64,000 nt of DNA from Streptomyces albogriseolus (GTDB lineage: Bacteria; Actinomycetota; Actinomycetes; Streptomycetales; Streptomycetaceae), in contig BMVA01000001.1 in assembly GCA_014650475.1 (NCBI GenBank), positions 620,001 through 684,000 of the forward strand. The letters run 5' to 3'. Every line of letters starts with the position of its first letter. The stretch's first letter is position 1. The position numbers and the translations under genes were made by a program. Shown here in pieces: positions 1-64,000 of this stretch. The notes below the pieces were generated by a model. It was given only the letters and a program-made list of their open reading frames with translations. It ran no database searches and was not told where the DNA came from.

Positions 1-1817
1 AGTCCGGCAACGCGGCCAACGACGACCCCATGTTCCGGGGCGACTTCAAAGGACTGGTCGAGAAGCTCGACTACATCAAGGCGCTCGGCTTCTCCGCCGT
101 CTGGATCACCCCGGTGGTCCTGAACCGCTCCGACTACGACTACCACGGTTACCACGGCTGGGACTTCTACAAGGTCGACCCGCGTCTGGAGTCCGCCGGC
201 GCCTCCTACCAGGACCTCATCGACGCCGCCCACGCCAAGGGCATGAAGATCTACCAGGACGTCGTCTACAACCACTCCTCCCGCTGGGGCGCCAAGGGGC
301 TGTTCACCCCGACCGTCCACGGGGTGCGCGACGCGCAGTGGAGCTGGTACTACGACGAGAAGCAGCCCGGGTTCGAGTACGACGGACTCACCGTGGAGCC
401 CAAGAGCGGCAAGTCGTACTACAACGGCGACCTCTGGTCCACCGCCGAGCCCTCCGGCAACACCTGCGTCAACTGGGGCGTGCCCACGGGCGGCAGAAGC
501 CCCGAGGGTTACACCCTCTACAACTGCCAGTGGCCGAGCCCCACCTCCGGCATGTTCCCCAAGGCTCTCTACCACCAGTGCTGGATCGGCAACTGGGAGG
601 GCGAGGACTCGCGTTCCTGCTGGCTGCACGAGGACCTCGCGGACTTCAACACGGAGAACGCGCAGGTGCAGAACTATCTGATCGGCGCCTACAACAAGTA
701 CATCGACATGGGCGTCGACGGCTTCCGCGTCGACACGGCCGTGCACATCCCGCGCACCACCTGGAACCGCCGTTTCCTGCCCGCCATTCAGGAACGCGTC
801 ACCCAGCGGCACGGCGCCGAGGCCGCGAAGAACTTCTTCGTCTTCGGCGAGGTCGCCGCCTTCGTCAACGACAAGTGGAACCGCGGCTCGGTCAACCACT
901 CCGCGCAGTTCTACACGTGGAAGGAGCGCAAGGAGTACAGCGCCGACGACGAGAAGGCGGCCCTGGAGATGTACGACTACGAGCAACAGCAGGGCACGGG
1001 CAACCAGCCGACCTCCACCAACGCCTTCCTCGACGGCAACACCTACCACGCCCCCGACCACAGCCGCTTCTCCGGCATGAACGTCATCGACATGCGGATG
1101 CACATGAACTTCGGGGACGCGAGCAACGCCTTCCACAACGGCAAGGACTCCGACGACAGTTACCACGACGCCACGTACAACGTGGTCTACGTCGACAGCC
1201 ACGACTACGGCCCCAACAAGAGCAGCGAACGCTACACCGGCGGCACCGACGCCTGGGCCGAGAACATGTCCCTGATGTGGACCTTCCGCGGCATCCCGAC
1301 GCTCTACTACGGCTCGGAGATCGAGTTCCAGAAGGGCAAGAAGATCGACTGCGGCCCGAGCTGCCCGCTGGCCACGACCGGCAGGGCGTACTACGGCGCT
1401 CATCTCGCCGGTGAGGTGAAGGCGTCCGGCTTCTCGCAGGTCGAGTCCGCCTCCGGCGCCGTCGCCACCACGCTTCAGCAGCCGCTGGTCAAGCACGTAC
1501 AGCGCCTCAACCAGATCCGCCGTGCCGTGCCCGCCCTCCAGTCGGGCCAGTACTCCACTGCCGGCATCAGCGGCGACATGGCGTTCAAGCGCCGCTACAC
1601 CTCGGGCGGCACCGACAGCTTCGCCCTGGTCACCGTCTCGGGCGGCGCCACCTTCACCGGCATCCCCAACGGCACCTACCGCGACGCGGTCACCGGCGAC
1701 ACCCGCACCGTCACCGACGGCACCCTCACCGTCGCCGCCCCCGGCAAGGGCAACCTGCGCGTCTACGTCCTCGACGGGCCCGGGAAGATCGGCGCGGACG
1801 GCCCCTACCTGAAGTAG
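1..1817 (+). CDS. secreted GH13 alpha-amylase family glycoside hydrolase (5' partial)
   Basis: This is a retaining alpha-glucan hydrolase of family GH13. The frame is already open at the window edge, so the signal peptide and the start of the barrel are missing. Numbering from the first Met in view (base 30), the GH13 regions are visible: the nucleophile Asp235 in GFRVDTA, the acid/base Glu274 in VFGEVAAF, and the transition-state His391-Asp392 in VDSHDYG. Many Trp, Tyr and Cys residues fit an extracellular enzyme. The last ~90 residues look like the C-terminal beta domain. It converges on the GH3 gene across a hairpin terminator, so it is not part of that operon. Exact specificity (amylase or another alpha-glucan activity) cannot be read from the sequence. 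Confidence 0.9.
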   Translation, partial: SGNAANDDPMFRGDFKGLVEKLDYIKALGFSAVWITPVVLNRSDYDYHGYHGWDFYKVDPRLESAGASYQDLIDAAHAKGMKIYQDVVYNHSSRWGAKGLFTPTVHGVRDAQWSWYYDEKQPGFEYDGLTVEPKSGKSYYNGDLWSTAEPSGNTCVNWGVPTGGRSPEGYTLYNCQWPSPTSGMFPKALYHQCWIGNWEGEDSRSCWLHEDLADFNTENAQVQNYLIGAYNKYIDMGVDGFRVDTAVHIPRTTWNRRFLPAIQERVTQRHGAEAAKNFFVFGEVAAFVNDKWNRGSVNHSAQFYTWKERKEYSADDEKAALEMYDYEQQQGTGNQPTSTNAFLDGNTYHAPDHSRFSGMNVIDMRMHMNFGDASNAFHNGKDSDDSYHDATYNVVYVDSHDYGPNKSSERYTGGTDAWAENMSLMWTFRGIPTLYYGSEIEFQKGKKIDCGPSCPLATTGRAYYGAHLAGEVKASGFSQVESASGAVATTLQQPLVKHVQRLNQIRRAVPALQSGQYSTAGISGDMAFKRRYTSGGTDSFALVTVSGGATFTGIPNGTYRDAVTGDTRTVTDGTLTVAAPGKGNLRVYVLDGPGKIGADGPYLK

Positions 1818-1853
1818 CGGTGTGACGGGAGGAACGGGAGGAAGCAGAACGAC

Positions 1854-1889
1854 GGCGGTGCGGGCCCCGGCTCCGGGACCCGCACCGCC
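1854..1889. terminator. bidirectional hairpin terminator
   Basis: An 11-bp perfect inverted repeat (GGCGGTGCGGG and its complement) encloses a further GC-rich stem. It lies between the convergent GH13 and GH3 genes and could stop transcription from both sides. There is no U-tract, which is usual in Streptomyces. Confidence 0.65.
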
Positions 1890-1910
1890 TTCTCCCCCCG
1901 CACCGTGCGG

Positions 1911-4277
1911 TCACTCCACCGAGAACTCCGCGTGGAAGCGCCGCGTGTGGTCCACCACCCGCACCGGCCCCGTCAGGGTGACGGTGGCCGTCAGGCGGGT
2001 GTCCGTGCTGGACGTCGCCAGGCGGAGTTCCAGGTCGCCCGGTTCGACGATGCGGTGGCCGTCACGGCCAGTGAAGGACGCCACGTCCGCCGGGACCGTG
2101 ACCCGTACCCTGCGCTCCTCGCCCGGCTCCAGGTCCAGACGGGTGTAGCCGACCAGGCGCCGCACCGGCTGGACCACGGAGGCGACCGGGTCGTGGAGGT
2201 AGAGCTGGACGACCTCGGTGCCGGTCCGCTCCCCCGTGTTGCGCACGGTGAGGGACGCCGTGAACTCGCCGTCCGTCGGCGCCTCTTCGGCGTCCACCGT
2301 CAGATCGCTCCACGTGAACGTCGTGTACGTCAGGCCGTGTCCGAAGCCGAACGCCGGCGTCGGGTCGATGTTGGACACCTCGCTGGCCTGGGCGAGCGGG
2401 GCGCCCAGGTACGTGGTCGGCTGGGAGCCAGGCGTACGCGGGACGCTGACCGGGAGGCGTCCGGACGGGTTCGTCCGGCCGCTGAGCACGCCGGCGATGG
2501 CGCGCGTGCCGGCGACGCCCGGGAAGAAGGACTGCACGATCGCCGCGGAGTCCTCCACCGCCCGGCCGAGCGCGTAGGGGCGGCCCGCGAGGAGGACGGT
2601 CACCACGGGCGTGCCCGAGTCGAGCAGCGCGTCGAGGAGTTGCTGCTGCGCGCCGGGCAGGGCGAGGGACTCCGCGTCGCATCCCTCGCCGCTGGTGCCG
2701 CGTCCGAACAGGCCGGCGCGGTCACCGAGCGCCACGACGACGATGTCGGCGTCACGCGCCGTGTCCACGGCCTCCGTGATGCCGGAGAGGTCGCCGTCGT
2801 CGACGCCGGTGCCGCGGACGACGGTGATCTCGGCGTCCGGGAACTCGGCCGTCAGGCTTGCGCGCAGGTCGGGCAGTTCGATGCCCACGGGGATGTCCGG
2901 GTACTTCACGCCCACGTGCTGCGGGAAGGAGTAGCAGCCGAGGACGGCCGACGGCTCGGTGGCGTTGGGGCCGACGAGCGCGATCCGGCGGGGACGGCCG
3001 AGCGGCAGGGTGCCGTCGTTGCTGAGCAGGACGACCGCCTTCTCGGCGATCTCCCGGGCCAGTTCGCGGTTCTCGGGCCCGTCGAGGTCGATCTTGCCGC
3101 GCAGAGCCTCCGGGTCGTCCAGGTCGGCGCCGTCGAACGCCGGCGGCACCGGGCTCCAGTCGGGGTCCAGCAGGCCGAGCTCCGCCTTCTGGGCGAGGAC
3201 GCGGCGCAGAGCGCGGTCGATCAGGGCTTCCGGCACCCGGCCCTCGGCGACGGCCTCGGCGAGCGGGGCGCCGAAGGTCTTGACCGTGGGCAGCTCGATG
3301 TCGACGCCCGCCTCGAGCGCGGCGCCGGCCGCGTCGGCGAAGTCGCCCGCGACGCCGTGCAGCGTCTTGAGGAAGGCGATGCCGAAGTAGTCGGCGACGA
3401 CCGTGCCGTCGAAGCCCCAGGTGTCGCGGAGCAGCCCGGTGAGCAGGGTCTCGTCGGCCGCGGCGGGGACGCCGTCGATGTCGGTGTAGGCGTGCATGAC
3501 GGAGCGGGCGCCGCCCTCGCGGATCGCCATCTCGAACGGTGGCAGCAGCACGTCGGCGCGTTCGCGCGGCCCCACGGAGGAGGGGGCGAGGTTGCGTCCC
3601 GCGCGGGAGGCCGAGTAGCCCACGAAGTGCTTGAGGGTGGCGACGATCCCGGCGGACTCCAGGCCCTGGACGTAGGCGGTGCCGATGGTGCCGACGAGGT
3701 ACGGGTCCTCGCCGATGGTCTCCTCGACGCGGCCCCAGCGGGCGTCGCGGACGACGTCGAGGACGGGCGCGAGGCCCTGGTGGACGCCGACGGCGCGCAT
3801 GTCGCGGCCGATGGCGGCGGCCATCCGGCGGATCACGTCCGGGTCGAAGGTGGCGCCCCAGGACAGCGGCACGGGATAGGCGGTGGCGCCCCAGGCGGCG
3901 AAGCCGGCCAGGCACTCCTCGTGCGCGACGGCGGGGATGCCGAAGCGGTTCGCGGAGGTGATGCGGGTCTGGGTGCGCAGCAGGGAGAGCGCGCCGAGCG
4001 CCGGGTCGACGGGGGCGGTGCCGAAGGGGCGGGTGAGCTGGCCCAGGCCGGACGGCAGGAGCGCGTCGAGGTCGACGGCCTCCTCCATGTCGTGCTGGTG
4101 CGGGGCGACCTCGCCGCCGTTGGCGGAGGCGCCGACCCACACGCCGTACAGCTGGGCGATCTTCTCCTGGAGGGTCATGGCGCCGATCAGCGCGTCGACC
4201 CGGGCGGAGACGGGGTGGGAGGGATCGTTCCAGAGGGGGATTTCGGGGGTGGTCTCTACGGCCACGTTCGCGGTCAC
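1911..4277 (-). CDS. bxlA: GH3 beta-xylosidase/beta-glucosidase (BxlA-like)
   Basis: This is a 788-aa family-3 retaining glycosidase, probably intracellular because no signal peptide is seen. The (beta/alpha)8 domain carries the LDVVRDARWGRVEE block near residues 173-186, the KHF motif at 216-218 and the expected nucleophile Asp296 in GTVVADYFG. A fibronectin-III-like domain (GTEVVQLYL...) closes the protein. The GTG start overlaps the stop of the upstream permease (GTGA) and has GGAGGA just before it, so it is translationally coupled. The order binding protein, permease, permease, GH3 with a divergent LacI matches the bxlEFGA/bxlR xylooligosaccharide operon known in Streptomyces. The symbol rests on synteny; a beta-glucosidase cannot be excluded. 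Confidence 0.9.
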   Translation of the reverse strand: MTANVAVETTPEIPLWNDPSHPVSARVDALIGAMTLQEKIAQLYGVWVGASANGGEVAPHQHDMEEAVDLDALLPSGLGQLTRPFGTAPVDPALGALSLLRTQTRITSANRFGIPAVAHEECLAGFAAWGATAYPVPLSWGATFDPDVIRRMAAAIGRDMRAVGVHQGLAPVLDVVRDARWGRVEETIGEDPYLVGTIGTAYVQGLESAGIVATLKHFVGYSASRAGRNLAPSSVGPRERADVLLPPFEMAIREGGARSVMHAYTDIDGVPAAADETLLTGLLRDTWGFDGTVVADYFGIAFLKTLHGVAGDFADAAGAALEAGVDIELPTVKTFGAPLAEAVAEGRVPEALIDRALRRVLAQKAELGLLDPDWSPVPPAFDGADLDDPEALRGKIDLDGPENRELAREIAEKAVVLLSNDGTLPLGRPRRIALVGPNATEPSAVLGCYSFPQHVGVKYPDIPVGIELPDLRASLTAEFPDAEITVVRGTGVDDGDLSGITEAVDTARDADIVVVALGDRAGLFGRGTSGEGCDAESLALPGAQQQLLDALLDSGTPVVTVLLAGRPYALGRAVEDSAAIVQSFFPGVAGTRAIAGVLSGRTNPSGRLPVSVPRTPGSQPTTYLGAPLAQASEVSNIDPTPAFGFGHGLTYTTFTWSDLTVDAEEAPTDGEFTASLTVRNTGERTGTEVVQLYLHDPVASVVQPVRRLVGYTRLDLEPGEERRVRVTVPADVASFTGRDGHRIVEPGDLELRLATSSTDTRLTATVTLTGPVRVVDHTRRFHAEFSVE

Positions 4278-5092
4278 TTTCCTCCGACACCCATCAGCCC
4301 CTGGACCAGGGCGCGACGGGCGAACAGGTAGACGAGCAGGATGGGCACCATGGACAGCACCACGGCTCCCAGCAGCCCGGGGATGTCGATGCCGTGTTCG
4401 GTCTGGAAGTCGTACAGGCCCAGGGTGACGACCTTGGTGGAGTCGGACTGGGTCAGCACGAGCGGGAACAGGAAGCCGTTCCATGCCTGGAGCGCCGAGA
4501 AGACCACGATGGTGGACAGTCCGCCCCGGGACAGCGGCAGCACGAGCTGGAAGAACTGCCGGCGCGGGGTGGCGCCGTCCATGGCCATGGCCTCGTACAG
4601 CTCCGGGGAGATGTCGCGCATGGCGCCGCTGAGGATGAGCGCGGACATCGGCAGGCAGAAGGCGGCCGTGGGCAGAATGACGCCGAGCAGGTTGTCGTAC
4701 AGCCCGGCCTCGCTGATCAGGTAGAACATCGGCACGATGACGGCCTGGGCCGGGATCGCCAGCCCGAGCAGGAACAGCCGGAAGATCGCCGACGTGGTCC
4801 TGCCCCGGCTGCGCACGATGGCGTAGGCGAGCGGCGGTACCAGCAGCAGCACGATGCCGATGACACAGGCCGTGACGACGAGCGTGTTGAGGAAGTACCG
4901 GCCGAACCCCGAGTCGAAGGCGCCGGTGAAGTTGTCCAGGGTGAAGGTGTCCGGGAAGGACACCGGGCCGTTCTGGGCGTAGTCCTGGCGGGTGCGCAGG
5001 GTCGCCGCGAGCATCACGTACAGCGGCAGGCCGACCAGGACCAGCCAGACGATCGAGCCGGCGCCGGCCAGGTAGTTGGGGCGGCGCCTCAT
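4274..5092 (-). CDS. bxlG: carbohydrate ABC transporter permease (BxlG-like)
   Basis: This 272-aa inner-membrane permease is of the MalG/CUT1 type. About six transmembrane segments are visible. The cytoplasmic EAA-loop (YEAMAMDGATPRRQFFQLVLP) that docks the ATPase is present. Its ATG overlaps the stop of the first permease by four bases (ATGA), and its own stop overlaps the GH3 start, so the three genes are coupled. No ATPase gene is in the operon. CUT1 systems in Streptomyces usually share the MsiK ATPase encoded elsewhere, which I infer here too. The likely substrate is xylooligosaccharide, from the neighbouring GH3 and xylanase genes. Confidence 0.92.
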   Translation of the reverse strand: MRRRPNYLAGAGSIVWLVLVGLPLYVMLAATLRTRQDYAQNGPVSFPDTFTLDNFTGAFDSGFGRYFLNTLVVTACVIGIVLLLVPPLAYAIVRSRGRTTSAIFRLFLLGLAIPAQAVIVPMFYLISEAGLYDNLLGVILPTAAFCLPMSALILSGAMRDISPELYEAMAMDGATPRRQFFQLVLPLSRGGLSTIVVFSALQAWNGFLFPLVLTQSDSTKVVTLGLYDFQTEHGIDIPGLLGAVVLSMVPILLVYLFARRALVQGLMGVGGK

Positions 5093-6048
5093 GACACACC
5101 TTCCATGGAGCTGCGCATCTTGTCGTAGCCGGAGACCTTCACCACGACCAGGGAGATGATGGTGGCGGCGACGACCAGGGCGAGGGCGATGGCGGAGCCG
5201 ACGCCGAAGTCGAAGCCCTTGAAGGCCTTGTCGTACATGTAGTAGGCGCTGATGGTCGTGTCGGTGCCGGGGCCGCCCTGGGTGAGGATGAGGACGGTCT
5301 CGAAGGTGGTGAGGCCACCGACGATCATCAGGATCATCGACGTGATCATGGAGTTGCGGAGCTGCGGCAGCGTGATGTGGAAGAACTGCCGGTAGCGGCC
5401 CGCGCCGTCGATCTCCGCGGCCTGGTAGAGCACCTGCGGGATGGAGCGGGCGGCGCCCTGGTAGATCAGCGTGTGGAACGGGGTGAACTGCCAGGTGCTC
5501 ACGAACGCCAGTACGCCGATGGCGGTGGCCTGTTCGCCGAACAGGTTGCCGTCGCCGAACAGCCAGGTGGCGTCGGCGGGGATGCCGAAGTTCGGGTCGA
5601 GCAGCGCGCGCCACAGCACGGAGACGGCGGTGGCGGACAGCAGCAGCGGGATGAAGTAGATGACGGACAGCACCGCGCGGTTGCGCTGGTAGCCGGCCGC
5701 CCAGACGCCGAGCAGGATGCTCAGCGGGGTCTGGAGGACCACGCCGAGCGCGGTCAGCAGCAGGGTGAGCCAGACGCTCTTCAGCATCACCGGGTCGTCC
5801 CACAGGCGTGACCAGTTGTCGGTGCCGACCCACTGGGGCGAGCCGAGCCCGTTCCAGCTCATGAAGGACAGCACCGCGACCATCACGAGCGGGACGATGG
5901 CGAAGAGCGTGAAGAACACGGCGGCGGGCAGCGCCCAGGCGAAGCCCGGGCGGCCCACCGTGGACACGGAGGGGGAGGCGGCCGGCCGCCGCCGGGACTC
6001 CTTGCGGAGCCCGGCGGCGGGCGGAGCGCTCGTGATCTTTGTGGTCAT
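5089..6048 (-). CDS. bxlF: carbohydrate ABC transporter permease (BxlF-like)
   Basis: This 319-aa MalF-type permease is the partner of the downstream BxlG-like protein. A basic N-terminal tail of about 40 residues precedes the first membrane helix (ALPAAVFFTLFAIVPLVM), and about six helices follow. The EAA-loop is visible as AAEIDGAGRYRQFFHITLP. The gene follows the binding-protein gene after 10 bases and overlaps the next permease gene by four. It would form the heterodimeric membrane pore of the oligosaccharide importer. Confidence 0.92.
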   Translation of the reverse strand: MTTKITSAPPAAGLRKESRRRPAASPSVSTVGRPGFAWALPAAVFFTLFAIVPLVMVAVLSFMSWNGLGSPQWVGTDNWSRLWDDPVMLKSVWLTLLLTALGVVLQTPLSILLGVWAAGYQRNRAVLSVIYFIPLLLSATAVSVLWRALLDPNFGIPADATWLFGDGNLFGEQATAIGVLAFVSTWQFTPFHTLIYQGAARSIPQVLYQAAEIDGAGRYRQFFHITLPQLRNSMITSMILMIVGGLTTFETVLILTQGGPGTDTTISAYYMYDKAFKGFDFGVGSAIALALVVAATIISLVVVKVSGYDKMRSSMEGVS

Positions 6049-6058
6049 GAGCCGTTCG

Positions 6059-7363
6059 TCACTCGGTCGGGAGGGCCTGCATGGCCTTGATGAAGCCGTC
6101 CGCGTCGAGCTGTCCGTTGAAGAACTGCTGGATGGCCTTGTGCATGTCCGAGGCCGCCGACTGCGGGTACGCCTGGTCCCAGGAGAGCTGGAACGACGGC
6201 GCGTCGGCCACCAGGTCGTACTGGAAGCGGGAGTACTCGGGCGTCGCGGACGTCTCGATGAACTCGTCGGTGTTGGTCGTGGTGGTGAGGTTGCCGACGT
6301 TGAGCTGCGCCTTGACGAACTCGTCGGAGTACATGAGCTCGAGGAACTTGGCGACGGCCTCGGGGTGCTTGGTCTTCTTCAGCACCGAGTAGTAGTTGTT
6401 GGTGTTGCCTGCGACGTTCTTCGGGTCGCCCTTGCCGCCCTGGACGGTCGGGAAGGCGGAGTAGCCGAGACCCTTCTCCGCGAAGTCCGGGTGGTCGGTG
6501 AGCTGCTGGGAGTAGTACCAGGAGCCCATCAGCTCGAAGCCGGCCTTGCCCTGGGCGACCAGCGCGACCGAGCCGCCGTTGGTGTACTTCACGGAGTCGT
6601 AGTTCTTCCCGAAGGCGCCCGCGTCGACGAGCTCCCTGATCATCTTCAGGGCCTTCTTGCTCTCCGGGGCCTCCCAGGCGCTCTTGTCGCCGTCGAGGGC
6701 CTTGGCGAAGAGCTCCGGACCGGCTATGCGGTCGAAGAGGTACTGGAACCACATCTGGGTGGGCCAGACGTCGCCGCCGCCGAGCGCGATCGGGGTGACG
6801 CCCTCGTCCTTCAGCGCCTCCACGGCGTTGAGCAGCTCGTCCCAGGTCTTCGGCGGCTGGACGCCCGCCTTCTTGAGGACGTTCTTGTTGTGGAACAGCA
6901 GGACGGGCTGCGTGCCGCGCATGGGGATGCCGTACGGCTTGCCGTCGACGACGGCGTTGTTGAAGACGGACGGGAGGAACTTGCTCTCCAGCTCCGGGTT
7001 CTTCTTGATGAAGTCGTCCAGCGGGAGCAGCAGGTCGGCCTTGACGAAGGGCTTGATGCTGCCGCCGCCCCAGTTGAAGAAGACGTCCGGGGCCTGCGGG
7101 GTGCTGATGATCGTCTGAAGCTTCTTCTGGTAGTCGGCACCGGGGATGGTGTCGAGGACCGCCTTGACGTCGGACGTCTCGTTGAACTTGTCGACGATCT
7201 GCTTCTCGATCTTGTTGGTGGCGTCCCCGTAGACAAGGATATGAATCTTGCCGTCGTCCGCCGACGCCCCGCCGTTGCCGTCACCGCAGGCGGACAGGCT
7301 CAGGGCCAGGGCGAGCGTCGCACCGGTGGCGATCAGTCTGGGCAAGCGCGCACGTGTCTTCAT
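6059..7363 (-). CDS. bxlE: sugar-binding lipoprotein of ABC importer (BxlE-like)
   Basis: This 434-aa extracellular solute-binding protein (family 1) captures the sugar for the importer. The N-terminus is a typical lipoprotein signal with a lipobox ending at Cys26 (SLSAC). An acidic linker and a long periplasmic-binding-type domain follow. I chose the ATG at 7363 because GAAAGG lies just upstream and the signal peptide begins there; the longer open frame upstream runs through the regulatory region. The CGAAAGTTTCG palindrome sits about 12 bases before the start codon. It is the first gene of the operon with the two permeases and the GH3 enzyme. Confidence 0.93.
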   Translation of the reverse strand: MKTRARLPRLIATGATLALALSLSACGDGNGGASADDGKIHILVYGDATNKIEKQIVDKFNETSDVKAVLDTIPGADYQKKLQTIISTPQAPDVFFNWGGGSIKPFVKADLLLPLDDFIKKNPELESKFLPSVFNNAVVDGKPYGIPMRGTQPVLLFHNKNVLKKAGVQPPKTWDELLNAVEALKDEGVTPIALGGGDVWPTQMWFQYLFDRIAGPELFAKALDGDKSAWEAPESKKALKMIRELVDAGAFGKNYDSVKYTNGGSVALVAQGKAGFELMGSWYYSQQLTDHPDFAEKGLGYSAFPTVQGGKGDPKNVAGNTNNYYSVLKKTKHPEAVAKFLELMYSDEFVKAQLNVGNLTTTTNTDEFIETSATPEYSRFQYDLVADAPSFQLSWDQAYPQSAASDMHKAIQQFFNGQLDADGFIKAMQALPTE

Positions 7364-7374
7364 CGTTCGCCTTT

Positions 7375-7385
7375 CGAAAGTTTCG
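7375..7385. promoter_or_regulatory. LacI-type (BxlR-like) operator
   Basis: CGAAAGTTTCG is a perfect palindrome lying between the binding-protein start and the divergent LacI gene. Half-site copies (CCGAAAGT at 7395-7402, CGAAACG at 7464-7470) lie nearby, so autoregulation is plausible. The core fits the CGAA-N-TTCG style of operator that I recall for BxlR. The same sequence occurs near xlnB at 11598-11608. Confidence 0.65.
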
Positions 7386-7501
7386 GCTTCATCGCCGAAA
7401 GTCCATGCCGAGGGACAGTAGGTCAGACGGGAGTTGGGGTCAACGGTCGGGTCGCAACTCGCCCGAAACGTTATCGACACGCGGTGCTCTATCCTGCGGG
7501 T

Positions 7502-8521
7502 ATGCGTGAAGACGACGAGGCGAACGGGCGTGTCACCCTGGCTGCGGTAGCGAAAGAGGCCGGGGTTTCGATGCCGACAGTTTCGAAGGTGCTCAACGGC
7601 CGTTCGGATGTCTCACGCGCCACGCGCGCCAAGGTGGAGAAGCTGCTGGACCTGCACGGCTATCGCCGGCGCGTGCAGCCCGCCGCCCGCTACCCGCTCA
7701 TCGAGATCGTGTTCCACGAGCTGGAGAGCGTGTGGGCGATGGAGCTGATCCGGGGCGTGGAGAACGTCGCGAAGGAGAACCGCGCGACGGTGGTGCTCAC
7801 CGAGAGCGGCACCCGGCACACCCCCGGCCCGGACTGGCTGCCGGGCGTGCTGCAGCGCCGGCCGCTCGGAGTGGTGCTGGTCTTCTCCAGCCTGCCGCAG
7901 GACATCAAGCGCCAGCTGCGGGCGGCGGCCATCCCGTTCGTCGTCATCGATCCGGCGGGCGACCCCGACCCGGACGTGCCCTCGGTCGGCTCGGCCAACT
8001 GGGCCGGAGGTCTCGCCGCCACCCGGCACCTCACCGAGCGCGGCCACCGGCGCATCGCCATCATCACCGGCCCGGGCGACATGCTGTGCTCGCTGGCGCG
8101 CCTCGACGGCTACCGCTCGGCCATGGCGATGGCGGGGCTGGAGGTGGACCCACGGCTGACCCGCTTCGGCGACTTCCACGTCCAGGGCGGCTTCGAGCAG
8201 GCCATGGAGCTGCTGGAGGGCCCCGACCGGCCCACAGCGGTCTTCGCGGGCAGCGATCTGCAGGCGCTGGGTGTGCTGGAGGCGGCCCGCGTCAAGGGGC
8301 TGCGGGTGCCGGAGGACCTGTCGGTGGTCGGCTACGACGACGTGCCGCTCGCCCAGTGGTCCAGCCCGCCGCTCACCACGGTCCGCCAGCCGCTGCGGCA
8401 CATGGCCGAGGAGGCGTCCCGCATGCTCCTGCGCCCGGACGACCCCGGGGCGGCCGCCCAGCGCATCGAACTGGCGACCCACCTGGTGGTCCGGCAGAGC
8501 ACGGCACGACTGGAGGCCTGA
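7502..8521 (+). CDS. bxlR: LacI-family repressor of the xylooligosaccharide operon (BxlR-like)
   Basis: This is a 339-aa LacI/GalR regulator. The helix-turn-helix (VTLAAVAKEAGVSMPTVSKVLNG) occupies about residues 11-33, followed by the hinge helix and a periplasmic-binding-like effector domain. It diverges from the transporter operon across 138 bases that hold the palindromic operator, the normal arrangement for a pathway-specific repressor. I started the gene at the ATG directly before the HTH; the open frame extends further upstream only because of GC bias. The inducer is inferred to be a xylose oligomer. Confidence 0.9.
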   Translation: MREDDEANGRVTLAAVAKEAGVSMPTVSKVLNGRSDVSRATRAKVEKLLDLHGYRRRVQPAARYPLIEIVFHELESVWAMELIRGVENVAKENRATVVLTESGTRHTPGPDWLPGVLQRRPLGVVLVFSSLPQDIKRQLRAAAIPFVVIDPAGDPDPDVPSVGSANWAGGLAATRHLTERGHRRIAIITGPGDMLCSLARLDGYRSAMAMAGLEVDPRLTRFGDFHVQGGFEQAMELLEGPDRPTAVFAGSDLQALGVLEAARVKGLRVPEDLSVVGYDDVPLAQWSSPPLTTVRQPLRHMAEEASRMLLRPDDPGAAAQRIELATHLVVRQSTARLEA

Positions 8522-8639
8522 CGCGGCCCACCGGGCGTGCGCGGCCCGCGGGAGGCCGAAGCAGCCTGGCCCCGTCTCGACCCGCCCCGCACGGGTACCC
8601 GGTGCACCGGACCGGAGCGGCCGGAGGAGGTGGCCGGGC

Positions 8640-9284
8640 ATGGTGAGCGCGTCGGTGACGGTTCCGTCGGGAGCCGCGGCCCTGCGCGGTGATCTGGAGA
8701 TCCCCGCGGGGGCGCGCGGTGTGGTGCTGTTCGCGCACGGCAGCGGCAGTTCGCGGCTCAGCCCGCGTAACCGGGCCGTCGCCGGGGTGCTGCGGAGGGC
8801 GGGGTTCGGCACGCTGCTGCTGGACCTGCTGACCGCGGCCGAGGAGGACGAGGACGCGGCGACGGGCCGGCACCGTTTCGACATCGGTCTGCTGGCGGGC
8901 CGGCTGGCGCACGCCGTGGACTGGCTGGAGGACCGGCCGGACGCGGCGGACCTGCCGGTGGGGCTGTTCGGGGCCAGTACGGGAGCGGCGGCGGCGCTGG
9001 TCGCGGCGACGGAGCGGCCGCGGCGGGTGTCGACGGTCGTCTCGCGGGGCGGACGGCCCGACCTGGCGGGCGACGCGCTGGGTCTGGTGGCGTGCCCGGT
9101 GCTGCTCGTGGTGGGCGGTGCGGATCCGGAGGTGCTGGACCTGAACCGCCGGGCCGCGCGGCGGCTGTCCGCGCCGCACCGGCTGGACGTGGTGCCCGGC
9201 GCCACGCATCTGTTCGGCGAGCCGGGCGCGCTGGAGCGGGTGGCGGAGCTGGCCGCCGGATGGTTCGGCGAGCATCTGGGATGA
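8640..9284 (+). CDS. alpha/beta hydrolase (dienelactone-hydrolase-like)
   Basis: This 214-aa small cytoplasmic alpha/beta hydrolase has a likely catalytic triad of Ser in GASTG, Asp in VGGADPEV and His in GATHLF. The strand-turn HGSGSS near residues 31-36 would form the oxyanion hole. I use the ATG at 8640, preceded by GGAGGAGG at a 9-base spacing. It lies downstream of the LacI gene but after a gap of about 120 bases, so it may be a separate unit. The substrate is unknown. Confidence 0.85.
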   Translation: MVSASVTVPSGAAALRGDLEIPAGARGVVLFAHGSGSSRLSPRNRAVAGVLRRAGFGTLLLDLLTAAEEDEDAATGRHRFDIGLLAGRLAHAVDWLEDRPDAADLPVGLFGASTGAAAALVAATERPRRVSTVVSRGGRPDLAGDALGLVACPVLLVVGGADPEVLDLNRRAARRLSAPHRLDVVPGATHLFGEPGALERVAELAAGWFGEHLG

Positions 9285-9288
9285 GGGC

Positions 9289-9324
9289 GGCGAGCCGCGG
9301 CGACGACACGTGCCGCGGCTCGCC
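9289..9324. terminator. bidirectional hairpin terminator
   Basis: Thirteen-base perfect arms (GGCGAGCCGCGGC) with a 10-base loop lie between the convergent hydrolase and esterase genes, so the element can serve both. Confidence 0.75.
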
Positions 9325-9332
9325 CGGTGTGC

Positions 9333-10337
9333 TCAGCTCGTGCTGCAGGAGACCGTCGGCCAGTTCCAGTTGCCGTTGGTCTGGATCGTCACCCCCCAGG
9401 TGTTCCCGCTGCCGTTGGGCTTGGCGACGAGCGTCTGGCTGTTGGGGTAGGAGGCGCTGACGTTCCAGGTGCTCAGCACCTTCGCCGGGGACGGCACGTT
9501 CATCGTCACGGTCCAGTTGTTGGAGCCGTTCACCGCGACGTTGAGGTTGTAGCGGTCGCCCCAGCTGCTGCCCGCGGACAGCGTGGCGGTGCAGGAGCCG
9601 GTGCCGCCACCGCCGTCTCCTCCCCCGCCGCCGGAGCCGTCGGGGGCCACCGCGCGTCCGGTCTGCGGGGAGATCATGCCGGAGCACAGCCCTCGGGAGG
9701 CGAGGTTCTGCGCGATCCGCGGGATGGCGGCGATGGTGTTCGCGGGCCAGTCGTGCATCAGCATGACCTGCCCGCCGTTCAGCCGGGAGGCGGCCTGCAC
9801 GATGGCGTCGGTGCTCGCGTTGTTCCAGTCCTGCGAGTCGACGTCCCAGATGACCTCGGTCAGACCGTACTTGGCCTCCGCCGCGCGCAGGGTGGAGTTG
9901 GTCTCGCCGTACGGCGGGCGGAACAGCTTGGGTGTGCCGCCCCCGGCGTTCGCGATCGCCTGCTGGGTGCGGGAGATCTCCGACTCCATCTGGGCCTGGC
10001 TCAGCTGGGTCATGTGCGGGTGGGTGTAGCTGTGGTTGGCGACCCACATCCCCGCGTCCACCTGGGCCTTGACCAGGGAGGGGTTGGCGGCGGCGTTCTG
10101 GCCCGTGTTGAACATGGTGGCCCGCAGGCCGTTCTGCTTCAGCGCGTTGAGCAGGTTCATGGTGCTGCCGGCCGACGGGCCGTCGTCGAAGGTGAGCGCG
10201 ACGTACCCGTTGCAGGCGGCCGCCTGGGCGGGTGCGGCGCCGGCGCCCGCGGTCACGGTGGCTGCCACGGTCAGTGCGGCGGCAGCCACACCCGGGACCA
10301 GGTACCGGGTGACGGGCTGTCGCTTTGCGGTGCTCAT
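9333..10337 (-). CDS. axeA: secreted acetyl xylan esterase/polysaccharide deacetylase (CE4) with CBM2
   Basis: This 334-aa extracellular enzyme removes acetyl groups from xylan. A signal peptide of about 41 residues ends at AQAA-A. The CE4/NodB domain has the catalytic and metal-binding motifs FDDGP (Asp51, Asp52), HSYTH (His102, His106), RPPYGE and His195 in LMHDW. A Gly-rich linker (about 234-247) leads to a C-terminal family-2 carbohydrate-binding module with conserved Trp residues. The ATG at 10337 has GAGGAGG upstream. It follows the GH11 xylanase gene by 26 bases, matching the xlnB-axeA pair known in S. lividans; the symbol comes from that match. Confidence 0.93.
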
Positions 10338-10363
10338 GTGTGGGGGTCCTCCTCGTACGGGGG

Positions 10364-11371
10364 TCAGCCGGCGCTGCAGGACACCGACGGCCATGTCCAG
10401 TTGCCGTTGGTCTGGATCGTCGCGCCCCAGGTGTGGCCGTTGCCGTTGGGCCGCGCGACGAGGGTCTGGCTGTCGGGGTAGGAAGCGGTCACGTTCCAGG
10501 TGGCGGACACCTTGGCGGGGGACGGGACCCGCATGGTCACGGTCCAGTTGTCGGAGCCGCTCACCGAGACGTTGAGGTTGTAGCGGTCGCCCCACTGCTG
10601 GCCGGCCGACAGGGTCGCGGTGCAGCCTCCGCCTCCGCCGCCGCCACCGCCACCGCCGCCTCCGCCACCACCGGAGCCCTCGCTCACGGTGATGTTGGAG
10701 CTGCCGCTGCTCTGGTAGCCCTCGGTCGCCATGATCATGTAGTTGTGGTTGCCCAGGTTCATGCCCTTGCTCGCCCAGGCGTCGAAGTGGTTGCCGCTGG
10801 TGATGGTGCCGCCGGTGCGCTTCTGCTGCCGGACGCTCCAGTACTGGTCGAAGGTGCGGGTGCCTTCGATGGAGGGGGCGTTGTACCGGGTGGTCTTGTA
10901 GATGTCGTAGGTGCCGCCGTCGCTGGTGACGGTGCCCTTGTACTCGCCGGTGGGCCGGTAGGTGCCCCAGTTGTCGACGATGTAGTACTCGATCAGCGGG
11001 CCGGTGGTCCAGCCGTACAGCGTCAGGTAGGCGTTGCCGGACGGGTTGAAGCTGCCGGAGTAGCTGACGGTCTTGCGGCCGCCGGTGCTCCAGCCCTTGC
11101 CGGCCACGAAGTTGCCCGTGTTGCTCCACCGGGTGCTGTAACTGCCGCCGGAGCCCAGGTCCATGGAGACCGTGCCCTGGGAGTCGGTCCAGAAGGAGTA
11201 CCACCAGCCGTTGTTGGTGCCGGTCTGGTTGGTGGTGATGACGGGGGCGGCGGTCGCGGTTCCGGTGAGGAGCAGCGCGGTGAGCGCGGCGAGAGCGATC
11301 GTCCAGGCGCTCTTCACGCTCATGATCAGTCGGCCGCGTCTGCGGCCGCCGGGCGGTGCGGACACATGCAT
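10364..11371 (-). CDS. xlnB: secreted GH11 endo-1,4-beta-xylanase with CBM2
   Basis: This 335-aa enzyme cleaves internal xylan bonds outside the cell. A long twin-arginine-like signal region (GGRRRGRLI..., then a hydrophobic core) ends near Ala42. The GH11 jelly roll follows, with the nucleophile Glu128 in [12 protein letters not shown] and acid/base Glu217 in MATEGYQ. A long poly-Gly linker (about 231-248) leads to a CBM2. The sequence closely resembles S. lividans XlnB. The ATG at 11371 has AGGAGG at good spacing; a second ATG at about residue 17 is less favoured. The likely regulator is the LacI protein at 7502, through the operators upstream. Confidence 0.95.
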
Positions 11372-11419
11372 GGGTGACGCCTCCTGCTACGGCTCGATGG
11401 GGGAGGTCGATGCCGTGAC

Positions 11420-11448
11420 AGTGTTGGTCTGAGCGCGTCAACCGTCAA
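11420..11448 (-). promoter_or_regulatory. putative xlnB promoter
   Basis: On the minus strand TTGACG (11443-11448) and AACACT (11420-11425) are separated by 17 bases, a vegetative-type promoter about 50 bases upstream of xlnB. Repressor half-sites lie just upstream of the -35 box. Confidence 0.45.
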
Positions 11449-11466
11449 CAGTTTCGGTGGTAGTTT

Positions 11467-11477
11467 CGAAAAGTTCG
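11467..11477. promoter_or_regulatory. imperfect BxlR-like operator upstream of xlnB
   Basis: CGAAAAGTTCG keeps both CGAA and TTCG arms of the operator seen at 7375. Two direct GTTTCG half-sites (11451-11456 and 11463-11468) flank or overlap it. It lies about 20 bases upstream of the presumed -35 box. Confidence 0.45.
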
Positions 11478-11597
11478 AGGGACTGAAGGGCGTGACCTGG
11501 CATCATGTGCCCAGTTCAAAAACCCAGTTGAGTCACTGAAGCAGCGCAGCGACTTAGCGACCTCTGAAGCTCGCATCGAAGATCGATCAAGCCCGTG

Positions 11598-11608
11598 CGA
11601 AACTTTCG
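11598..11608. promoter_or_regulatory. perfect BxlR-like operator
   Basis: CGAAACTTTCG is a perfect 11-base palindrome, extended by one more pair on each side (GCGAAACTTTCGC). It is the exact complement-strand form of the site at 7375-7385. It lies about 230 bases upstream of xlnB and directly after the stop of the Rv1733c-like gene, so it may serve as a distal or looping operator. Confidence 0.6.
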
Positions 11609-11610
11609 CG

Positions 11611-12234
11611 TCACGTCGGCGTCGTCCACCGCGGGGCCGTCTCCGCCCACGCGGCGTCCCAGCGGGCGAGGTTGCGGCGGTGCAGCACGAGACCGCTGAC
11701 GGCGTGCACGGCGGCGCCCGCGAGAGCGACGCCGATCGCGGCGAGCAGTGCCCAGCCCGCGGCGCGGCTGCGCACCTCCTTGCCGGTCAGCGGCGCGTCG
11801 GTCGCCTCGCCGGCGGTGTCGATCCAGATGCGGACGGTGCTGTCGGCGGTCAGCCCCGGGTGAACCTCCGCGCGGGTGGTGCGGGTCCGTCCCTCGCGGG
11901 TGACGACCCGGACCTCGACCGGGTAGCGGGTCTTCTTCTCCTCGTCCGAGCCGGGCTCCGGGTGCCGGGGCGCGTCGTGGACGAGAATCGCGTCGGTGAG
12001 GTGACGGGTCTGCTGCTGGTCACGCGCGACGTCCCGATAGTGCCGGTGCGCGGCGTCGCCCACCAGTGCGGCGGCCACGGGGGCCACGGCGAGGACGGCG
12101 AGCAGCACCGTGAGCCCCAGCCAGGCCCGCACCGTGTCGGTGCGGCGGCGCAGCGGGTTGGGCCGCCAGCGCCAGAACAAGGGGCGCGGCGGCGGACCGG
12201 GGGGCGGTTGCGCCGGAGGTACGGTGCCCGCCAC
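11611..12234 (-). CDS. Rv1733c-family two-helix membrane protein
   Basis: This 207-aa protein has a Pro-rich, basic N-terminus, one helix at about residues 39-60 (WLGLTVLLAVLAVAPVAAALVG), an extracytoplasmic middle region, and a second helix at about 160-182. That two-helix plan with an RRNLARWDAAWAE tail is typical of the actinobacterial Rv1733c family, whose function is unknown. It lies just downstream of the Mbl-like gene on the same strand with a 40-base gap and may be cotranscribed. Confidence 0.85.
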   Translation of the reverse strand: MAGTVPPAQPPPGPPPRPLFWRWRPNPLRRRTDTVRAWLGLTVLLAVLAVAPVAAALVGDAAHRHYRDVARDQQQTRHLTDAILVHDAPRHPEPGSDEEKKTRYPVEVRVVTREGRTRTTRAEVHPGLTADSTVRIWIDTAGEATDAPLTGKEVRSRAAGWALLAAIGVALAGAAVHAVSGLVLHRRNLARWDAAWAETAPRWTTPT

Positions 12235-12274
12235 GTCACGGCTCCTTCCGGTAGCGGTCGCAGGCAGCGGTCGG

Positions 12275-13078
12275 TCAGAGGACGCCGTCGGCGGACGGGT
12301 GGTGGTGCGCGGCGGCCAGCAGTCCCGCGGCGCCGCGGACGGCGGCGGTGTGCGGGGACGGCACGGGCTGCACCGCGCAGTTCAGGCCGTCCGGAAGCCC
12401 GCCGGTGATGTCGGGGCGCAGCGCTCCCCCGCCGGCCAGCAGCACACCGCGGCGCAGCGCGGCGCGGGTGAGGGAGGTGCGGTCCTGCCGCAGCATCGCC
12501 GTCACCATGCCGACCACCGCGTCGGTGATCAGCTCCGGCGGTGTGCCGTCGGACAGGTCGGCGGTGCCCAGGGCAGTGCGCCGGGCGTCGGTGACCGCGC
12601 CGTCGGCGAGCAGCACCACCTCGGTGAGATGCGCGCCGATGTCCACCACCAGCAGCGGCCGGACATGATCGGCGCCGGCGGCCAGCGCGACCGCCCGCGC
12701 GCCGGGGACCGTCAGTACGGCGCGCGGGCGGAGCACCTCCACGGCCGTGCGGGCCGCGGCACGGAACGCCGGCCCGTCGAGCACCGGGGAGGTGACGACG
12801 ACCAGCGGGCGGCCGGTCCTCGGCATGCGATGGCCGAGCAGCCGTTCCAGCATGCGGGCGGTGCCGGGGGTGTCGACGATGGTGCCCCGCTGGATGGGGT
12901 GGACGGCGCCCCAGCCGGGGAACGTCACCGTGGGCACGTCCAGGACCATGCCCCGCCCGGCGATGAACGCGCGGGTGCGGGCGCTGCCCAGGTCGAGGGC
13001 GAGACCTGAGCAGCGTCTGCACAGCGGCCAGTGCCGGTGCCGTACGGGAGCCGGCCGGGGCCGGCGGACCACGGTCAC
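12275..13078 (-). CDS. mbl: MreB/Mbl-like actin homologue (short form)
   Basis: This 267-aa actin-fold ATPase is shorter than typical MreB (about 340). The phosphate-1 motif (LALDLGSARTRAF) and phosphate-2 motif (LLVVDIGAHLTEVVLL) are visible, as is the adenosine-type motif (VLLAGGGAL). The length fits the shortened Mbl of Streptomyces, said to lack subdomain IB and to help build the spore wall; that link is from memory. The first ~25 residues are a basic extension containing a CRRC pair, unusual for an actin. It overlaps the DksA/TraR gene upstream by four bases, so the two are translated together. Confidence 0.8.
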   Translation of the reverse strand: MTVVRRPRPAPVRHRHWPLCRRCSGLALDLGSARTRAFIAGRGMVLDVPTVTFPGWGAVHPIQRGTIVDTPGTARMLERLLGHRMPRTGRPLVVVTSPVLDGPAFRAAARTAVEVLRPRAVLTVPGARAVALAAGADHVRPLLVVDIGAHLTEVVLLADGAVTDARRTALGTADLSDGTPPELITDAVVGMVTAMLRQDRTSLTRAALRRGVLLAGGGALRPDITGGLPDGLNCAVQPVPSPHTAAVRGAAGLLAAAHHHPSADGVL

Positions 13079-13443
13079 CGGCCGGCCTCCCGCACCTGCT
13101 GGCAGCGCCCGCAGTAGCGGGCCTGGGGGACGATCAGCAGGCGGTGGCGCTCCACCGGGCGGCGGCAGAGGTGACAGACGCCGTAGGTCCCGGAGTCCAT
13201 CCGGGCCAGCGCCTCCTCGACGTCGGCGAGCACCATGCGGGCCGACGCGGCGAGCTTGACGCCGACCTCGACCTGCGCGGCGTCCTCGCGCACGCGGCGG
13301 TCGTCGGCGCGGCTCGCCGTGGCGAACTGCCGCAGCTGCTCCCGGCGGAACAGGAGCTGTTCGTGCAGGTTCTCGCGGAGCGCGGCGAGGTCCTCGGCGC
13401 TGAGGACCTCATCGTGCTCGCCGATGGTCTGATGGGTCACCAC
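13075..13443 (-). CDS. DksA/TraR-family zinc-finger protein
   Basis: This 122-aa protein has an N-terminal helical coiled-coil (about residues 15-85) and a C-terminal C4 zinc finger: CHLC (about residues 92-95) and CGRC (about 113-116), with the GTYGVC signature. Members bind the RNA polymerase secondary channel and tune stringent-type promoters. It overlaps the Mbl-like gene by four bases, tying a transcription modulator to a cytoskeletal protein. It is the second of two tandem paralogues. Confidence 0.9.
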   Translation of the reverse strand: MVTHQTIGEHDEVLSAEDLAALRENLHEQLLFRREQLRQFATASRADDRRVREDAAQVEVGVKLAASARMVLADVEEALARMDSGTYGVCHLCRRPVERHRLLIVPQARYCGRCQQVREAGR

Positions 13444-13492
13444 TGCACCTCTCGGGCAGAGCGGGGCGGACGGACGGAAAGGCGGCCGGTCC

Positions 13493-13816
13493 CTAGGCCG
13501 CGCGCTGGCAGCCGACGCAGTACCGGGTGTGCGGCAGGATCTCCAGCCGCTCCGGCGGCACCGGCTTCGAGCAGCCCAGGCAGGTGCCGTAGGTGCCGTC
13601 CTCGACGCGGGCGAAGGCCTCGTCGATCTCCCGCAGGACCCGCTTGATGGCGTCCTTCTGGTTCGACATCAGGTGGTCGCCGGGGCTGGCCCCCGTTTCG
13701 TCCAGCGCCTTGAGCTGCGCGAGCCTGGTCGTCCGGGCGTGCTCCAGACGCCGGCGGACCTCGTCCGCGGCGAGGTTCGCGGCACGGGGGTCGGTGCGGG
13801 GCAGGTCGAGCGACAC
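13493..13816 (-). CDS. DksA/TraR-family zinc-finger protein (paralogue)
   Basis: This 107-aa paralogue of the next gene has the same helical N-terminus and C4 finger, with CLGC and CVGC and the signature GTYGTC. I chose the GTG at 13816 because AGGAGG lies five bases upstream; the longer frame through to 14731 is not coding and overlaps a kinase gene. Both tandem copies and the Mbl-like gene read the same way, so they probably form one operon. The 289 bases upstream, to the divergent kinase, must hold both promoters; I see no clear consensus there. Confidence 0.9.
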   Translation of the reverse strand: MSLDLPRTDPRAANLAADEVRRRLEHARTTRLAQLKALDETGASPGDHLMSNQKDAIKRVLREIDEAFARVEDGTYGTCLGCSKPVPPERLEILPHTRYCVGCQRAA

Positions 13817-14105
13817 GTGTTCCTCCTGGGAGACGTGGGGGGTGTGGGAGACGTACGGGATGACGCTTCCACCATGGCCCGCGCCCTCCTGCTTTCCCAT
13901 TGGGCGCGGAACCCATCTGTGCCGGGTCCGAGGACCCACCCCGAGCGGCATGGGTCCGCCGGTCGGCGGGAAATGGGGCGCGGGGCCCATCGACCGGGCC
14001 GGGGCGGGCGGGGCAGGCTGGCCGGTGTCCGCCGGGACCAGGGGGTCGCTGCCGCATCGGGGGCCGCGGTGACCGACAGTAGAGGCAGACGAGAAAGAGG
14101 AAGGC

Positions 14106-15083
14106 GTGACCTCCGTGTCCCTGTACTGGCGGATCTTCGGTCTGAACGCCGTGGTGCTCGGCAGCGCCACGGCGCTGCTGCTGTGGGCTCCGGTGACCGT
14201 GTCCGTGCCGGTGCTGCTGACGGAGGCGGTGATCCTCGTCGGCGGTCTCGCCGTGATGCTCGTCGCGAACGCGGCGCTGCTGCGCATCGGTCTGGCCCCG
14301 CTGGACCGGGTGACCCGGCTGATGACCACCGTGGACCTGCTGCGCCCCGGCCAGCGGCTGCCCGTGCGCGGCGGCGGCGAGGTGGCCGAGCTGGTGAGCG
14401 CCTTCAACGCGATGCTGGAGCGTCTCGAGGGGGAACGCGCCTCGAGCAGCGCCCGCGCGATCCTCGCCCAGGAGGGTGAGCGGCGCCGTATCGCCCAGGA
14501 GTTGCACGACGAGGTGGGGCAGAGCATGACGGCCGTGCTGCTGGCGCTGAAGCGGGTGGCCGACGAGGCGGAGGAGCCGCTGCGCGCGGAGCTGCACCAG
14601 GCGCAGGAGATCACCCGGGGCAGCCTGGACGAGGTACGGCGGCTGGTGCGCCGGCTGCGCCCCGGGGTGCTGGACGACCTGGGTCTGGTGAGCGCGGTGA
14701 CATCGCTGGCCACGGAGTTCTCCACCCACACCGGGCTGCACGTGGTGCGCCGCTTCGACCCGGACCTGCCCTCCCTCGACCACGAGACGGAACTGGTGAT
14801 CTACCGGGTGGCGCAGGAGGGCCTGACCAACGCCGCCCGGCACGCCGAGGCGCGGCGGGTGGAGCTGACGCTGCGCGGCACCGACCGGGGTGTCGTGCTG
14901 GAGGTGGCGGACGACGGGCGCGGCATCGGGGCCGCGCGGGAGGGTGCGGGACTTCGCGGAATGCGTGAACGGGCCCTGCTCATCGGGGCCACCCTGGACA
15001 TCTGGAGTCCGGACCAGGTCTCCGCCGCAGGAACCGGTACCCGCATCCGGCTGACCGTGCCCGCCGTCAGGAAGCAGTCATGA
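14106..15083 (+). CDS. NarL-type sensor histidine kinase
   Basis: This 325-aa inner-membrane kinase has two N-terminal helices (about 8-28 and 34-58) with almost no extracytoplasmic loop, so it probably senses within the membrane. A HAMP domain (about 60-112) follows, then HisKA_3 with the phospho-acceptor His134 in AQELHDEVGQ, and a HATPase with the N box (QEGLTNAARHA) and the G boxes DDGRGIG and GAGLRGM. GTG start with AGGAAGG upstream. It overlaps its response-regulator gene by four bases. The partner genes and SecDF downstream suggest a role in envelope or export control. Confidence 0.92.
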   Translation: MTSVSLYWRIFGLNAVVLGSATALLLWAPVTVSVPVLLTEAVILVGGLAVMLVANAALLRIGLAPLDRVTRLMTTVDLLRPGQRLPVRGGGEVAELVSAFNAMLERLEGERASSSARAILAQEGERRRIAQELHDEVGQSMTAVLLALKRVADEAEEPLRAELHQAQEITRGSLDEVRRLVRRLRPGVLDDLGLVSAVTSLATEFSTHTGLHVVRRFDPDLPSLDHETELVIYRVAQEGLTNAARHAEARRVELTLRGTDRGVVLEVADDGRGIGAAREGAGLRGMRERALLIGATLDIWSPDQVSAAGTGTRIRLTVPAVRKQS

Positions 15084-15763
15084 ACGACCAGGACATCCAC
15101 GCCGACCGCCCCGCGGACAGGATCCGCATCCTTCTCGCCGACGACCACGCGCTGGTGCGGCGGGGCGTCCGGCTCATCCTCGACCGGGAGCCGGACCTGG
15201 AGGTGGTCGCGGAGGCCGGCGACGGGGCCGAGGCGATCGCCATGGCCCGCACCCACGACGTGGACCTCGCGGTGCTGGACATCGCCATGCCGCGGCTGAC
15301 CGGTCTCCAGGCGGCGCGGGAGCTGACCGCGCTGAAACCGGGGCTGCGCATCCTGATGCTGACGATGCACGACAACGAGCAGTACCTGTTCCAGGCGCTG
15401 AAGGCAGGGGCGGGCGGCTATGTGCTGAAGTCCGTCGCCGACCGTGACCTGGTCGCCGCCTGCCGGGCGGCGATGCGGGACGAGCCGTTCCTGTATCCGG
15501 GTGCGGTGACCGCGCTGATCCGCAACTATCTGGACCGGGTGCGGCACGGCGAGGAGGCGCCGGAGCAGCTGCTCACCCCGCGCGAGGAGGAGGTGCTGAA
15601 GCTGGTCGCCGAGGGGCACTCGTCGAAGGAGATCGCGGAGCTGCTGTTCATCAGCGTCAAGACGGTGCAGCGGCACCGGGAGAACCTGCTGCACAAACTG
15701 GGGCTGCGGGACCGCCTGGAGCTGACCCGATACGCCATCCGCGCGGGGCTCGTGGAGCCTTGA
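15080..15763 (+). CDS. NarL/FixJ-type response regulator
   Basis: This 227-aa regulator is the cognate partner of the upstream kinase. The receiver domain has the acidic pair Asp21-Asp22, the phosphorylation site Asp67 (AVLDIAMP) and Lys in YVLKS. The LuxR-type DNA-binding domain is clear at the C-terminus (LTPREEEVLKLVAEG... KTVQRHRENLLHKLG). The ATG overlaps the kinase stop by four bases. The following secreted-protein gene again overlaps by four (TTGA), so it may belong to the operon and to the regulon. Confidence 0.95.
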   Translation: MNDQDIHADRPADRIRILLADDHALVRRGVRLILDREPDLEVVAEAGDGAEAIAMARTHDVDLAVLDIAMPRLTGLQAARELTALKPGLRILMLTMHDNEQYLFQALKAGAGGYVLKSVADRDLVAACRAAMRDEPFLYPGAVTALIRNYLDRVRHGEEAPEQLLTPREEEVLKLVAEGHSSKEIAELLFISVKTVQRHRENLLHKLGLRDRLELTRYAIRAGLVEP

Positions 15764-16191
15764 CCGGCCACGTCCCGGGCCGTGCCGCCCGACTTCCGCT
15801 CCGAGCCGCCGCGGCCGTCCTGGCCGCGTTCGCGGCCGTCCTGCTGACCCTCGGTTTCACCTCCGGCGCGGCTCCCGCGTCGGCCGTCGCGGCGGGCCCG
15901 GCCGCCCCCGCCTACTTCCCGGCGTCCCCGGGCACGACGACGTACTCCTCCGGGACGCAGCCGCGCAGCGACGAGGCGTACGTCGCCGCCCGTACGGTGC
16001 TCGCCCGGCCGGAGCGGGACACCGGCGAGCGGGACGCGGCCGCCGGTCCGCTGCTGTTCACGCCCGCGTACACGCCGCGGGTCCCGCCCCGGCCCGCGCG
16101 TCCCGCGCCCGCGGCCGGTCACGCGCCGCCCGCCGCCGCGCACGTCCCGGCGGATCTGGGGCGGGCGCCGCCCGCCGCCTCCAGCACCTGA
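15760..16191 (+). CDS. small Ala/Pro-rich exported protein of unknown function
   Basis: This 143-aa protein has an N-terminal signal-like helix (about residues 14-42, cleavable near ASA) and a low-complexity Ala/Pro-rich remainder. I do not recognise a family. The TTG start overlaps the response-regulator stop by four bases, which favours real translation by coupling. SecDF follows about 64 bases later, so it might be a substrate or companion of the export machinery, but that is speculation. Confidence 0.55.
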   Translation: MTGHVPGRAARLPLRAAAAVLAAFAAVLLTLGFTSGAAPASAVAAGPAAPAYFPASPGTTTYSSGTQPRSDEAYVAARTVLARPERDTGERDAAAGPLLFTPAYTPRVPPRPARPAPAAGHAPPAAAHVPADLGRAPPAASST

Positions 16192-16255
16192 GCCGTCCTC
16201 TTTCCCACCTTCCGCGTGTCCGCCGACGGGCACGTGTGCCTTGCTGGAGGCATCT

Positions 16256-18556
16256 GTGAAACGTCCCGCCCGCATCAGGGCGTTGTTCGCGCTCGCCGTC
16301 ATCGCCGTGTCCGTGTTCGTCGCCGTCACCGTCCCGGTCCGTCTCGGACTGGATCTGCGGGGCGGCACCCAGATCGTGCTGGAGACCCGTTCCACCGAGA
16401 CCCTCGAGGCCGACGCCGAGGCCACCGACCGCACCCTGGAGGTGCTGCGCGGCCGGGTCGACGCCCTCGGCGTGGCCGAACCGAGCATCGTCCGCTCCGG
16501 CGACCAACGGATCATCGTCGAGCTGCCGGGCGTGCAGGACCCGCGGAAGGCCGCCGACGTGCTCGGCCGCACCGCGCAGCTCTCCGTGCACCCGGTCAAG
16601 GGGCCGGGCACGGGGGACGCCGCCAAGCTGCCGCAGGGCGAACGGGTGCTGCCCGACGAGTCGGGCGAGCGGCTGCACCTCGGCAAGGCCGCGCTCAGCG
16701 GCCAGGACGTCAAGAGCGCCGAGTCCCGCTTCGACCCGCAGAGCGGGGCCGGCTGGCACGTCACCGTCGACTTCGAGGACGGCAAGGGCTGGGCGCGGCT
16801 GACCGGTGAGGCCGCCTGCCACCCGGCGGGCGACCCGCAGCGCCGCGTGGCCATCGTCCTCGACGGCAAGATCATCTCATCGCCGCAGGTCGACCCGTCG
16901 GTGGCGTGCGGTGCGGGCATCACCGGCGGGTCCACCCAGATCACCGGCTCGTTCACCAGCGACGAGGCGAAAGAGCTCGCGCTGCTCGTGCACGGCGGCG
17001 CGCTGCCGGTGCCGGTGGAGACGGTGGAGCAGCGGACCGTGGGCCCGACGCTCGGCGCCGAGGCCATCCGCGCCAGCGCCTGGGCCGCCGTCGTCGGCAC
17101 CTCCCTCACGGCGCTGTTCGTCATCGTCGTCTACCGCCTCATGGGTCTCCTCGCCATCGTGGCGCTCCTCTGCTACGGCCTGATCTCCTACGCCGGGCTC
17201 GCGGCCCTCGGCGCGACCCTGACGCTGCCCGGCCTCGCCGGTTTCGTGCTGGCCATCGGCATGGCCGTGGACGCGAACGTGCTGGTCTTCGAACGCGCCC
17301 GGGAGGAGTACGCCAAACGCAACCGGCCCAGCGGCCGTTCCGCCCTGACGGCCGGTTTCAAGGGCGCGTTCAGCGCGATCGCGGACTCCAACGTGACCAC
17401 GCTGATCGCGGCCGCGCTGCTGTTCGTGCTGGCGTCCGGCCCCGTGAAGGGCTTCGGCGTCACCCTGGGCATCGGTGTGCTGGCGTCCATGATCAGCGCC
17501 CTGGTGATCACCCGGGTGCTCGCCGAGTTCGCGGTGGCGCGCCGCTGGGTGCACCGGCGTCCCGCGGTCACCGGTCTGGCCTCCGTGGGCCGGGTCCGCG
17601 CCTACCTCACCCGCCGCGACCCGCAGCTGATGCGCCGCCCCCACCGCTGGCTGGCGGTGTCGGCCGTGGTGCTGGCCGTCGCCGCCGCGGGCATCGTGGT
17701 GCGCGGGCTGAACTTCGGCGTGGAGTTCACCGGCGGCCGGCTGATCGAGTACTCCACCGAGCAGACCGTCGACCCGGACCGGGCCCGCGCCGCCCTCGCC
17801 GACGCCGGTTTCCCGCAGGCCGTCGTGCAGTCCTCCGGCGACCACGGCCTGACGGTGCGGACCGAGGAGCTGACCAACGAGGAGGCGGTCAAGGTCGCCG
17901 AGACCGTCGCCGAGGTCGGCGGCGGGGCGGAGAAGGTCCGGGACGAACTGATCGGCCCGAGCCTCGGCGACGAGCTGCGGCGCAACGCGCTGATCGCGCT
18001 CGGCCTCGCCCTCGTGGCCCAGCTGCTGTACCTCGCCGTGCGGTTCCGGTGGATGTTCGGCACGGGCGCGGTGGCCGCGCTCGCGCACGACGTGGTGATC
18101 CTCACCGGCATCTTCGCCTGGCTGGGCAAGCCGGTCGACGGCGTGTTCCTGGCGGCCCTGCTCACGGTGATCGGCTACTCGGTGAACGACTCCGTGGTGG
18201 TCTTCGACCGCATCCGCGAGTTGTGGCGCAAGGACGCGAAGGCGCCGCTGGCGCGGGTCACCAACCAGGCGATCCTCCAGACGGTCCCGCGGACGGTGAA
18301 CACGGGTATCGGCGTGATCTTCATCCTGGCCGCACTGGCCCTGCTCGGCGGGGACTCCCTGACGGACTTCGCGCTGGCTCTGCTCATCGGCATGGTCGTC
18401 GGCACGTACTCCTCGGTTCTCACCGCGTCTCCCCTCGCGATCGAGCTGGACGCGAGGGCGGGCGGCCGCCGTCGCGGCCCTGTCCCGTCCCGCCGGCCGG
18501 CGCCCGGCTCGGGCGGACGGGAGGAGCGGCCGGTGACGAGCGGCCGGCGCTCGTGA
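16256..18556 (+). CDS. secDF: fused SecDF protein-export membrane protein
   Basis: This 766-aa protein joins SecD and SecF in one chain; SecDF uses proton flow to help pull proteins out of the Sec channel. SecD has helix 1, the GLDLRGGTQIVLE signature (about 29-41), a periplasmic P1 region, and helices 2-6 around residues 275-425. SecF begins near 465 with the second FGVEFTGGRLIEY signature and ends with the GYSVNDSVVVFDRIRE motif. I use the GTG at 16256 because GGAGG lies five bases upstream; the TTG at 16241 includes that site. Streptomyces normally also has separate secD and secF, so this is likely an accessory copy, perhaps under the adjacent two-component system. Confidence 0.93.
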   Translation: MKRPARIRALFALAVIAVSVFVAVTVPVRLGLDLRGGTQIVLETRSTETLEADAEATDRTLEVLRGRVDALGVAEPSIVRSGDQRIIVELPGVQDPRKAADVLGRTAQLSVHPVKGPGTGDAAKLPQGERVLPDESGERLHLGKAALSGQDVKSAESRFDPQSGAGWHVTVDFEDGKGWARLTGEAACHPAGDPQRRVAIVLDGKIISSPQVDPSVACGAGITGGSTQITGSFTSDEAKELALLVHGGALPVPVETVEQRTVGPTLGAEAIRASAWAAVVGTSLTALFVIVVYRLMGLLAIVALLCYGLISYAGLAALGATLTLPGLAGFVLAIGMAVDANVLVFERAREEYAKRNRPSGRSALTAGFKGAFSAIADSNVTTLIAAALLFVLASGPVKGFGVTLGIGVLASMISALVITRVLAEFAVARRWVHRRPAVTGLASVGRVRAYLTRRDPQLMRRPHRWLAVSAVVLAVAAAGIVVRGLNFGVEFTGGRLIEYSTEQTVDPDRARAALADAGFPQAVVQSSGDHGLTVRTEELTNEEAVKVAETVAEVGGGAEKVRDELIGPSLGDELRRNALIALGLALVAQLLYLAVRFRWMFGTGAVAALAHDVVILTGIFAWLGKPVDGVFLAALLTVIGYSVNDSVVVFDRIRELWRKDAKAPLARVTNQAILQTVPRTVNTGIGVIFILAALALLGGDSLTDFALALLIGMVVGTYSSVLTASPLAIELDARAGGRRRGPVPSRRPAPGSGGREERPVTSGRRS

Positions 18557-18562
18557 CGCCGT

Positions 18563-18602
18563 GAAGCGCCGCCGTCGGCTTCCGGGCCGCCGGCGGCGCT
18601 TC
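18563..18602. terminator. hairpin terminator after secDF
   Basis: Twelve-base perfect arms (GAAGCGCCGCCG) with a 16-base loop lie seven bases after the secDF stop. Confidence 0.75.
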
Positions 18603-18914
18603 CTCTCCGGGAGCCGGGCGCGTCCTGTCGGGGCCGCGGGTGAGCGTGCGGGTCGGGCGGCCGCGGGTGAGCGCGGCCCGGGCCGGTGGCGGCCAAGGCG
18701 TACGGCGGCTGTCGGGTGAAGCGGCGAGGGCTGCGCGGTGCGTTCGACGGGCGGGTCGGCGGCGGCGATTGCCTGGCGGGGCAGGTGCGGGGGAGGTTTC
18801 CGTACCACCCGGTCCGCCGTCCGCGTTGTCCGTCCGGGCGGCCGATGCTGCCCCTCCGTACCTGGCGTCGGCGGCCCGCCACGGCGTATGCACGAGGGGT
18901 CGAGGAAACACACC
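18603..18914. other. gene-poor intergenic region
   Basis: About 310 bases of G-rich sequence lie between the secDF terminator and the ribosome binding site of the DUF4157 gene. I see no RNA gene and no convincing promoter; open frames here look like GC-bias artefacts. It must contain the promoter of the DUF4157 gene. Confidence 0.5.
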
Positions 18915-18929
18915 GGAGGAGACGCCCCC

Positions 18930-20183
18930 TTGCGTGATCAGGAGAACACCCGGCATACCGGAACCGGCAGGGCCGCGGTCCGCGCGCCGTCGCCCGCACC
19001 GCGGCCCGGTCCGCGGGACCTGCGGACCGCCGCCGGCAACGCCGCCGTGGTCCAGATGCTCCGCCGGGCCGGGCACCCCTGGGCGCAGGAACAGCATCAG
19101 CACACCGCGGGCTGCGGGCACCAGCAGCACGAAGCGGCGGCCCCGGTGCAGCGTTCCGCCGTCCACGACGTGCTGCGCGCGCCCGGGCGGCCCCTGGACG
19201 ACACCACGCGCACCGACATGGAGAACCGGCTGGGCGCGGACTTCTCCGACGTCCGCATCCATGACGACACGGCCGCCCGGGCGTCAGCGGCCGAGGTGGG
19301 CGCCCGCGCCTACACCAGCGGCAACCACGTCGTGATCGGCCAGGGCGGCGGTGACCGGCACACCCTCGCCCACGAACTCACCCACGTCATCCAGCAGCGC
19401 CGCGGCCCGGTCGCCGGCACCGACCACGGCGACGGTCTCAGGGTCTCCGACCCCGACGACCGCTTCGAGCGGGAGGCCGAGGCCAGTGCCACCCGCGCGA
19501 TGAGCGGACCCGCGAGGTCCCAGGCTCCGGTGGAGGACCACCGGAGCGGGGCGGGCAGGGGCACGGACGTGCCGCTCCAGCGCGTGTCGACGCGGGGGGC
19601 CACGGGAAGCCTGCCGCTGCCGGCCTGGGACCGGCACCCGCCGGTATGGGTCCCCGCCGTCTTCGGCCCGGCGGCGAACAACGGTCCCCTCAAGCGGATG
19701 GGCGGAACCAGCGTCGCGGTGACCCTGGGACCGAGCGTCCTGGCGCCCGCGAACTCGTACGGGGGTTCACGCCCGGGTGCCGCCGAGTGCACGCTCGTCA
19801 ACGAGCTGAACGCGAGGGACGGCAGCGGCTGGATCAAGGGGCACCTCTGGAACGACAACCTGGGCGGCCACGGTGTGTCGGAGAACCTGACGCCCATGAC
19901 CGACAGCACGAACCAGAACTTCAACCGCCAGTTCGAGGAGCCGTTGAAGAGGATGCTGTGGGCGTGCGCGAACCACGCGCAGACGAACGCCAGTTCACCG
20001 GTCTGGTACGGGGTCTCCTTCACCGTCCGCACCTACGGGCAGATGTCGGCCAACCCCGCCGACCTCGAGTACCTCGTGCCCGCCGGGGTCGACTACACGG
20101 CGAGCTACGTGCAGATGGACAGAACCACCCATGCGATCACCCCGGTCGCGGCTCCCCAGGGATTCCCGCCGGAGATCCGCTGA
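18930..20183 (+). CDS. DUF4157 (eCIS core domain) protein with C-terminal nuclease-like segment
   Basis: This 417-aa protein has a DUF4157 domain at about residues 80-165, with the metalloprotease-like motif HELTH (His148, Glu149, His152) and the usual LGADFSDVRIH lead-in. Such domains are found on proteins linked to extracellular contractile injection systems. A variable linker follows. Then comes a segment (about 285-345) with GHLWNDNLGGHG (His305) and NLTP...N, which resembles the His-Me-finger endonuclease-like ends of other DUF4157 proteins; this is inference. The TTG start is chosen because GGAGGAG lies eight bases upstream. No signal peptide and no injection-system genes are in the window. 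It is a likely effector or cargo protein. Confidence 0.8.
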   Translation: MRDQENTRHTGTGRAAVRAPSPAPRPGPRDLRTAAGNAAVVQMLRRAGHPWAQEQHQHTAGCGHQQHEAAAPVQRSAVHDVLRAPGRPLDDTTRTDMENRLGADFSDVRIHDDTAARASAAEVGARAYTSGNHVVIGQGGGDRHTLAHELTHVIQQRRGPVAGTDHGDGLRVSDPDDRFEREAEASATRAMSGPARSQAPVEDHRSGAGRGTDVPLQRVSTRGATGSLPLPAWDRHPPVWVPAVFGPAANNGPLKRMGGTSVAVTLGPSVLAPANSYGGSRPGAAECTLVNELNARDGSGWIKGHLWNDNLGGHGVSENLTPMTDSTNQNFNRQFEEPLKRMLWACANHAQTNASSPVWYGVSFTVRTYGQMSANPADLEYLVPAGVDYTASYVQMDRTTHAITPVAAPQGFPPEIR

Positions 20184-20199
20184 CCTCGCAAGCTCCGTG

Positions 20200-20228
20200 A
20201 CGGGCCGCCGACCTCGCCGGCGGCCCGT
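20200..20228. terminator. bidirectional hairpin terminator
   Basis: Eleven-base perfect arms (ACGGGCCGCCG) with a seven-base loop lie between the convergent DUF4157 and ABC exporter genes. Confidence 0.7.
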
Positions 20229-20260
20229 TCCGTCCTGCCGGAGCGGGCGGGGCGTACCCG

Positions 20261-22150
20261 TCACAGGCTGCTCGGCGCGAGCGCTTCGTCCTCCTCCTGG
20301 AACTGCGTCCGGTACAGCTCGGCGTACCGCCCGCCCGCGGTCAACAACTCCTCGTGCGTCCCGCGTTCGACCACGCGCCCCGCCTCGACCACGAGGATCA
20401 GGTCGGCGGCCCGCACGGTGGACAGGCGATGCGCGATCACCAGCGCCGTCCTGCCCTCCAGCGCCTCCCCCAGCGCCTCCTGCACCGCCGCCTCGGACGT
20501 GTTGTCCAGGTGAGCCGTCGCCTCGTCGAGGACGACGACCCGCTGCCGGGCCAGCAGCAGCCGCGCGATCGTCATCCGCTGCCGCTCCCCGCCCGACAGC
20601 CGGTACCCCCGCTCCCCCACCACCGTGTCCAGCCCGTCGGGCAGCGCCCGCACCAGCGTGTCCAGTCGCGCCCGGCGCAACGCGTCCCACAGTTCCTCCT
20701 CGCCCGCGTCCGGCCGCGCCAGCAGCAGGTTGGCGCGGACCGTGTCGTGGAAGAGGTGACCGTCCTGCGTCACCATCCCGACCGTGGCCCGCAGCGACGC
20801 CGCGCTCAGGTCCCGTACGTCGACCCCGCCCACCCGGACCGCCCCCGCGTCGACGTCGTACAGCCGCGGCAGCAGGGCGGCGACGGTCGACTTGCCGGCG
20901 CCGGAGGAGCCGACGAGGGCGACGGTCCGCCCGGGTTCGGCGCGGAAGGAGATGCCGTGCAGCACCTCCTCCCCGCCGCGCGTGTCGAGGGCGGCGACCT
21001 CCTCCAGGGAGGCGAGGGAGACCTTGTCGGCGGACGGGTAGCCGAAGCGTACGTCGTCGAACTCCACGGCGACCGGCCCCTCGGGCACCTCGCGGGCGTC
21101 CGGCTTCTCCCGGATCAGCGGGTCGAGGTCCAGCACCTCGAAGACCCGCTCGAAGCTCACCAGCGCGCTCATCACCTCCACCCGCGCCCCGGCCAGCGAG
21201 GTGAGCGGCGCGTAGAGGCGGGTGAGCAGCAGGGCGAGCGCGACCACCGCGCCCGCGTCGAGGGCGCCGGACAGGGCCAGCCGTCCGCCGAGGCCGTAGA
21301 CCAGCGCGAGGGCGAGGGCGGAGACCAGGGTGAGGGCGGTGATGAACACCGTCTGGGCGGTGGCCGTCCGCACGCCGATGTCCCGCACCCGCCGCGCCCG
21401 TACCGCGAACTCCTCGGACTCCTCCTCGGGCCGCCCGAACAGCTTCACCAGGGTCGCCCCGGGCGCCGAGAACCGCTCCGTCATCCGGGTGCCCATGGCC
21501 GCGTTGAGGGTGGCGGCCTCACGCTGGAGGCCGGCCATCCGGCGCCCCATGCGCCGGGCGGGGATGACGAACACGGGCAGCAGGACCAGCGCCAGAAGGG
21601 TGATCTGCCAGGACAGGGTGAGCATCACGCCGAGGGTCAGCACCAGGGTGACGATGTTGGCGACGACGGTGGACAGGGTGGTGCTGAACGCCCGTTGGGC
21701 TCCGATGACGTCGTTGTTGAGACGGGAGACGAGCGCTCCCGTACGGGTGCGTGTGAAGAACGCGACCGGCATGCGCTGCACGTGGTCGAAGACCGCCGTC
21801 CGCAGCCCCAGGATGAGATCCTCGCCGAGCGCCGCCGACAGCCGGCGGCCCAGGACGCCGAGGACCGCCTCCGCCACCGCGATGAGCGCGATGAGCAGCG
21901 CCAGACGCACCACTGTGTCCGGGTCGCCGCCGGACACGATGGTGTTCACCACCTGCCCGGCGAGCACGGGGGTGGCCACGGCGAGCGCCGCGGTCGCCGT
22001 GCCGAGCAGCAGGAACAGGATCAGCTTGCGGCGGTGCGGGCGGGCGAAGGCGCCGATACGGCGCAGGGTGTCCCGGGTGACGGGCCGGCGCTCGTCCTCG
22101 GCGGTCATGACGCTGCGCAGTTGTGCCCACGCGGTGGTCTCCATGCTCAT
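20261..22150 (-). CDS. ABC exporter, fused membrane and ATPase domains, SoxR-type promoter
   Basis: This 629-aa half-transporter of the MsbA/MDR type would work as a homodimer in the membrane. The transmembrane domain (six helices) spans about residues 35-330. The ATPase has Walker A (GSSGAGKST), signature LSGGERQR and Walker B (VVVLDEAT). I use the ATG at 22150 because a MerR-type promoter ends only seven bases before it, so the message is probably leaderless; no ribosome binding site is seen. From memory, an ABC transporter gene (SCO7008) is a member of the S. coelicolor SoxR regulon, and this looks like its counterpart. It may export redox-active pigments or antibiotics. Confidence 0.9.
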   Translation of the reverse strand: MSMETTAWAQLRSVMTAEDERRPVTRDTLRRIGAFARPHRRKLILFLLLGTATAALAVATPVLAGQVVNTIVSGGDPDTVVRLALLIALIAVAEAVLGVLGRRLSAALGEDLILGLRTAVFDHVQRMPVAFFTRTRTGALVSRLNNDVIGAQRAFSTTLSTVVANIVTLVLTLGVMLTLSWQITLLALVLLPVFVIPARRMGRRMAGLQREAATLNAAMGTRMTERFSAPGATLVKLFGRPEEESEEFAVRARRVRDIGVRTATAQTVFITALTLVSALALALVYGLGGRLALSGALDAGAVVALALLLTRLYAPLTSLAGARVEVMSALVSFERVFEVLDLDPLIREKPDAREVPEGPVAVEFDDVRFGYPSADKVSLASLEEVAALDTRGGEEVLHGISFRAEPGRTVALVGSSGAGKSTVAALLPRLYDVDAGAVRVGGVDVRDLSAASLRATVGMVTQDGHLFHDTVRANLLLARPDAGEEELWDALRRARLDTLVRALPDGLDTVVGERGYRLSGGERQRMTIARLLLARQRVVVLDEATAHLDNTSEAAVQEALGEALEGRTALVIAHRLSTVRAADLILVVEAGRVVERGTHEELLTAGGRYAELYRTQFQEEDEALAPSSL

Positions 22151-22157
22151 GACGGCG

Positions 22158-22188
22158 ACGTTAGGACCTCGACCATGATTGAGGTCAA
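22158..22188 (-). promoter_or_regulatory. SoxR-type promoter with embedded SoxR box
   Basis: On the minus strand a -35 TTGACC (22183-22188) and -10 TAACGT (22158-22163) are separated by 19 bases, the overlong spacing typical of MerR-family targets. The spacer region holds an 18-base dyad at 22167-22184, CCTCAATCATGGTCGAGG, one base off the CCTCAA-N6-TTGAGG SoxR box in one arm. Confidence 0.75.
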
Positions 22189-22291
22189 GGACGCTCGCGT
22201 CCCGCCGCCCCGGTCCGCGGACGAGGGCCGTCTCCCTGTGTCCTGCTTGCCGCAACCCTCCGTTCGCGCGCGTCGTTCATCCTTCGTGGAC

Positions 22292-23221
22292 ATGACGGTG
22301 ACGATCCGCCGGGTGCTGTGCGTGCTGCCGCTGCTGCTCGTGGCCGTGGTCGCCGTACGGCAGCGGGAGGTGCTGGCGGAGGGGCTGGGTCTGGTGACGA
22401 CCGCCCGGTGGCCGTGGCTGCTGGCCGCGGCCGTACTGACGTGTCTGACCTGGCCGGCCGCCGCGTGCACCCGGCAGGGCGCCGTGCTCGAACGGCTGCC
22501 CGGACGGCGTCTGGTGGCCGCGCAGTTCGCGGCGGGCGCGGCGAACCATCTGCTGCCCACGGGGCTGGGGGCGAGCGCGGTCAATCTGCGGTTCATGACG
22601 GTGTGCGGGCTGAGCCCGGCCCGGTCCTCGGCCGCGCTGGCCCTGTATCTGCTGGCGGAGAGCATCGGGCGGGTGGGGCTGCTGGCCGCGCTGCTGGTGG
22701 CGTTCCCCGACGCGCTGCCGTTCGGGTCGCTGCTGCCGGACGAGGCGCCGGCCGGGCCGTTCCTCGCGGCGGGCGCGGTGCTGGTGCTGGTGGTGGGCGG
22801 GCTCGCGGCCCTGCGGCGGGTGCGGACGGTGGTGGCCGGGTTCCTGCGGACGGCGCTGGGCGAGGCGCGGTCGGTGCACGCCCGGCCCGCGCGGGCGCTT
22901 GCCCTGTGGGGCGGGGCGCTGGCCTTCCCGGCGCTCCAGGCGGGCGCACTGGTGCTGGTGGCACGGGCGTTCGGGCTGGCGGTTCCCTCCGCGCACCTGG
23001 CGGTGGCGTACCTCGCGGCGACGGTGGCGGTGGCGCTGGTGCCCACCCCGGGCGGGATCGGCTCGGTGGAGGCGGCGCTGGTCGTGGCGCTGGTGGCGGC
23101 CGGCGGGGCGGCCGCGGTGGCCACCGCGGTGGTGGTGGTGTTCCGGCTCCTCACGGTGTGGCTGCCGCTGCTGCCGGGCGCGCTGACGCTGGCGGCGCTG
23201 GTGCGGATGAAGGTGATCTGA
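22292..23221 (+). CDS. YbhN/LPG-synthase transmembrane-region family protein
   Basis: This 309-aa integral membrane protein has about eight helices and the family signatures ANHLLPTGLGASAVNLRFM (near residues 85-107) and PTPGGIGSVEAAL (near 250-262). It corresponds to the flippase half of lysyl-phosphatidylglycerol synthases without the synthase domain, so it may move a lipid-linked compound. It diverges from the SoxR-type exporter gene. I use the ATG at 22292; a GTG six bases earlier is possible and neither has a strong ribosome binding site. Confidence 0.82.
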   Translation: MTVTIRRVLCVLPLLLVAVVAVRQREVLAEGLGLVTTARWPWLLAAAVLTCLTWPAAACTRQGAVLERLPGRRLVAAQFAAGAANHLLPTGLGASAVNLRFMTVCGLSPARSSAALALYLLAESIGRVGLLAALLVAFPDALPFGSLLPDEAPAGPFLAAGAVLVLVVGGLAALRRVRTVVAGFLRTALGEARSVHARPARALALWGGALAFPALQAGALVLVARAFGLAVPSAHLAVAYLAATVAVALVPTPGGIGSVEAALVVALVAAGGAAAVATAVVVVFRLLTVWLPLLPGALTLAALVRMKVI

Positions 23222-23309
23222 CGCCCGGCACGGGCGAGGGGCGTGAGGGAGTGCGGTGACGCGTGGGACGGGTAGGGTCCGGGTCCCATTCGACGGAAGG
23301 GGCCTTGTC

Positions 23310-24074
23310 ATGCCGGTACGGATCGAACGCCGGGGAGCCGTCACCACGGTGGTGCTCTCCCGCCCCGAGGCGCGCAACGCGGTGGACGGGCCGACGGCCG
23401 CCGAACTCGCCGACGCCTTCCGCGCGTTCGAGGCGGACGAGGAGGCGCGGGCGGCGGTGCTGTGGGGCGAGGGCGGCACGTTCTGCGCGGGTGCCGACCT
23501 GAAGGCGCTGGGCACGGAGCGCGCCAACCGGGTGGCGGAGGACGGCGACGGGCCGATGGGCCCGACCCGGCTGCGGCTGTCCAAGCCGGTGATCGCGGCG
23601 GTGTCCGGGCACGCCGTGGCGGGCGGGCTGGAGCTGGCGCTCTGGTGCGACCTGCGGGTGGCCGAGGAGGACGCCGTGTTCGGCGTGTTCTGCCGCCGCT
23701 GGGGCGTGCCGCTGATCGACGGCGGCACGGTACGGCTGCCCCGGCTGATCGGTACGAGCAGGGCCATGGACATGATCCTCACCGGGCGTCCGGTGCCGGC
23801 CGCCGAGGCGTACGCGATGGGGCTGGCCAACCGGGTGGTGCCGGTGGGGCGGGCCCGCACGGAGGCGGAGGAACTGGCCGCCTCGCTCGCCCGGTTCCCG
23901 CAGGCGTGCCTGCGCTCCGACCGCGCGTCGGTGCTGGAGCAGGAAGGGCTCGGCGAGGAGGAGGCGCTGGCGGCCGAACTCCGGCAGGGAGCCGCCGTGT
24001 TGGCGGAGAGCCTGGAGGGTGCGGCCCGGTTCGCGGCGGGGGCGGGCCGGCACGGTTCGTTCGACGGGCTGTGA
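23310..24074 (+). CDS. enoyl-CoA hydratase/isomerase (crotonase) family protein
   Basis: This 254-aa crotonase-fold enzyme has the oxyanion-hole strands FCAGADLKAL (about residues 55-64) and GHAVAGGLELAL (about 97-108). The C-terminal helices are complete. The ATG at 23310 has GGAAGGGG upstream. Hydration of an enoyl-CoA is the default function, but crotonases are diverse and the usual pair of catalytic Glu residues is not obvious; the position after the first motif reads as WCDLRVAEEDAVFGVF. It follows the YbhN-like gene by about 90 bases. Confidence 0.88.
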   Translation: MPVRIERRGAVTTVVLSRPEARNAVDGPTAAELADAFRAFEADEEARAAVLWGEGGTFCAGADLKALGTERANRVAEDGDGPMGPTRLRLSKPVIAAVSGHAVAGGLELALWCDLRVAEEDAVFGVFCRRWGVPLIDGGTVRLPRLIGTSRAMDMILTGRPVPAAEAYAMGLANRVVPVGRARTEAEELAASLARFPQACLRSDRASVLEQEGLGEEEALAAELRQGAAVLAESLEGAARFAAGAGRHGSFDGL

Positions 24075-24349
24075 GAGACGGCGGCGGAACCGCGCATAGG
24101 CCGGCGCGTGTCACGGCGTGCGGCAGAGCGCGCGTCACGGCGGGCGGCGCCGCTCGCGGTACCCGCGTGGTACGAACTCCCCTGCGGGATACGGCAGGAT
24201 GAGCGGCGGTGCCCCCGCAGGTCAACGCGGGTGCGGCACCGGTGGATCCCGTATACCTCGAGCAGGTGACTTCACGTGACACGACTTCACATACGGCTCT
24301 CGGCCCAGGAGAGGCGGCCGTCGGCCCAGGGCTGCGCGGGAGGTGGGCG

Positions 24350-25447
24350 GTGACCCGCTCCCTCACCGTGGACGACCTGGTGCACGCCGGAATCGCCCTC
24401 GCCGCGGGTCTGCTGGCGGCGTTCCTGCTCCGGATGCTGCTGCGCTGGCTGGCGCGGCACGCCGAGCGCACCGCCTGGCGCGGCGACGACATCATGGTGG
24501 AGGCGCTGCGCACGGTCGTCCCGTGGGCGGCCGTCTCGGGCGGGGCGGCCTCCGCGGCGGCGGCGCTGCCGCTGACCCGGGGCGTGCAGCACACGACCAA
24601 CCAGGTGCTGACCCTGCTGGTGATCTTCGTCGCGACCGTGGCGTCCGCCCGGGTGGTGGCGGACCTGGTGCGCTCCGTCACCCAGTCCCGGTCCGGCGTG
24701 GCCGGGTCGGCGACGATCTTCGTGAACATCACCCGGATCCTGGTCCTGGCGATCGGCTTCCTCGTCGGGCTGCAGACGCTGGGCATCTCCATCGCCCCGC
24801 TGCTCACCGCACTCGGCGTGGGCGGTCTGGCCGTGGCGCTGGCGCTCCAGGACACGCTCGCGAACCTCTTCGCGGGCATCCACATCCTCGCCTCCAAGAC
24901 CGTGCAGCCGGGCGACTACATCCGCCTGAGCAGCGGCGAGGAGGGCTACGTCGAGGACATCAACTGGCGCCAGACGACCGTCCGCGAGCTGTCCAACAAC
25001 CTGGTGGTCATCCCGAACGGCCAGCTCGCCAAGACGAACATGACCAACTTCATGCGGCCCGAGCAGCAGCTGACGATCCTGGTCCAGGTCGGCGTGTCGT
25101 ACGACAGCGACCTGGAGCACGTGGAGCGGGTGACGAAGGAGGTCGTCGCGGATGTCATGACCGAGATCACCGGGGCGGTGCCGGAGCACGAGCCGGCGGT
25201 GCGGTTCCACACCTTCGGCGACTCGCGCATCGGGTTCACCGTGATCCTGGGCGTGGCGGAGTTCAGCGACCAGTACCGGATCAAGCACGAGTTCATCAAG
25301 CGGCTGCACCGGCGCTACCGCGAGGAGGGCATCCGCATTCCGTCGCCCGCGCGGACGGTCGCGCTTCAGCAGGGGACGGTGCTGATCCCCCAGCAGCGAG
25401 GCGCGGAGTCCGCGCCGGACGACATGACGACGACCCGGCCGATCTGA
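24350..25447 (+). CDS. MscS-family mechanosensitive channel
   Basis: This 365-aa small-conductance channel protects against osmotic downshock or serves as an ion conduit. Three to four helices precede the pore-lining helix (ALGVGGLAVALALQDTLANLFAG), then the PGDYI and VVIPNGQL beta-domain signatures. A C-terminal alpha/beta domain follows. I chose the GTG at 24350 because GGAGGTG sits just upstream and because codons between an earlier GTG (24209) and this point lose the strong third-position GC bias. The longer form would be 412 aa. Confidence 0.9.
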   Translation: MTRSLTVDDLVHAGIALAAGLLAAFLLRMLLRWLARHAERTAWRGDDIMVEALRTVVPWAAVSGGAASAAAALPLTRGVQHTTNQVLTLLVIFVATVASARVVADLVRSVTQSRSGVAGSATIFVNITRILVLAIGFLVGLQTLGISIAPLLTALGVGGLAVALALQDTLANLFAGIHILASKTVQPGDYIRLSSGEEGYVEDINWRQTTVRELSNNLVVIPNGQLAKTNMTNFMRPEQQLTILVQVGVSYDSDLEHVERVTKEVVADVMTEITGAVPEHEPAVRFHTFGDSRIGFTVILGVAEFSDQYRIKHEFIKRLHRRYREEGIRIPSPARTVALQQGTVLIPQQRGAESAPDDMTTTRPI

Positions 25448-25559
25448 GGGCGGGGCGCGCGGCCCTGAGCGGTCCGCCTCGACGGTGCGTTCGACGCCCG
25501 TCCTGGCGGGCCGCCTCGACGACGGGCTCATCACCGGCCTTTCCCGCGGGCGGGGCCGG

Positions 25560-28500
25560 TCAGCCTCCGGCGGTCCCCGGTGTCGTCTGCTCCGCCCAGA
25601 TGACCTTGCCCTCCTCGGTGTAGCGGGTGCCCCAGCGCTCGGCGAACTGGGCCACGAGGAAGAGACCCCGTCCGCCCTCGTCCGTGCTCGCCGCGTAGCG
25701 CAGGTGCGGCGAGGTGCTGCTGTGGTCGGAGACCTCGAAGGTGAGCGCACCGTCGCGGATCAACCGCGCCTTGATCGGTCCTGTGGCGTGGCGCACGGCG
25801 TTGGTGATGAGTTCGCTGCAGATCAGCTCCGTGGGGAAGACGAGATCCTCCAGCTCCCACTCCATGAGCCGGGCGGAGACGGCAGCGCGTACACGGCGGA
25901 CGGCGGCGGGGTCGCGCTCCACGTCCCACTCGGCGACCTGTCCCGGCCCCAGCACCCGGGTACGGGCGACGAGCAGGGCGATGTCGTCGCTCCGGGACTC
26001 GGGGAGCAGGGCGTCGAGCACGGCGTCGCAGGTCCCCTCGGGCGACGGGTCCGCGCGCGCCAGGGTTTCGCGGAGCAGCCGGAGACCGACGTCGATGTCC
26101 AGGGCGCGGCGCTCGATGAGGCCGTCCGTGAACAGGACGAGCCGGCTGCCCTCGGCCAGACTCAATTCGGTGGCCGCGAAGGGCAGCCCGCCGATGCCCA
26201 GGGGTAGGCAGGGCGCCACGTCCAGGAACTCGACCCTCCCGTCGGGATGGACGAGCGCGGGCGGCGGGTGACCGGCGCTGGCGATGACACAGGTGCCGGA
26301 CACGGAGTCGTAGACCACGTACAGGCAGGTGGCGCCGGTGACGGTGGTCTCGTCGCCGGCCGTGATCGCGTCCTGGTCGATCAGGGTGACCAACTCGTCG
26401 AGATGGCTGAGGAGTTCGTCCGGCGGCAGGTCCAGTGGTGTGGAGAAGTTGTGCACGGCGGTACGCAGCTGCCCCATGGTGGCCGCGGCGTGCAGTCCGT
26501 GCCCGACGATGTCGCCCATGACCAGCGCCACCCTGGCGCCAGGCAGCGGGATGACGTCGAACCAGTCGCCGCCGACCGCCTGGGCGGGGAGGTAACGGGA
26601 AGCGACCTCGACGGCGTTCTGTTCGGGCAGCCCGCGGGGCAGCAGTCTGCGCTGCAGCGCCACGGCCAAGCCGTGCTCGCGGGTGTAGCGGCGCGCGTTG
26701 TCGACGGAGACGGAGGCCCGGGTGGCCAGTTCGGCCGCGAGGGAGAGATCGTCCTGATCGAAGGGCTCGGGCTTCTCGGAACGCCAGAAGTGGACCATGC
26801 CCAGCAGCACGCCGCGGGCGGACAGCGGCGCCGTGATGAGCGAATGGATCCCGAAGTCGATGACACGGGAGCCCCGCGCGGGGTCCAGGTCCACTTCCCG
26901 CCACTGCGTGGACTCACGCAGACGAGGCACCAGGACCGCCACGCCGCTCTCGACGGCGCGGGCCTGGGGGGAGGACGGCGAGAACGTCAGCCGGTCGCCG
27001 ACGGCGAACAGGGGAGCGTCGTCGCGGATGCCGCTGACGGCCGCGCGCTGCATCCGTTTGATGCCGGTGCCGGTGCCGTCCGGCCCCAGTTCCTCCTCGC
27101 GCAGCACGGACTCGGCCAGGTCGACGGCGACGTAGTCGGCGAAGCGCGGAACCGCGACCTGCGCCAGCTCTTCGGCGGTACGGGTCACGTCCAACGTGGT
27201 GCCGATGCCGCCGGTCGCGTCGTAGAGCAGCTTCAGCCGCCACCGGACCAGCTCGACCCTCTGCGACGCCTCGCCGATCATCCGCATCACTTCTTCGGTG
27301 CCGATCTCCTCCTCTCCGGCGACCGCGGCGACCGCGAGCCGCGCGGACGCGGCGCCCACCGAACCGGCGAGCTGGGCCTCCGCGTGGTGGACCAGCTCCG
27401 GCGGCGCCTCGGCTGCCGGCGAGTCGGGTCTCCTTCCGGGGGAGGAGCGCAGCACGCGCTGGGCGCCCTCCGGCCCCAGGAAGCGCTCCAGCAGGGCCTG
27501 CAGCTCGCCGACCGTGGCACGGACCTGCCGGCGTCGCTCCCCGAAGGGTTCCTCGACGACGCCGACGAACTGCACCGCCTGTGCCCGCTCCGCGGCGCGC
27601 GGTGGGTCCGCGAGCGAGACGACGACGTACCCGCCGACGTTCACCAGCGCACTCCAGAACATCGCGTGACTGACCGGGTCCATCGCCGGCATGCCGAACA
27701 GCCGCTCCGGCCGGAGCAGCCCGACGCCGAACGGGCCCTCCTGCAAGAACGAAGCGGACAGCAGCCCGGCATCGGCGAAGGTCGGCAGTACCAGGGTGTA
27801 CGCCCACACGACGAACCCCGCCACCAGGCCGACCAGCACGCCCCGGCGGGTTCCGCCCTTCCAGAACAGGCCGCCCAGGATGGCGGGCGCGAACTGTGCC
27901 ACCGCCGCGAACGACACCAGGCCGATCGACACCAGTGCCGTCTCCCCGCCCGCGACCCGGAGGTACCCGTATCCGAGCAGCAGGATCAGCACGATGGCGG
28001 CCCGGCGAATGCCCAGCACCAGCCCGGCGAGGTTGTCCCGGCGCGCCAGCCGGGACCTGCCGCGCAGCAGCAGCGGCATCACGAGTGAGTTCGACACCAT
28101 GGTGCTGAGCGCGATCGTCTCCACGATGACCATGCTGGTGGCCGCGCTCAGGCCGCCGATGAAGACGAACAGCGCGAGTGCCTCCTGGCCTCCGGCCATC
28201 GGCAGGGTCAGCACATAGGTGTCGGCGTCGGCCCCCGGCCCGAACCGCAGAAGCCCGCCGGCCGCGATCGGAAGGACGAAGGCACTGATCACGAGCAGGT
28301 AGAGCGGGAACATCCACAGCACCCGTTTGAGGTGCCTCTCGTCGACGTTCTCGACCACGCCGATCTGCCACTGGCGGGGCAGCAGCACGATCGCCAGCAT
28401 GGACAGCACCATGAGCCAGACCCAGGACCCGTAGCCGGTCTGCCCGTGCAGTGTGAACAGCGTGGTGTGGCCGGCGTCCGCGGCCCGGGAGAACAGGTCG

Positions 28501-29180
28501 CCGAACCCCCTGAACATCCAGAAGACCACGAAGATCCCGACGGAGAGGAACGCCGCGAGTTTGACCACGGTCTCGAAGGCGATGGCGGCGACCATGCCCT
28601 CGTGGCGTTCGGTGGCGTCCAGATGACGGGTGCCGAAGAGGATGGTGAACGCGGCCAGCACCAGCGCCGCGTACAGCCCGGTGTCCTCCAGCACCGGGAT
28701 GTGGCTCAGTTCCGCGGCGGAGGTGATCCCGGGGTCGCGCCGCAGGGTCGCGAAGGTGAGGGAGACCGCCTTGAGCTGCAGTGAGATGTAGGGAATGACC
28801 CCCACCACAGCGATGATCGTCACCAGAGCGCCCAGCGCGGTGCTCTTGCCGTAGCGGGCGGAGACGAAGTCGGCCAGGGAGGTGACCCGGTGCCGCCGGC
28901 TGATCCGGATGATCCTGCGCAGCACCAGCCAGCCCAGCGCGAGCATGATCGTCGGCCCCAGGTAGATCGGCAGGAAGCCGACTCCGGCCCTGGCGGCCCA
29001 TCCCACGCTGCCGTAGTACGTCCACGAGGTGGCGTACACGCCGAAGGACAGCGCGTAGACCGTGGCATTGTTGATGATGCTCCGGCCCGAGTCCGCCCGC
29101 CGGTCACCGTAGTGGGCCACGGCGAAGAGCAGGCCGAGGTACGCGGCCGAGACGGCGACGATGAACCAGGTCTGGAGCAC
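25560..29180 (-). CDS. sodium:solute symporter fused to GAF, SpoIIE phosphatase and HATPase domains
   Basis: This is a 1206-aa multidomain protein. Residues 1 to about 520 form an SSS/SLC5 transporter with about 13 helices (LSFGVYATSWTYYG near the start). A helical linker follows, then a GAF domain (about 640-830), a PP2C/SpoIIE phosphatase (about 840-1070) with metal-binding GGDWFDV and GDIVGHG motifs, and a RsbW-like HATPase (about 1080-1206). It probably turns substrate transport or binding into dephosphorylation of an anti-anti-sigma factor. A CbrA-like logic with a phosphatase in place of a kinase is my inference. The GTG start lies three bases after the stop of a 68-aa membrane-protein gene. 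Confidence 0.92.
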   Translation of the reverse strand: MLQTWFIVAVSAAYLGLLFAVAHYGDRRADSGRSIINNATVYALSFGVYATSWTYYGSVGWAARAGVGFLPIYLGPTIMLALGWLVLRRIIRISRRHRVTSLADFVSARYGKSTALGALVTIIAVVGVIPYISLQLKAVSLTFATLRRDPGITSAAELSHIPVLEDTGLYAALVLAAFTILFGTRHLDATERHEGMVAAIAFETVVKLAAFLSVGIFVVFWMFRGFGDLFSRAADAGHTTLFTLHGQTGYGSWVWLMVLSMLAIVLLPRQWQIGVVENVDERHLKRVLWMFPLYLLVISAFVLPIAAGGLLRFGPGADADTYVLTLPMAGGQEALALFVFIGGLSAATSMVIVETIALSTMVSNSLVMPLLLRGRSRLARRDNLAGLVLGIRRAAIVLILLLGYGYLRVAGGETALVSIGLVSFAAVAQFAPAILGGLFWKGGTRRGVLVGLVAGFVVWAYTLVLPTFADAGLLSASFLQEGPFGVGLLRPERLFGMPAMDPVSHAMFWSALVNVGGYVVVSLADPPRAAERAQAVQFVGVVEEPFGERRRQVRATVGELQALLERFLGPEGAQRVLRSSPGRRPDSPAAEAPPELVHHAEAQLAGSVGAASARLAVAAVAGEEEIGTEEVMRMIGEASQRVELVRWRLKLLYDATGGIGTTLDVTRTAEELAQVAVPRFADYVAVDLAESVLREEELGPDGTGTGIKRMQRAAVSGIRDDAPLFAVGDRLTFSPSSPQARAVESGVAVLVPRLRESTQWREVDLDPARGSRVIDFGIHSLITAPLSARGVLLGMVHFWRSEKPEPFDQDDLSLAAELATRASVSVDNARRYTREHGLAVALQRRLLPRGLPEQNAVEVASRYLPAQAVGGDWFDVIPLPGARVALVMGDIVGHGLHAAATMGQLRTAVHNFSTPLDLPPDELLSHLDELVTLIDQDAITAGDETTVTGATCLYVVYDSVSGTCVIASAGHPPPALVHPDGRVEFLDVAPCLPLGIGGLPFAATELSLAEGSRLVLFTDGLIERRALDIDVGLRLLRETLARADPSPEGTCDAVLDALLPESRSDDIALLVARTRVLGPGQVAEWDVERDPAAVRRVRAAVSARLMEWELEDLVFPTELICSELITNAVRHATGPIKARLIRDGALTFEVSDHSSTSPHLRYAASTDEGGRGLFLVAQFAERWGTRYTEEGKVIWAEQTTPGTAGG

Positions 29181-29183
29181 TGC

Positions 29184-29390
29184 CTACCTCGATCTGCCGC
29201 CGATCAGGGCGATCAGACCGATCGTGATCGCCCACACGAGAAACAGGTAGGCCGCGAGAACGGGGACGCCGAACACCTGGCCCACTCGATCGAACCGCGC
29301 CAAGAACGGCGGAATGGTCAGCACGAACCCCAGCACCGCTACCGCCGCCAGGCGCAGACCGAGCTGCTCGTCGTCCCGCGACTCCGCCAT
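29184..29390 (-). CDS. small two-helix membrane protein, putative symporter partner
   Basis: This 68-aa protein has two membrane helices (about residues 14-30 and 38-62) separated by a short basic loop. The ATG at 29390 has GGAGG six bases upstream; a longer in-frame version starting at 29417 lacks that. It ends three bases before the symporter-phosphatase gene. Small DUF485/DUF3311-like proteins often sit before SSS transporters, and I infer the same kind of accessory role. Confidence 0.8.
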   Translation of the reverse strand: MAESRDDEQLGLRLAAVAVLGFVLTIPPFLARFDRVGQVFGVPVLAAYLFLVWAITIGLIALIGGRSR

Positions 29391-29426
29391 GAGCCGCCTC
29401 CACATCCTCGATGTCACACGCCGTGA

Positions 29427-31862
<2,436 letters not shown>

Positions 31863-31878
31863 CCCGGACGCCCCTGCG

Positions 31879-31916
31879 CTCCGCCCCGGCCGGCGACCTG
31901 CCCGGCCGGGGCGGAG
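31879..31916. terminator. hairpin terminator after icd
   Basis: Fifteen-base perfect arms (CTCCGCCCCGGCCGG) with an eight-base loop lie 17 bases after the icd stop. Confidence 0.85.
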
Positions 31917-32005
31917 GCGTTTCCGGGGACCGGCGAGGGACCGTTGTCAGTGGCGTGTGGCACCTTGATCGTCGTACTTCACCGACAGCACCTTCGGAGC
32001 AGCGC

Positions 32006-32797
32006 ATGGCTATCGTGCCGCCCTCGTTCGACCTCCTCCCCGGCGACCCCGCCTCCCCCGTGATCCTCCATGTGCCGCACTCGGCGCGGGAGATACCGGA
32101 GGACGTACGGTCCGGGATCGTCCTGGACGACGCCGCGCTGGAGCGCGAGCTGGACCACATCACCGACGCGCACACCGCGGCGATCGCCGAGGAGGCGGCC
32201 CGGGCGGCCGGGGTCACGCCGTGGCGGTTCGTGAACCGGCTGTCGCGGCTGGTCGTGGACCCGGAGCGGTTCCCGGACGAGCGGGAGGAGATGCTGGCCG
32301 TCGGGATGGGCGCGGTCTACACGCGGACCACGCACAAGGACGTGCTGCGTCCCGACGGCTTCGACGCGGACCCGCTGATCGAGCGGTACTTCCACCCGTA
32401 CGCGCGGGCGATGACGGAGGCGGTGACGGACCGGCTCGCGGCGACGGGCCGGTGCGTGATCGTCGACGTGCACTCCTACCCGGCCGCCCCGCTGCCCTAC
32501 GAGCTCCACGCGGACGGCCCGCGCCCCGCGGTGTGCCTCGGCACCGACCCCTTCCACACCCCGCCCGCCCTGCTCACCACCGCCCGCGAGGCGTTCGCCC
32601 CGTGCGGGGAGACGGGCCTGGACAGCCCGTTCGCCGGCACGTACGTACCGCTGACGTACTACGGCAGGCGGGCGGAGGTGACGGCCCTGATGGTGGAGAT
32701 CCGCCGGGACACGTACATGACCGAGCCGGGCGGCCCGGCCCACGCGGGCGTGACCCGCCTGGCGTCGGCGCTGGCGGAGCTGATCAAGGGGGTGTGA
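32006..32797 (+). CDS. N-formylglutamate amidohydrolase family protein
   Basis: This 263-aa metal-dependent hydrolase belongs to the N-formylglutamate deformylase (HutG-like) family. The N-terminal signature VILHVPHSAREIP (about residues 20-32), the DRE-like Asp/Glu pairs and the DVHSYP motif (about 153-158) are visible and should bind zinc. No other histidine-degradation genes are here, so the physiological substrate is uncertain. The ATG at 32006 has GGAG upstream. Confidence 0.88.
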   Translation: MAIVPPSFDLLPGDPASPVILHVPHSAREIPEDVRSGIVLDDAALERELDHITDAHTAAIAEEAARAAGVTPWRFVNRLSRLVVDPERFPDEREEMLAVGMGAVYTRTTHKDVLRPDGFDADPLIERYFHPYARAMTEAVTDRLAATGRCVIVDVHSYPAAPLPYELHADGPRPAVCLGTDPFHTPPALLTTAREAFAPCGETGLDSPFAGTYVPLTYYGRRAEVTALMVEIRRDTYMTEPGGPAHAGVTRLASALAELIKGV

Positions 32798-32881
32798 GGC
32801 CACCACGGGCCGCTTCCGGCGAGGCGTCCCGCCTTCGGGCCCACCGCGACGCGCGCCGGCCGCCTCGGACGGGCGAGTCCG

Positions 32882-33361
32882 TCAGGTGCGGAGCCACTCC
32901 GTCATGACCACCTCGTCGGGTGTGTGCAGCCGCAGGGCGAAGGGGCCCGACGGGGTCACCGCCGCCGTGAAGCGGCCCATGTCGTCGGTCGTGGCCGTGG
33001 TGGCCGGTCGGGGGCCCGTGAGGATTTCGACGCGGGCGGGGGCCGGGGGGAGGACCTGGCCGATCAGGCCCTCCTCCGTCACCTCGACGTCCAGCGTCAC
33101 CTCGCCCGCGCTGAACGTCAGCATGCGCGGGGCGGCCGCCGCGCCCCGCACGGGGATCGCGTCGACGAGCGAGTCGAAGGTCAGCTCGGCGACCCGCGCC
33201 TCCAGGTCACGCAGCGCGAACGCGTCGACGGCGCTCTGGAGCAGCGCCGGGGGCACCGGGTCCAGGAGGGACGCGGCCTGCCGCAGCTCCTCCTCCAGCA
33301 GTTCCTCGTCGGCGCCGGGGCCCTCGTCGAAACCCGTGCCGTCGCTGATGTCGTCGCTCAT
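32882..33361 (-). CDS. 159-aa partner protein of the sigma factor, possible anti-sigma or regulator
   Basis: This cytoplasmic protein has a very acidic N-terminus (about residues 1-30) and a helical stretch (LLEEELRQAASLLDPVPPALLQSAVDAFALRDLEARVAEL is the region, about 25-65). Its C-terminal half is beta-rich, resembling a carboxypeptidase-regulatory-like fold. The ATG overlaps the sigma-factor stop by four bases, so it is translationally coupled. That position is where anti-sigma factors often lie, but there is no zinc-binding ZAS motif and no membrane helix. I do not recognise a named family. Confidence 0.75.
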   Translation of the reverse strand: MSDDISDGTGFDEGPGADEELLEEELRQAASLLDPVPPALLQSAVDAFALRDLEARVAELTFDSLVDAIPVRGAAAAPRMLTFSAGEVTLDVEVTEEGLIGQVLPPAPARVEILTGPRPATTATTDDMGRFTAAVTPSGPFALRLHTPDEVVMTEWLRT

Positions 33362-33933
33362 GCCGTCCCCCGTCCCTCCAGCCGGGCCCGCAGCCGGCGC
33401 AGGCAGCGCTGACGCATCGGCCCGATACTGCCCACCGCGATGTCGAGCGCGGCGGACACCTCCTGATAACTGGGCGGTGGAGAAACGATCAGCACGCGCA
33501 GCAACTGCCTGCACCGCTCGCCCAGTTCCTCGAACTCCTGCCACAGTCTCCGCACCCGCTCCCCCTGCGCGGCGGCCTCCTCCGTCTCCAGCAGCGCCTG
33601 TTCGGGCGCGCCGTCCTCGCTGACCGTGTCGAGCAGCTGCGGGTCGTCCGTCAGGACCAGCCGCCGCGCCTGGCGGTGCACCTTCAGGCACTCGTGGCGC
33701 GCGGTGCTGGCCAGCCAGGAACCCGCCTTCTCCGGCTCCCGGATGCGGTCCAGGTGCTGGGTGAAGCGGAACCAGACGGTCTGATACACCTCGTGGGCGT
33801 CGGCGTCGGACAGCCGGTGCGCGCGCACCACGGACCAGACCAGCGGGCCCAGGCCCTCCACGATCGCCTTCCAGGCCGCCGCGTCGCCGTCGACAGCGGA
33901 CCGGACCAATGCGCCGACTTCCGAACGCTCCAC
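33358..33933 (-). CDS. ECF-like RNA polymerase sigma factor
   Basis: This 191-aa sigma-70 family protein has region 2 (about residues 8-90, with DAHEVYQTVWFRF and WLASTARHECLK) and region 4 (about 125-185, with the YQEVSAALDIAVGSIGPMRQRCLRRLR helix-turn-helix). I prefer the GTG at 33933, which has GAGGGG upstream. An ATG at 33996 would give 212 aa and overlaps the protease stop by four bases (ATGA), so it remains a real alternative. The gene lies between a subtilase and a 159-aa protein in one operon, so it probably controls this protease locus or responds to it. Confidence 0.88.
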   Translation of the reverse strand: MERSEVGALVRSAVDGDAAAWKAIVEGLGPLVWSVVRAHRLSDADAHEVYQTVWFRFTQHLDRIREPEKAGSWLASTARHECLKVHRQARRLVLTDDPQLLDTVSEDGAPEQALLETEEAAAQGERVRRLWQEFEELGERCRQLLRVLIVSPPPSYQEVSAALDIAVGSIGPMRQRCLRRLRARLEGRGTA

Positions 33934-33992
33934 GGTGCCACCCCTCGTGTACGGCACGTCATGGTACGCCGCGGAGGGGATGGTTCCGATCG

Positions 33993-35426
33993 TCATGGCC
34001 GCGCGGTGGGCGCCGGGACGCGCACGGGGCGCCAGGTGGGCGGCAGCAGCGCGGGCTTGTGCGCCCCGCGCACCTCCACGAACGCGTCGGCGGAGTCGAG
34101 CAGTTGCCGCCGGGCCGCGCGCGGGTCGCGCTCACCGTGCGCCGCCATGTGCGAGGCGATCATGCCGACCGCGACGGGGGTGGCGAACGAGGTGCCGCTC
34201 CACTGGGCGAGCCCTTCGAACATCACCTGGTCCGGCTTGGCGGACCCTCCGTCCTCGCTCAACAGCCCGGTGTGACGCGGGTGGTGGCAGGTGCAGGCGT
34301 AGCTGAAGCCGTAGCGGCAGGTGTCGTAGGTGGAGTGCTGGTACACGTACGGCACGGGCGTCCGGAACCCGGTGAGGGCGCTGGTCAGCCGCTCTCCGGG
34401 GGCGTACGCCTTCACCCAGCCGCCGTGGTTGCTGAAGCAGGCGCCGGACGCGCCGTCCGCGCGCAGCGCGCCGACCGACAGCACGGCGTCCTCGTAGCCG
34501 GGCAGGCCGGCGTAGGCGGCGGGCCAGAAGGGCGTGGCACTGCCGTTGTTGCCCGCGGCGGCGACCAGCAGGGTGCGCTGCCCGCGCAGTTCGCGCATGA
34601 AGGCGTCGACGCCGAGGAGGCCGTCGGTGCGGCCGTTCGTCGTGCCGGCGGAGAGGCTGAGGACGTCGGGCCAGCCGCCCGCGTCGACGGCGTCGAAGAG
34701 CTTCTCGCCGAACTCGTGCTCCAGCACCGCCCCCGCGTCGTTGAGGGCGCCGCTGACGGTGATGCCGGTGTGCGGGGCGACGGCGGCGACCAGTCCGGCG
34801 ATGAACGTGCCGTGTCCGCAGTACTGCCGGAGGATCCCGTCGTCGTCGCACTCGGCGACCTGGGCGTCCCCCTGGGTGCGGGCGAGCGGCGGGTAGGAGC
34901 GGTAGTCGTGCATCAGGCCGGTGTCGACGACCAGGACCCGCGCGGCGTCCTCGCCGGGTTCGCCGTCGGTCTCGGAGACGGCGGGGTTGGGCCGGGCGTC
35001 GCGCGCCACGGGCACCGGCTCGTCGCCGGGGCAGGCGTTGACGGCGATGTGCACCACGTGGTTGCGGCTGACCACGCGCCGCCCGGCACGGCCCTCCACC
35101 GCGGCGAGCGCGCGCAACGCGCCCGCGACGGCCGGGTCGCCCGCGGCGTCGCCCTCGCCGGGGTCGGACACCTGGATGCGGACGACGCCGGAGCGGCTGC
35201 CCGCGGGACCGAGGCGGCGGACACGGTCCGGGACGCCGGCGGCGAAGGTCCGGAAGTGCCCGCGCACGGTGTCCTCGACGACCTGCGCCTCCTCCCCCTC
35301 GCGGGCGAGGACGACACCCTTCTCGTAGAGGAACTCCCCGGCGTCGTCGGGCCCCATGGCCAGCGGGACGTCGGGCAGGGAGCGCTGGATCTGCCCGAAC
35401 TGCTCACGGAAGCGCTGAGGTGGCAT
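33993..35426 (-). CDS. S8 (subtilisin-family) serine peptidase
   Basis: This 477-aa protease has a complete catalytic triad: Asp168 (VLVVDTG), His205 (CGHGTF) and Ser413 (WSGTSFATP), with the oxyanion Asn in AAAGNNGS. There is no signal peptide, so it should act inside the cell, which is unusual for a subtilase. The ~150-residue N-terminal region (FREQFGQIQRSLPDVPLAM...) is not a standard propeptide and may be a sensor or adaptor domain. A Cys-rich loop (DTCRYGFSYACTCHH) lies between His and Ser. The ATG at 35426 has GGAGG seven bases upstream. It leads the operon with the sigma factor and diverges from the CHAT protease. Confidence 0.92.
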   Translation of the reverse strand: MPPQRFREQFGQIQRSLPDVPLAMGPDDAGEFLYEKGVVLAREGEEAQVVEDTVRGHFRTFAAGVPDRVRRLGPAGSRSGVVRIQVSDPGEGDAAGDPAVAGALRALAAVEGRAGRRVVSRNHVVHIAVNACPGDEPVPVARDARPNPAVSETDGEPGEDAARVLVVDTGLMHDYRSYPPLARTQGDAQVAECDDDGILRQYCGHGTFIAGLVAAVAPHTGITVSGALNDAGAVLEHEFGEKLFDAVDAGGWPDVLSLSAGTTNGRTDGLLGVDAFMRELRGQRTLLVAAAGNNGSATPFWPAAYAGLPGYEDAVLSVGALRADGASGACFSNHGGWVKAYAPGERLTSALTGFRTPVPYVYQHSTYDTCRYGFSYACTCHHPRHTGLLSEDGGSAKPDQVMFEGLAQWSGTSFATPVAVGMIASHMAAHGERDPRAARRQLLDSADAFVEVRGAHKPALLPPTWRPVRVPAPTARP

Positions 35427-35529
35427 GGCGTGTCCTCCACTGGGGCGACGGGGGCCTGAGCCGCGGAGCTGTCGTGAAGAAGAGTCCCGGGGCGGTCCAC
35501 TGATACAGCGCCGTCCCTGTGAGGTGTGG

Positions 35530-38160
35530 TTGCGGACCACTACCATCGTGGAGGTGACAGCGGGAAGCAACGCGGTGCAGGACCTCCTTCCGCTGGTGTT
35601 CGCCGCCCCGAACGAGGCGCTGACGAAGGCCGAGGCCGTACTGCGCCGCCGCCCCACCCCCCTGCACGCCTCCGTCGCCCACCAGGTGATCGGCATCTGG
35701 CAGCGGGACTTCGGGGACATGCGGCTCGCCCTGCGTCATCTGCGGCGGGCGCGGAACTGGGCGGCGCGGGCGGGCTCGGCGGACCGGGAGGCGGACGTCC
35801 TCGCCACGCTCGGGGTGGCGTTGGTGCATTCGGGGCGCACTCGGCAGGGGCTGGACGCCCTGGGCCGGGGCGTGCGGCGCGGCGCCGGCCACACCCGTGC
35901 CCGGGTGCTGTTCCGGCGGGCGTACGCGTGGTGGGTGCTGGGCCATCACAAGGAGGCCCTGGAGGACGTACGGCGGGCCGTTCCGGTGCTGCGGCAGGCC
36001 GGGGACGTGATCTGGACGGCGCGGGCGCTGACGCTGCGGGCGACGGTGCATCTGGCGCTGGGCGCGGTGGAGCGGGCGGAGGCGGACTTCGCGTCGGCGG
36101 AGGATCTGTGGGCGGTCACGGACCAGGAGCACGACAAGGCGGACGCGGTGGAGAGCCGCGGTCTTGCCGCGTTCCGCTCCGGTGACGTCCCGGCGGCGCT
36201 GCGGCTGCTGGACGAGGCGGAGGAGCGGTATGCCAAGCTGGGCACGCCGACGTTCATGCTGAGCATCCGGCGCTGCGAGGTGCTGATGGCGGCCGGTCTG
36301 GCAGCGGAGGCGCTGGCCGAGACGGACACGGCGATCGCCGAACTGGACTCCATCGGCGGGCAGTCGACGCGCAAGGCGGAGCTGCTGCTGGCGGCCGCGC
36401 GGGCCGCCCGGCAGGCCGACGACCCGGCGACGGCCATGGCGCGGGCCGGACTCGCCGTGCGGCTGTTCGCGGGCCAGCGGCGCACCTGGTGGGAGGCGCA
36501 CGCCCGGCTGGTGCTGATCGGGGCCCGGCACGCGGCGGGGAAGGGCTCGGGACGGCTGGTCGCGGACGCCGCGGCGGTGGCGGAGCGACTGGTGGAGCTC
36601 GGCGCGCCGGCCGCCCCGGAGGCGTACCTGCTGGCCGGGCGGATCGCGCTGGACCTGGGCCGGACGGCGGACGCCGAGCCGTATCTGGCGGTGGCCGCGC
36701 GCAGCCGGCACAACGGGCCGCCGCTCGCGCGGATGACGGGCTGGGCGGCGCAGGCGTTGCGCGCGCGGGCGGCCGGTTCCACGCGGGGCGTGCTGGAGGC
36801 CTGCCGGCGCGGGCTCGACGTGCTGGACGACCACCGGATGACGCTGGGCGCGTCCGAGCTGCGGGCGCGGGCCACCGCGCGGGGCGCGGAACTGGCGGCG
36901 CTGGCGCAGCGGGCCGCCCTGCGGTCGGGCGGGCCGCGGCGGCTGCTGGTGTGGAGCGAGCGCTGGCGGGCCACGGTGCTGTCCGCGCCGCCGACCCGGC
37001 CGCCCGCCGACCCGGAGCTGCTGAGCCACATGACCGCCTACCGGGAGATCGCGGCCCGCGCCGAGGAGACCCGGATGGAGGGCAGGCCGATGCCGGCCCT
37101 GGAGCGGGAGCAGCGCCGCCTGGAGCGGGCGATCCGCTCCCGCACCCTGCACATGCGGGGCGAGGCGCACGGCGACGACGCCCGCTTCGACGTGGACCGC
37201 CTGCTGGAGCGACTGGGCGACCGCGTACGGCTGGTGGAGCTGGCGGTGGTCGACGGGCGGGTGCAGGCGCTGCTGTGCGGGCAGGGCCGGGTGCGCCGGT
37301 TCGAGGCGGGGTGGCTGGCGGCGGCCGAGACGGAGGCCGAGCATGTGCAGGCGGGGCTGCGGCGGCTGGCCCATCCGGGGGCGCAGGCGCGGCTGCCGGT
37401 GGTGGAGGCGGCGGGCCGCCGTCTGGAGGAGCTGCTGCTGGGGCCCGCCGCGGCTCACCTGGGCGAAGGGCCGGTGGTGATCGTGCCGCCGGGGCGGCTG
37501 CACCGGGTGCCGTGGGCGCTGCTGCCGTCGCTGCGGGAACGCGTCGTCAGTGTGTCGCCGTCGGCGAGCAGCTGGCTGCGCGCGCGGGAGACGCGGCCGC
37601 CGCGGGGCGGACGCAAGGTGCTGGTGCGCGGGCCGGGTCTGGCCACGGGGGGCGCGGAGGTGACCCGGCTGGCCGCACGCCACGGCGGCGCGACGGTGCT
37701 GGAGCACGGGGACGCGTCGGTGCCGCGGGTGCTCGCGGAGCTGGACGGGGCCGGGCTGGCGCACATCGCGGCGCACGGCACGTTCCGCACGGACGGCCCG
37801 ATGTTCTCCTCCCTGCGGATGGCCGACGGCCCGCTGATCGTGCACGACTTCGAACGGCTCGGCCGCAGCCCGTACCGCATCATCCTGTCCTGCTGCGACA
37901 CGGCCCGCTTCGCCACGGTCGGCGCGGACGAACTCCTCGGCCTGGTCACGGCGTTGCTGCCGCTGGGCACAGCGGGAGTGGTGGCGTGCAGCGCCCCGGT
38001 CAACGACGCGGCGGTGGTCCCCCTGATGCTCGCCCTGCACGAGGGCCTGGCCGCGGGCCTCCCTCTTCCGGAGGCGCTGCGGGACGCCCGGGCGGCTCTC
38101 CCCGCCGATCCGCTGCACCGGGCCACGGGCTGGTCCTTCACCGCGTTCGGGGCGGCGTGA
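35530..38160 (+). CDS. TPR-CHAT (caspase-like) protease
   Basis: This 876-aa protein has an N-terminal array of TPR-like helical repeats (about residues 20-480) and a C-terminal CHAT domain (about 570-876). The clan-CD dyad is visible: His749 in HIAAHGTF and Cys789 in LSCCDTARF. CHAT proteases cut specific partner proteins, as in TPR-CHAT/Craspase and gasdermin-type defence. I chose the TTG at 35530 because GAGG lies five bases upstream; GTGs at 35524 and 35548 are alternatives. It diverges from the subtilase operon with 103 bases between, so the two proteases are likely coregulated. Confidence 0.9.
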   Translation: MRTTTIVEVTAGSNAVQDLLPLVFAAPNEALTKAEAVLRRRPTPLHASVAHQVIGIWQRDFGDMRLALRHLRRARNWAARAGSADREADVLATLGVALVHSGRTRQGLDALGRGVRRGAGHTRARVLFRRAYAWWVLGHHKEALEDVRRAVPVLRQAGDVIWTARALTLRATVHLALGAVERAEADFASAEDLWAVTDQEHDKADAVESRGLAAFRSGDVPAALRLLDEAEERYAKLGTPTFMLSIRRCEVLMAAGLAAEALAETDTAIAELDSIGGQSTRKAELLLAAARAARQADDPATAMARAGLAVRLFAGQRRTWWEAHARLVLIGARHAAGKGSGRLVADAAAVAERLVELGAPAAPEAYLLAGRIALDLGRTADAEPYLAVAARSRHNGPPLARMTGWAAQALRARAAGSTRGVLEACRRGLDVLDDHRMTLGASELRARATARGAELAALAQRAALRSGGPRRLLVWSERWRATVLSAPPTRPPADPELLSHMTAYREIAARAEETRMEGRPMPALEREQRRLERAIRSRTLHMRGEAHGDDARFDVDRLLERLGDRVRLVELAVVDGRVQALLCGQGRVRRFEAGWLAAAETEAEHVQAGLRRLAHPGAQARLPVVEAAGRRLEELLLGPAAAHLGEGPVVIVPPGRLHRVPWALLPSLRERVVSVSPSASSWLRARETRPPRGGRKVLVRGPGLATGGAEVTRLAARHGGATVLEHGDASVPRVLAELDGAGLAHIAAHGTFRTDGPMFSSLRMADGPLIVHDFERLGRSPYRIILSCCDTARFATVGADELLGLVTALLPLGTAGVVACSAPVNDAAVVPLMLALHEGLAAGLPLPEALRDARAALPADPLHRATGWSFTAFGAA

Positions 38161-38170
38161 GGACGGCCCC

Positions 38171-38195
38171 GCTCGCGCTCACTCGTAGCGCGAGC
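38171..38195. terminator. putative bidirectional hairpin
   Basis: Nine-base arms GCTCGCGCT and AGCGCGAGC with a seven-base loop lie just after the CHAT gene and overlap the end of the convergent PPOX gene. Confidence 0.45.
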
Positions 38196-38847
38196 GCAGC
38201 GACTCCCGCTCCGCCTCCTCGATCTGCTCGACCGTCAGGCCCGGCAGGTTCAGCTGGGCCAGCGTCACCTGGGCGCTGCTCGGCTGGGCGTCGGCGGGCA
38301 CCCAGTTCTCCGGCTTCCAGGCGTTGCCGCGCAACAGTGACTTGGGGCAGTGCGGGTAGGCCTGTTCGACCCGCACCACGATCGCCGAGACCGGCGGCCT
38401 GCCCACCGGGGTGAGCCGGCCGAGCAGTTCCGGGCGGGCCGAGACGACGGCGCGGCCGTTGACGCGGAGCGTGGTCGTGCGGCCGGGGATGACGAACAGC
38501 AGGCCGACCCGCCCGGTCTCCACCACGTTCCGCAGCGTGTCGAGCCGCTTGTTGCCGGTCGCGTCGGGGATCGCCAGTGTCCGGTCGTCCAGCACCGCGA
38601 CGAACCCGGGCGGGCCGCCGCGCGGAGTCACGTCCGCCCGGCCCTCGGCGTCCGCGCTGCCGACGAACACCAGCGAGGCGCAGCCGATCAACGCCCGGGT
38701 CTCGTCGGTGAGGTGGTCGATCTCCTTGCGGCGCGCGTTCTGGTTCGGCTCCGGGTACAGCTCGCGCAGCTGTTCCGTGCTGGTGAGGGCGTCCGCCCGC
38801 AGGGCGTCGAAGAGCAGGCCGGGGGTGGTCCCGGTGTCGGTCGTCAT
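38179..38847 (-). CDS. PPOX-type FMN-dependent flavoprotein (MSMEG_1061-like)
   Basis: This 222-aa split-barrel flavoprotein belongs to the pyridoxamine-5'-phosphate-oxidase superfamily. The flavin-binding barrel is seen in FVGSADAEGRADVTPRGGPPGFV (about residues 60-82) and in NKRLDTLRNVVETGRVGLLFVIPG. The C-terminal PHCPKS motif is typical of the MSMEG_1061 subgroup. The cofactor and substrate are not established for the family. It converges on the CHAT gene and has its own promoter region of about 45 bases. Confidence 0.88.
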   Translation of the reverse strand: MTTDTGTTPGLLFDALRADALTSTEQLRELYPEPNQNARRKEIDHLTDETRALIGCASLVFVGSADAEGRADVTPRGGPPGFVAVLDDRTLAIPDATGNKRLDTLRNVVETGRVGLLFVIPGRTTTLRVNGRAVVSARPELLGRLTPVGRPPVSAIVVRVEQAYPHCPKSLLRGNAWKPENWVPADAQPSSAQVTLAQLNLPGLTVEQIEEAERESLRSRYE

Positions 38848-38893
38848 GCGGACGACCCTAGAAGACGACCTCCGTCCCGCGCAGGGCTGTGCG

Positions 38894-39373
38894 TCACTCG
38901 GCCCCGGACTCGTCCGGACCGCCGACGTCGAGCGCCGTCCCGTACAGCCGGGTCACCTTCAGCCGGACGACCAACCGCCGTTCGTCGACGAGTTGCCGCA
39001 GGAACGCCGCTTCGTCGTCGGGGCGGGCGAAGCGGGACGCGATGCCGAGCAGCTCCCGGCCGACCGCGTCGCCGGGGACCGTCGTGACGTCCGACAGCTC
39101 GGCCTCCCCCTCCGCGACCGCGAACGACCAGACGTCACCGCCCTGGACGTGCAGCGCCGCGTGCGGGTCGCGGCGCAGGTGGGCGACCTTGACCCGGTCG
39201 GCCGTCGTGGAGAACCGCAGCACGCGGGCGTCGGCGTCCCAGGCGTACCCCATCGTGCTCAGGTGGGGGTGGCCGCTGCGCTTGACGGTGGCGAGCGTGC
39301 CGAACCGCTGGGCCGCGAGCAGGTGCGAGAGGGCTTCGTCGGGGAGGGGGCGTGGTCCCGGTCGTGTGGTCAT
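38894..39373 (-). CDS. PPOX-class F420-dependent reductase-like protein
   Basis: This 159-aa single split-barrel protein has the features of actinobacterial F420-binding PPOX proteins (FGTLATVKRSGHPHLSTMGY at about residues 25-44; DPHAALHVQG). It may reduce a small molecule with F420H2 or bind flavin. I use the ATG at 39373; an in-frame start at 39418 would add 15 residues without similarity. It is followed by the other PPOX gene on the same strand after about 45 bases, so the two may be cotranscribed. Confidence 0.87.
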   Translation of the reverse strand: MTTRPGPRPLPDEALSHLLAAQRFGTLATVKRSGHPHLSTMGYAWDADARVLRFSTTADRVKVAHLRRDPHAALHVQGGDVWSFAVAEGEAELSDVTTVPGDAVGRELLGIASRFARPDDEAAFLRQLVDERRLVVRLKVTRLYGTALDVGGPDESGAE

Positions 39374-39422
39374 GTCCCGCGCAACACCCGTCACCCGCCG
39401 CTCGATTCCCCCGCGCATGCGT

Positions 39423-39455
39423 CAGGGGGCCCGCCGGTGGTCGGCGGGCCCCCTG
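39423..39455. terminator. hairpin terminator of tRNA-Pro (left copy)
   Basis: Fourteen-base perfect arms (CAGGGGGCCCGCCG) with a five-base loop lie 12 bases downstream of the minus-strand tRNA gene. Confidence 0.85.
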
Positions 39456-39466
39456 TTCTCGCATCG

Positions 39467-39540
<74 letters not shown>

Positions 39541-39638
39541 ATGCGACTCCCGCGGCGAACCGCGTGATCTCGCAGGTCAACCCTACCGCATACGGAGAGG
39601 CGGGTGAGCCGGGTCCGCGGGCGGGGAAGCCGGGTAAT

Positions 39639-39664
39639 TGTCCTGTCAAATGGTTGACAGGACA
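39639..39664. promoter_or_regulatory. 26-bp perfect palindrome, putative operator
   Basis: Perfect 11-base arms TGTCCTGTCAA and TTGACAGGACA flank a 4-base centre. It lies 57 bases upstream of the first Gfo/Idh gene of the polyol region. The second arm contains a TTGACA -35-like hexamer. A GntR or LacI regulator of this region is the likely ligand. Confidence 0.6.
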
Positions 39665-39721
39665 CCGCACCGGGCCCGAAGGTGGGCGGGCAGGACAGGA
39701 CCCGGCCGGAGAGAGGCAGTC

Positions 39722-40885
39722 ATGGTGGATGCGCTGGGCGTCGCCGTCGTCGGATTCGGCTGGATGGGGCGGGTGCACACCCAGGCCTACGCGCGGGTGG
39801 CGCACCACTTCCCCGGGCTGCCGCTGCGCCCGGAGCTGGTCACCGTCGCCGAGGAGGTGCCGGGGCGGGCGGAGGAGGCCGCCGCACAGTTCGGGTTCGC
39901 CTCGACGACCCGCGACTGGCGTGACGTGGCCGCCGATCCCCGGGTGCGCGCGGTCAGCATCACCGCGCCGAACTTCCTGCACCGCGAGATCGGCGTGGCC
40001 ATGGCCGAGGCCGGCAAGCACATCTGGATCGAGAAGCCGGTCGGGCTGACCGCGGAGGACGCCCGCGCGGTCGCGGACGCGGTCGCCAAGGCCGGTGTCC
40101 AGGGCGCGGTCGGCTTCAACTACCGCAACGCGCCCGCGGTGGAGGCCGCCCGCGAGCTGATCGCCTCCGGCGGGATCGGCAGGGTCACGCACGCCCGCGT
40201 CCGGCTGTTCAGCGACTACGCGGCCCATCCCGAGTCCGCGCTGACCTGGCGCTACGAGCGGGAGCGCGGCGGCAGCGGCGTGCTGGGCGACCTGGCCTCG
40301 CACGGCGCCGACCTGGCCCGCTTCCTGCTGGGCGACATCGCCTCGCTGACCGCCGACACGGCCATCTTCCTGCCCGAACGGGCCCGCCCGGCCGGCGCCA
40401 CGGCCGGCCACTCCCGCGCGACGGGCGGCGAGCTGGGCGCGGTGGAGAACGAGGACTACGTGAGCTGTCTGCTGCGGTTCGCGTCCGGCGCGCGAGGCGT
40501 GCTGGAGGCCTGCCGGGTCTCCGTGGGCGAGCAGAACAACTACGGCTTCGAGGTGCACGGCACCCAGGGGGCGGTGTTCTGGGACTTCCGCCGGATGAAC
40601 GAACTGGGCGTCAGCCGGGGCACCGGCTACCAGGACCAGCCGGTGAGCACGGTGTACGTCGGGCCGGGCGACGGCGAGTTCGGCGCGTTCCAGCCGGGCG
40701 CGGCCAACGCCATGGGCTACGACGACCTGAAGGTGATCGAGGCGTACCGCTTCCTGCGGTCGGTCGCCGAGGGCGTCCCGTACGGCGCCACCCTCGCGGA
40801 CGCGGTGCGCGGCGCGACGGTGCTGGACGCGATGGTGCGGTCGGCGCGGGACCGGGCGTGGGTGACGGTGGACGCGCCCGCGTGA
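39722..40885 (+). CDS. Gfo/Idh/MocA-family oxidoreductase
   Basis: This 387-aa NAD(P)-dependent sugar or inositol dehydrogenase has a Rossmann domain (VAVVGFGWMGRVH at about residues 7-19), the catalytic-lysine motif WIEKPVG (about 103-109) and the C-terminal beta-sheet domain with GDLASHGADLARFLLG. It stands alone on the plus strand behind a large palindrome. It probably oxidises a polyol or sugar; the substrate is not predictable. The ATG at 39722 has GAGAGAGG upstream. Confidence 0.9.
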   Translation: MVDALGVAVVGFGWMGRVHTQAYARVAHHFPGLPLRPELVTVAEEVPGRAEEAAAQFGFASTTRDWRDVAADPRVRAVSITAPNFLHREIGVAMAEAGKHIWIEKPVGLTAEDARAVADAVAKAGVQGAVGFNYRNAPAVEAARELIASGGIGRVTHARVRLFSDYAAHPESALTWRYERERGGSGVLGDLASHGADLARFLLGDIASLTADTAIFLPERARPAGATAGHSRATGGELGAVENEDYVSCLLRFASGARGVLEACRVSVGEQNNYGFEVHGTQGAVFWDFRRMNELGVSRGTGYQDQPVSTVYVGPGDGEFGAFQPGAANAMGYDDLKVIEAYRFLRSVAEGVPYGATLADAVRGATVLDAMVRSARDRAWVTVDAPA

Positions 40886-40897
40886 CGCGCCGTGCTC

Positions 40898-41515
40898 TCA
40901 CCCGGCCTCCGCCGCGTGCTCCTTCCGCCCCAGCCACACCTTGACCGGCACCAGTGCCAGCCACGACCACGTGGCGGCCGGCCCCACCAGCAGGGCCAGG
41001 GGAATGCTCACCACGAACACCGCGACCGTGGCCGCGAGGTCGACGGCGTAGAGGAACTCGTTCCGCAGGGGTTCGGCGTCGCCGTGCAGCCAGGGCCGGC
41101 GGGCGACGACGACGGCGAGGGCGAGGTGGACGGCGCCGAGGGAGGCCACGGCCGCCGCGTAGATGACGACGGCGGTGCGCTCGTCGCCGTACTCGGACAC
41201 GAGGGCGGTGGGGAACGGCAGCAGCGCGGCGAGGCCCAGGCCGAGGACGGTCAGCCGGATCACGTCGGCGTCCACCAGCCGCACCCGGTGGAAGATCGCC
41301 CGGTGGTCGCGCCAGAAGCCGGCCAGCACGGCGAGGCTGATCGCGTAGGCGCCCAGGTTGGGCAGCACGTCGCCGAGCGCTTCGTGGAACTCCTCGGAAT
41401 CCAGCCCCTGCGGTACCTGGATATCGAGGACCAGCAGGGTGATGGCGATGGCGAAGACGCCGTCGGACAGCGCCACCAGCCGGTCGGGCCCGCCTTCCGT
41501 GGTCGGTTTCCTCAT
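40898..41515 (-). CDS. TMEM175/DUF1211-family membrane protein
   Basis: This 205-aa protein has about six helices and the hallmark RLVALSDGVFAIAITLLVLDI motif near residues 12-32, found in TMEM175 potassium-channel relatives. Potassium conduction is inferred from the family. I use the ATG at 41515; a GTG at 41533 would add six residues. It converges on the preceding dehydrogenase with only 12 bases between, and its role in this catabolic region is unclear. Confidence 0.87.
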   Translation of the reverse strand: MRKPTTEGGPDRLVALSDGVFAIAITLLVLDIQVPQGLDSEEFHEALGDVLPNLGAYAISLAVLAGFWRDHRAIFHRVRLVDADVIRLTVLGLGLAALLPFPTALVSEYGDERTAVVIYAAAVASLGAVHLALAVVVARRPWLHGDAEPLRNEFLYAVDLAATVAVFVVSIPLALLVGPAATWSWLALVPVKVWLGRKEHAAEAG

Positions 41516-41569
41516 GCGCACGACGGTAGGCACGGCAGCCCCGGTTCAGGGCGCTCCACGCCAGGCGGT

Positions 41570-42604
41570 TCACCCGGCCACGGCGGGGGCGGGCATGTTG
41601 TAGGGCGTGACCACCTGGATCGCGGACGGCAGGGTGGGCCCGGCGGGCGGCAGCGCGCCGTGTGCGCGCATCACCGTGTGGCAGGCCTCGCGCAGGTCGT
41701 GGCGCAGGTCGTGGTGGAGGACGGCGGACAGCCGGTGCTCGCGCAGCAGTCGGGTGTTGTCGTGGTCGAGGTCGTGGGCGATGAACACGGCGCACTCGCG
41801 TCCGGCGTCCTCGAAGGCGCGCAGGGTGGCGATGTTGCCGCCGCCGATCGAGTAGACCGCGCGGATCTCCGGGTCGCGTTCCAGGGCGGCGCGGACCAGG
41901 TCGTACTGGGTGGCGTCCAGGCCCTGGCCCTCGGCGATCTCGACGAGGGTGCGGCCGGGGTGGCGGGCGCGCATGGTGCTGCGGAAGCCCATCTCGCGCT
42001 CCTCCTCGTTGCGGAAGAAGCCGCTGGAGAGGCTGGTGAGGACGTTGCCGGGACGGTCGCCGAGCCACTGGCCCATGAGGTAGGCGGCGGTGGCGCCGGC
42101 CGCGCGGTTGTCGCTGCCGACGTGGCCGATCCGGGCGCTGACCGGCAGGTCCGTCACCAGGGTCACGACCGGGATGCCGGCCGCGGCGAGCCGGCCGACG
42201 GCGGCGGTGATCTCCGGGACGTCGGGGGCCTTGAGGAGCACGCCCTGCGAGCCGCGGCGGGCGATCCGGTCGAGGACGGCGACCAGTTCCCCCGCCGGGC
42301 CGGTCTCCCGGAAGTGGAAGCGGGAGCGCACCACCGCCGGGTGCAGGGAGGGCAGTTCGGCCTCCAGGGCGGCGCGGACGGCCGTGGAGAAGCGCTCCGG
42401 GGACTGCATGACGATGTCCACCATGAACGTCCGGCCGACCAGGCGGACCTGGGTGCGCTGCCGGTCCAGGTCGGCGATGGCCCGGTGCACCTCGCGTGCG
42501 GTGCTCTCCCGCACCCCGCCGCGGCCGTTGAGGACCCGGTCCACGGTGGCCTCGCTCAGTCCGGCCTGACGTGCGATTTCGCGGATCGGGAAGGGGTGCC
42601 CCAT
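41570..42604 (-). CDS. LacI-family transcriptional regulator
   Basis: This 344-aa regulator has an N-terminal helix-turn-helix (FPIREIARQAGLSEATVDRVLNG) and a periplasmic-binding-like domain resembling type-1 (ribose/galactose) binding proteins. It diverges from the PhyH-SDR-Gfo operon over a 109-base region with an inverted repeat, so it most likely controls that operon. Confidence 0.92.
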   Translation of the reverse strand: MGHPFPIREIARQAGLSEATVDRVLNGRGGVRESTAREVHRAIADLDRQRTQVRLVGRTFMVDIVMQSPERFSTAVRAALEAELPSLHPAVVRSRFHFRETGPAGELVAVLDRIARRGSQGVLLKAPDVPEITAAVGRLAAAGIPVVTLVTDLPVSARIGHVGSDNRAAGATAAYLMGQWLGDRPGNVLTSLSSGFFRNEEEREMGFRSTMRARHPGRTLVEIAEGQGLDATQYDLVRAALERDPEIRAVYSIGGGNIATLRAFEDAGRECAVFIAHDLDHDNTRLLREHRLSAVLHHDLRHDLREACHTVMRAHGALPPAGPTLPSAIQVVTPYNMPAPAVAG

Positions 42605-42656
42605 GCGCCTGCTCCTGAGGGGTTTTTGATGGGTTCCTGATGGTGGTGCGAGGGGT

Positions 42657-42672
42657 TTGTTCTGACAAGAAT
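42657..42672. promoter_or_regulatory. putative operator between LacI gene and dioxygenase operon
   Basis: TTGTTCTGACAAGAAT holds two overlapping dyads: TTGT-N4-ACAA and TTCT-N4-AGAA (42660-42671). It lies 42 bases before the dioxygenase start and 53 bases before the LacI start. Confidence 0.4.
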
Positions 42673-42713
42673 GACATCACCCGCGTCGCTCCGTGACCCG
42701 AAGGGACGACTCC

Positions 42714-43889
42714 ATGTCCGCATCGCCTTCCGTGCAGACCCCCGCGCCGGCCGCCTGGCTGTCGGAGCGGGACTGCGACCTGGACGCCTTCCGCGCCCTG
42801 GTCGAGCAGTCGACCGACGCCTCCGCCCACCCGCTGGCCTCCGCCGTCGAGCGGAACGTGCTGCTCTACGACGCCGAGCGGCTCGCGCTCGCGGACCGCC
42901 GCACCGCGCAGGCCGAGCTGGTCCGCGCCCTCGCCGACGGCCCGGGGATCGTGGTGATCCGCGGAGCCTTCTCCGACCCCTCGGTGGTGGACCGGACCAC
43001 GGCGGTGTTCGACGCCCTGATCGCCCAGCAGCGCGCCGCGGGCGCCACCGCCGGCGACCACTTCGCCGCGCCGGGCGCCAACGACCGGGTGTGGAACGCG
43101 CTGGAGAAGGCCGCGCTGCACGACCCGGAGGCGTTCGCCGACTACTACGCGAACGACATGGTCGCCCTGGTGTCCACGGCCTGGCTGGGCCCCGGCTACC
43201 AGGTGACCTCCCAGGTCAACGTGGTCAACCCGGGCGGCGCGGCGCAGACCGTGCACCGCGACTACCACCTGGGCTTCCTGTCGGACGAGACGGCCGCCGG
43301 CTACCCGGCGCACGTGCACCGCCTCTCCCCCGTGCTCACCCTCCAGGGCGCCGTCGCGCACTGCGACATGCCCGTGGAGTCCGGGCCGACCATGTATCTG
43401 CCGCACTCGCAGAAGTTCGAGGCGGGCTACCTCGCCTGGCGACTGCCGGAGTTCCGGGCGTACTTCGAGGAGCACCACGTCCAGCTGCCGCTGGGCAAGG
43501 GCGACGCGGTGTTCTTCAACCCGGCGCTGTTCCACGCCGCCGGGGCCAACCGCTCGGCGGACATCCGGCGCGCGGCCAACCTGCTCCAGGTGTCGTCCGC
43601 GTTCGGGCGGGCCATGGAGACCGTGGACCGCGAGGCGGTGGTGGGCGCCGTCTACCCGGTGCTGCTGGCCCGCAAGGCCGAGGGCGCCTCCGAGCAGTGG
43701 CTGGAGAACGTGATCGCGGCGAGCGCCGAGGGCTACCCGTTCCCCACCAACCTGGACAACGACCCGCCGGTCGACGGTCTCGCCCCGCCCTCCCAGGCCG
43801 ACGTGGTGCGCCGCGCGCTGCGCGAGGGATGGACACCGCGAGCCCTGCGCGACGCGCTGCGGGCCGGCGCCGCCCGGCGCGCGAGCTGA
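42714..43889 (+). CDS. PhyH-type Fe(II)/2-oxoglutarate dioxygenase family protein
   Basis: This 391-aa oxygenase is of the phytanoyl-CoA dioxygenase fold. The metal-binding triad is visible as His181 and Asp183 (TVHRDYHLG) and His274 (ALFHAAGAN), and Arg in RRAANLLQVSS would bind 2-oxoglutarate. The ATG at 42714 has AAGGGA upstream. It is followed after 33 bases by an SDR and then a Gfo/Idh gene, so the operon probably oxidises and processes a polyol-like compound. The exact substrate is unknown. Confidence 0.85.
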   Translation: MSASPSVQTPAPAAWLSERDCDLDAFRALVEQSTDASAHPLASAVERNVLLYDAERLALADRRTAQAELVRALADGPGIVVIRGAFSDPSVVDRTTAVFDALIAQQRAAGATAGDHFAAPGANDRVWNALEKAALHDPEAFADYYANDMVALVSTAWLGPGYQVTSQVNVVNPGGAAQTVHRDYHLGFLSDETAAGYPAHVHRLSPVLTLQGAVAHCDMPVESGPTMYLPHSQKFEAGYLAWRLPEFRAYFEEHHVQLPLGKGDAVFFNPALFHAAGANRSADIRRAANLLQVSSAFGRAMETVDREAVVGAVYPVLLARKAEGASEQWLENVIAASAEGYPFPTNLDNDPPVDGLAPPSQADVVRRALREGWTPRALRDALRAGAARRAS

Positions 43890-43922
43890 ACCGAAAGCCC
43901 GACAAGGATCCGGAAGGACGTC

Positions 43923-44699
43923 ATGGGACTTCTCGACGACAAGGTCGTCCTCGTCAACGGCGGCAGCCAGGGTGTGGGCGCCGCCGTCGCACGGGCCGCG
44001 GTGCGCGAGGGCGCGGTCGTGGCGGTCGGCGGCCGCCGCCCTGAGCCGGGTGAGGCGCTGGTCGCCGAACTGGCCGGGCAGGGCGGCAAAGCCATGTTCG
44101 TACGGGCCGACCTGGCCGACCCCGGCCAGGCCAAGGACTCCGTCGCCCAGGTCGTGCGGGCGTACGGGCGGATCGACTGCCTGGTGAACTCCGCGGGACT
44201 GACCTCGCGCGGCACGCTCCTGGACACCACGCCCGAGCTGTTCGACCAGCACATCGCGATCAATCTGAAGGCGCCGTTCTTCGCCATGCAGGCGGCGGTG
44301 GCGGACATGGTGCGGCGCGCCGAGCCCGGCACGATCGTCAACGTCATCACGTCGTCGGCGCACGGCGGACAGCCGTTCCTCGCCCCGTACGTCGCCGCCA
44401 AGGCGGGTCTGATGGGCCTGACCCGCAACGCGGCGCACGCCCACCGGTGGGACCGCATCCGGATCAACGGCCTGAACATCGGCTGGACCGCCACCGAGGG
44501 CGAGGACGCCACGCAGCGCGCCTTCCACGGCGCCGGCGACGACTGGCGGGAGCAGGCCGCCGCGCGGCTGCCGATGGGCAAGCTCGGCCAGCCGGACGAG
44601 ATCGCCGACTTCGTGGTCCTGCTGCTCTCCGACCGGTCCGGGGTGGTCACCGGGTCCGTCATCGACTGGGACCAGAACGTCCTCGGCGGCCTCGACTGA
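43923..44699 (+). CDS. SDR-family oxidoreductase
   Basis: This 258-aa classical short-chain dehydrogenase has the cofactor motif GGSQGVG (about residues 13-19), NSAG (about 88-91), a Ser in ITSS and the catalytic YVAAK. It follows the dioxygenase gene and precedes the Gfo/Idh genes on the same strand. It may oxidise the hydroxyl product of the same pathway. Confidence 0.92.
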   Translation: MGLLDDKVVLVNGGSQGVGAAVARAAVREGAVVAVGGRRPEPGEALVAELAGQGGKAMFVRADLADPGQAKDSVAQVVRAYGRIDCLVNSAGLTSRGTLLDTTPELFDQHIAINLKAPFFAMQAAVADMVRRAEPGTIVNVITSSAHGGQPFLAPYVAAKAGLMGLTRNAAHAHRWDRIRINGLNIGWTATEGEDATQRAFHGAGDDWREQAAARLPMGKLGQPDEIADFVVLLLSDRSGVVTGSVIDWDQNVLGGLD

Positions 44700-44787
44700 C
44701 CCTCCCCCGTCCCCGCCCGCACCGACCGACCGCACCACCGGCACCACCAGCACGCCCGCACCGCCCGCACCCAAGGAGCACCGCCTC

Positions 44788-45792
44788 ATGCGCATCGGAA
44801 TCCTCGGCCTCGGCCGCATCGGCGCCTTCCACGCCGAGACCCTGTCCGGGCTCGACGCCGTCGAGTCCCTCGTCGTCTCCGACCCGTTCGGGGACGCGGC
44901 GAAGGCCGCCGCCGAGCGCTTCGGCGCGCAGGTCGCGGACTCCCCCGAGGCGGTGCTCGCGGCCGGTGTGGACGGCGTGGTCGTCGCCGCCGCGACCGAC
45001 GCCCACCCGGGGCTGATCACGGCGTGTGTGGAGGCGGGCGTGCCCGTGTTCTGCGAGAAGCCCGTGGCCCGCACCATGGCCGAGGGCGTCGAGGTGCTGA
45101 AGTCCGTCGCGGGCCGGGACGTGCCCGTGCAGATCGGCTACAACCGGCGCTTCGACGCCGGCTTCGTCGCCGCCCGCGCCGCCGTCCGGTCGGGCGAGCT
45201 GGGCACGCTGCACACCGTGCGGTCGACGACGCTGGACCCGGCGCCGCCGCCCGCCGCGTACATCGCCGCGTCCGGGGGCATCTTCCGGGACTGCTCGGTG
45301 CACGACTTCGACATCATCCGCTGGGTGACCGGCCGGGAGGTGACCGAGGTGTACGCGGTCGGCGGCAACCGGGGCGCCGACTTCATCAAGGAGGCGGGCG
45401 ACGCCGACACCACGGGAGCGATCCTCACCCTGGACGACGGCACCCTCGCGGTGGTCTCCAACAGCCGCCACAACGCCCGGGGTTACGACGTCCGCATGGA
45501 GATCCACGGCTTCACCGACTCCATCGCGGTGGGCCTGGAGGACAAGCTGCCGCTGCGCTCGGTCGAACCCGGCGTCACCTTCCCCGCGGGGGTGCCGCAC
45601 GACTTCTTCATGGACCGCTTCACCGACGCCTACCGCGCCGAACTCCTCGCGTTCACCGAGGTGGTGGCGGGTGCCCGCCCGTCGCCGTGCACGATCGAGG
45701 ACGCCCTGGAGGCCGGCTGGATCGCCGAGGCGTGCACACTGTCGCTGCACGAGCACCGTCCCGTCACCCTCGAGGAGGTACGGCAGGCATGA
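44788..45792 (+). CDS. iolG: Gfo/Idh/MocA oxidoreductase, inositol 2-dehydrogenase-like
   Basis: This 334-aa dehydrogenase closely fits the myo-inositol 2-dehydrogenase subgroup: GILGLGRIGAFHAE (about residues 4-17), FCEKPVA with the catalytic Lys, GYNRRFD, and IFRDCSVHDFDIIRW carrying the Asp/His pair. It would take myo-inositol or a close relative to inosose using NAD. It overlaps the next Gfo/Idh gene by four bases. Several similar dehydrogenases are present, so which is the true IolG is uncertain. Confidence 0.85.
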   Translation: MRIGILGLGRIGAFHAETLSGLDAVESLVVSDPFGDAAKAAAERFGAQVADSPEAVLAAGVDGVVVAAATDAHPGLITACVEAGVPVFCEKPVARTMAEGVEVLKSVAGRDVPVQIGYNRRFDAGFVAARAAVRSGELGTLHTVRSTTLDPAPPPAAYIAASGGIFRDCSVHDFDIIRWVTGREVTEVYAVGGNRGADFIKEAGDADTTGAILTLDDGTLAVVSNSRHNARGYDVRMEIHGFTDSIAVGLEDKLPLRSVEPGVTFPAGVPHDFFMDRFTDAYRAELLAFTEVVAGARPSPCTIEDALEAGWIAEACTLSLHEHRPVTLEEVRQA

Positions 45793-46805
45793 GCGGGTCC
45801 GCTCCGCAGCCGCTGCGCATCGGAATCCTGGGGGCCGCGCGGATCACCGAGCGCGCCCTCGTCGCCCCGGCCCGGTCCTGCGGGCACCGTCTGGTCGCGG
45901 TGGCCGCCCGTGAGCGGTCCCGCGCCGAGGACTTCGCCGCCGCGCACGGTGTGGAGCGGACCCACGGCTCGTACGCCGAGCTGCTCGCCGACCCCGACGT
46001 CGAGGTGGTCTACAATCCGCTCGCCAACGGGCTGCACGGCCCGTGGAACCTGGCCGCGCTGGCGGCGGGCAAGCATGTGCTGACGGAGAAGCCGTCGGCG
46101 AGCAACGCCGCGGAGGCCCGGGAGGTGCGGGAGGCGGCCATGCAGTCCGGCACGGTCTTCATGGAGGCGTTCCACTACCTCTTCCACCCGGTCACCCGGC
46201 GGCTGCACGAGCTGCTGTCCTCCGGTGAACTCGGCGAACTGCGGCACGCGGAGGCTCTGGTGGCGATCCCGGCCCCGGAGGACGGCGACCCCCGCTGGTC
46301 GCTGCCGCTGGCCGGCGGCGCCCTGATGGACCTCGGCTGCTACGGCCTGCACGCGCTGCGGATGCTCGCCCCGTGGGCGGGCGGCGCACCCCGCCCGGTC
46401 GCGGCGCGGGCGGGTGAGCGGGCGGGCGCGCCGGGCGTGGACGAGTGGCTGGACGCCGACCTCGCGTTCCCGGGCGGCGCCACGGGCACGGCCCGCTGCC
46501 ACATGGCGTACGGCCAACTGGAGATGAGCCTGCGGATCGTCGGCAGCCGGGGCGAGGCGACGGCGCCGAACTTCGTGCTGCCGCAGCTGGACGACCGGGT
46601 CGTGGTGCGCACCGCCGACGGCGAGCGCACGGAACACCTGGGCACCCGTTCGTCGTACCTCCACCAGCTGGAGGCGTTCGCCGAGCGGGTGCGCGGGGGC
46701 ACGTCACTTCCCCTCGGCGCGGACGACGCGCTGGAGACGATGCGGGTGATCGACGCGTGCTACGCGGCCGCGGGGCTGCCCCCGCGGCCTCGCACCGCCC
46801 TCTGA
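45789..46805 (+). CDS. Gfo/Idh/MocA-family oxidoreductase
   Basis: This 338-aa protein has the Rossmann motif GILGAARIT (about residues 13-21), the TEKPSASNA lysine motif and MEAFHYLFHP, features of the dihydrodiol/xylose dehydrogenase-like branch. The ATG overlaps the previous stop (ATGA), so the two dehydrogenases are made together. Its reaction is probably a second oxidation step or a paired epimerisation; I cannot tell. Confidence 0.9.
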   Translation: MSGSAPQPLRIGILGAARITERALVAPARSCGHRLVAVAARERSRAEDFAAAHGVERTHGSYAELLADPDVEVVYNPLANGLHGPWNLAALAAGKHVLTEKPSASNAAEAREVREAAMQSGTVFMEAFHYLFHPVTRRLHELLSSGELGELRHAEALVAIPAPEDGDPRWSLPLAGGALMDLGCYGLHALRMLAPWAGGAPRPVAARAGERAGAPGVDEWLDADLAFPGGATGTARCHMAYGQLEMSLRIVGSRGEATAPNFVLPQLDDRVVVRTADGERTEHLGTRSSYLHQLEAFAERVRGGTSLPLGADDALETMRVIDACYAAAGLPPRPRTAL

Positions 46806-46823
46806 TTCCCCTCGCCGCTGGGT

Positions 46824-47843
46824 TCAGGCGTACAGCGGGGGCTTCCGCGCGAGGTCGACCTCGACCCGGCCGCCCTGTTCCAGCGCCCGGACGCCGGCCT
46901 CGCAGACGGCCGCGGCGGCGTACCCGTCCCAGGTGCTCGGGCCGGTGACCTCGCCGCGGCGGGTGGCGTCGACCCAGGCCTGGACCTCGTCGTCGTAGGC
47001 CTGGGCGAAGCGTTCGGTCCAGTCCTGGGCGATGGTGCCGCCCCAGCGTCCGGCCATGTTGGTGACCAGCTGGTGGCCGTCGCCGATGCGGGCGGTGCCG
47101 TGTTCGCAGACCGCCTCGGCCTGCACCTGGTAGCCGAACCCGCAGTTGACGAAGATCTCGACGTCGGAGAGCGCCCCGCCGTCGGTCTCCAGGACGACGA
47201 ACTGCGGATCGCGCAGTCCTTCCGGGGCGCCGGAGGACGGGGCCGGGCGGAGCACCGTCACGGCGGTGATCTCGTGGCCCAGCAGCCAGCGGGTGACGTC
47301 GACCTCGTGGGCGACGGAGTCGCTGATCAGCATGGAGCTGGTGAAGAAGTGCGGGCTGGCCACGTTGCGGTGGCGGTTGTGCAGCATCAGCGGCCGGCCC
47401 AGCTGCCCGGTTCCGAGCAGCGCCTTGAGGCGGACGTACTCGGTGTCGTAGCGGCGCATGAAGCCGACCTGCACCCGGCGGTGGCCGAGGGCCTGCTCGG
47501 CCTCCATGACGCGCAGCGCGGAGGCCGCGTCGGGGGTGAGCGGCTTCTCGCACAGGACGGGCAGGTCGTGCGCGAACGCGGTGAGCAGCGCCTCCTCGTG
47601 GGCGGGCCCCGAGGAGGCGATGAGCACGGCGTCGACGTCCGCCGACTTCAGGGCCTCGGCCGCGTCGGTGTGGGCGGTGCAGCCGTCGACGCCGGCCGCG
47701 ACGGCCTCGGCCCGTTCGCCGTCGAGGTCGACGACCGCGGCGACCCGCGCCCCGCTGATCACCCGGTCGATCCGCCGCACGTGGTCGGCGCCCATGCGGC
47801 CGGTGCCGATGACGGCGATGCCGAGGGGCTCGCGCCGGTTCAT
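46824..47843 (-). CDS. Gfo/Idh/MocA oxidoreductase (IolG-like)
   Basis: This 339-aa dehydrogenase has [16 protein letters not shown] (about residues 10-25), LCEKPLT and [10 protein letters not shown], the last being typical of inositol 2-dehydrogenases. It is the last gene of the minus-strand operon that starts with the ABC transporter, so it may oxidise the imported substrate directly. It converges with the upstream plus-strand dehydrogenase across only 18 bases. Confidence 0.88.
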
Positions 47844-47874
47844 GTGTGTCGCCTCCCGGTCCGGGTGATGGTGG

Positions 47875-48777
47875 TCAGGCGCCGCAGGAGCGGAGGAACC
47901 TGCGGGTGCGCACCGCGATGGGCAGCGGCTTGTCCGGCTCGCAGGGGTACATGTCCTGCTCGACGATCGCGAACAGGTCCACGCCCAGCTTCTGCGCGGC
48001 CGTCAGCACCGGGCCCAGCTCCGGCACACCGGCCGGCGGTTCGCACATCACGCCGCGCTGGACGGCGGGCCCGAAGGGGATCTGGTTCTTGACGACGTCG
48101 GCGAGGATCTCGGGGTCCACCTGCTTGAGGTGCAGGTAGCCGATGCGCTCGCCGTAGGTCTCGATCAGCTTGACGCTGTCGCCGCCGCAGTAGGCGTAGT
48201 GACCGGTGTCGAGGCAGAGGTTGACCAGGCGCGCGTCGGTGGAGTCGAGGAAGCGCTCGACGTGCTCCTCGGTGTCGATGTGGGTGTCGGCGTGCGGGTG
48301 GACGACGATGTCCAGCCCGTACGTCTCCTTCACCTCGCGGCCGAGGCGTTCCATGCCCCGGGTGAGGTGGCCCCACTGCTCGGTGGTGAGCTCCGGGGGC
48401 TCCAGGATCTCGGCGGTCTTGTCGTCCCGCCAGAACGACGGGATGACGACCAGGTGTGCGGCGCCCATCGCCTGGGTGAGCGCGGCGACGCGGCTGACCT
48501 GCTCCCAGGTGGCGTCCCACTCGGACGGGCCGCGGTGCAGCCCGCAGAAGATGGTGCCGGCGGACACCTGCAGTCCGCGGCTGCGCACCTCGTCGGTGAG
48601 GCGGGCCGGGTCGGTGGGCAGGTAGCCGTAGGGGCCGAGTTCGATCCAGGAGTAGCCGGCCTCGGCGACCTCGTCGAGGAAGCGCTGCCAGGGCACCTGT
48701 TGCGGGTCGTCGGGGAACCAGACGCCCCAGGAGTCGGGGGCGGATCCGACCCGGATGCGGTCGAGGGCGACTGCCAT
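47875..48777 (-). CDS. TIM-barrel sugar isomerase/epimerase, IolE/IolI-like
   Basis: This 300-aa xylose-isomerase-like TIM barrel resembles inosose dehydratase (IolE) and inosose isomerase (IolI). The opening [15 protein letters not shown] and [13 protein letters not shown] are characteristic. Metal ligands are expected in VVHPHADTH (about residue 159) and NLCLDTGHY. It is in the transporter operon, separated by one base from the ATPase gene and 31 bases from the dehydrogenase gene. It would provide the step after IolG in inositol breakdown. Confidence 0.85.
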
Positions 48778-48778
48778 G

Positions 48779-49690
48779 TCAGGACTTCCCTTCCGGGGTC
48801 GCGGCCGTGGGTGCGCGGAGGGCGCCGTCTTCGGGGAGCTCCTCCGTGTCGACGCCGCGGACCTGCGCCAGCTCGTGCTTGAGCGCGGCCAGTTCCGCGC
48901 CGCCCGCCATGTGGTTGGTCAGCTCCTCGAGGCTGACCTCGCTGCGGTCGGCGCTGAGCTCCAGGGTGCCCAGGCGCAGCACGTTGAAGTGGTCGCCGAC
49001 CATGTAGGCGTGGTGCGGGTTGTGGGTGATGAAGATGACGCCGAGACCGCGGTCGCGGGCCATGGCGATGTACTTCAGGACGACCCCGGACTGCTTGACG
49101 CCGAGGGCGGCGGTGGGCTCGTCGAGGATGAGGACGCGTGCGCCGAAGTAGACGGCGCGGGCGATCGCTACGCACTGGCGCTGGCCGCCGGAGAGCGTGC
49201 CGATGGGCTGCTCCAGGTCGTCCAGGACGATGCCCATGTTGCGCAGTTCCTCGTCGGCGGTCCGCTTCATGCGCTCGATGTCGAGGCGGCGCAGCGGCCA
49301 GGGGCCCTTGGTCATCTCGGAGCCGAGGAAGAAGTTCCGCCACACCGGCATCAGCGGGACGACCGCGAGGTCCTGGTAGACGGTGGCGATGCCCTTGTCG
49401 AGCGCCTCGCGCGGGGTGGAGAAGCGCACCGGTTCGCCGTCGACGAGGAACTCGCCCTCGGTGTGCTGGTGCAGCCCCGAGATGATCTTGATGAGGGTGG
49501 ACTTGCCCGCGCCGTTGTCGCCGAGGACGCAGGTCACCTTGGAGGGGTGGACGGTCAGGTCCACGCCGTGCAGGGCGCGGATGTTGCCGTAGGACTTGCC
49601 GGCGGCGCGGAGCTCGACCAGGGGGCGGTCCTCGCCGGCCGGGGTGTCCGTGCGGACGGCACCGTCGGTGCCGGTCGTCTTGTCGGTCAT
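48779..49690 (-). CDS. sugar ABC transporter ATP-binding protein
   Basis: This 303-aa cytoplasmic ATPase has Walker A (GDNGAGKST), signature LSGGQRQ and Walker B ([11 protein letters not shown]). It carries a single nucleotide-binding domain, unlike the duplicated ~500-aa ATPases common in ribose/inositol CUT2 importers, so it should dimerise. The C-terminal ~60 residues form an acidic tail. The ATG at 49690 has GGAGG eight bases upstream; a GTG at 49699 that overlaps the permease stop is an alternative. Confidence 0.93.
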
Positions 49691-49695
49691 TGCGG

Positions 49696-50775
49696 TCACC
49701 TCCGGGTCGCCGTGCGCTGGACCCACAGATTGATGAGGACGGCGCCGAGCAGCATCACGCCGAGGAAGGCCTTGAACCAGTCGGGGTTCCAGCCGGCGTA
49801 GACGATGCCCTGCTGCACCATGCCGAACATGAAGGCGCCGAAGACCGGTCCGATCGCCGAGCCGTAGCCGCCGGTCAGCAGACAGCCGCCGATGACCGCC
49901 GCGGCGATGTAGATGAGCTCCTGGCCCACGCCCTCGCCGGACTGCACGGTGTTGAAGGAGAACAGGTTGTGCATGCCGACGAACCAGGCGCCGAAACCGA
50001 CCAGCATGAACAGGGAGATCTTGGTGAAGGTGACGGGGACGCCGACCGCGCGGGCGCTCTCCTTGTTGCCGCCGACCGCGAAGATCCAGTTGCCGTACTT
50101 GGTGCGCAGCAGGACCCACGTGGCGAGGGCGGCGAAGACGAGCCACCAGATCACCGTGATCTTCACCTGGACGCCGCCGACCTCGAAGCTGGAGGCGAAG
50201 AGCGCCTTGGCCTGGTCGAAGCCGTCCATGTCGCTGATGCTGTCGGTGGCGACGTTGCCGGTGACGAGTTTGGTCACCGCGAGGTTGACGCCCTGGAGGA
50301 TCAGGAAGGTGCCGAGGGTGACCAGGAAGCTGGGCAGTCCGGTCCTCACCAGCATCCAGCCGTTGAAGAAGCCGACCGCGAGGGACACCAGGAGGGCGAC
50401 GACCACGCCCACCCACACGTTCAGGGTGAGCTGGTAGCTGAGCATGCTCGCGGTGAGCGCCGAGGTGACGACGGCGACGCCGGCCGAGAGGTCGAACTCG
50501 CCGCCGATCATCAGCAGCGCCACGGGCAGCGCCATGATCCCGATGGTGGACGACTGGTACAGGATGTTCGCCATCGAGCCGCCGTCGCGCACCGGCGGGG
50601 CGGCGAACAGGAAGAACACCAGGACGGCGACGGCGCCGAGGAACACGCCGACCTCGGGCCGGGCGAGCAGGCGCAGTGCCAGCGGGCGCCGCGCGGTGCG
50701 GCCGTCCTTCTGCTTCTCGGGGCCGGGGGCCGGCGGCGTGGTCGCCGCCGGCTCCGCCTGTTGGGCCATGCTCAT
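49696..50775 (-). CDS. sugar ABC transporter permease (CUT2/RbsC type)
   Basis: This 359-aa permease has about ten hydrophobic segments after a Pro-rich cytoplasmic tail. The GGEFDLSAG motif (about residues 90-98) and [20 protein letters not shown] are typical of RbsC/CUT2 permeases. Its start overlaps the stop of the binding-protein gene. GAAGGG lies upstream of the ATG at 50775. Confidence 0.93.
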
Positions 50776-51794
50776 CACCGGGTGCCCTTCGCGGCGAACT
50801 CGGAGACGGCGTCGACGTTGGACTTGTCGACGAAGGCCGGACCGGTCAGGACGGGCTGCTCGCCGCCGCCGCTGTAGTTGCCGTTGTTCTTGTAGAGCCA
50901 CAGGCCGTCGATCGCCAGGTAGCCCTGGAGGTAGGGCTGCTGGTCCACCGCGAACTGGATGTCGCCGTCCTTGATGGCGCCGGTCAGCTCCTTGTTCAGG
51001 TCGAACGTGGCGACCTTGGCCTTGCTGCCGGCCTCCTCGACGGACTGCACCGCGGTCGGCGCGAAGGGCGCGCCGAGGGTGACGACGTAGTCGATGGAGG
51101 AGTCCTGCTTCAGCTTGGCGGTGATGGTGGACTTCACCGACGGCATGTCGGTGCCGTTGACGTTGAGGACCTGCGTCTTGCCCTCGAAGGTCTTCTCCAG
51201 GCCGGCGCAGCGCTGGGTCAGGCCGATGTTGCCCTGCTCCTGGACGACGCAGACCGCGTTCTTCGCGCCCACCTCGTTGAGCTTCTTGCCGAACGCCTCG
51301 CCCGCGACGGTCTCGTCCTGCCCGAAGAACTCCAGCAGCCCGAGGTCCTTCCAGTCGCTCAGTCCGGAGTTCAGGCCGACGACCGGGATGCCGGCCGCGG
51401 TGGCCTTGGCTATGACGCCCTTGAGCGCGTCCGGCTTGGCGAGGGTGACCGCGATGCCGTCGACCTTCTGGTCGATGGCGTTCTGCACCAGGCTGGCCTG
51501 GTTGCCCGCGTTCGGGTCGGCCGAGTAGATCAGCTTGACGTTGTCCTTGTCGGCGGCGGTCTGCGCGCCCTTGCGCACGATGTCCCAGAAGGTGTCGCCG
51601 GGCGCCTGGTGGGTGACCAGGGCGACCGTCATCTGCGGCGTCGAGGCCTTGCCGGCCGAGGCGTCCGCTCCGCCTTCCTCGGACTTCTTGCCGCCGGAAC
51701 CGCTGGAGCAGCCGGCGAGGGCCAGGGCGGCTGCCGCCGCGGCCGCGACGAAGGGGGCGACTCTGCGGGAGCGGGGGTGGGAAGAGCGGTCCAT
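50775..51794 (-). CDS. sugar ABC transporter substrate-binding lipoprotein (PBP1 type)
   Basis: This 339-aa lipoprotein has a signal sequence with the lipobox ending at Cys29 (ALAGC), a Gly/Ser linker and a type-1 periplasmic-binding fold ([23 protein letters not shown]...). It binds a sugar or inositol outside the cell and delivers it to the CUT2 permease. It is the first gene of the minus-strand operon, facing iolC across a shared regulatory region. Confidence 0.93.
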
Positions 51795-51939
51795 CAGTCC
51801 TGCACCTCACTGTGCTTCACGGGGGAAAGGGGGCGAGGAGTCCGAGAGTCCGGTGCCCGGAACCTCGGGAGTCCGGGGTGTGTGCCATCACACACGGCGG
51901 TTGTGCTGGGACGCGATCCAATCCCCGAAAACCGCCTGC

Positions 51940-52003
51940 TGTCAATACTTTGTTAAGACATCATTTCACGCGCTCGTCCGAATGTAAGTACAAACTATTG
52001 ACA
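51940..52003. promoter_or_regulatory. divergent promoter region with 22-nt imperfect inverted repeat
   Basis: The 321-base gap 51795-52115 separates the transporter operon from iolC. It holds TGTCAATA (51940-51947) and its mirror TATTGACA (51996-52003), each extended by TTTGT-N4-ACAT to 22 positions with 17 matching. Each arm carries a TTGACA -35 hexamer. On the plus strand 17 bases separate TTGACA from CTACAC. The symmetry suggests one regulator controls both directions. I see no RNA gene in the gap. Confidence 0.6.
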
Positions 52004-52115
52004 CCGCCGCCCCTCGAGACCTACACCTGGGAGGCGGCAGGTCCCCGGAAGCATGTCCCACCGTGGCAGGGCGTCCCGGGACCCGCATCCCCAGCACCTC
52101 GAGGAGCGTCGCTCA

Positions 52116-53108
52116 ATGGCCGACACACCACAGTATTTCGACCTCGTCACCATGGGTCGCATCGGGGTCGATCTTTATCCCCTGCAGACCGGGGTGCCGT
52201 TGTCGCAGGTGGAGACGTTCGGGAAGTTCCTGGGCGGCTCGGCCGCCAATGTCGCGGTCGCCGCGGCGCGGCTCGGCCGCTCCACCGCGGTGATCACCCG
52301 CACCGGGGACGACCCCTTCGGCGCCTATCTGCACGAGGCGCTGAAGGACTTCGGCGTGGACGACCGCTGGGTGACCCCGGTGGCCGCCTACCCGACCCCC
52401 GTCACCTTCTGCGAGATCTTCCCGCCGGACGACTTCCCCCTCTACTTCTACCGCCGCCCCAAGGCCCCCGACCTGGAGATCCACCCGCACGAGCTGGACC
52501 TGCCGGCGATCCGCGCGGCCGGCGTCTTCTGGATCACCGGCACCGGCCTGAGCGAGGAGCCCAGCCGCACCGCCACCCTCCACGCCCTCCAGGCGCGGGA
52601 CAAGGCCGGCACCACCGTCTTCGACCTGGACTGGCGTCCCATGTTCTGGCGGGACCCGGACCAGGCGCGCCCGTACTACCGCGAGGCGCTGCGCCACGCC
52701 ACGGTCGCGGTCGGCAACCTCGACGAGTGCGAGGTCGCCACCGGGGTGCGCGAGCCCGAGCGTTGCGCCGAGGCGCTGCTGGCGGCCGGCGTGGAGCTGG
52801 CCGTGGTCAAGCAGGGTCCCCGGGGTGTGCTGGCCGTGCACCGGGACGGCACCCGGGCCGAGGTGCCCCCGGTGCCGGTCGAGGTGGTCAACGGCCTGGG
52901 CGCCGGCGACGCCTTCGGCGGCTCGCTCTGCCACGGTCTGCTCTCCGGCTGGGACCTGGAGCGGACCATGCGCCACGCCAACGCGGCCGGCGCCCTCGTC
53001 GCCTCGCGCCTCGCCTGCTCGTCCGCCATGCCGACCGGGCCGGAGGTCGCCGACCTCCTCGCGCGGGCCGCGGAGCCGGACGCGGCGGGCCGGCCGAACC
53101 AGTCCTGA
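52116..53108 (+). CDS. iolC: 5-dehydro-2-deoxygluconokinase (PfkB family)
   Basis: This 330-aa kinase phosphorylates 5-dehydro-2-deoxygluconate in myo-inositol breakdown. The PfkB signature GGSAANVAVAAARLG (about residues 40-54) and the ATP/catalytic motif VNGLGAGDAFGGSL (about 257-270) are intact. The ATG at 52116 has GAGGAG upstream. It opens the plus-strand iol operon (iolC, aldolase, iolB, iolD, gntR). Confidence 0.93.
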   Translation: MADTPQYFDLVTMGRIGVDLYPLQTGVPLSQVETFGKFLGGSAANVAVAAARLGRSTAVITRTGDDPFGAYLHEALKDFGVDDRWVTPVAAYPTPVTFCEIFPPDDFPLYFYRRPKAPDLEIHPHELDLPAIRAAGVFWITGTGLSEEPSRTATLHALQARDKAGTTVFDLDWRPMFWRDPDQARPYYREALRHATVAVGNLDECEVATGVREPERCAEALLAAGVELAVVKQGPRGVLAVHRDGTRAEVPPVPVEVVNGLGAGDAFGGSLCHGLLSGWDLERTMRHANAAGALVASRLACSSAMPTGPEVADLLARAAEPDAAGRPNQS

Positions 53109-53122
53109 ACGGAGCCCTTCCC

Positions 53123-53998
53123 TTGAACCTCAGCATCCCCGAGCTCACCACGGTCCGCGCCCGGCATCCCGAGGCCGTCGCCGAGGCGGCCGCCCGCCGG
53201 GCCCGCCGTCCGCTGATCGGCGACAGCGGCCGGCTGATGATCGTGGCCGCCGACCACCCCGCGCGGGGCGCGCTCGGCATAGGCGACCGCCGTCTGGCCA
53301 TGGCGGACCGCGCCGATCTGCTGGAACGCCTGTGCGTCGCGCTGTCCCGGCCGGGCGTGGACGGGGTGCTGGCCACCGCCGACATCCTGGAGGACCTGCT
53401 CCTGCTGGGGGCGCTGGAGAACAAGGTCGTCATGGGGTCGATGAACCGCGGCGGCCTGGCCGGGGCGTCCTTCGAGATGGACGACCGCTTCACCGGCCAC
53501 CGAGCCGAGGACATCGAGCGGCTCGGCTTCGACGCGGGCAAGCTGCTGGTCCGCATCGACTACGACGACCCCGGCTCGCTGACCACGCTGGAGTCCTCCG
53601 CCCGCGCCGTGGACGCGATGGCGGCGCGCCGGCTGCCGGTGTTCGTGGAGCCGTTCATCTCCCGCCGGGTGGACGGACGGGTGCGCAACGACCTGTCCGC
53701 CGAGGCCGTGACCCGCTCCATCGCCATCGCCTCCGGGCTCGGCGGCACCTCCGCCTACACCTGGCTGAAGCTGCCGGTCACCGAGAACGTCGACGACATG
53801 GCGGAGGTGCTGCGCACCTCGACGCTGCCGGTGGTGCTGCTCGGCGGCGAGGTCGGCGACCAGGAGGCGGCCTACGAGCGCTGGGGCAAGGCGCTGCGGC
53901 TGCCCACCGTGCAGGGCATGGTCGTCGGCCGCTCCCTGCTCTACCCGGCCGAGGGCAGTGTGGAGACGGCGGTGGACACGGCCGTCGGCCTGCTGTGA
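53123..53998 (+). CDS. Cgl0158-family (beta/alpha)8 aldolase-like protein of the iol operon
   Basis: This 291-aa TIM-barrel protein matches the Cgl0158 family that sits beside iolC in actinobacterial inositol loci. Motifs include IVAADHPARGALG (about residues 41-53), LVRIDYDD and LKLPVTENVDDM. It may cleave the phosphorylated product of IolC (IolJ role), since no classical iolJ is seen; that is inference. The TTG at 53123 has GGAG upstream at eight bases, and the gene begins 14 bases after iolC. Confidence 0.82.
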   Translation: MNLSIPELTTVRARHPEAVAEAAARRARRPLIGDSGRLMIVAADHPARGALGIGDRRLAMADRADLLERLCVALSRPGVDGVLATADILEDLLLLGALENKVVMGSMNRGGLAGASFEMDDRFTGHRAEDIERLGFDAGKLLVRIDYDDPGSLTTLESSARAVDAMAARRLPVFVEPFISRRVDGRVRNDLSAEAVTRSIAIASGLGGTSAYTWLKLPVTENVDDMAEVLRTSTLPVVLLGGEVGDQEAAYERWGKALRLPTVQGMVVGRSLLYPAEGSVETAVDTAVGLL

Positions 53999-54047
53999 GA
54001 CGCCCCTACGACAGCCCGTACGACGACGTACGCAGACGGAGGCACCC

Positions 54048-54941
54048 ATGACCCATCACCTTCCCGCGGGCAAGGCCGCCGCCGGCCCCTACGCCGTGGA
54101 CGTGAGCCCGGAAAGCGCCGGCTGGGAGTACTCCTCGCTGCGCGTGCTGCGGCTGGAGCCGGGCGGCTCGCACACCTTCGACACCGGGGACAGCGAGTGG
54201 ATCGTGCTGCCGCTGGCCGGCGCGTGCACGGTCGCCTCGGACGACGACTTCGGCCACGAGGAGTTCGCGCTCACCGGCCGGACGAGCGTGTTCCACGGGG
54301 TCACCGACTTCGCCTATGTGCCGCGCGACGCCCGGGTCACCGTGTCGTCGGCGGAAGGCGGGCGGTTCGCGCTGACCGGCGCCCGCTGCACGCGGCGGCT
54401 GCCCGCGCGGTACGGACCCGCGTCGGACGTGCCGGTGGAGCTGCGCGGCACCGGGAACTGCTCCCGCCAGGTCAACAACTTCGGCGCGGCGGGCGTCCTG
54501 GAGTGCGACAAGCTGATCGCGGTCGAGGTGCTCACCCCGGGCGGCAACTGGTCGTCGTTCCCGCCGCACAAGCACGACGAGCACCGGCCGGGCGAGGAGT
54601 CGGTGCTGGAGGAGATCTACTACTTCGAGATCGCCGCCCACGACGGCACACCGGGCCTCGGCTACCAGCGGGTCTCCCCGTCCGGCCCGGGCCGCGACAC
54701 GGACGTGCTGGCCGAGGTGCGCGACGGCGACGTCGTCCTCATCCCTGACGGCTGGCACGGGCCGTCCATGGCGGTGCCCGGCCACCACATGTACTACCTG
54801 AACGTCATGGCGGGACCCGAGACCGAGCGCGCCTGGCTGATCTGCGACCACCCCGACCACGCCTGGATCCGCGACACCTGGCCCGAGCAGCCCGTCGACC
54901 CCCGACTCCCCCTCTACACCGCACCGGAGAGGTCCGCATGA
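54048..54941 (+). CDS. iolB: 5-deoxy-glucuronate isomerase
   Basis: This 297-aa bicupin isomerase converts 5-deoxy-glucuronate to 5-dehydro-2-deoxygluconate. The signature metal-binding region is FPPHKHDE followed by EEIYYFEI (about residues 177-203), with His in GWHGP and PGHHMYYLNVMAG. The ATG at 54048 has GGAGG upstream. The stop overlaps the iolD start by four bases. Confidence 0.95.
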   Translation: MTHHLPAGKAAAGPYAVDVSPESAGWEYSSLRVLRLEPGGSHTFDTGDSEWIVLPLAGACTVASDDDFGHEEFALTGRTSVFHGVTDFAYVPRDARVTVSSAEGGRFALTGARCTRRLPARYGPASDVPVELRGTGNCSRQVNNFGAAGVLECDKLIAVEVLTPGGNWSSFPPHKHDEHRPGEESVLEEIYYFEIAAHDGTPGLGYQRVSPSGPGRDTDVLAEVRDGDVVLIPDGWHGPSMAVPGHHMYYLNVMAGPETERAWLICDHPDHAWIRDTWPEQPVDPRLPLYTAPERSA

Positions 54942-56809
54942 GCGCCACCACCCGCCGACTGACCACCGCCCAGGCCCTGGTGCGGTTCCTGTCCGCGCAG
55001 TACACCGAGCGGGACGGCGTGCGCCGCCGGCTGATCGCGGGCACCTGGGGCATCTTCGGCCACGGCAACGTCGCCGGGCTCGGCCAGGCCCTGGTGGAGT
55101 ACCGGGACGCCATGCCGTACCACCAAGGCCGCAACGAGCAGGCGATGGTGCACGCGGCCGTCGGGTACGCCCGCCAGCTCAACCGCCTCTCCGCGCAGGC
55201 GGTGACCACGTCCATCGGTCCTGGCGCGACCAACCTGGTCACCGGCGCCGCGCTCGCCACGATCAACCGGCTGCCGGTGCTGCTGCTGCCCGGCGACTAC
55301 TTCGCCTCCCGCGCCGCCGACCCGCTGCTCCAGCAGCTGGAGCACCCCGTGGAGGCCGACGTGTCGGTCAACGACACGCTCCGCCCGGTGTCCCGCTACT
55401 TCGACCGGGTCACCCGCCCCGAAGCGCTGATCGCGTCCGCGCTGCACGCGATGCGGGTGCTCGCCGACCCGGCCGAGACCGGCGCGGTCACCCTGGCGCT
55501 GCCGCAGGACGTGCAGGCGGAGGCGTACGACTGGCCGGAGGAGTTCTTCGCCGAGCGGGTCTGGACCGTGCGCAGGCCCGCCCCTGACCCGGTGGAGCTG
55601 GACGCGGCCGTGGCAGCCGTACGGGCGGCGCGCCGGCCGCTGATCGTCGCGGGCGGCGGGGTGCACCACAGCGAGGCCGAGGACGCGCTGCGCGCGCTGG
55701 TGGACGCCACCGGCATCCCGGTCGCCTCCACCCAGGCCGGCAAGGGCTCGCTCAGCCATGACCACCCCGCCGACCTGGGCGGCATCGGCCACACCGGTAC
55801 GGCGGTGAGCGACGCGCTGGCCCGCGACGCCGACGTGGTGATCGGCGTCGGCACCCGCTACACCGACTTCACCACCGCCTCCGGCACCCTGTTCCGGAAC
55901 CCGGACGTGACGTTCGTGAACCTCAACATCACCGGCTTCGACGCCCACAAGCTCGCCGCCCGCCCCCTGGTGTGCGACGCGCGCACCGGCCTGGAGCGGC
56001 TCGCCGAGGGACTCGCCGGGTACCGCGTGGACGCGGACTACGAGGCGGAGTACCGGACCGGCAAGGAGCGCTGGGACGAGGTCGTCGAGGCGGCCCTGCG
56101 CGCCGACGACGACACCGCCGTGCCGACCCAGACACAGGTGCTGGGCGCGCTGGACGCGGTGGTCGGCGACGACGACGTGGTGATCAACGCGGCCGGTTCG
56201 CTCCCGGGCGACCTGCACAAGCTGTGGCGCGCCCGCAGCCCCCGCCAGTACCACCTGGAGTACGGCTACTCCTGCATGGGCTACGAGATCCCGGCCTCGC
56301 TCGGCGTCCAGCAGGCCGCGCCCGGCACACCTGTGTGGGCCCTGGTCGGCGACGGCACGTATCTGATGATGCCCACGGAGATCGTCACCGCCGTGCAGGA
56401 GGGCCTGCCCGTCAACGTGGTCCTCGTCCAGAACCACGGCTACGCCTCCATCGGCGGCCTGTCGGAGGAGACCGGCGGCGAGCGCTACGGCACCGCCTAC
56501 CGCCACCGCGCCGCCGACGGCTCCTTCACCGGCGCCCCGCTGCCGGTGGACCTCGCGGCGAACGCGGCCAGCCTCGGCATGGACGTGCTGCGCGCCAAGA
56601 CGGTGCGGGAGCTGCGCACCGCCCTCGCGCAGGCCCGCGCCTCCGACCGTCCGACCTGTGTGTACGTCGAGACCGACCCGGCGCCGACCGCTCCCCCGGC
56701 CGAGGCGTGGTGGGACGTGCCGGTGGCGGAGGTCGCCACCCGCGAGGCCGCCGTCCGGGCCCGCGAACGGTACGAGGCTCAGGTCGCGGGGCGCCGCCGC
56801 CACCTGTGA
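54938..56809 (+). CDS. iolD: 3D-(3,5/4)-trihydroxycyclohexane-1,2-dione acylhydrolase (ThDP)
   Basis: This 623-aa thiamine-diphosphate enzyme opens the ring of the inositol intermediate. The N-terminal ThDP domain carries the catalytic Glu in GRNEQAMVHAA, and the C-terminal cofactor motif begins at GDGTYLMMPTEI and ends near LVQNHGYAS. It overlaps iolB and is followed by the GntR gene. Length and sequence fit IolD rather than acetolactate synthase. Confidence 0.95.
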   Translation: MSATTRRLTTAQALVRFLSAQYTERDGVRRRLIAGTWGIFGHGNVAGLGQALVEYRDAMPYHQGRNEQAMVHAAVGYARQLNRLSAQAVTTSIGPGATNLVTGAALATINRLPVLLLPGDYFASRAADPLLQQLEHPVEADVSVNDTLRPVSRYFDRVTRPEALIASALHAMRVLADPAETGAVTLALPQDVQAEAYDWPEEFFAERVWTVRRPAPDPVELDAAVAAVRAARRPLIVAGGGVHHSEAEDALRALVDATGIPVASTQAGKGSLSHDHPADLGGIGHTGTAVSDALARDADVVIGVGTRYTDFTTASGTLFRNPDVTFVNLNITGFDAHKLAARPLVCDARTGLERLAEGLAGYRVDADYEAEYRTGKERWDEVVEAALRADDDTAVPTQTQVLGALDAVVGDDDVVINAAGSLPGDLHKLWRARSPRQYHLEYGYSCMGYEIPASLGVQQAAPGTPVWALVGDGTYLMMPTEIVTAVQEGLPVNVVLVQNHGYASIGGLSEETGGERYGTAYRHRAADGSFTGAPLPVDLAANAASLGMDVLRAKTVRELRTALAQARASDRPTCVYVETDPAPTAPPAEAWWDVPVAEVATREAAVRARERYEAQVAGRRRHL

Positions 56810-56857
56810 ACCCGTCCCCCACGCTCCGACCGGAAGCCCCGACAGGAAGGCACGTCC

Positions 56858-57643
56858 ATGGCGAAGACCGGTGACCCCGCACGCGCCGCGGCCGGACCGG
56901 CGACGCACTCCCTGGACTTCGCCCTGGACCGGGGCAGTCCGGTGCCGCTGTACTACCAGCTCGCCCAGCAGCTGGAGGCGGCGATCTCCAGCGGGGTGCT
57001 CGCGCCCGGCGACCTGCTGGGCAACGAGGTGGACCTCTCGGTGCGCCTCGGCCTGTCCCGGCCGACCGTCCGCCAGGCCATCCAGTCCCTGGTGGACAAG
57101 GGGCTGCTGGTCCGGCGGCGCGGGGTGGGCACGCAGGTGGTGCACAGCCAGGTGCGCCGCTCCCTGGAGCTGACCAGCCTCTACGACGATCTGGAGGCGG
57201 CCGGGCAGGCCCCGACCACGGAGGTGGTCCGCAACGAGACCGTCCCGGCGCCGCCCGGTGTGGCCGCCGCCCTGGGGCTGCCCGAGGGCGCCGAGGTGAT
57301 CGTCCTGGAGCGGCTGCGCCGCACCCACGGCCTGCCGGTCGCCCTGCTGGGCAACTACCTCCCGGCGGGCCTGCTCGACCTGGACGGCGACCGCCTGGAG
57401 GCGACCGGCCTGTACCGGATGATGCGCGCGGCCGGCATCACCCTGCACAGCGCCCGCCAGACGGTCGGCGCCCGCTCGGCGACCGCCGAGGAGGCGTCCC
57501 GCCTGGACGAGAAGGAGGGCGCGGCCCTGCTCACCATGCAGCGCACCGCGTACGACGACACGGGCCGTGCGGTGGAGTACGGCAGCCACATCTACCGCGC
57601 GTCCCGGTACTCCTTCGACTTCCAGCTGCTGGTCAGGTCCTGA
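56858..57643 (+). CDS. GntR-family regulator (HutC/UTRA type)
   Basis: This 261-aa regulator has an N-terminal winged helix (GDLLGNEVDLSVRLGLSRPTVRQAIQSLVDKGLL at about residues 50-83 in overview) and a C-terminal UTRA effector domain. It is the last gene of the iol operon, so it probably responds to an inositol-derived ligand and controls the divergent promoters at 51940-52003, perhaps also the palindrome at 39639. AGGAAGG precedes the ATG. Confidence 0.92.
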   Translation: MAKTGDPARAAAGPATHSLDFALDRGSPVPLYYQLAQQLEAAISSGVLAPGDLLGNEVDLSVRLGLSRPTVRQAIQSLVDKGLLVRRRGVGTQVVHSQVRRSLELTSLYDDLEAAGQAPTTEVVRNETVPAPPGVAAALGLPEGAEVIVLERLRRTHGLPVALLGNYLPAGLLDLDGDRLEATGLYRMMRAAGITLHSARQTVGARSATAEEASRLDEKEGAALLTMQRTAYDDTGRAVEYGSHIYRASRYSFDFQLLVRS

Positions 57644-57743
57644 GGCGAGGCGGTCCTTGATCACGGCCACCGCGGGCGGCGGACGGAACCTGTTCCGCCT
57701 CGTCCTTCGTCCTGATCGACGGGACGAGTGAACAGGGAGACGT

Positions 57744-58682
57744 GTGGAGCGCTACGCGGAGTGGCAGCGGGGGCGGGTGCTCGTGGCGTGCGCGGTGCTG
57801 ACGGCCGGGCTGCTGACGTTCCACGGGGTGGTGCCCAACTCGCCGGGGCGGCTGGGCAGTCTGCTGGAGACGTTTCTGCCGTGGCTCGCACTGGTGGCCG
57901 TCCCGCTGTTCGGGCTGGCCCTGCTGCGCCGTTCGGCCGTCGCGCTGCTGGCCCTGCTGCTGCCCGTGGCGGCCTGGACGCATCTGTTCGGCGGGCTGCT
58001 GCTGCCCGGGGCCGCGTCCGGCCCGCACGGCCTGCTGGTGGTGCAGCACAACGTCAGCGACGAGAACACCGACCCGGCGGGCACGGCCCGGGACCTGGCC
58101 GGCGCCGGGCCCGACCTCATCGCGCTGCAGGAGCTGGTGGATCCGGCCCTGTCGGTCTACCGGAGGACGCTCGCCGCCGACTACCCGTACCACGCGGTCC
58201 GGGGCACCGTCGGGCTGTGGTCGAAGCATCCGCTCACCGGGGTCCGCCCGCTGGACATCAAGCCCGCCGACATCACGGAGCCGTGGAGCCGAGGGCTGCG
58301 GACCGTGGTCCACACCCCGTACGGCGAGATCGCCGCGTACGTCGCCCACCTGCCCTCGGTCCGGGTCGGCACGCGCGGCCTTGCGTCCGCCCGGCGCGAC
58401 GAGAGCGCCGGCCTGCTGGGCCGGGCCGTGGCCGCCGAGCGGCTGGAACAGGTGGTCCTGATGGGAGACCTCAACGGCACGGCCGACGACCGCGGGCTGG
58501 CCCCGCTGACCTCACGGATGGACGTGGCACGACGGGGCTTCGCCTTCAGCTATCCCGCCGCCCTGCCGGTGGCCCGCATCGACCAGGTCATGGCCCGCTC
58601 GGCGCGCGTCGACCACGTCCGCGCCCTGCCCGCCACCGGCAGCGACCATCTGCCGGTGGCGGCCCGCGTCACTCTGCGCTGA
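57744..58682 (+). CDS. membrane-anchored endonuclease/exonuclease/phosphatase-family protein
   Basis: This 312-aa protein has about three N-terminal helices (about residues 11-90) and a C-terminal EEP domain. The metal-binding and catalytic motifs QHNVSDENTDP, ALQELVDP, MGDLNGT and GSDHLPV are all present. It may be a phosphodiesterase or phosphatase acting at the outer face of the membrane. GTG start with GGGAGA upstream. The family covers nucleases and lipid phosphatases, so the substrate is open. Confidence 0.88.
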   Translation: MERYAEWQRGRVLVACAVLTAGLLTFHGVVPNSPGRLGSLLETFLPWLALVAVPLFGLALLRRSAVALLALLLPVAAWTHLFGGLLLPGAASGPHGLLVVQHNVSDENTDPAGTARDLAGAGPDLIALQELVDPALSVYRRTLAADYPYHAVRGTVGLWSKHPLTGVRPLDIKPADITEPWSRGLRTVVHTPYGEIAAYVAHLPSVRVGTRGLASARRDESAGLLGRAVAAERLEQVVLMGDLNGTADDRGLAPLTSRMDVARRGFAFSYPAALPVARIDQVMARSARVDHVRALPATGSDHLPVAARVTLR

Positions 58683-58683
58683 C

Positions 58684-58942
58684 CCCGGCGAACGGGCCCG
58701 CTCGAGGATCTCGATGTCCTCGTCCTCGACAAGACCGGTGACGGTCCGTCAACCGAGTCGTACCGGTGCGGCCGCAACGGCTCGGCACCGTCAGCCCCGG
58801 CCGGCCAGACCGTCGAGCACACCGGACTCGCCCCCTGCGACTACAACGGATGCGACAACTGGCTCAGGAGTACCTTCGGGGGCGACAAGGTCTCAACGAG
58901 CTCAAGCGCATGCTGACGCAGATCCGGCGAGGAAAGCTGTGA
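58684..58942 (+). pseudogene. degraded toxin C-terminal fragment
   Basis: A start-less frame reads LEDLDVLVLDKTG... and then CDYNGCDNWLRSTFGGDKV (about 58701-58887). A one-base shift is needed to continue into LNELKRMLTQIRRGKL, whose TGA (58940-58942) overlaps the GTG of the SUKH gene. The arrangement (toxin tail overlapping an immunity gene) and Cys-rich sequence suggest a remnant of a polymorphic-toxin C-terminus. The 5' part of the toxin is missing. Confidence 0.55.
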
Positions 58943-59574
58943 GCGACGGAGCGTCACGAAAGGGACTTCTCGTGGGGTACACACCTCGGTGGCTGACGGC
59001 ATCGTCGTGGGAGGAGGACGGCATCCTGGAACTGGACGCCGACGCGCTCTCCGGCTCGGACAGTTGGCCGGAGGCCGTGCGCGAAGCACTCGGCACGGCC
59101 CAGCGGTACGGGCTGCCGCGGGAGGCCGCCATGTTCTACCCGAGTACGCACGGTGCTCCCTTCACCGTCGTCTCCGATCCGTCCGGTCACCGGTACTGGA
59201 GGCTGGGCCAGCACGACGCCCAGCTGAATCCCGGATACCACGTCCCCGAGTACGTGCTCGACAGCGACGGGAGGGTGCTGCTGCTGGACCCGTCGCTGCC
59301 GAAGCCCCGGTTCGTGAACTCGTCACTGATCGCGTTCCTCGACGCCCTCGCCGCCTGGGACCACCGGTGCGAGCACGTCGACGACTTCGACGATCTCGAG
59401 TCCGAGGAGGACGAGGACGAGGACGACGAGGACGCGATGGATCCGTCGGAGGCGGCACGGATCGCCTTCGGACTGGAGATCAGGGACCGGCTTCGTGAGC
59501 TCGACCCGCCGGCGTTCGAGATGGACACCTGGTGGGACCGGGTCTACGAGGAGGTGGAACTCGACGCCATCTGA
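58939..59574 (+). CDS. SUKH-family immunity protein
   Basis: This 211-aa cytoplasmic protein resembles SUKH-4-type immunity proteins (GILELDADAL...; REAAMFYPSTHGAPFTVV; YVLDSDGRVLLLDPSLP; FVNSSLIAFLDALAAW). It carries a strikingly acidic run (EEDEDEDDEDAMD) near residues 154-168. The GTG overlaps the stop of the toxin remnant by four bases, the usual toxin-immunity junction. It may be an orphan left after toxin decay. Confidence 0.72.
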   Translation: MSDGASRKGLLVGYTPRWLTASSWEEDGILELDADALSGSDSWPEAVREALGTAQRYGLPREAAMFYPSTHGAPFTVVSDPSGHRYWRLGQHDAQLNPGYHVPEYVLDSDGRVLLLDPSLPKPRFVNSSLIAFLDALAAWDHRCEHVDDFDDLESEEDEDEDDEDAMDPSEAARIAFGLEIRDRLRELDPPAFEMDTWWDRVYEEVELDAI

Positions 59575-59594
59575 CGGGCGCCGCTGAGTGAGAA

Positions 59595-59629
59595 GGGGCC
59601 CTGCCCGGAGAGGATCCGGGCAGGGCCCC
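59595..59629. terminator. hairpin terminator after the SUKH gene
   Basis: Fourteen-base perfect arms (GGGGCCCTGCCCGG) with a seven-base loop lie 20 bases after the stop. Confidence 0.85.
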
Positions 59630-59715
59630 TGTCCGTTCAGCACGCCGCCCGGCGGGACGGAGTTCTGGAAACGACCGAGGGCCCTGTCCCACGTGATGTG
59701 GACAAGGCCCTGATC

Positions 59716-59730
59716 CGGGCTCCGAGCCCG
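59716..59730 (-). terminator. short hairpin after tRNA-Pro (right copy)
   Basis: CGGGCTCCGAGCCCG is a near-perfect palindrome 10 bases downstream of the minus-strand tRNA. Confidence 0.45.
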
Positions 59731-59740
59731 CACTGCACCG

Positions 59741-59814
<74 letters not shown>

Positions 59815-59913
59815 GTGCGGTCACATGCGGTGAACCGCGTGATCGCGCGGACAGTACTTTACCCCACCCCCCGGGCCGCGTCGAAGCGGGCCCGGACTTG
59901 GGACAATCGGCGT

Positions 59914-60438
59914 ATGGGCAGCATGGACAGTACGTCCGCCGGCCGGACAGCCGCCGCGCGGGACCGGGACGACGAGGGGCGGGCGCGCAACGCACGGCCC
60001 CGTGACGGGCTCGGGCGGCCCCTGCCGTACGGCGCGGAAGGGGTGCCCCGGCAGCCCGAGGGGGTCGTGCGGCGGCCGGAGGAGAGCGTGGCGGAGGCGC
60101 AGCGGCTGCTCGACGAGGGCAAGCCGTTCCACGCGCACGAAGTGTTCGAGGACGCCTGGAAGTCGGGGCCGGAGAAGGAACGGGAGCTGTGGCGAGGGCT
60201 GGCACAGCTCGCCGTGGGGCTCACCCATGCCGCGCGGGGGAACGCCACCGGAGGGGCGCGGCTCCTGCGGCGCGGGGCCGGCGCGGCGGAGGAGTGGGCA
60301 GCCGGGGCGGGTCTTCGCCCGCACGGGATCGATCTTCCCGGTGTGATCGCCTGGGCCCGGGAGCTGGCGACGGAGGTGGAGCGGGGTGTCCCGGTGGATG
60401 CGGGAACGCGGGCGCCCCGGCTGCGGGGCGGCTCCTGA
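59914..60438 (+). CDS. DUF309 domain protein
   Basis: This 174-aa protein has a charged N-terminus of about 45 residues and a helical DUF309 domain (about 50-155) with the signature FHAHEVFEDAWK and LWRGLAQLAVGLTHAARGN. The function of the family is unknown; the conserved His/Glu residues suggest metal or nucleotide binding. An ATG at 59923 is an alternative start. Confidence 0.85.
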   Translation: MGSMDSTSAGRTAAARDRDDEGRARNARPRDGLGRPLPYGAEGVPRQPEGVVRRPEESVAEAQRLLDEGKPFHAHEVFEDAWKSGPEKERELWRGLAQLAVGLTHAARGNATGGARLLRRGAGAAEEWAAGAGLRPHGIDLPGVIAWARELATEVERGVPVDAGTRAPRLRGGS

Positions 60439-60494
60439 ACGCAGGGGCCGGGTGCGGTGTCAACGCGGCGAGTACCGTGCGGCAGACTCGGGGT

Positions 60495-61271
60495 GTGCGG
60501 ACTCTTCATGTGATCGGTATCGGCGCGGGTGACCCCGACCAGCTCACCCTGCAGGCGGTCAGGGCCATGCGGGACACGGACGTGTTCTTCCTGCTCGACA
60601 AGGGCGAGGCGAAGGCGGACCTGACGCGGCTGCGCCGGGACATGCTGGAGACGCATCTGTCGGACCGCACGTACCGCGTCGTCGAGGCGCGTGACCCCCA
60701 GCGGGACCGCTCGGCGGGCGGCTCGGCCTACTCCCCCGCCGTCGGCGACTGGCGCAGCGCCCGTGCCGACGTCTACGAGCGGATGATCACGGAGGAGCTG
60801 GGCGAGGACGGGACCGGCGCGTTCCTCGTGTGGGGCGACCCGTCGCTGTACGACAGCACGCTCGGCATCCTGGAGGAGGTCCTGGAGCGCGGGACCGTCT
60901 CCTTCGTGTACGACGTCGTGCCGGGCGTCAGCAGTGTGTCCGCGCTGGTGGCCCGGCACCGGACGGGGCTCAACCGTGTCGCGCGCCCGGTGCAGATCAC
61001 CACGGGACGACGGCTCGCGGAGGAGGGATTCCCGGAGGGCGTGGACGACGTGGTGGTGATGCTGGACGCGCATCAGCGTTTCCGCGCCTTCGCCGACGAG
61101 GACGTCGACATCTACTGGGGCGCCTACATCGGCACCCCGGACGAGATCCTGGTCTCCGGTCCGGTCGCCGAGGCCGCCCCGCGCATCGAGCGCCTGCGCG
61201 CCGAGGCGCGGGAGCGCAAGGGCTGGATCATGGACACCTATCTGCTGCGCCGCTCCCCCGGCGAGCGTTAG
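60495..61271 (+). CDS. cobF: precorrin-6A synthase (deacetylating)
   Basis: This 258-aa SAM-dependent methyltransferase methylates C-1 of precorrin-5 and removes acetate in aerobic cobalamin synthesis. It has the tetrapyrrole-methylase signatures IGIGAGDPDQLTLQA (about residues 6-20) and WGDPSLYDST (about 114-123). The GTG at 60495 starts directly before this motif. Its stop overlaps that of cobK on the other strand by four bases. Confidence 0.93.
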   Translation: MRTLHVIGIGAGDPDQLTLQAVRAMRDTDVFFLLDKGEAKADLTRLRRDMLETHLSDRTYRVVEARDPQRDRSAGGSAYSPAVGDWRSARADVYERMITEELGEDGTGAFLVWGDPSLYDSTLGILEEVLERGTVSFVYDVVPGVSSVSALVARHRTGLNRVARPVQITTGRRLAEEGFPEGVDDVVVMLDAHQRFRAFADEDVDIYWGAYIGTPDEILVSGPVAEAAPRIERLRAEARERKGWIMDTYLLRRSPGER

Positions 61272-62032
61272 GCCCGCCCGGCGGGTCGGGCGAGGGCTTC
61301 GTCCAGCCGGTCCAGGACCGCGGCCACGTCCGGGAGCGGGCTGATCCCCTCCGGCAGGGACGGCCGGCGGACGACCACGACGGGGAGGCCGAGGTCGCGG
61401 GCGGCGGTGAGTTTCGCGGAGGTCGCCGCGCCGCCGCTGTCCTTCGTCACCAGCACGTCGACGCGGTGCTCGCGCAGCAGGGCCGTCTCGTCGGCCACGG
61501 TGAACGGCCCCCGCGCGAGCAGCACGTCGGTGTGCGGGGGCAGCGGCGGCTCGGGGGGCTCGACCGACCGTACGACGAAGCTCAGCCCGGTGAGCCCGGC
61601 GAAGGCCGCGAGGCCGAGACGCCCGGTGGTCAGGAACACCCGGCGCCCGAGGCCGGGCAGCAGGGCGGCGGCCGCCTCCAGGGAGGGGACCGGGTGCCAG
61701 TGGTCACCGGGGCCGGGCCGCCAGCCGGGGCGGCGCAGCACCAGCAGGGGCACCCGCGCGGCGGCGGTGGCGGTGGCCGCGTTCGCGGTGATCGTCGCGG
61801 CGAAGGGATGGGTCGCGTCGACGACGGCGTGCACCCTCTCCCCGCGGATCCAGGCCGCGAGTCCGTCCGGGCCGCCGAAGCCGCCGACGCGCACCTCGCC
61901 CTCGAGCGCGCCCGGCCGGGTGACCCGTCCGGCGAGCGAGGTCGTCACCCGGGTCCCGGGGCGGGCGGCCAGCGCGGCGGCGAGCCGGCGCGCCTCGGTG
62001 GTGCCGCCGAGGATCAGCACATGCGGGGACAT
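61268..62032 (-). CDS. cobK: precorrin-6A reductase
   Basis: This 254-aa NADPH-dependent reductase acts directly after CobF in cobalamin synthesis. The motifs ILGGTTEARRLA (about residues 6-17), DATHPFA (about 72-78) and TKDSGG (about 197-202) identify the CobK/CbiJ family. It converges with cobF and shares its last four bases, so the two transcripts run into each other. I use the ATG at 62032 at the motif; the longer frame has no support. Confidence 0.93.
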   Translation of the reverse strand: MSPHVLILGGTTEARRLAAALAARPGTRVTTSLAGRVTRPGALEGEVRVGGFGGPDGLAAWIRGERVHAVVDATHPFAATITANAATATAAARVPLLVLRRPGWRPGPGDHWHPVPSLEAAAALLPGLGRRVFLTTGRLGLAAFAGLTGLSFVVRSVEPPEPPLPPHTDVLLARGPFTVADETALLREHRVDVLVTKDSGGAATSAKLTAARDLGLPVVVVRRPSLPEGISPLPDVAAVLDRLDEALARPAGRA

Positions 62033-62151
62033 GCGCCGAGGGTACGGCGAGCGGGCACGGCGTCCGGCGGCGGCCCGTCCGCCTCTGATCACCATCGGCC
62101 CGCACACCTGTGCCGTTCGCCCTACGATGACGCCGGGCGACCTAAGGAGTC

Positions 62152-63564
62152 ATGGCCGTGGACTGGAGCAGGCGGGGCTACCACGCCCAGCGGTGGGCGG
62201 CGCGGGGGGCCTTGCTCGCGGCGGCGCTCGCCGTGGCGACCCCCCTCGTCTACGGCGGGCTGCGCGGACTGCTGCTCCTGGTGCTGGGGGTGGCCGGGCT
62301 GGGGCTCAGCGCGGCGGCCGTGTGGTGGACGCTGACCTTGCGCGGGCCGCTGCGGTGGGGCGCCGCGCTGGTCGCCGTGTGCGTGCCGGCGGGACTGCTG
62401 GCGCTGTTCGCGGTGACGCTGTTCTGGGCGCTGCTGGTGTCGCTGGGGCTGTGGGGCCTGGCGGTGTGGACCGGCAGGTACGCGCTGCGCGGGACGGGCG
62501 GGCACGCCCCGATGCGGGAGCGGCGGCTGCCGCCGCCCCGGAAGCCGGTGCTGATCATGAATCCGCGGTCGGGCGGCGGCAAGGTGGGCCGGTTCCGGCT
62601 GCGGGAGAAGGCGGAGCGGCTGGGCGCGCGGGTGGTGCTGCTGGAGCCGGGGCAGCAGCACGACGTGACCGAGCTGGCCCGGCGTGCCGTCGCCGACGGC
62701 GCGGACCTGCTGGGCGCGGCGGGCGGCGACGGCACCCAGGCGCTGGTCGCGGCCGTGGCCGCCGAGCACGACGTCCCGTTCCTGGTGATCAGCGCGGGCA
62801 CCCGCAACCACTTCGCGCTGGACCTCGGCCTGGACCGGGGGAATCCGGCGGCGTGCCTGGACGCGCTGACGGACGGGGTGGAGCTCCGGGTCGATCTGGG
62901 CTTCGCCGGGGAGCAGCCGTTCGTGAACAACGCGTCGTTCGGCGCGTACGCGGCGATCGTGCAGAGTCCCGCGTACCGCGACGACAAGATCGGCACGAGT
63001 CTGGAGATGCTGCCGGACCTGCTCACCGGGCAGCAGGGGCCCCGGCTGGTCGCCCGCGCCGGCGACACCACGCTGACCGCGCCGCAGGCGATGCTGGTCA
63101 GCAACAACCCGTACCGCACCGGTGACCCGTTCGGGCTCGGGCGGCGCGAGCGGCTGGACTCGGGGACGCTGGGCGTCCTCGGGGTGAGGGTGGAGGGCGC
63201 GTTCAGCGCGGCCGCGCTGCTGCTGAACCCGGACCCGGCGGGGCTGACGGTGCTGACCGTGCCGGAGGTGGTCATCGAGGCGGACCGGGACGAGATCGAG
63301 GCGGGCGTCGACGGCGAGGCGATGGTGCTGCCCGCGCCGGTCCGCTGCCGCATCGCACCGGGCGTCCTGCGCGTCCGCGTCCCGCGCAAACGCCCCGGCG
63401 TCGCCCCCGGCCCGCCCCGCCTGGACTGGCGCCGTCTCCGCAAACTCGCCGCGACGGTGGGCCGCACGGCGGCCCCCAGCCACCTCCACCTGCCCCACCG
63501 CAAGCCGCGGCGGCTCGACGACCACCGGGAGACGACACCCCCGGGCGGCCCGCCCGGCCCCTGA
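62152..63564 (+). CDS. diacylglycerol kinase-family protein with N-terminal membrane helices
   Basis: This 470-aa protein has about four helices (about residues 18-110) followed by a lipid-kinase catalytic domain with NPRSGGGK (about 135-142) and the nucleotide loop AAGGDGTQ (about 188-195). Members phosphorylate diacylglycerol or sphingoid-like lipids. The C-terminal ~70 residues are basic and Pro-rich. It stands alone between cobK and the TauE/SafE permease. Confidence 0.9.
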   Translation: MAVDWSRRGYHAQRWAARGALLAAALAVATPLVYGGLRGLLLLVLGVAGLGLSAAAVWWTLTLRGPLRWGAALVAVCVPAGLLALFAVTLFWALLVSLGLWGLAVWTGRYALRGTGGHAPMRERRLPPPRKPVLIMNPRSGGGKVGRFRLREKAERLGARVVLLEPGQQHDVTELARRAVADGADLLGAAGGDGTQALVAAVAAEHDVPFLVISAGTRNHFALDLGLDRGNPAACLDALTDGVELRVDLGFAGEQPFVNNASFGAYAAIVQSPAYRDDKIGTSLEMLPDLLTGQQGPRLVARAGDTTLTAPQAMLVSNNPYRTGDPFGLGRRERLDSGTLGVLGVRVEGAFSAAALLLNPDPAGLTVLTVPEVVIEADRDEIEAGVDGEAMVLPAPVRCRIAPGVLRVRVPRKRPGVAPGPPRLDWRRLRKLAATVGRTAAPSHLHLPHRKPRRLDDHRETTPPGGPPGP

Positions 63565-63572
63565 GCCCGCGG

Positions 63573-64000
63573 TCAGCGCAGCAGCAGCTGCAGTCCCCCC
63601 GCCACCGTCGCCGCGATGACCAGGTGCTCGAAGAGCCGTTGGTCGATCCGTGTCACCGCCCACTTGCCGAGGAACGCGCCCGGCACCACGAACAGCACCA
63701 GGGCCGCGTCCAGCAGCAGGGAGTCCGCGTCGATCAGGCCGAGGCCCGCGCTGAAGGGCAGCTTGGACGTGTTGACGATGAGGAAGAAGAACGCCGACGT
63801 GCCCAGGAAGCCCAGCTTCCGGAAGCCCGCGGAGAGCAGGTACAGCGACATCACCGGGCCGCCCGCGTTGGCGACCATGGTGGTGAAGCCGCCGAGGACG
63901 CCGTAGGAGCGGGCCTTGACGCGGCCGGCCCGGGTGACCACCCCGTCGGGCTCCTCCTCGGCGTCGGCGCGGCGCCGTCGCCACACCGTCACCCCGGCCA
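63573..64000 (-). CDS. TauE/SafE-family permease (5' partial)
   Basis: This is the C-terminal ~142 residues of a sulfite-exporter-type permease; the gene runs off the window. Four helices and the GFTTMVANAGGPVMSLYLLS signature (second half of the duplicated fold) are visible. It converges with the kinase gene across eight bases. Transport substrate is not known for this subgroup. Confidence 0.87.
   Translation of the reverse strand, partial: AGVTVWRRRRADAEEEPDGVVTRAGRVKARSYGVLGGFTTMVANAGGPVMSLYLLSAGFRKLGFLGTSAFFFLIVNTSKLPFSAGLGLIDADSLLLDAALVLFVVPGAFLGKWAVTRIDQRLFEHLVIAATVAGGLQLLLR

What the first reader, a model, noticed from the sequence alone, without database searches (positions are those of the whole stretch)
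32882..38160. Four-gene protease module: intracellular subtilase, ECF-like sigma, 159-aa partner and divergent TPR-CHAT caspase-like protease
Seen: an S8 protease with an intact triad but no signal peptide, a sigma factor and a small protein overlap in one operon, and a TPR-CHAT protease with an intact His749/Cys789 dyad diverges from 103 bases away. Known: CHAT proteases act as triggered executioners (TPR-CHAT/Craspase; CHAT activating gasdermins), and in the Craspase system a sigma factor is part of the circuit. Inference: the locus could be a two-protease cascade in which proteolysis releases or controls a sigma response, perhaps in phage or stress defence. I do not know a named system with this composition.
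Basis: partly seen in the sequence, partly recalled or inferred. Interest (0 to 1): 0.8.

Follow-up and report, generated by a model that had tools for sequence, protein, structure and literature searches.

The report
Protease-gated sigma-factor module in Actinomycetota
Four neighbouring genes in this Streptomyces-like genome (two intracellular proteases, a specialised transcription factor and a small partner protein) form a set that recurs widely in its phylum, and it looks like a self-amplifying switch in which a caspase-like protease would free the transcription factor by cutting its partner.

Summary
In detail: P159, an ECF sigma factor (SIG) and a subtilase (S8) overlap in one operon beside a divergent TPR-CHAT protease. 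The set is conserved far beyond close relatives: all four families in 77 of 80 named Streptomyces loci and 23 of 37 wide loci from other genera. Protease catalytic residues are invariant in the readable sequences. New here: (1) an ECF-type promoter, TGTATCA-N15-[G/A]CTCT, before the operon; in 121 genomes of the genus it matches in 33 of 36 with the CHAT gene and 7 of 85 without; (2) a second such promoter, in most Streptomyces loci with room, facing a LuxR-type ATPase beside a Zn-metalloprotease (both missing beside the window's module); (3) P159 has one invariant Arg, followed by G/A/S/T, in a disordered linker: a candidate cleavage site; (4) a Csx29/separase-like CHAT model. Best reading: CHAT cuts P159, sigma is freed and amplifies the module, as in Craspase/Csx30 or CalpL/T/S but without CRISPR. 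Sigma-P159 binding, cleavage and trigger are untested; AlphaFold docking was inconclusive. Phage defence has no specific support.

The parts
32882..33361 (-). P159: small protein without transmembrane stretch; helical segment (about 20-66), disordered linker with invariant Arg72, Ig-like beta-sandwich (about 78-158); proposed inhibitor of the sigma factor and protease substrate
33358..33996 (-). SIG: ECF (group IV) sigma factor, 212 aa
33993..35426 (-). S8: subtilase without signal-like N-terminus, 477 aa, D168/H205/N293/S413
35481..35507 (-). ECF-type promoter TGTATCA-N15-ACTCT of the S8-SIG-P159 operon
35541..35546 (+). TACCAT, inferred -10 element of the CHAT gene, inside a nearly invariant CACTACCATC block (35538-35547); mRNA perhaps leaderless (inference)
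35554..38160 (+). TPR-CHAT protease (start 35548 or 35554 inferred); TPR superhelix plus CHAT domain, H749/C789 in the 876-aa numbering that starts at 35530

Best explanation
A CRISPR-independent, protease-gated ECF sigma switch. P159 holds the sigma factor inactive through its helical N-terminal part. A signal sensed by the TPR part of the TPR-CHAT protease activates it; it cuts P159 after Arg72 in the linker between the helical part and the beta-sandwich, so that the inhibitor is lost and sigma is freed. Sigma then transcribes its own operon from TGTATCA-N15-[G/A]CTCT (more subtilase, sigma and inhibitor) and, in most Streptomyces loci, a LuxR-type ATPase next to a metalloprotease without signal-like N-terminus: a self-limiting amplifier whose output is a burst of intracellular proteolysis. 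Shown here (comparative only): module conservation, invariant catalytic residues, an operon promoter that goes with the module in Streptomyces, the invariant linker Arg, models of CHAT, sigma2 and the P159 beta-sandwich. Inferred: that this sigma factor reads that promoter, P159 as inhibitor, CHAT as the enzyme that cuts it, the order of events, the cellular purpose.
Against: The SIG-P159 model gave no confident docking (pTM 0.38; thin, unpaired alignment). P159 showed no convincing similarity to a solved protein of known function. Four of 37 loci have P159 without this sigma factor (L131, L138, L139, L150). R72 may be structural, and nothing shows which protease would cut there. In Streptomyces CHAT lies outside the sigma operon. 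The exact motif is missing at the operon in 6 of 36 CHAT-positive genomes. Outside the genus support is weak: a module gene follows a site in 7 of 37 loci, and in 30 module-bearing genomes 17 have a match against 10 with a backwards-control match (35 sites against 16).
Confidence: 0.5

Rival explanations
1. The TPR-CHAT protein is itself the sigma inhibitor (as the CHAT-fold anti-sigma factor DdvA of Myxococcus is for DdvS), and P159 is a co-factor or sensor.
Against: Dyad invariant in all 97 readable sequences, hard to explain for a mere binding protein; SIG is overlapped by P159, not CHAT; the invariant linker Arg of P159 is left unexplained.
Confidence: 0.15
2. The subtilase is the enzyme that cuts P159, and CHAT is a downstream executioner or cuts S8; or several proteases cut, P159 being a bait.
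Against: An invariant single Arg suits an Arg-specific clan CD enzyme better than a subtilase or a broad bait (recalled specificities). In one locus without a found S8 (L140) CHAT, SIG and P159 persist beside a protein with a weak NAL1_N match.
Confidence: 0.17
3. The module is an anti-phage or abortive-infection system.
For: CHAT proteases and protease-freed sigma factors are part of CRISPR-linked immunity (PMC10028731, PMC11417357; passages); patchy presence (64 of 199 genomes of the genus); the LAL protein of relatives has PADLOC matches to two CARF-protein models, in its HTH part only (6e-9).
Against: No PADLOC match for eight window neighbours, no catalogued system for the four proteins, an icd gene shared by many flanks, no phage-collection match and one plasmid-collection match on a chromosome-sized record. 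Viral contigs were not searched (one search failed).
Confidence: 0.2
4. The four genes share a place but act separately; the sigma factor only regulates its own operon in answer to an unrelated signal.
For: No interaction has been shown; gene order is shuffled between families.
Against: Retention of the set across the phylum despite shuffling and splitting.
Confidence: 0.08

Closest known systems
Type III-E CRISPR protease system (Craspase: Cas7-11, Csx29 TPR-CHAT, Csx30, CASP-sigma)
   Different: No Cas gene among eight neighbours; P159 (159 aa) shows no detected similarity to Csx30 (565 aa), though the two were not compared directly; an S8 protease is added; chromosomal and widespread in Actinomycetota
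CalpL/CalpT/CalpS (type III CRISPR Lon protease, anti-sigma, ECF sigma)
   Same: Logic: a protease cuts an anti-sigma factor to free an ECF sigma factor (passages of PMC11417357)
   Different: Lon-SAVED protease and cyclic-oligoadenylate trigger; neither is seen in the four proteins
DdvA/DdvS of Myxococcus xanthus
   Same: CHAT-domain protein paired with an ECF sigma factor (PDB 8rot title; passages of PMC12288465 and PMC4374960)
   Different: DdvA is a transmembrane anti-sigma factor (entry title); the only strongly hydrophobic stretches of the window's CHAT lie at 801-836, inside the folded CHAT core of the model, so it is probably soluble; it keeps H/C, and a separate P159 gene overlaps the sigma gene. 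Whether DdvA keeps the dyad was not checked
EACC2/caspase systems with ECF sigma factor and DUF1822 TPR protein (Kaur et al. 2021)
   Same: Caspase-like protease linked to an ECF sigma factor (passages of PMC8195603)
   Different: No EACC2, TRADD-N or DUF1822 among the Pfam matches of the four proteins; S8 with P159 is not mentioned in the passages seen

Membership tests
ECF (group IV) sigma factor | sigma2 and sigma4 regions | tested here: met
ECF (group IV) sigma factor | ECF-type promoter on its own operon | tested here: met
   TGTATCA-N15-[G/A]CTCT upstream of the operon, tied to the module in Streptomyces; recognition by this sigma factor is inferred
CHAT / clan CD cysteine peptidase | His-Cys dyad in a CHAT fold | tested here: met
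   H749/C789 invariant in readable rows; model matches Csx29 and separase
Subtilase (S8) | Asp-His-Ser triad | tested here: met
   D168, H205, S413
Type III-E CRISPR / Craspase | Cas7-11 effector in the locus | tested here: not met
   Eight neighbouring window genes have housekeeping-type Pfam matches and no PADLOC match
Type III-E CRISPR / Craspase | Csx30 homologue | tested here: inconclusive
   No Csx30 among PDB profile matches of P159; no direct comparison was made
Anti-sigma factor | Binds and inhibits the cognate sigma factor | not testable with these tools
   Neighbouring gene in 33 of 37 wide loci; AlphaFold docking not confident
CalpL/T/S | Lon-SAVED protease | tested here: not met
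   Pfam finds S8 and CHAT, no Lon or SAVED, in the two proteases
Known anti-phage defence system | Match to a catalogued system | tested here: not met
   PADLOC: only subtilase-domain similarity, to models named subtilase and IetS

The most novel reading that the evidence does not exclude
A phylum-wide, CRISPR-independent caspase-sigma switch: a separase/Csx29-like protease cuts one invariant Arg in a dedicated soluble sigma inhibitor, and the freed sigma factor makes a burst of intracellular proteases (subtilase, and in most Streptomyces loci a metalloprotease beside a LuxR-type ATPase gene with the same promoter), a regulated self-digestion or cell-death circuit of actinobacteria and a possible source of the Craspase accessory genes.
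Probability: 0.3. Interest if true: 0.9.

Novelty: new variant of a known kind. Interest (0 to 1): 0.74.

Why it matters
If true, release of a sigma factor by a caspase-like protease is not a speciality of CRISPR loci but a widespread circuit of Actinomycetota, with a defined promoter, a defined candidate cut site and genetically tractable hosts. It would make the control and targets of intracellular executioner-like proteases in Streptomyces directly testable, and offers a natural non-CRISPR comparison for Csx29/Csx30.

Tried and rejected
Phage or plasmid carriage: no phage-collection match; one match in the plasmid collection, on an 11.9-Mb Nonomuraea record. A search of viral contigs with the P159 alignment could not run and was not repeated. 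Mobile island around two tRNA-Pro genes: no integrase noticed by eye among the genes between them, flanks differ, many relatives share the icd flank. A wide sigma regulon: outside the operon and LAL positions, 21 exact sites in 121 genomes of the genus against 13 for the backwards pattern, so little or nothing; the two extra sites in the own genome do not precede a clear gene. SIG-P159 docking by AlphaFold: alignments A2 and A4 were dropped because rows were misplaced; A6 was used; the result is inconclusive. Mirror-tree correlations were high for all pairs (0.81-0.975) and do not separate partners. In one search sites and CHAT places were entered by hand; one search shows only 20 of its CHAT-negative genomes, so I re-searched the other 65 of the 85 (0 of 65 match; no positive control inside that call, the same query matches 64 of 199). 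It corrected the control (10, not 11, genomes) and the count of split loci.

Literature: ten searches listed no paper that I recognised as describing this four-gene module; these were listings, most subscription papers are not held, and the ECF classification paper and two DdvA papers were not held. Kaur et al. 2020 (PMC7159879) has no occurrence of 'sigma factor' or 'CHAT'. The SAVED-CHAT cascade is recalled, apart from a mention in PMC11417357.
Full report
The window is a 64-kb piece of an 8.07-Mb genome. That the genus is Streptomyces is inferred: the 80 nearest named P159 loci are all Streptomyces, and contigs of two 'same genus' genomes have the lengths of named Streptomyces contigs. Down the minus strand: S8 35426-33993, SIG 33996-33358, P159 33361-32882, each stop overlapping the next start by 4 nt. 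TPR-CHAT runs the other way to 38160. Its likely start is a GTG at 35548 or 35554, because DNA conservation begins there, right behind a nearly invariant CACTACCATC block; the -10/leaderless reading of that block is inference. Pfam and NCBIfam assign S8, ECF sigma and TPR plus CHAT; P159 has only a sub-threshold CarboxypepD_reg match. P159 is single-copy in this genome.

Conservation. In one search, 26 of 41 relatives had P159; a phylum sample gave 33 of 396. I built profiles of the four families from the fetched loci. The named-genome scan kept the best 80 of 124 loci, all Streptomyces; 77 hold all four families on the same strands, and the other 3 (L029, L038, L087) are cut at contig ends. 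For other genera I fetched 37 wide loci (a selection of the hits, some cut by contig ends). SIG stands beside P159 in 33 (a weak 65-bit sigma at L139 not counted), CHAT is near in 26 and all four are present in 23, in several gene orders, e.g. S8-SIG-P159-CHAT in one line. A CHAT-profile search of the phylum sample found 52 of 396 genomes; 31 of the 33 P159-positive ones are among them (hypergeometric 7e-30, not corrected for relatedness), G308 and G425 are not. I looked at six of the 21 CHAT-positive, P159-negative genomes (G245, G287, G309, G366, G382, G392): all six have a diverged P159 and SIG by the CHAT gene, so the P159 search undercounts. S8 lies near CHAT in 28 of 30 loci (25 within the 1.5-kb flank; 3 more in wider loci).

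Split sets. Six genomes have SIG-P159 with no CHAT or S8 in the fetched stretch and no complete set elsewhere seen (G275, G356, G125, G157, G347, G425). An S8-CHAT pair lies elsewhere in three (G356, G125, G157); only CHAT was seen in two (G275; G347, cut by a contig end); G425 had no CHAT hit. G081, G201 and G228, with further solitary P159 or SIG-P159 genes, also have a separate S8-CHAT pair.

Active sites. On alignments of 86 S8 and 98 CHAT sequences, D168, H205 and N293 are invariant, S413 in 83 of 83 readable (3 are frame-broken before it), H749 in 98 of 98 and C789 in 97 of 97 readable. No signal-like hydrophobic N-terminus was found in the window's four proteins or the L166 metalloprotease. 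CHAT has hydrophobic stretches (84 of 98 sequences pass the threshold); in the window protein they lie at 801-836, inside the folded CHAT core of the model.

The sigma promoter. Aligning the S8-CHAT gap of 77 named loci, 3 unnamed ones and the window gave TGTATC in 81 of 81 and, at one fixed offset, a [GA][CG]TC[TA] box in 78 of 81; the stricter TGTATCA-N14/15-[ACG]CTC lies upstream of S8 in 71 of 77 named loci. In the own genome the pattern has three matches, one being the operon's (window 35481-35507). In 121 genomes of the genus the exact pattern occurs 58 times: 30 at the operon, 7 at the LAL position below, 21 elsewhere; the backwards control gives 13. 33 of 36 CHAT-positive and 7 of 85 CHAT-negative genomes have a match (Fisher 2e-19, genomes treated as independent). 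The 3 CHAT-positive genomes without a match are G001 (an incomplete genome whose CHAT hit is cut), G232 and G472; three more (G013, G437, G514) match only elsewhere. Outside the genus support is thinner: in 7 of 37 loci a site precedes S8 or SIG (L144, L154, L159, L161, L164, L165, L169), and of 30 module-bearing genomes 17 match and 10 match the backwards control (35 sites against 16). The motif has drifted there, or those sigma factors read another sequence.

More members. In 66 named loci with over 4 kb beyond CHAT, 58 carry a LuxR-type ATPase (LAL; GerE above and AAA_16 just below their cut-offs) and 55 an astacin-like metalloprotease, divergent from each other; a second TGTATCA site faces LAL in 57 of the 58. 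In L086, which lacks LAL, the site faces the metalloprotease. The window lacks both beside its module, and the best LAL-like match in its genome has 34% identity.

Mechanism. The simplest account is a protease-gated sigma switch: P159 restrains SIG; an activated CHAT cuts P159 at Arg72; SIG transcribes S8-SIG-P159 (and LAL where present), raising intracellular protease and, through new P159, limiting itself. This parallels CASP (Csx29 cuts Csx30, which inhibits CASP-sigma; motifs in the locus point to positive autoregulation; PMC10028731, passages) and Calp (CalpL cuts the anti-sigma factor CalpT; PMC11417357, passages). Binding, the cut and the trigger are not shown. DdvA shows that a CHAT-domain protein can itself be an anti-sigma factor, a main rival; the invariant dyad speaks against it here.

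Defence or not. Neighbours in the window have housekeeping-type matches (icd, N-formylglutamate amidohydrolase, oxidoreductases and others), PADLOC finds no system, and the icd flank is shared by many Streptomyces. Patchy presence (64 of 199 genomes of the genus) leaves an optional stress, developmental or immune role open.

Noticed in passing
L043:9365-10489: In Streptomyces sp. GKU 895 sigma and P159 read as one 374-aa ORF; the seam holds a run of G, so a sequencing or real indel is likely.
   Followed up: partly
L034, L045, L048: The S8 gene is frame-broken in a similar region in three Streptomyces assemblies, two of them with broken or cut CHAT genes; decay or assembly errors.
   Followed up: no
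L166:2368 and L167:16328 (and LAL promoters of other Streptomyces loci): The LAL promoter carries an inverted repeat CTACTCA...TGAGTAG around the TGTATCA element, a possible operator for LAL or another regulator.
   Followed up: no
L154:17687, L143:4467, L268:1471: In three distant genomes a TGTATCA-CTC site sits just behind the CHAT gene, pointing into a gene of opposite direction; no coding target seen.
   Followed up: partly
L155:11818-13299, L140:11331-12905: Proteins with weak NAL1/trypsin matches next to the module; the first has a TGTATCA site upstream, the second stands in a locus where S8 was not found.
   Followed up: partly
L153, L282: Repeated S8, P159 and CHAT genes with extra P159 copies but a single sigma gene.
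   Followed up: partly
L134, L135, L141, L144: Solitary SIG-P159 pairs lie beside what look by eye like cytochrome bc1 (qcr) genes in one family.
   Followed up: no
window 39466-39540 and 59740-59814: Two tRNA-Pro(GGG) genes 20 kb apart with inositol-catabolism-like genes (by eye) between them; no integrase noticed.
   Followed up: partly
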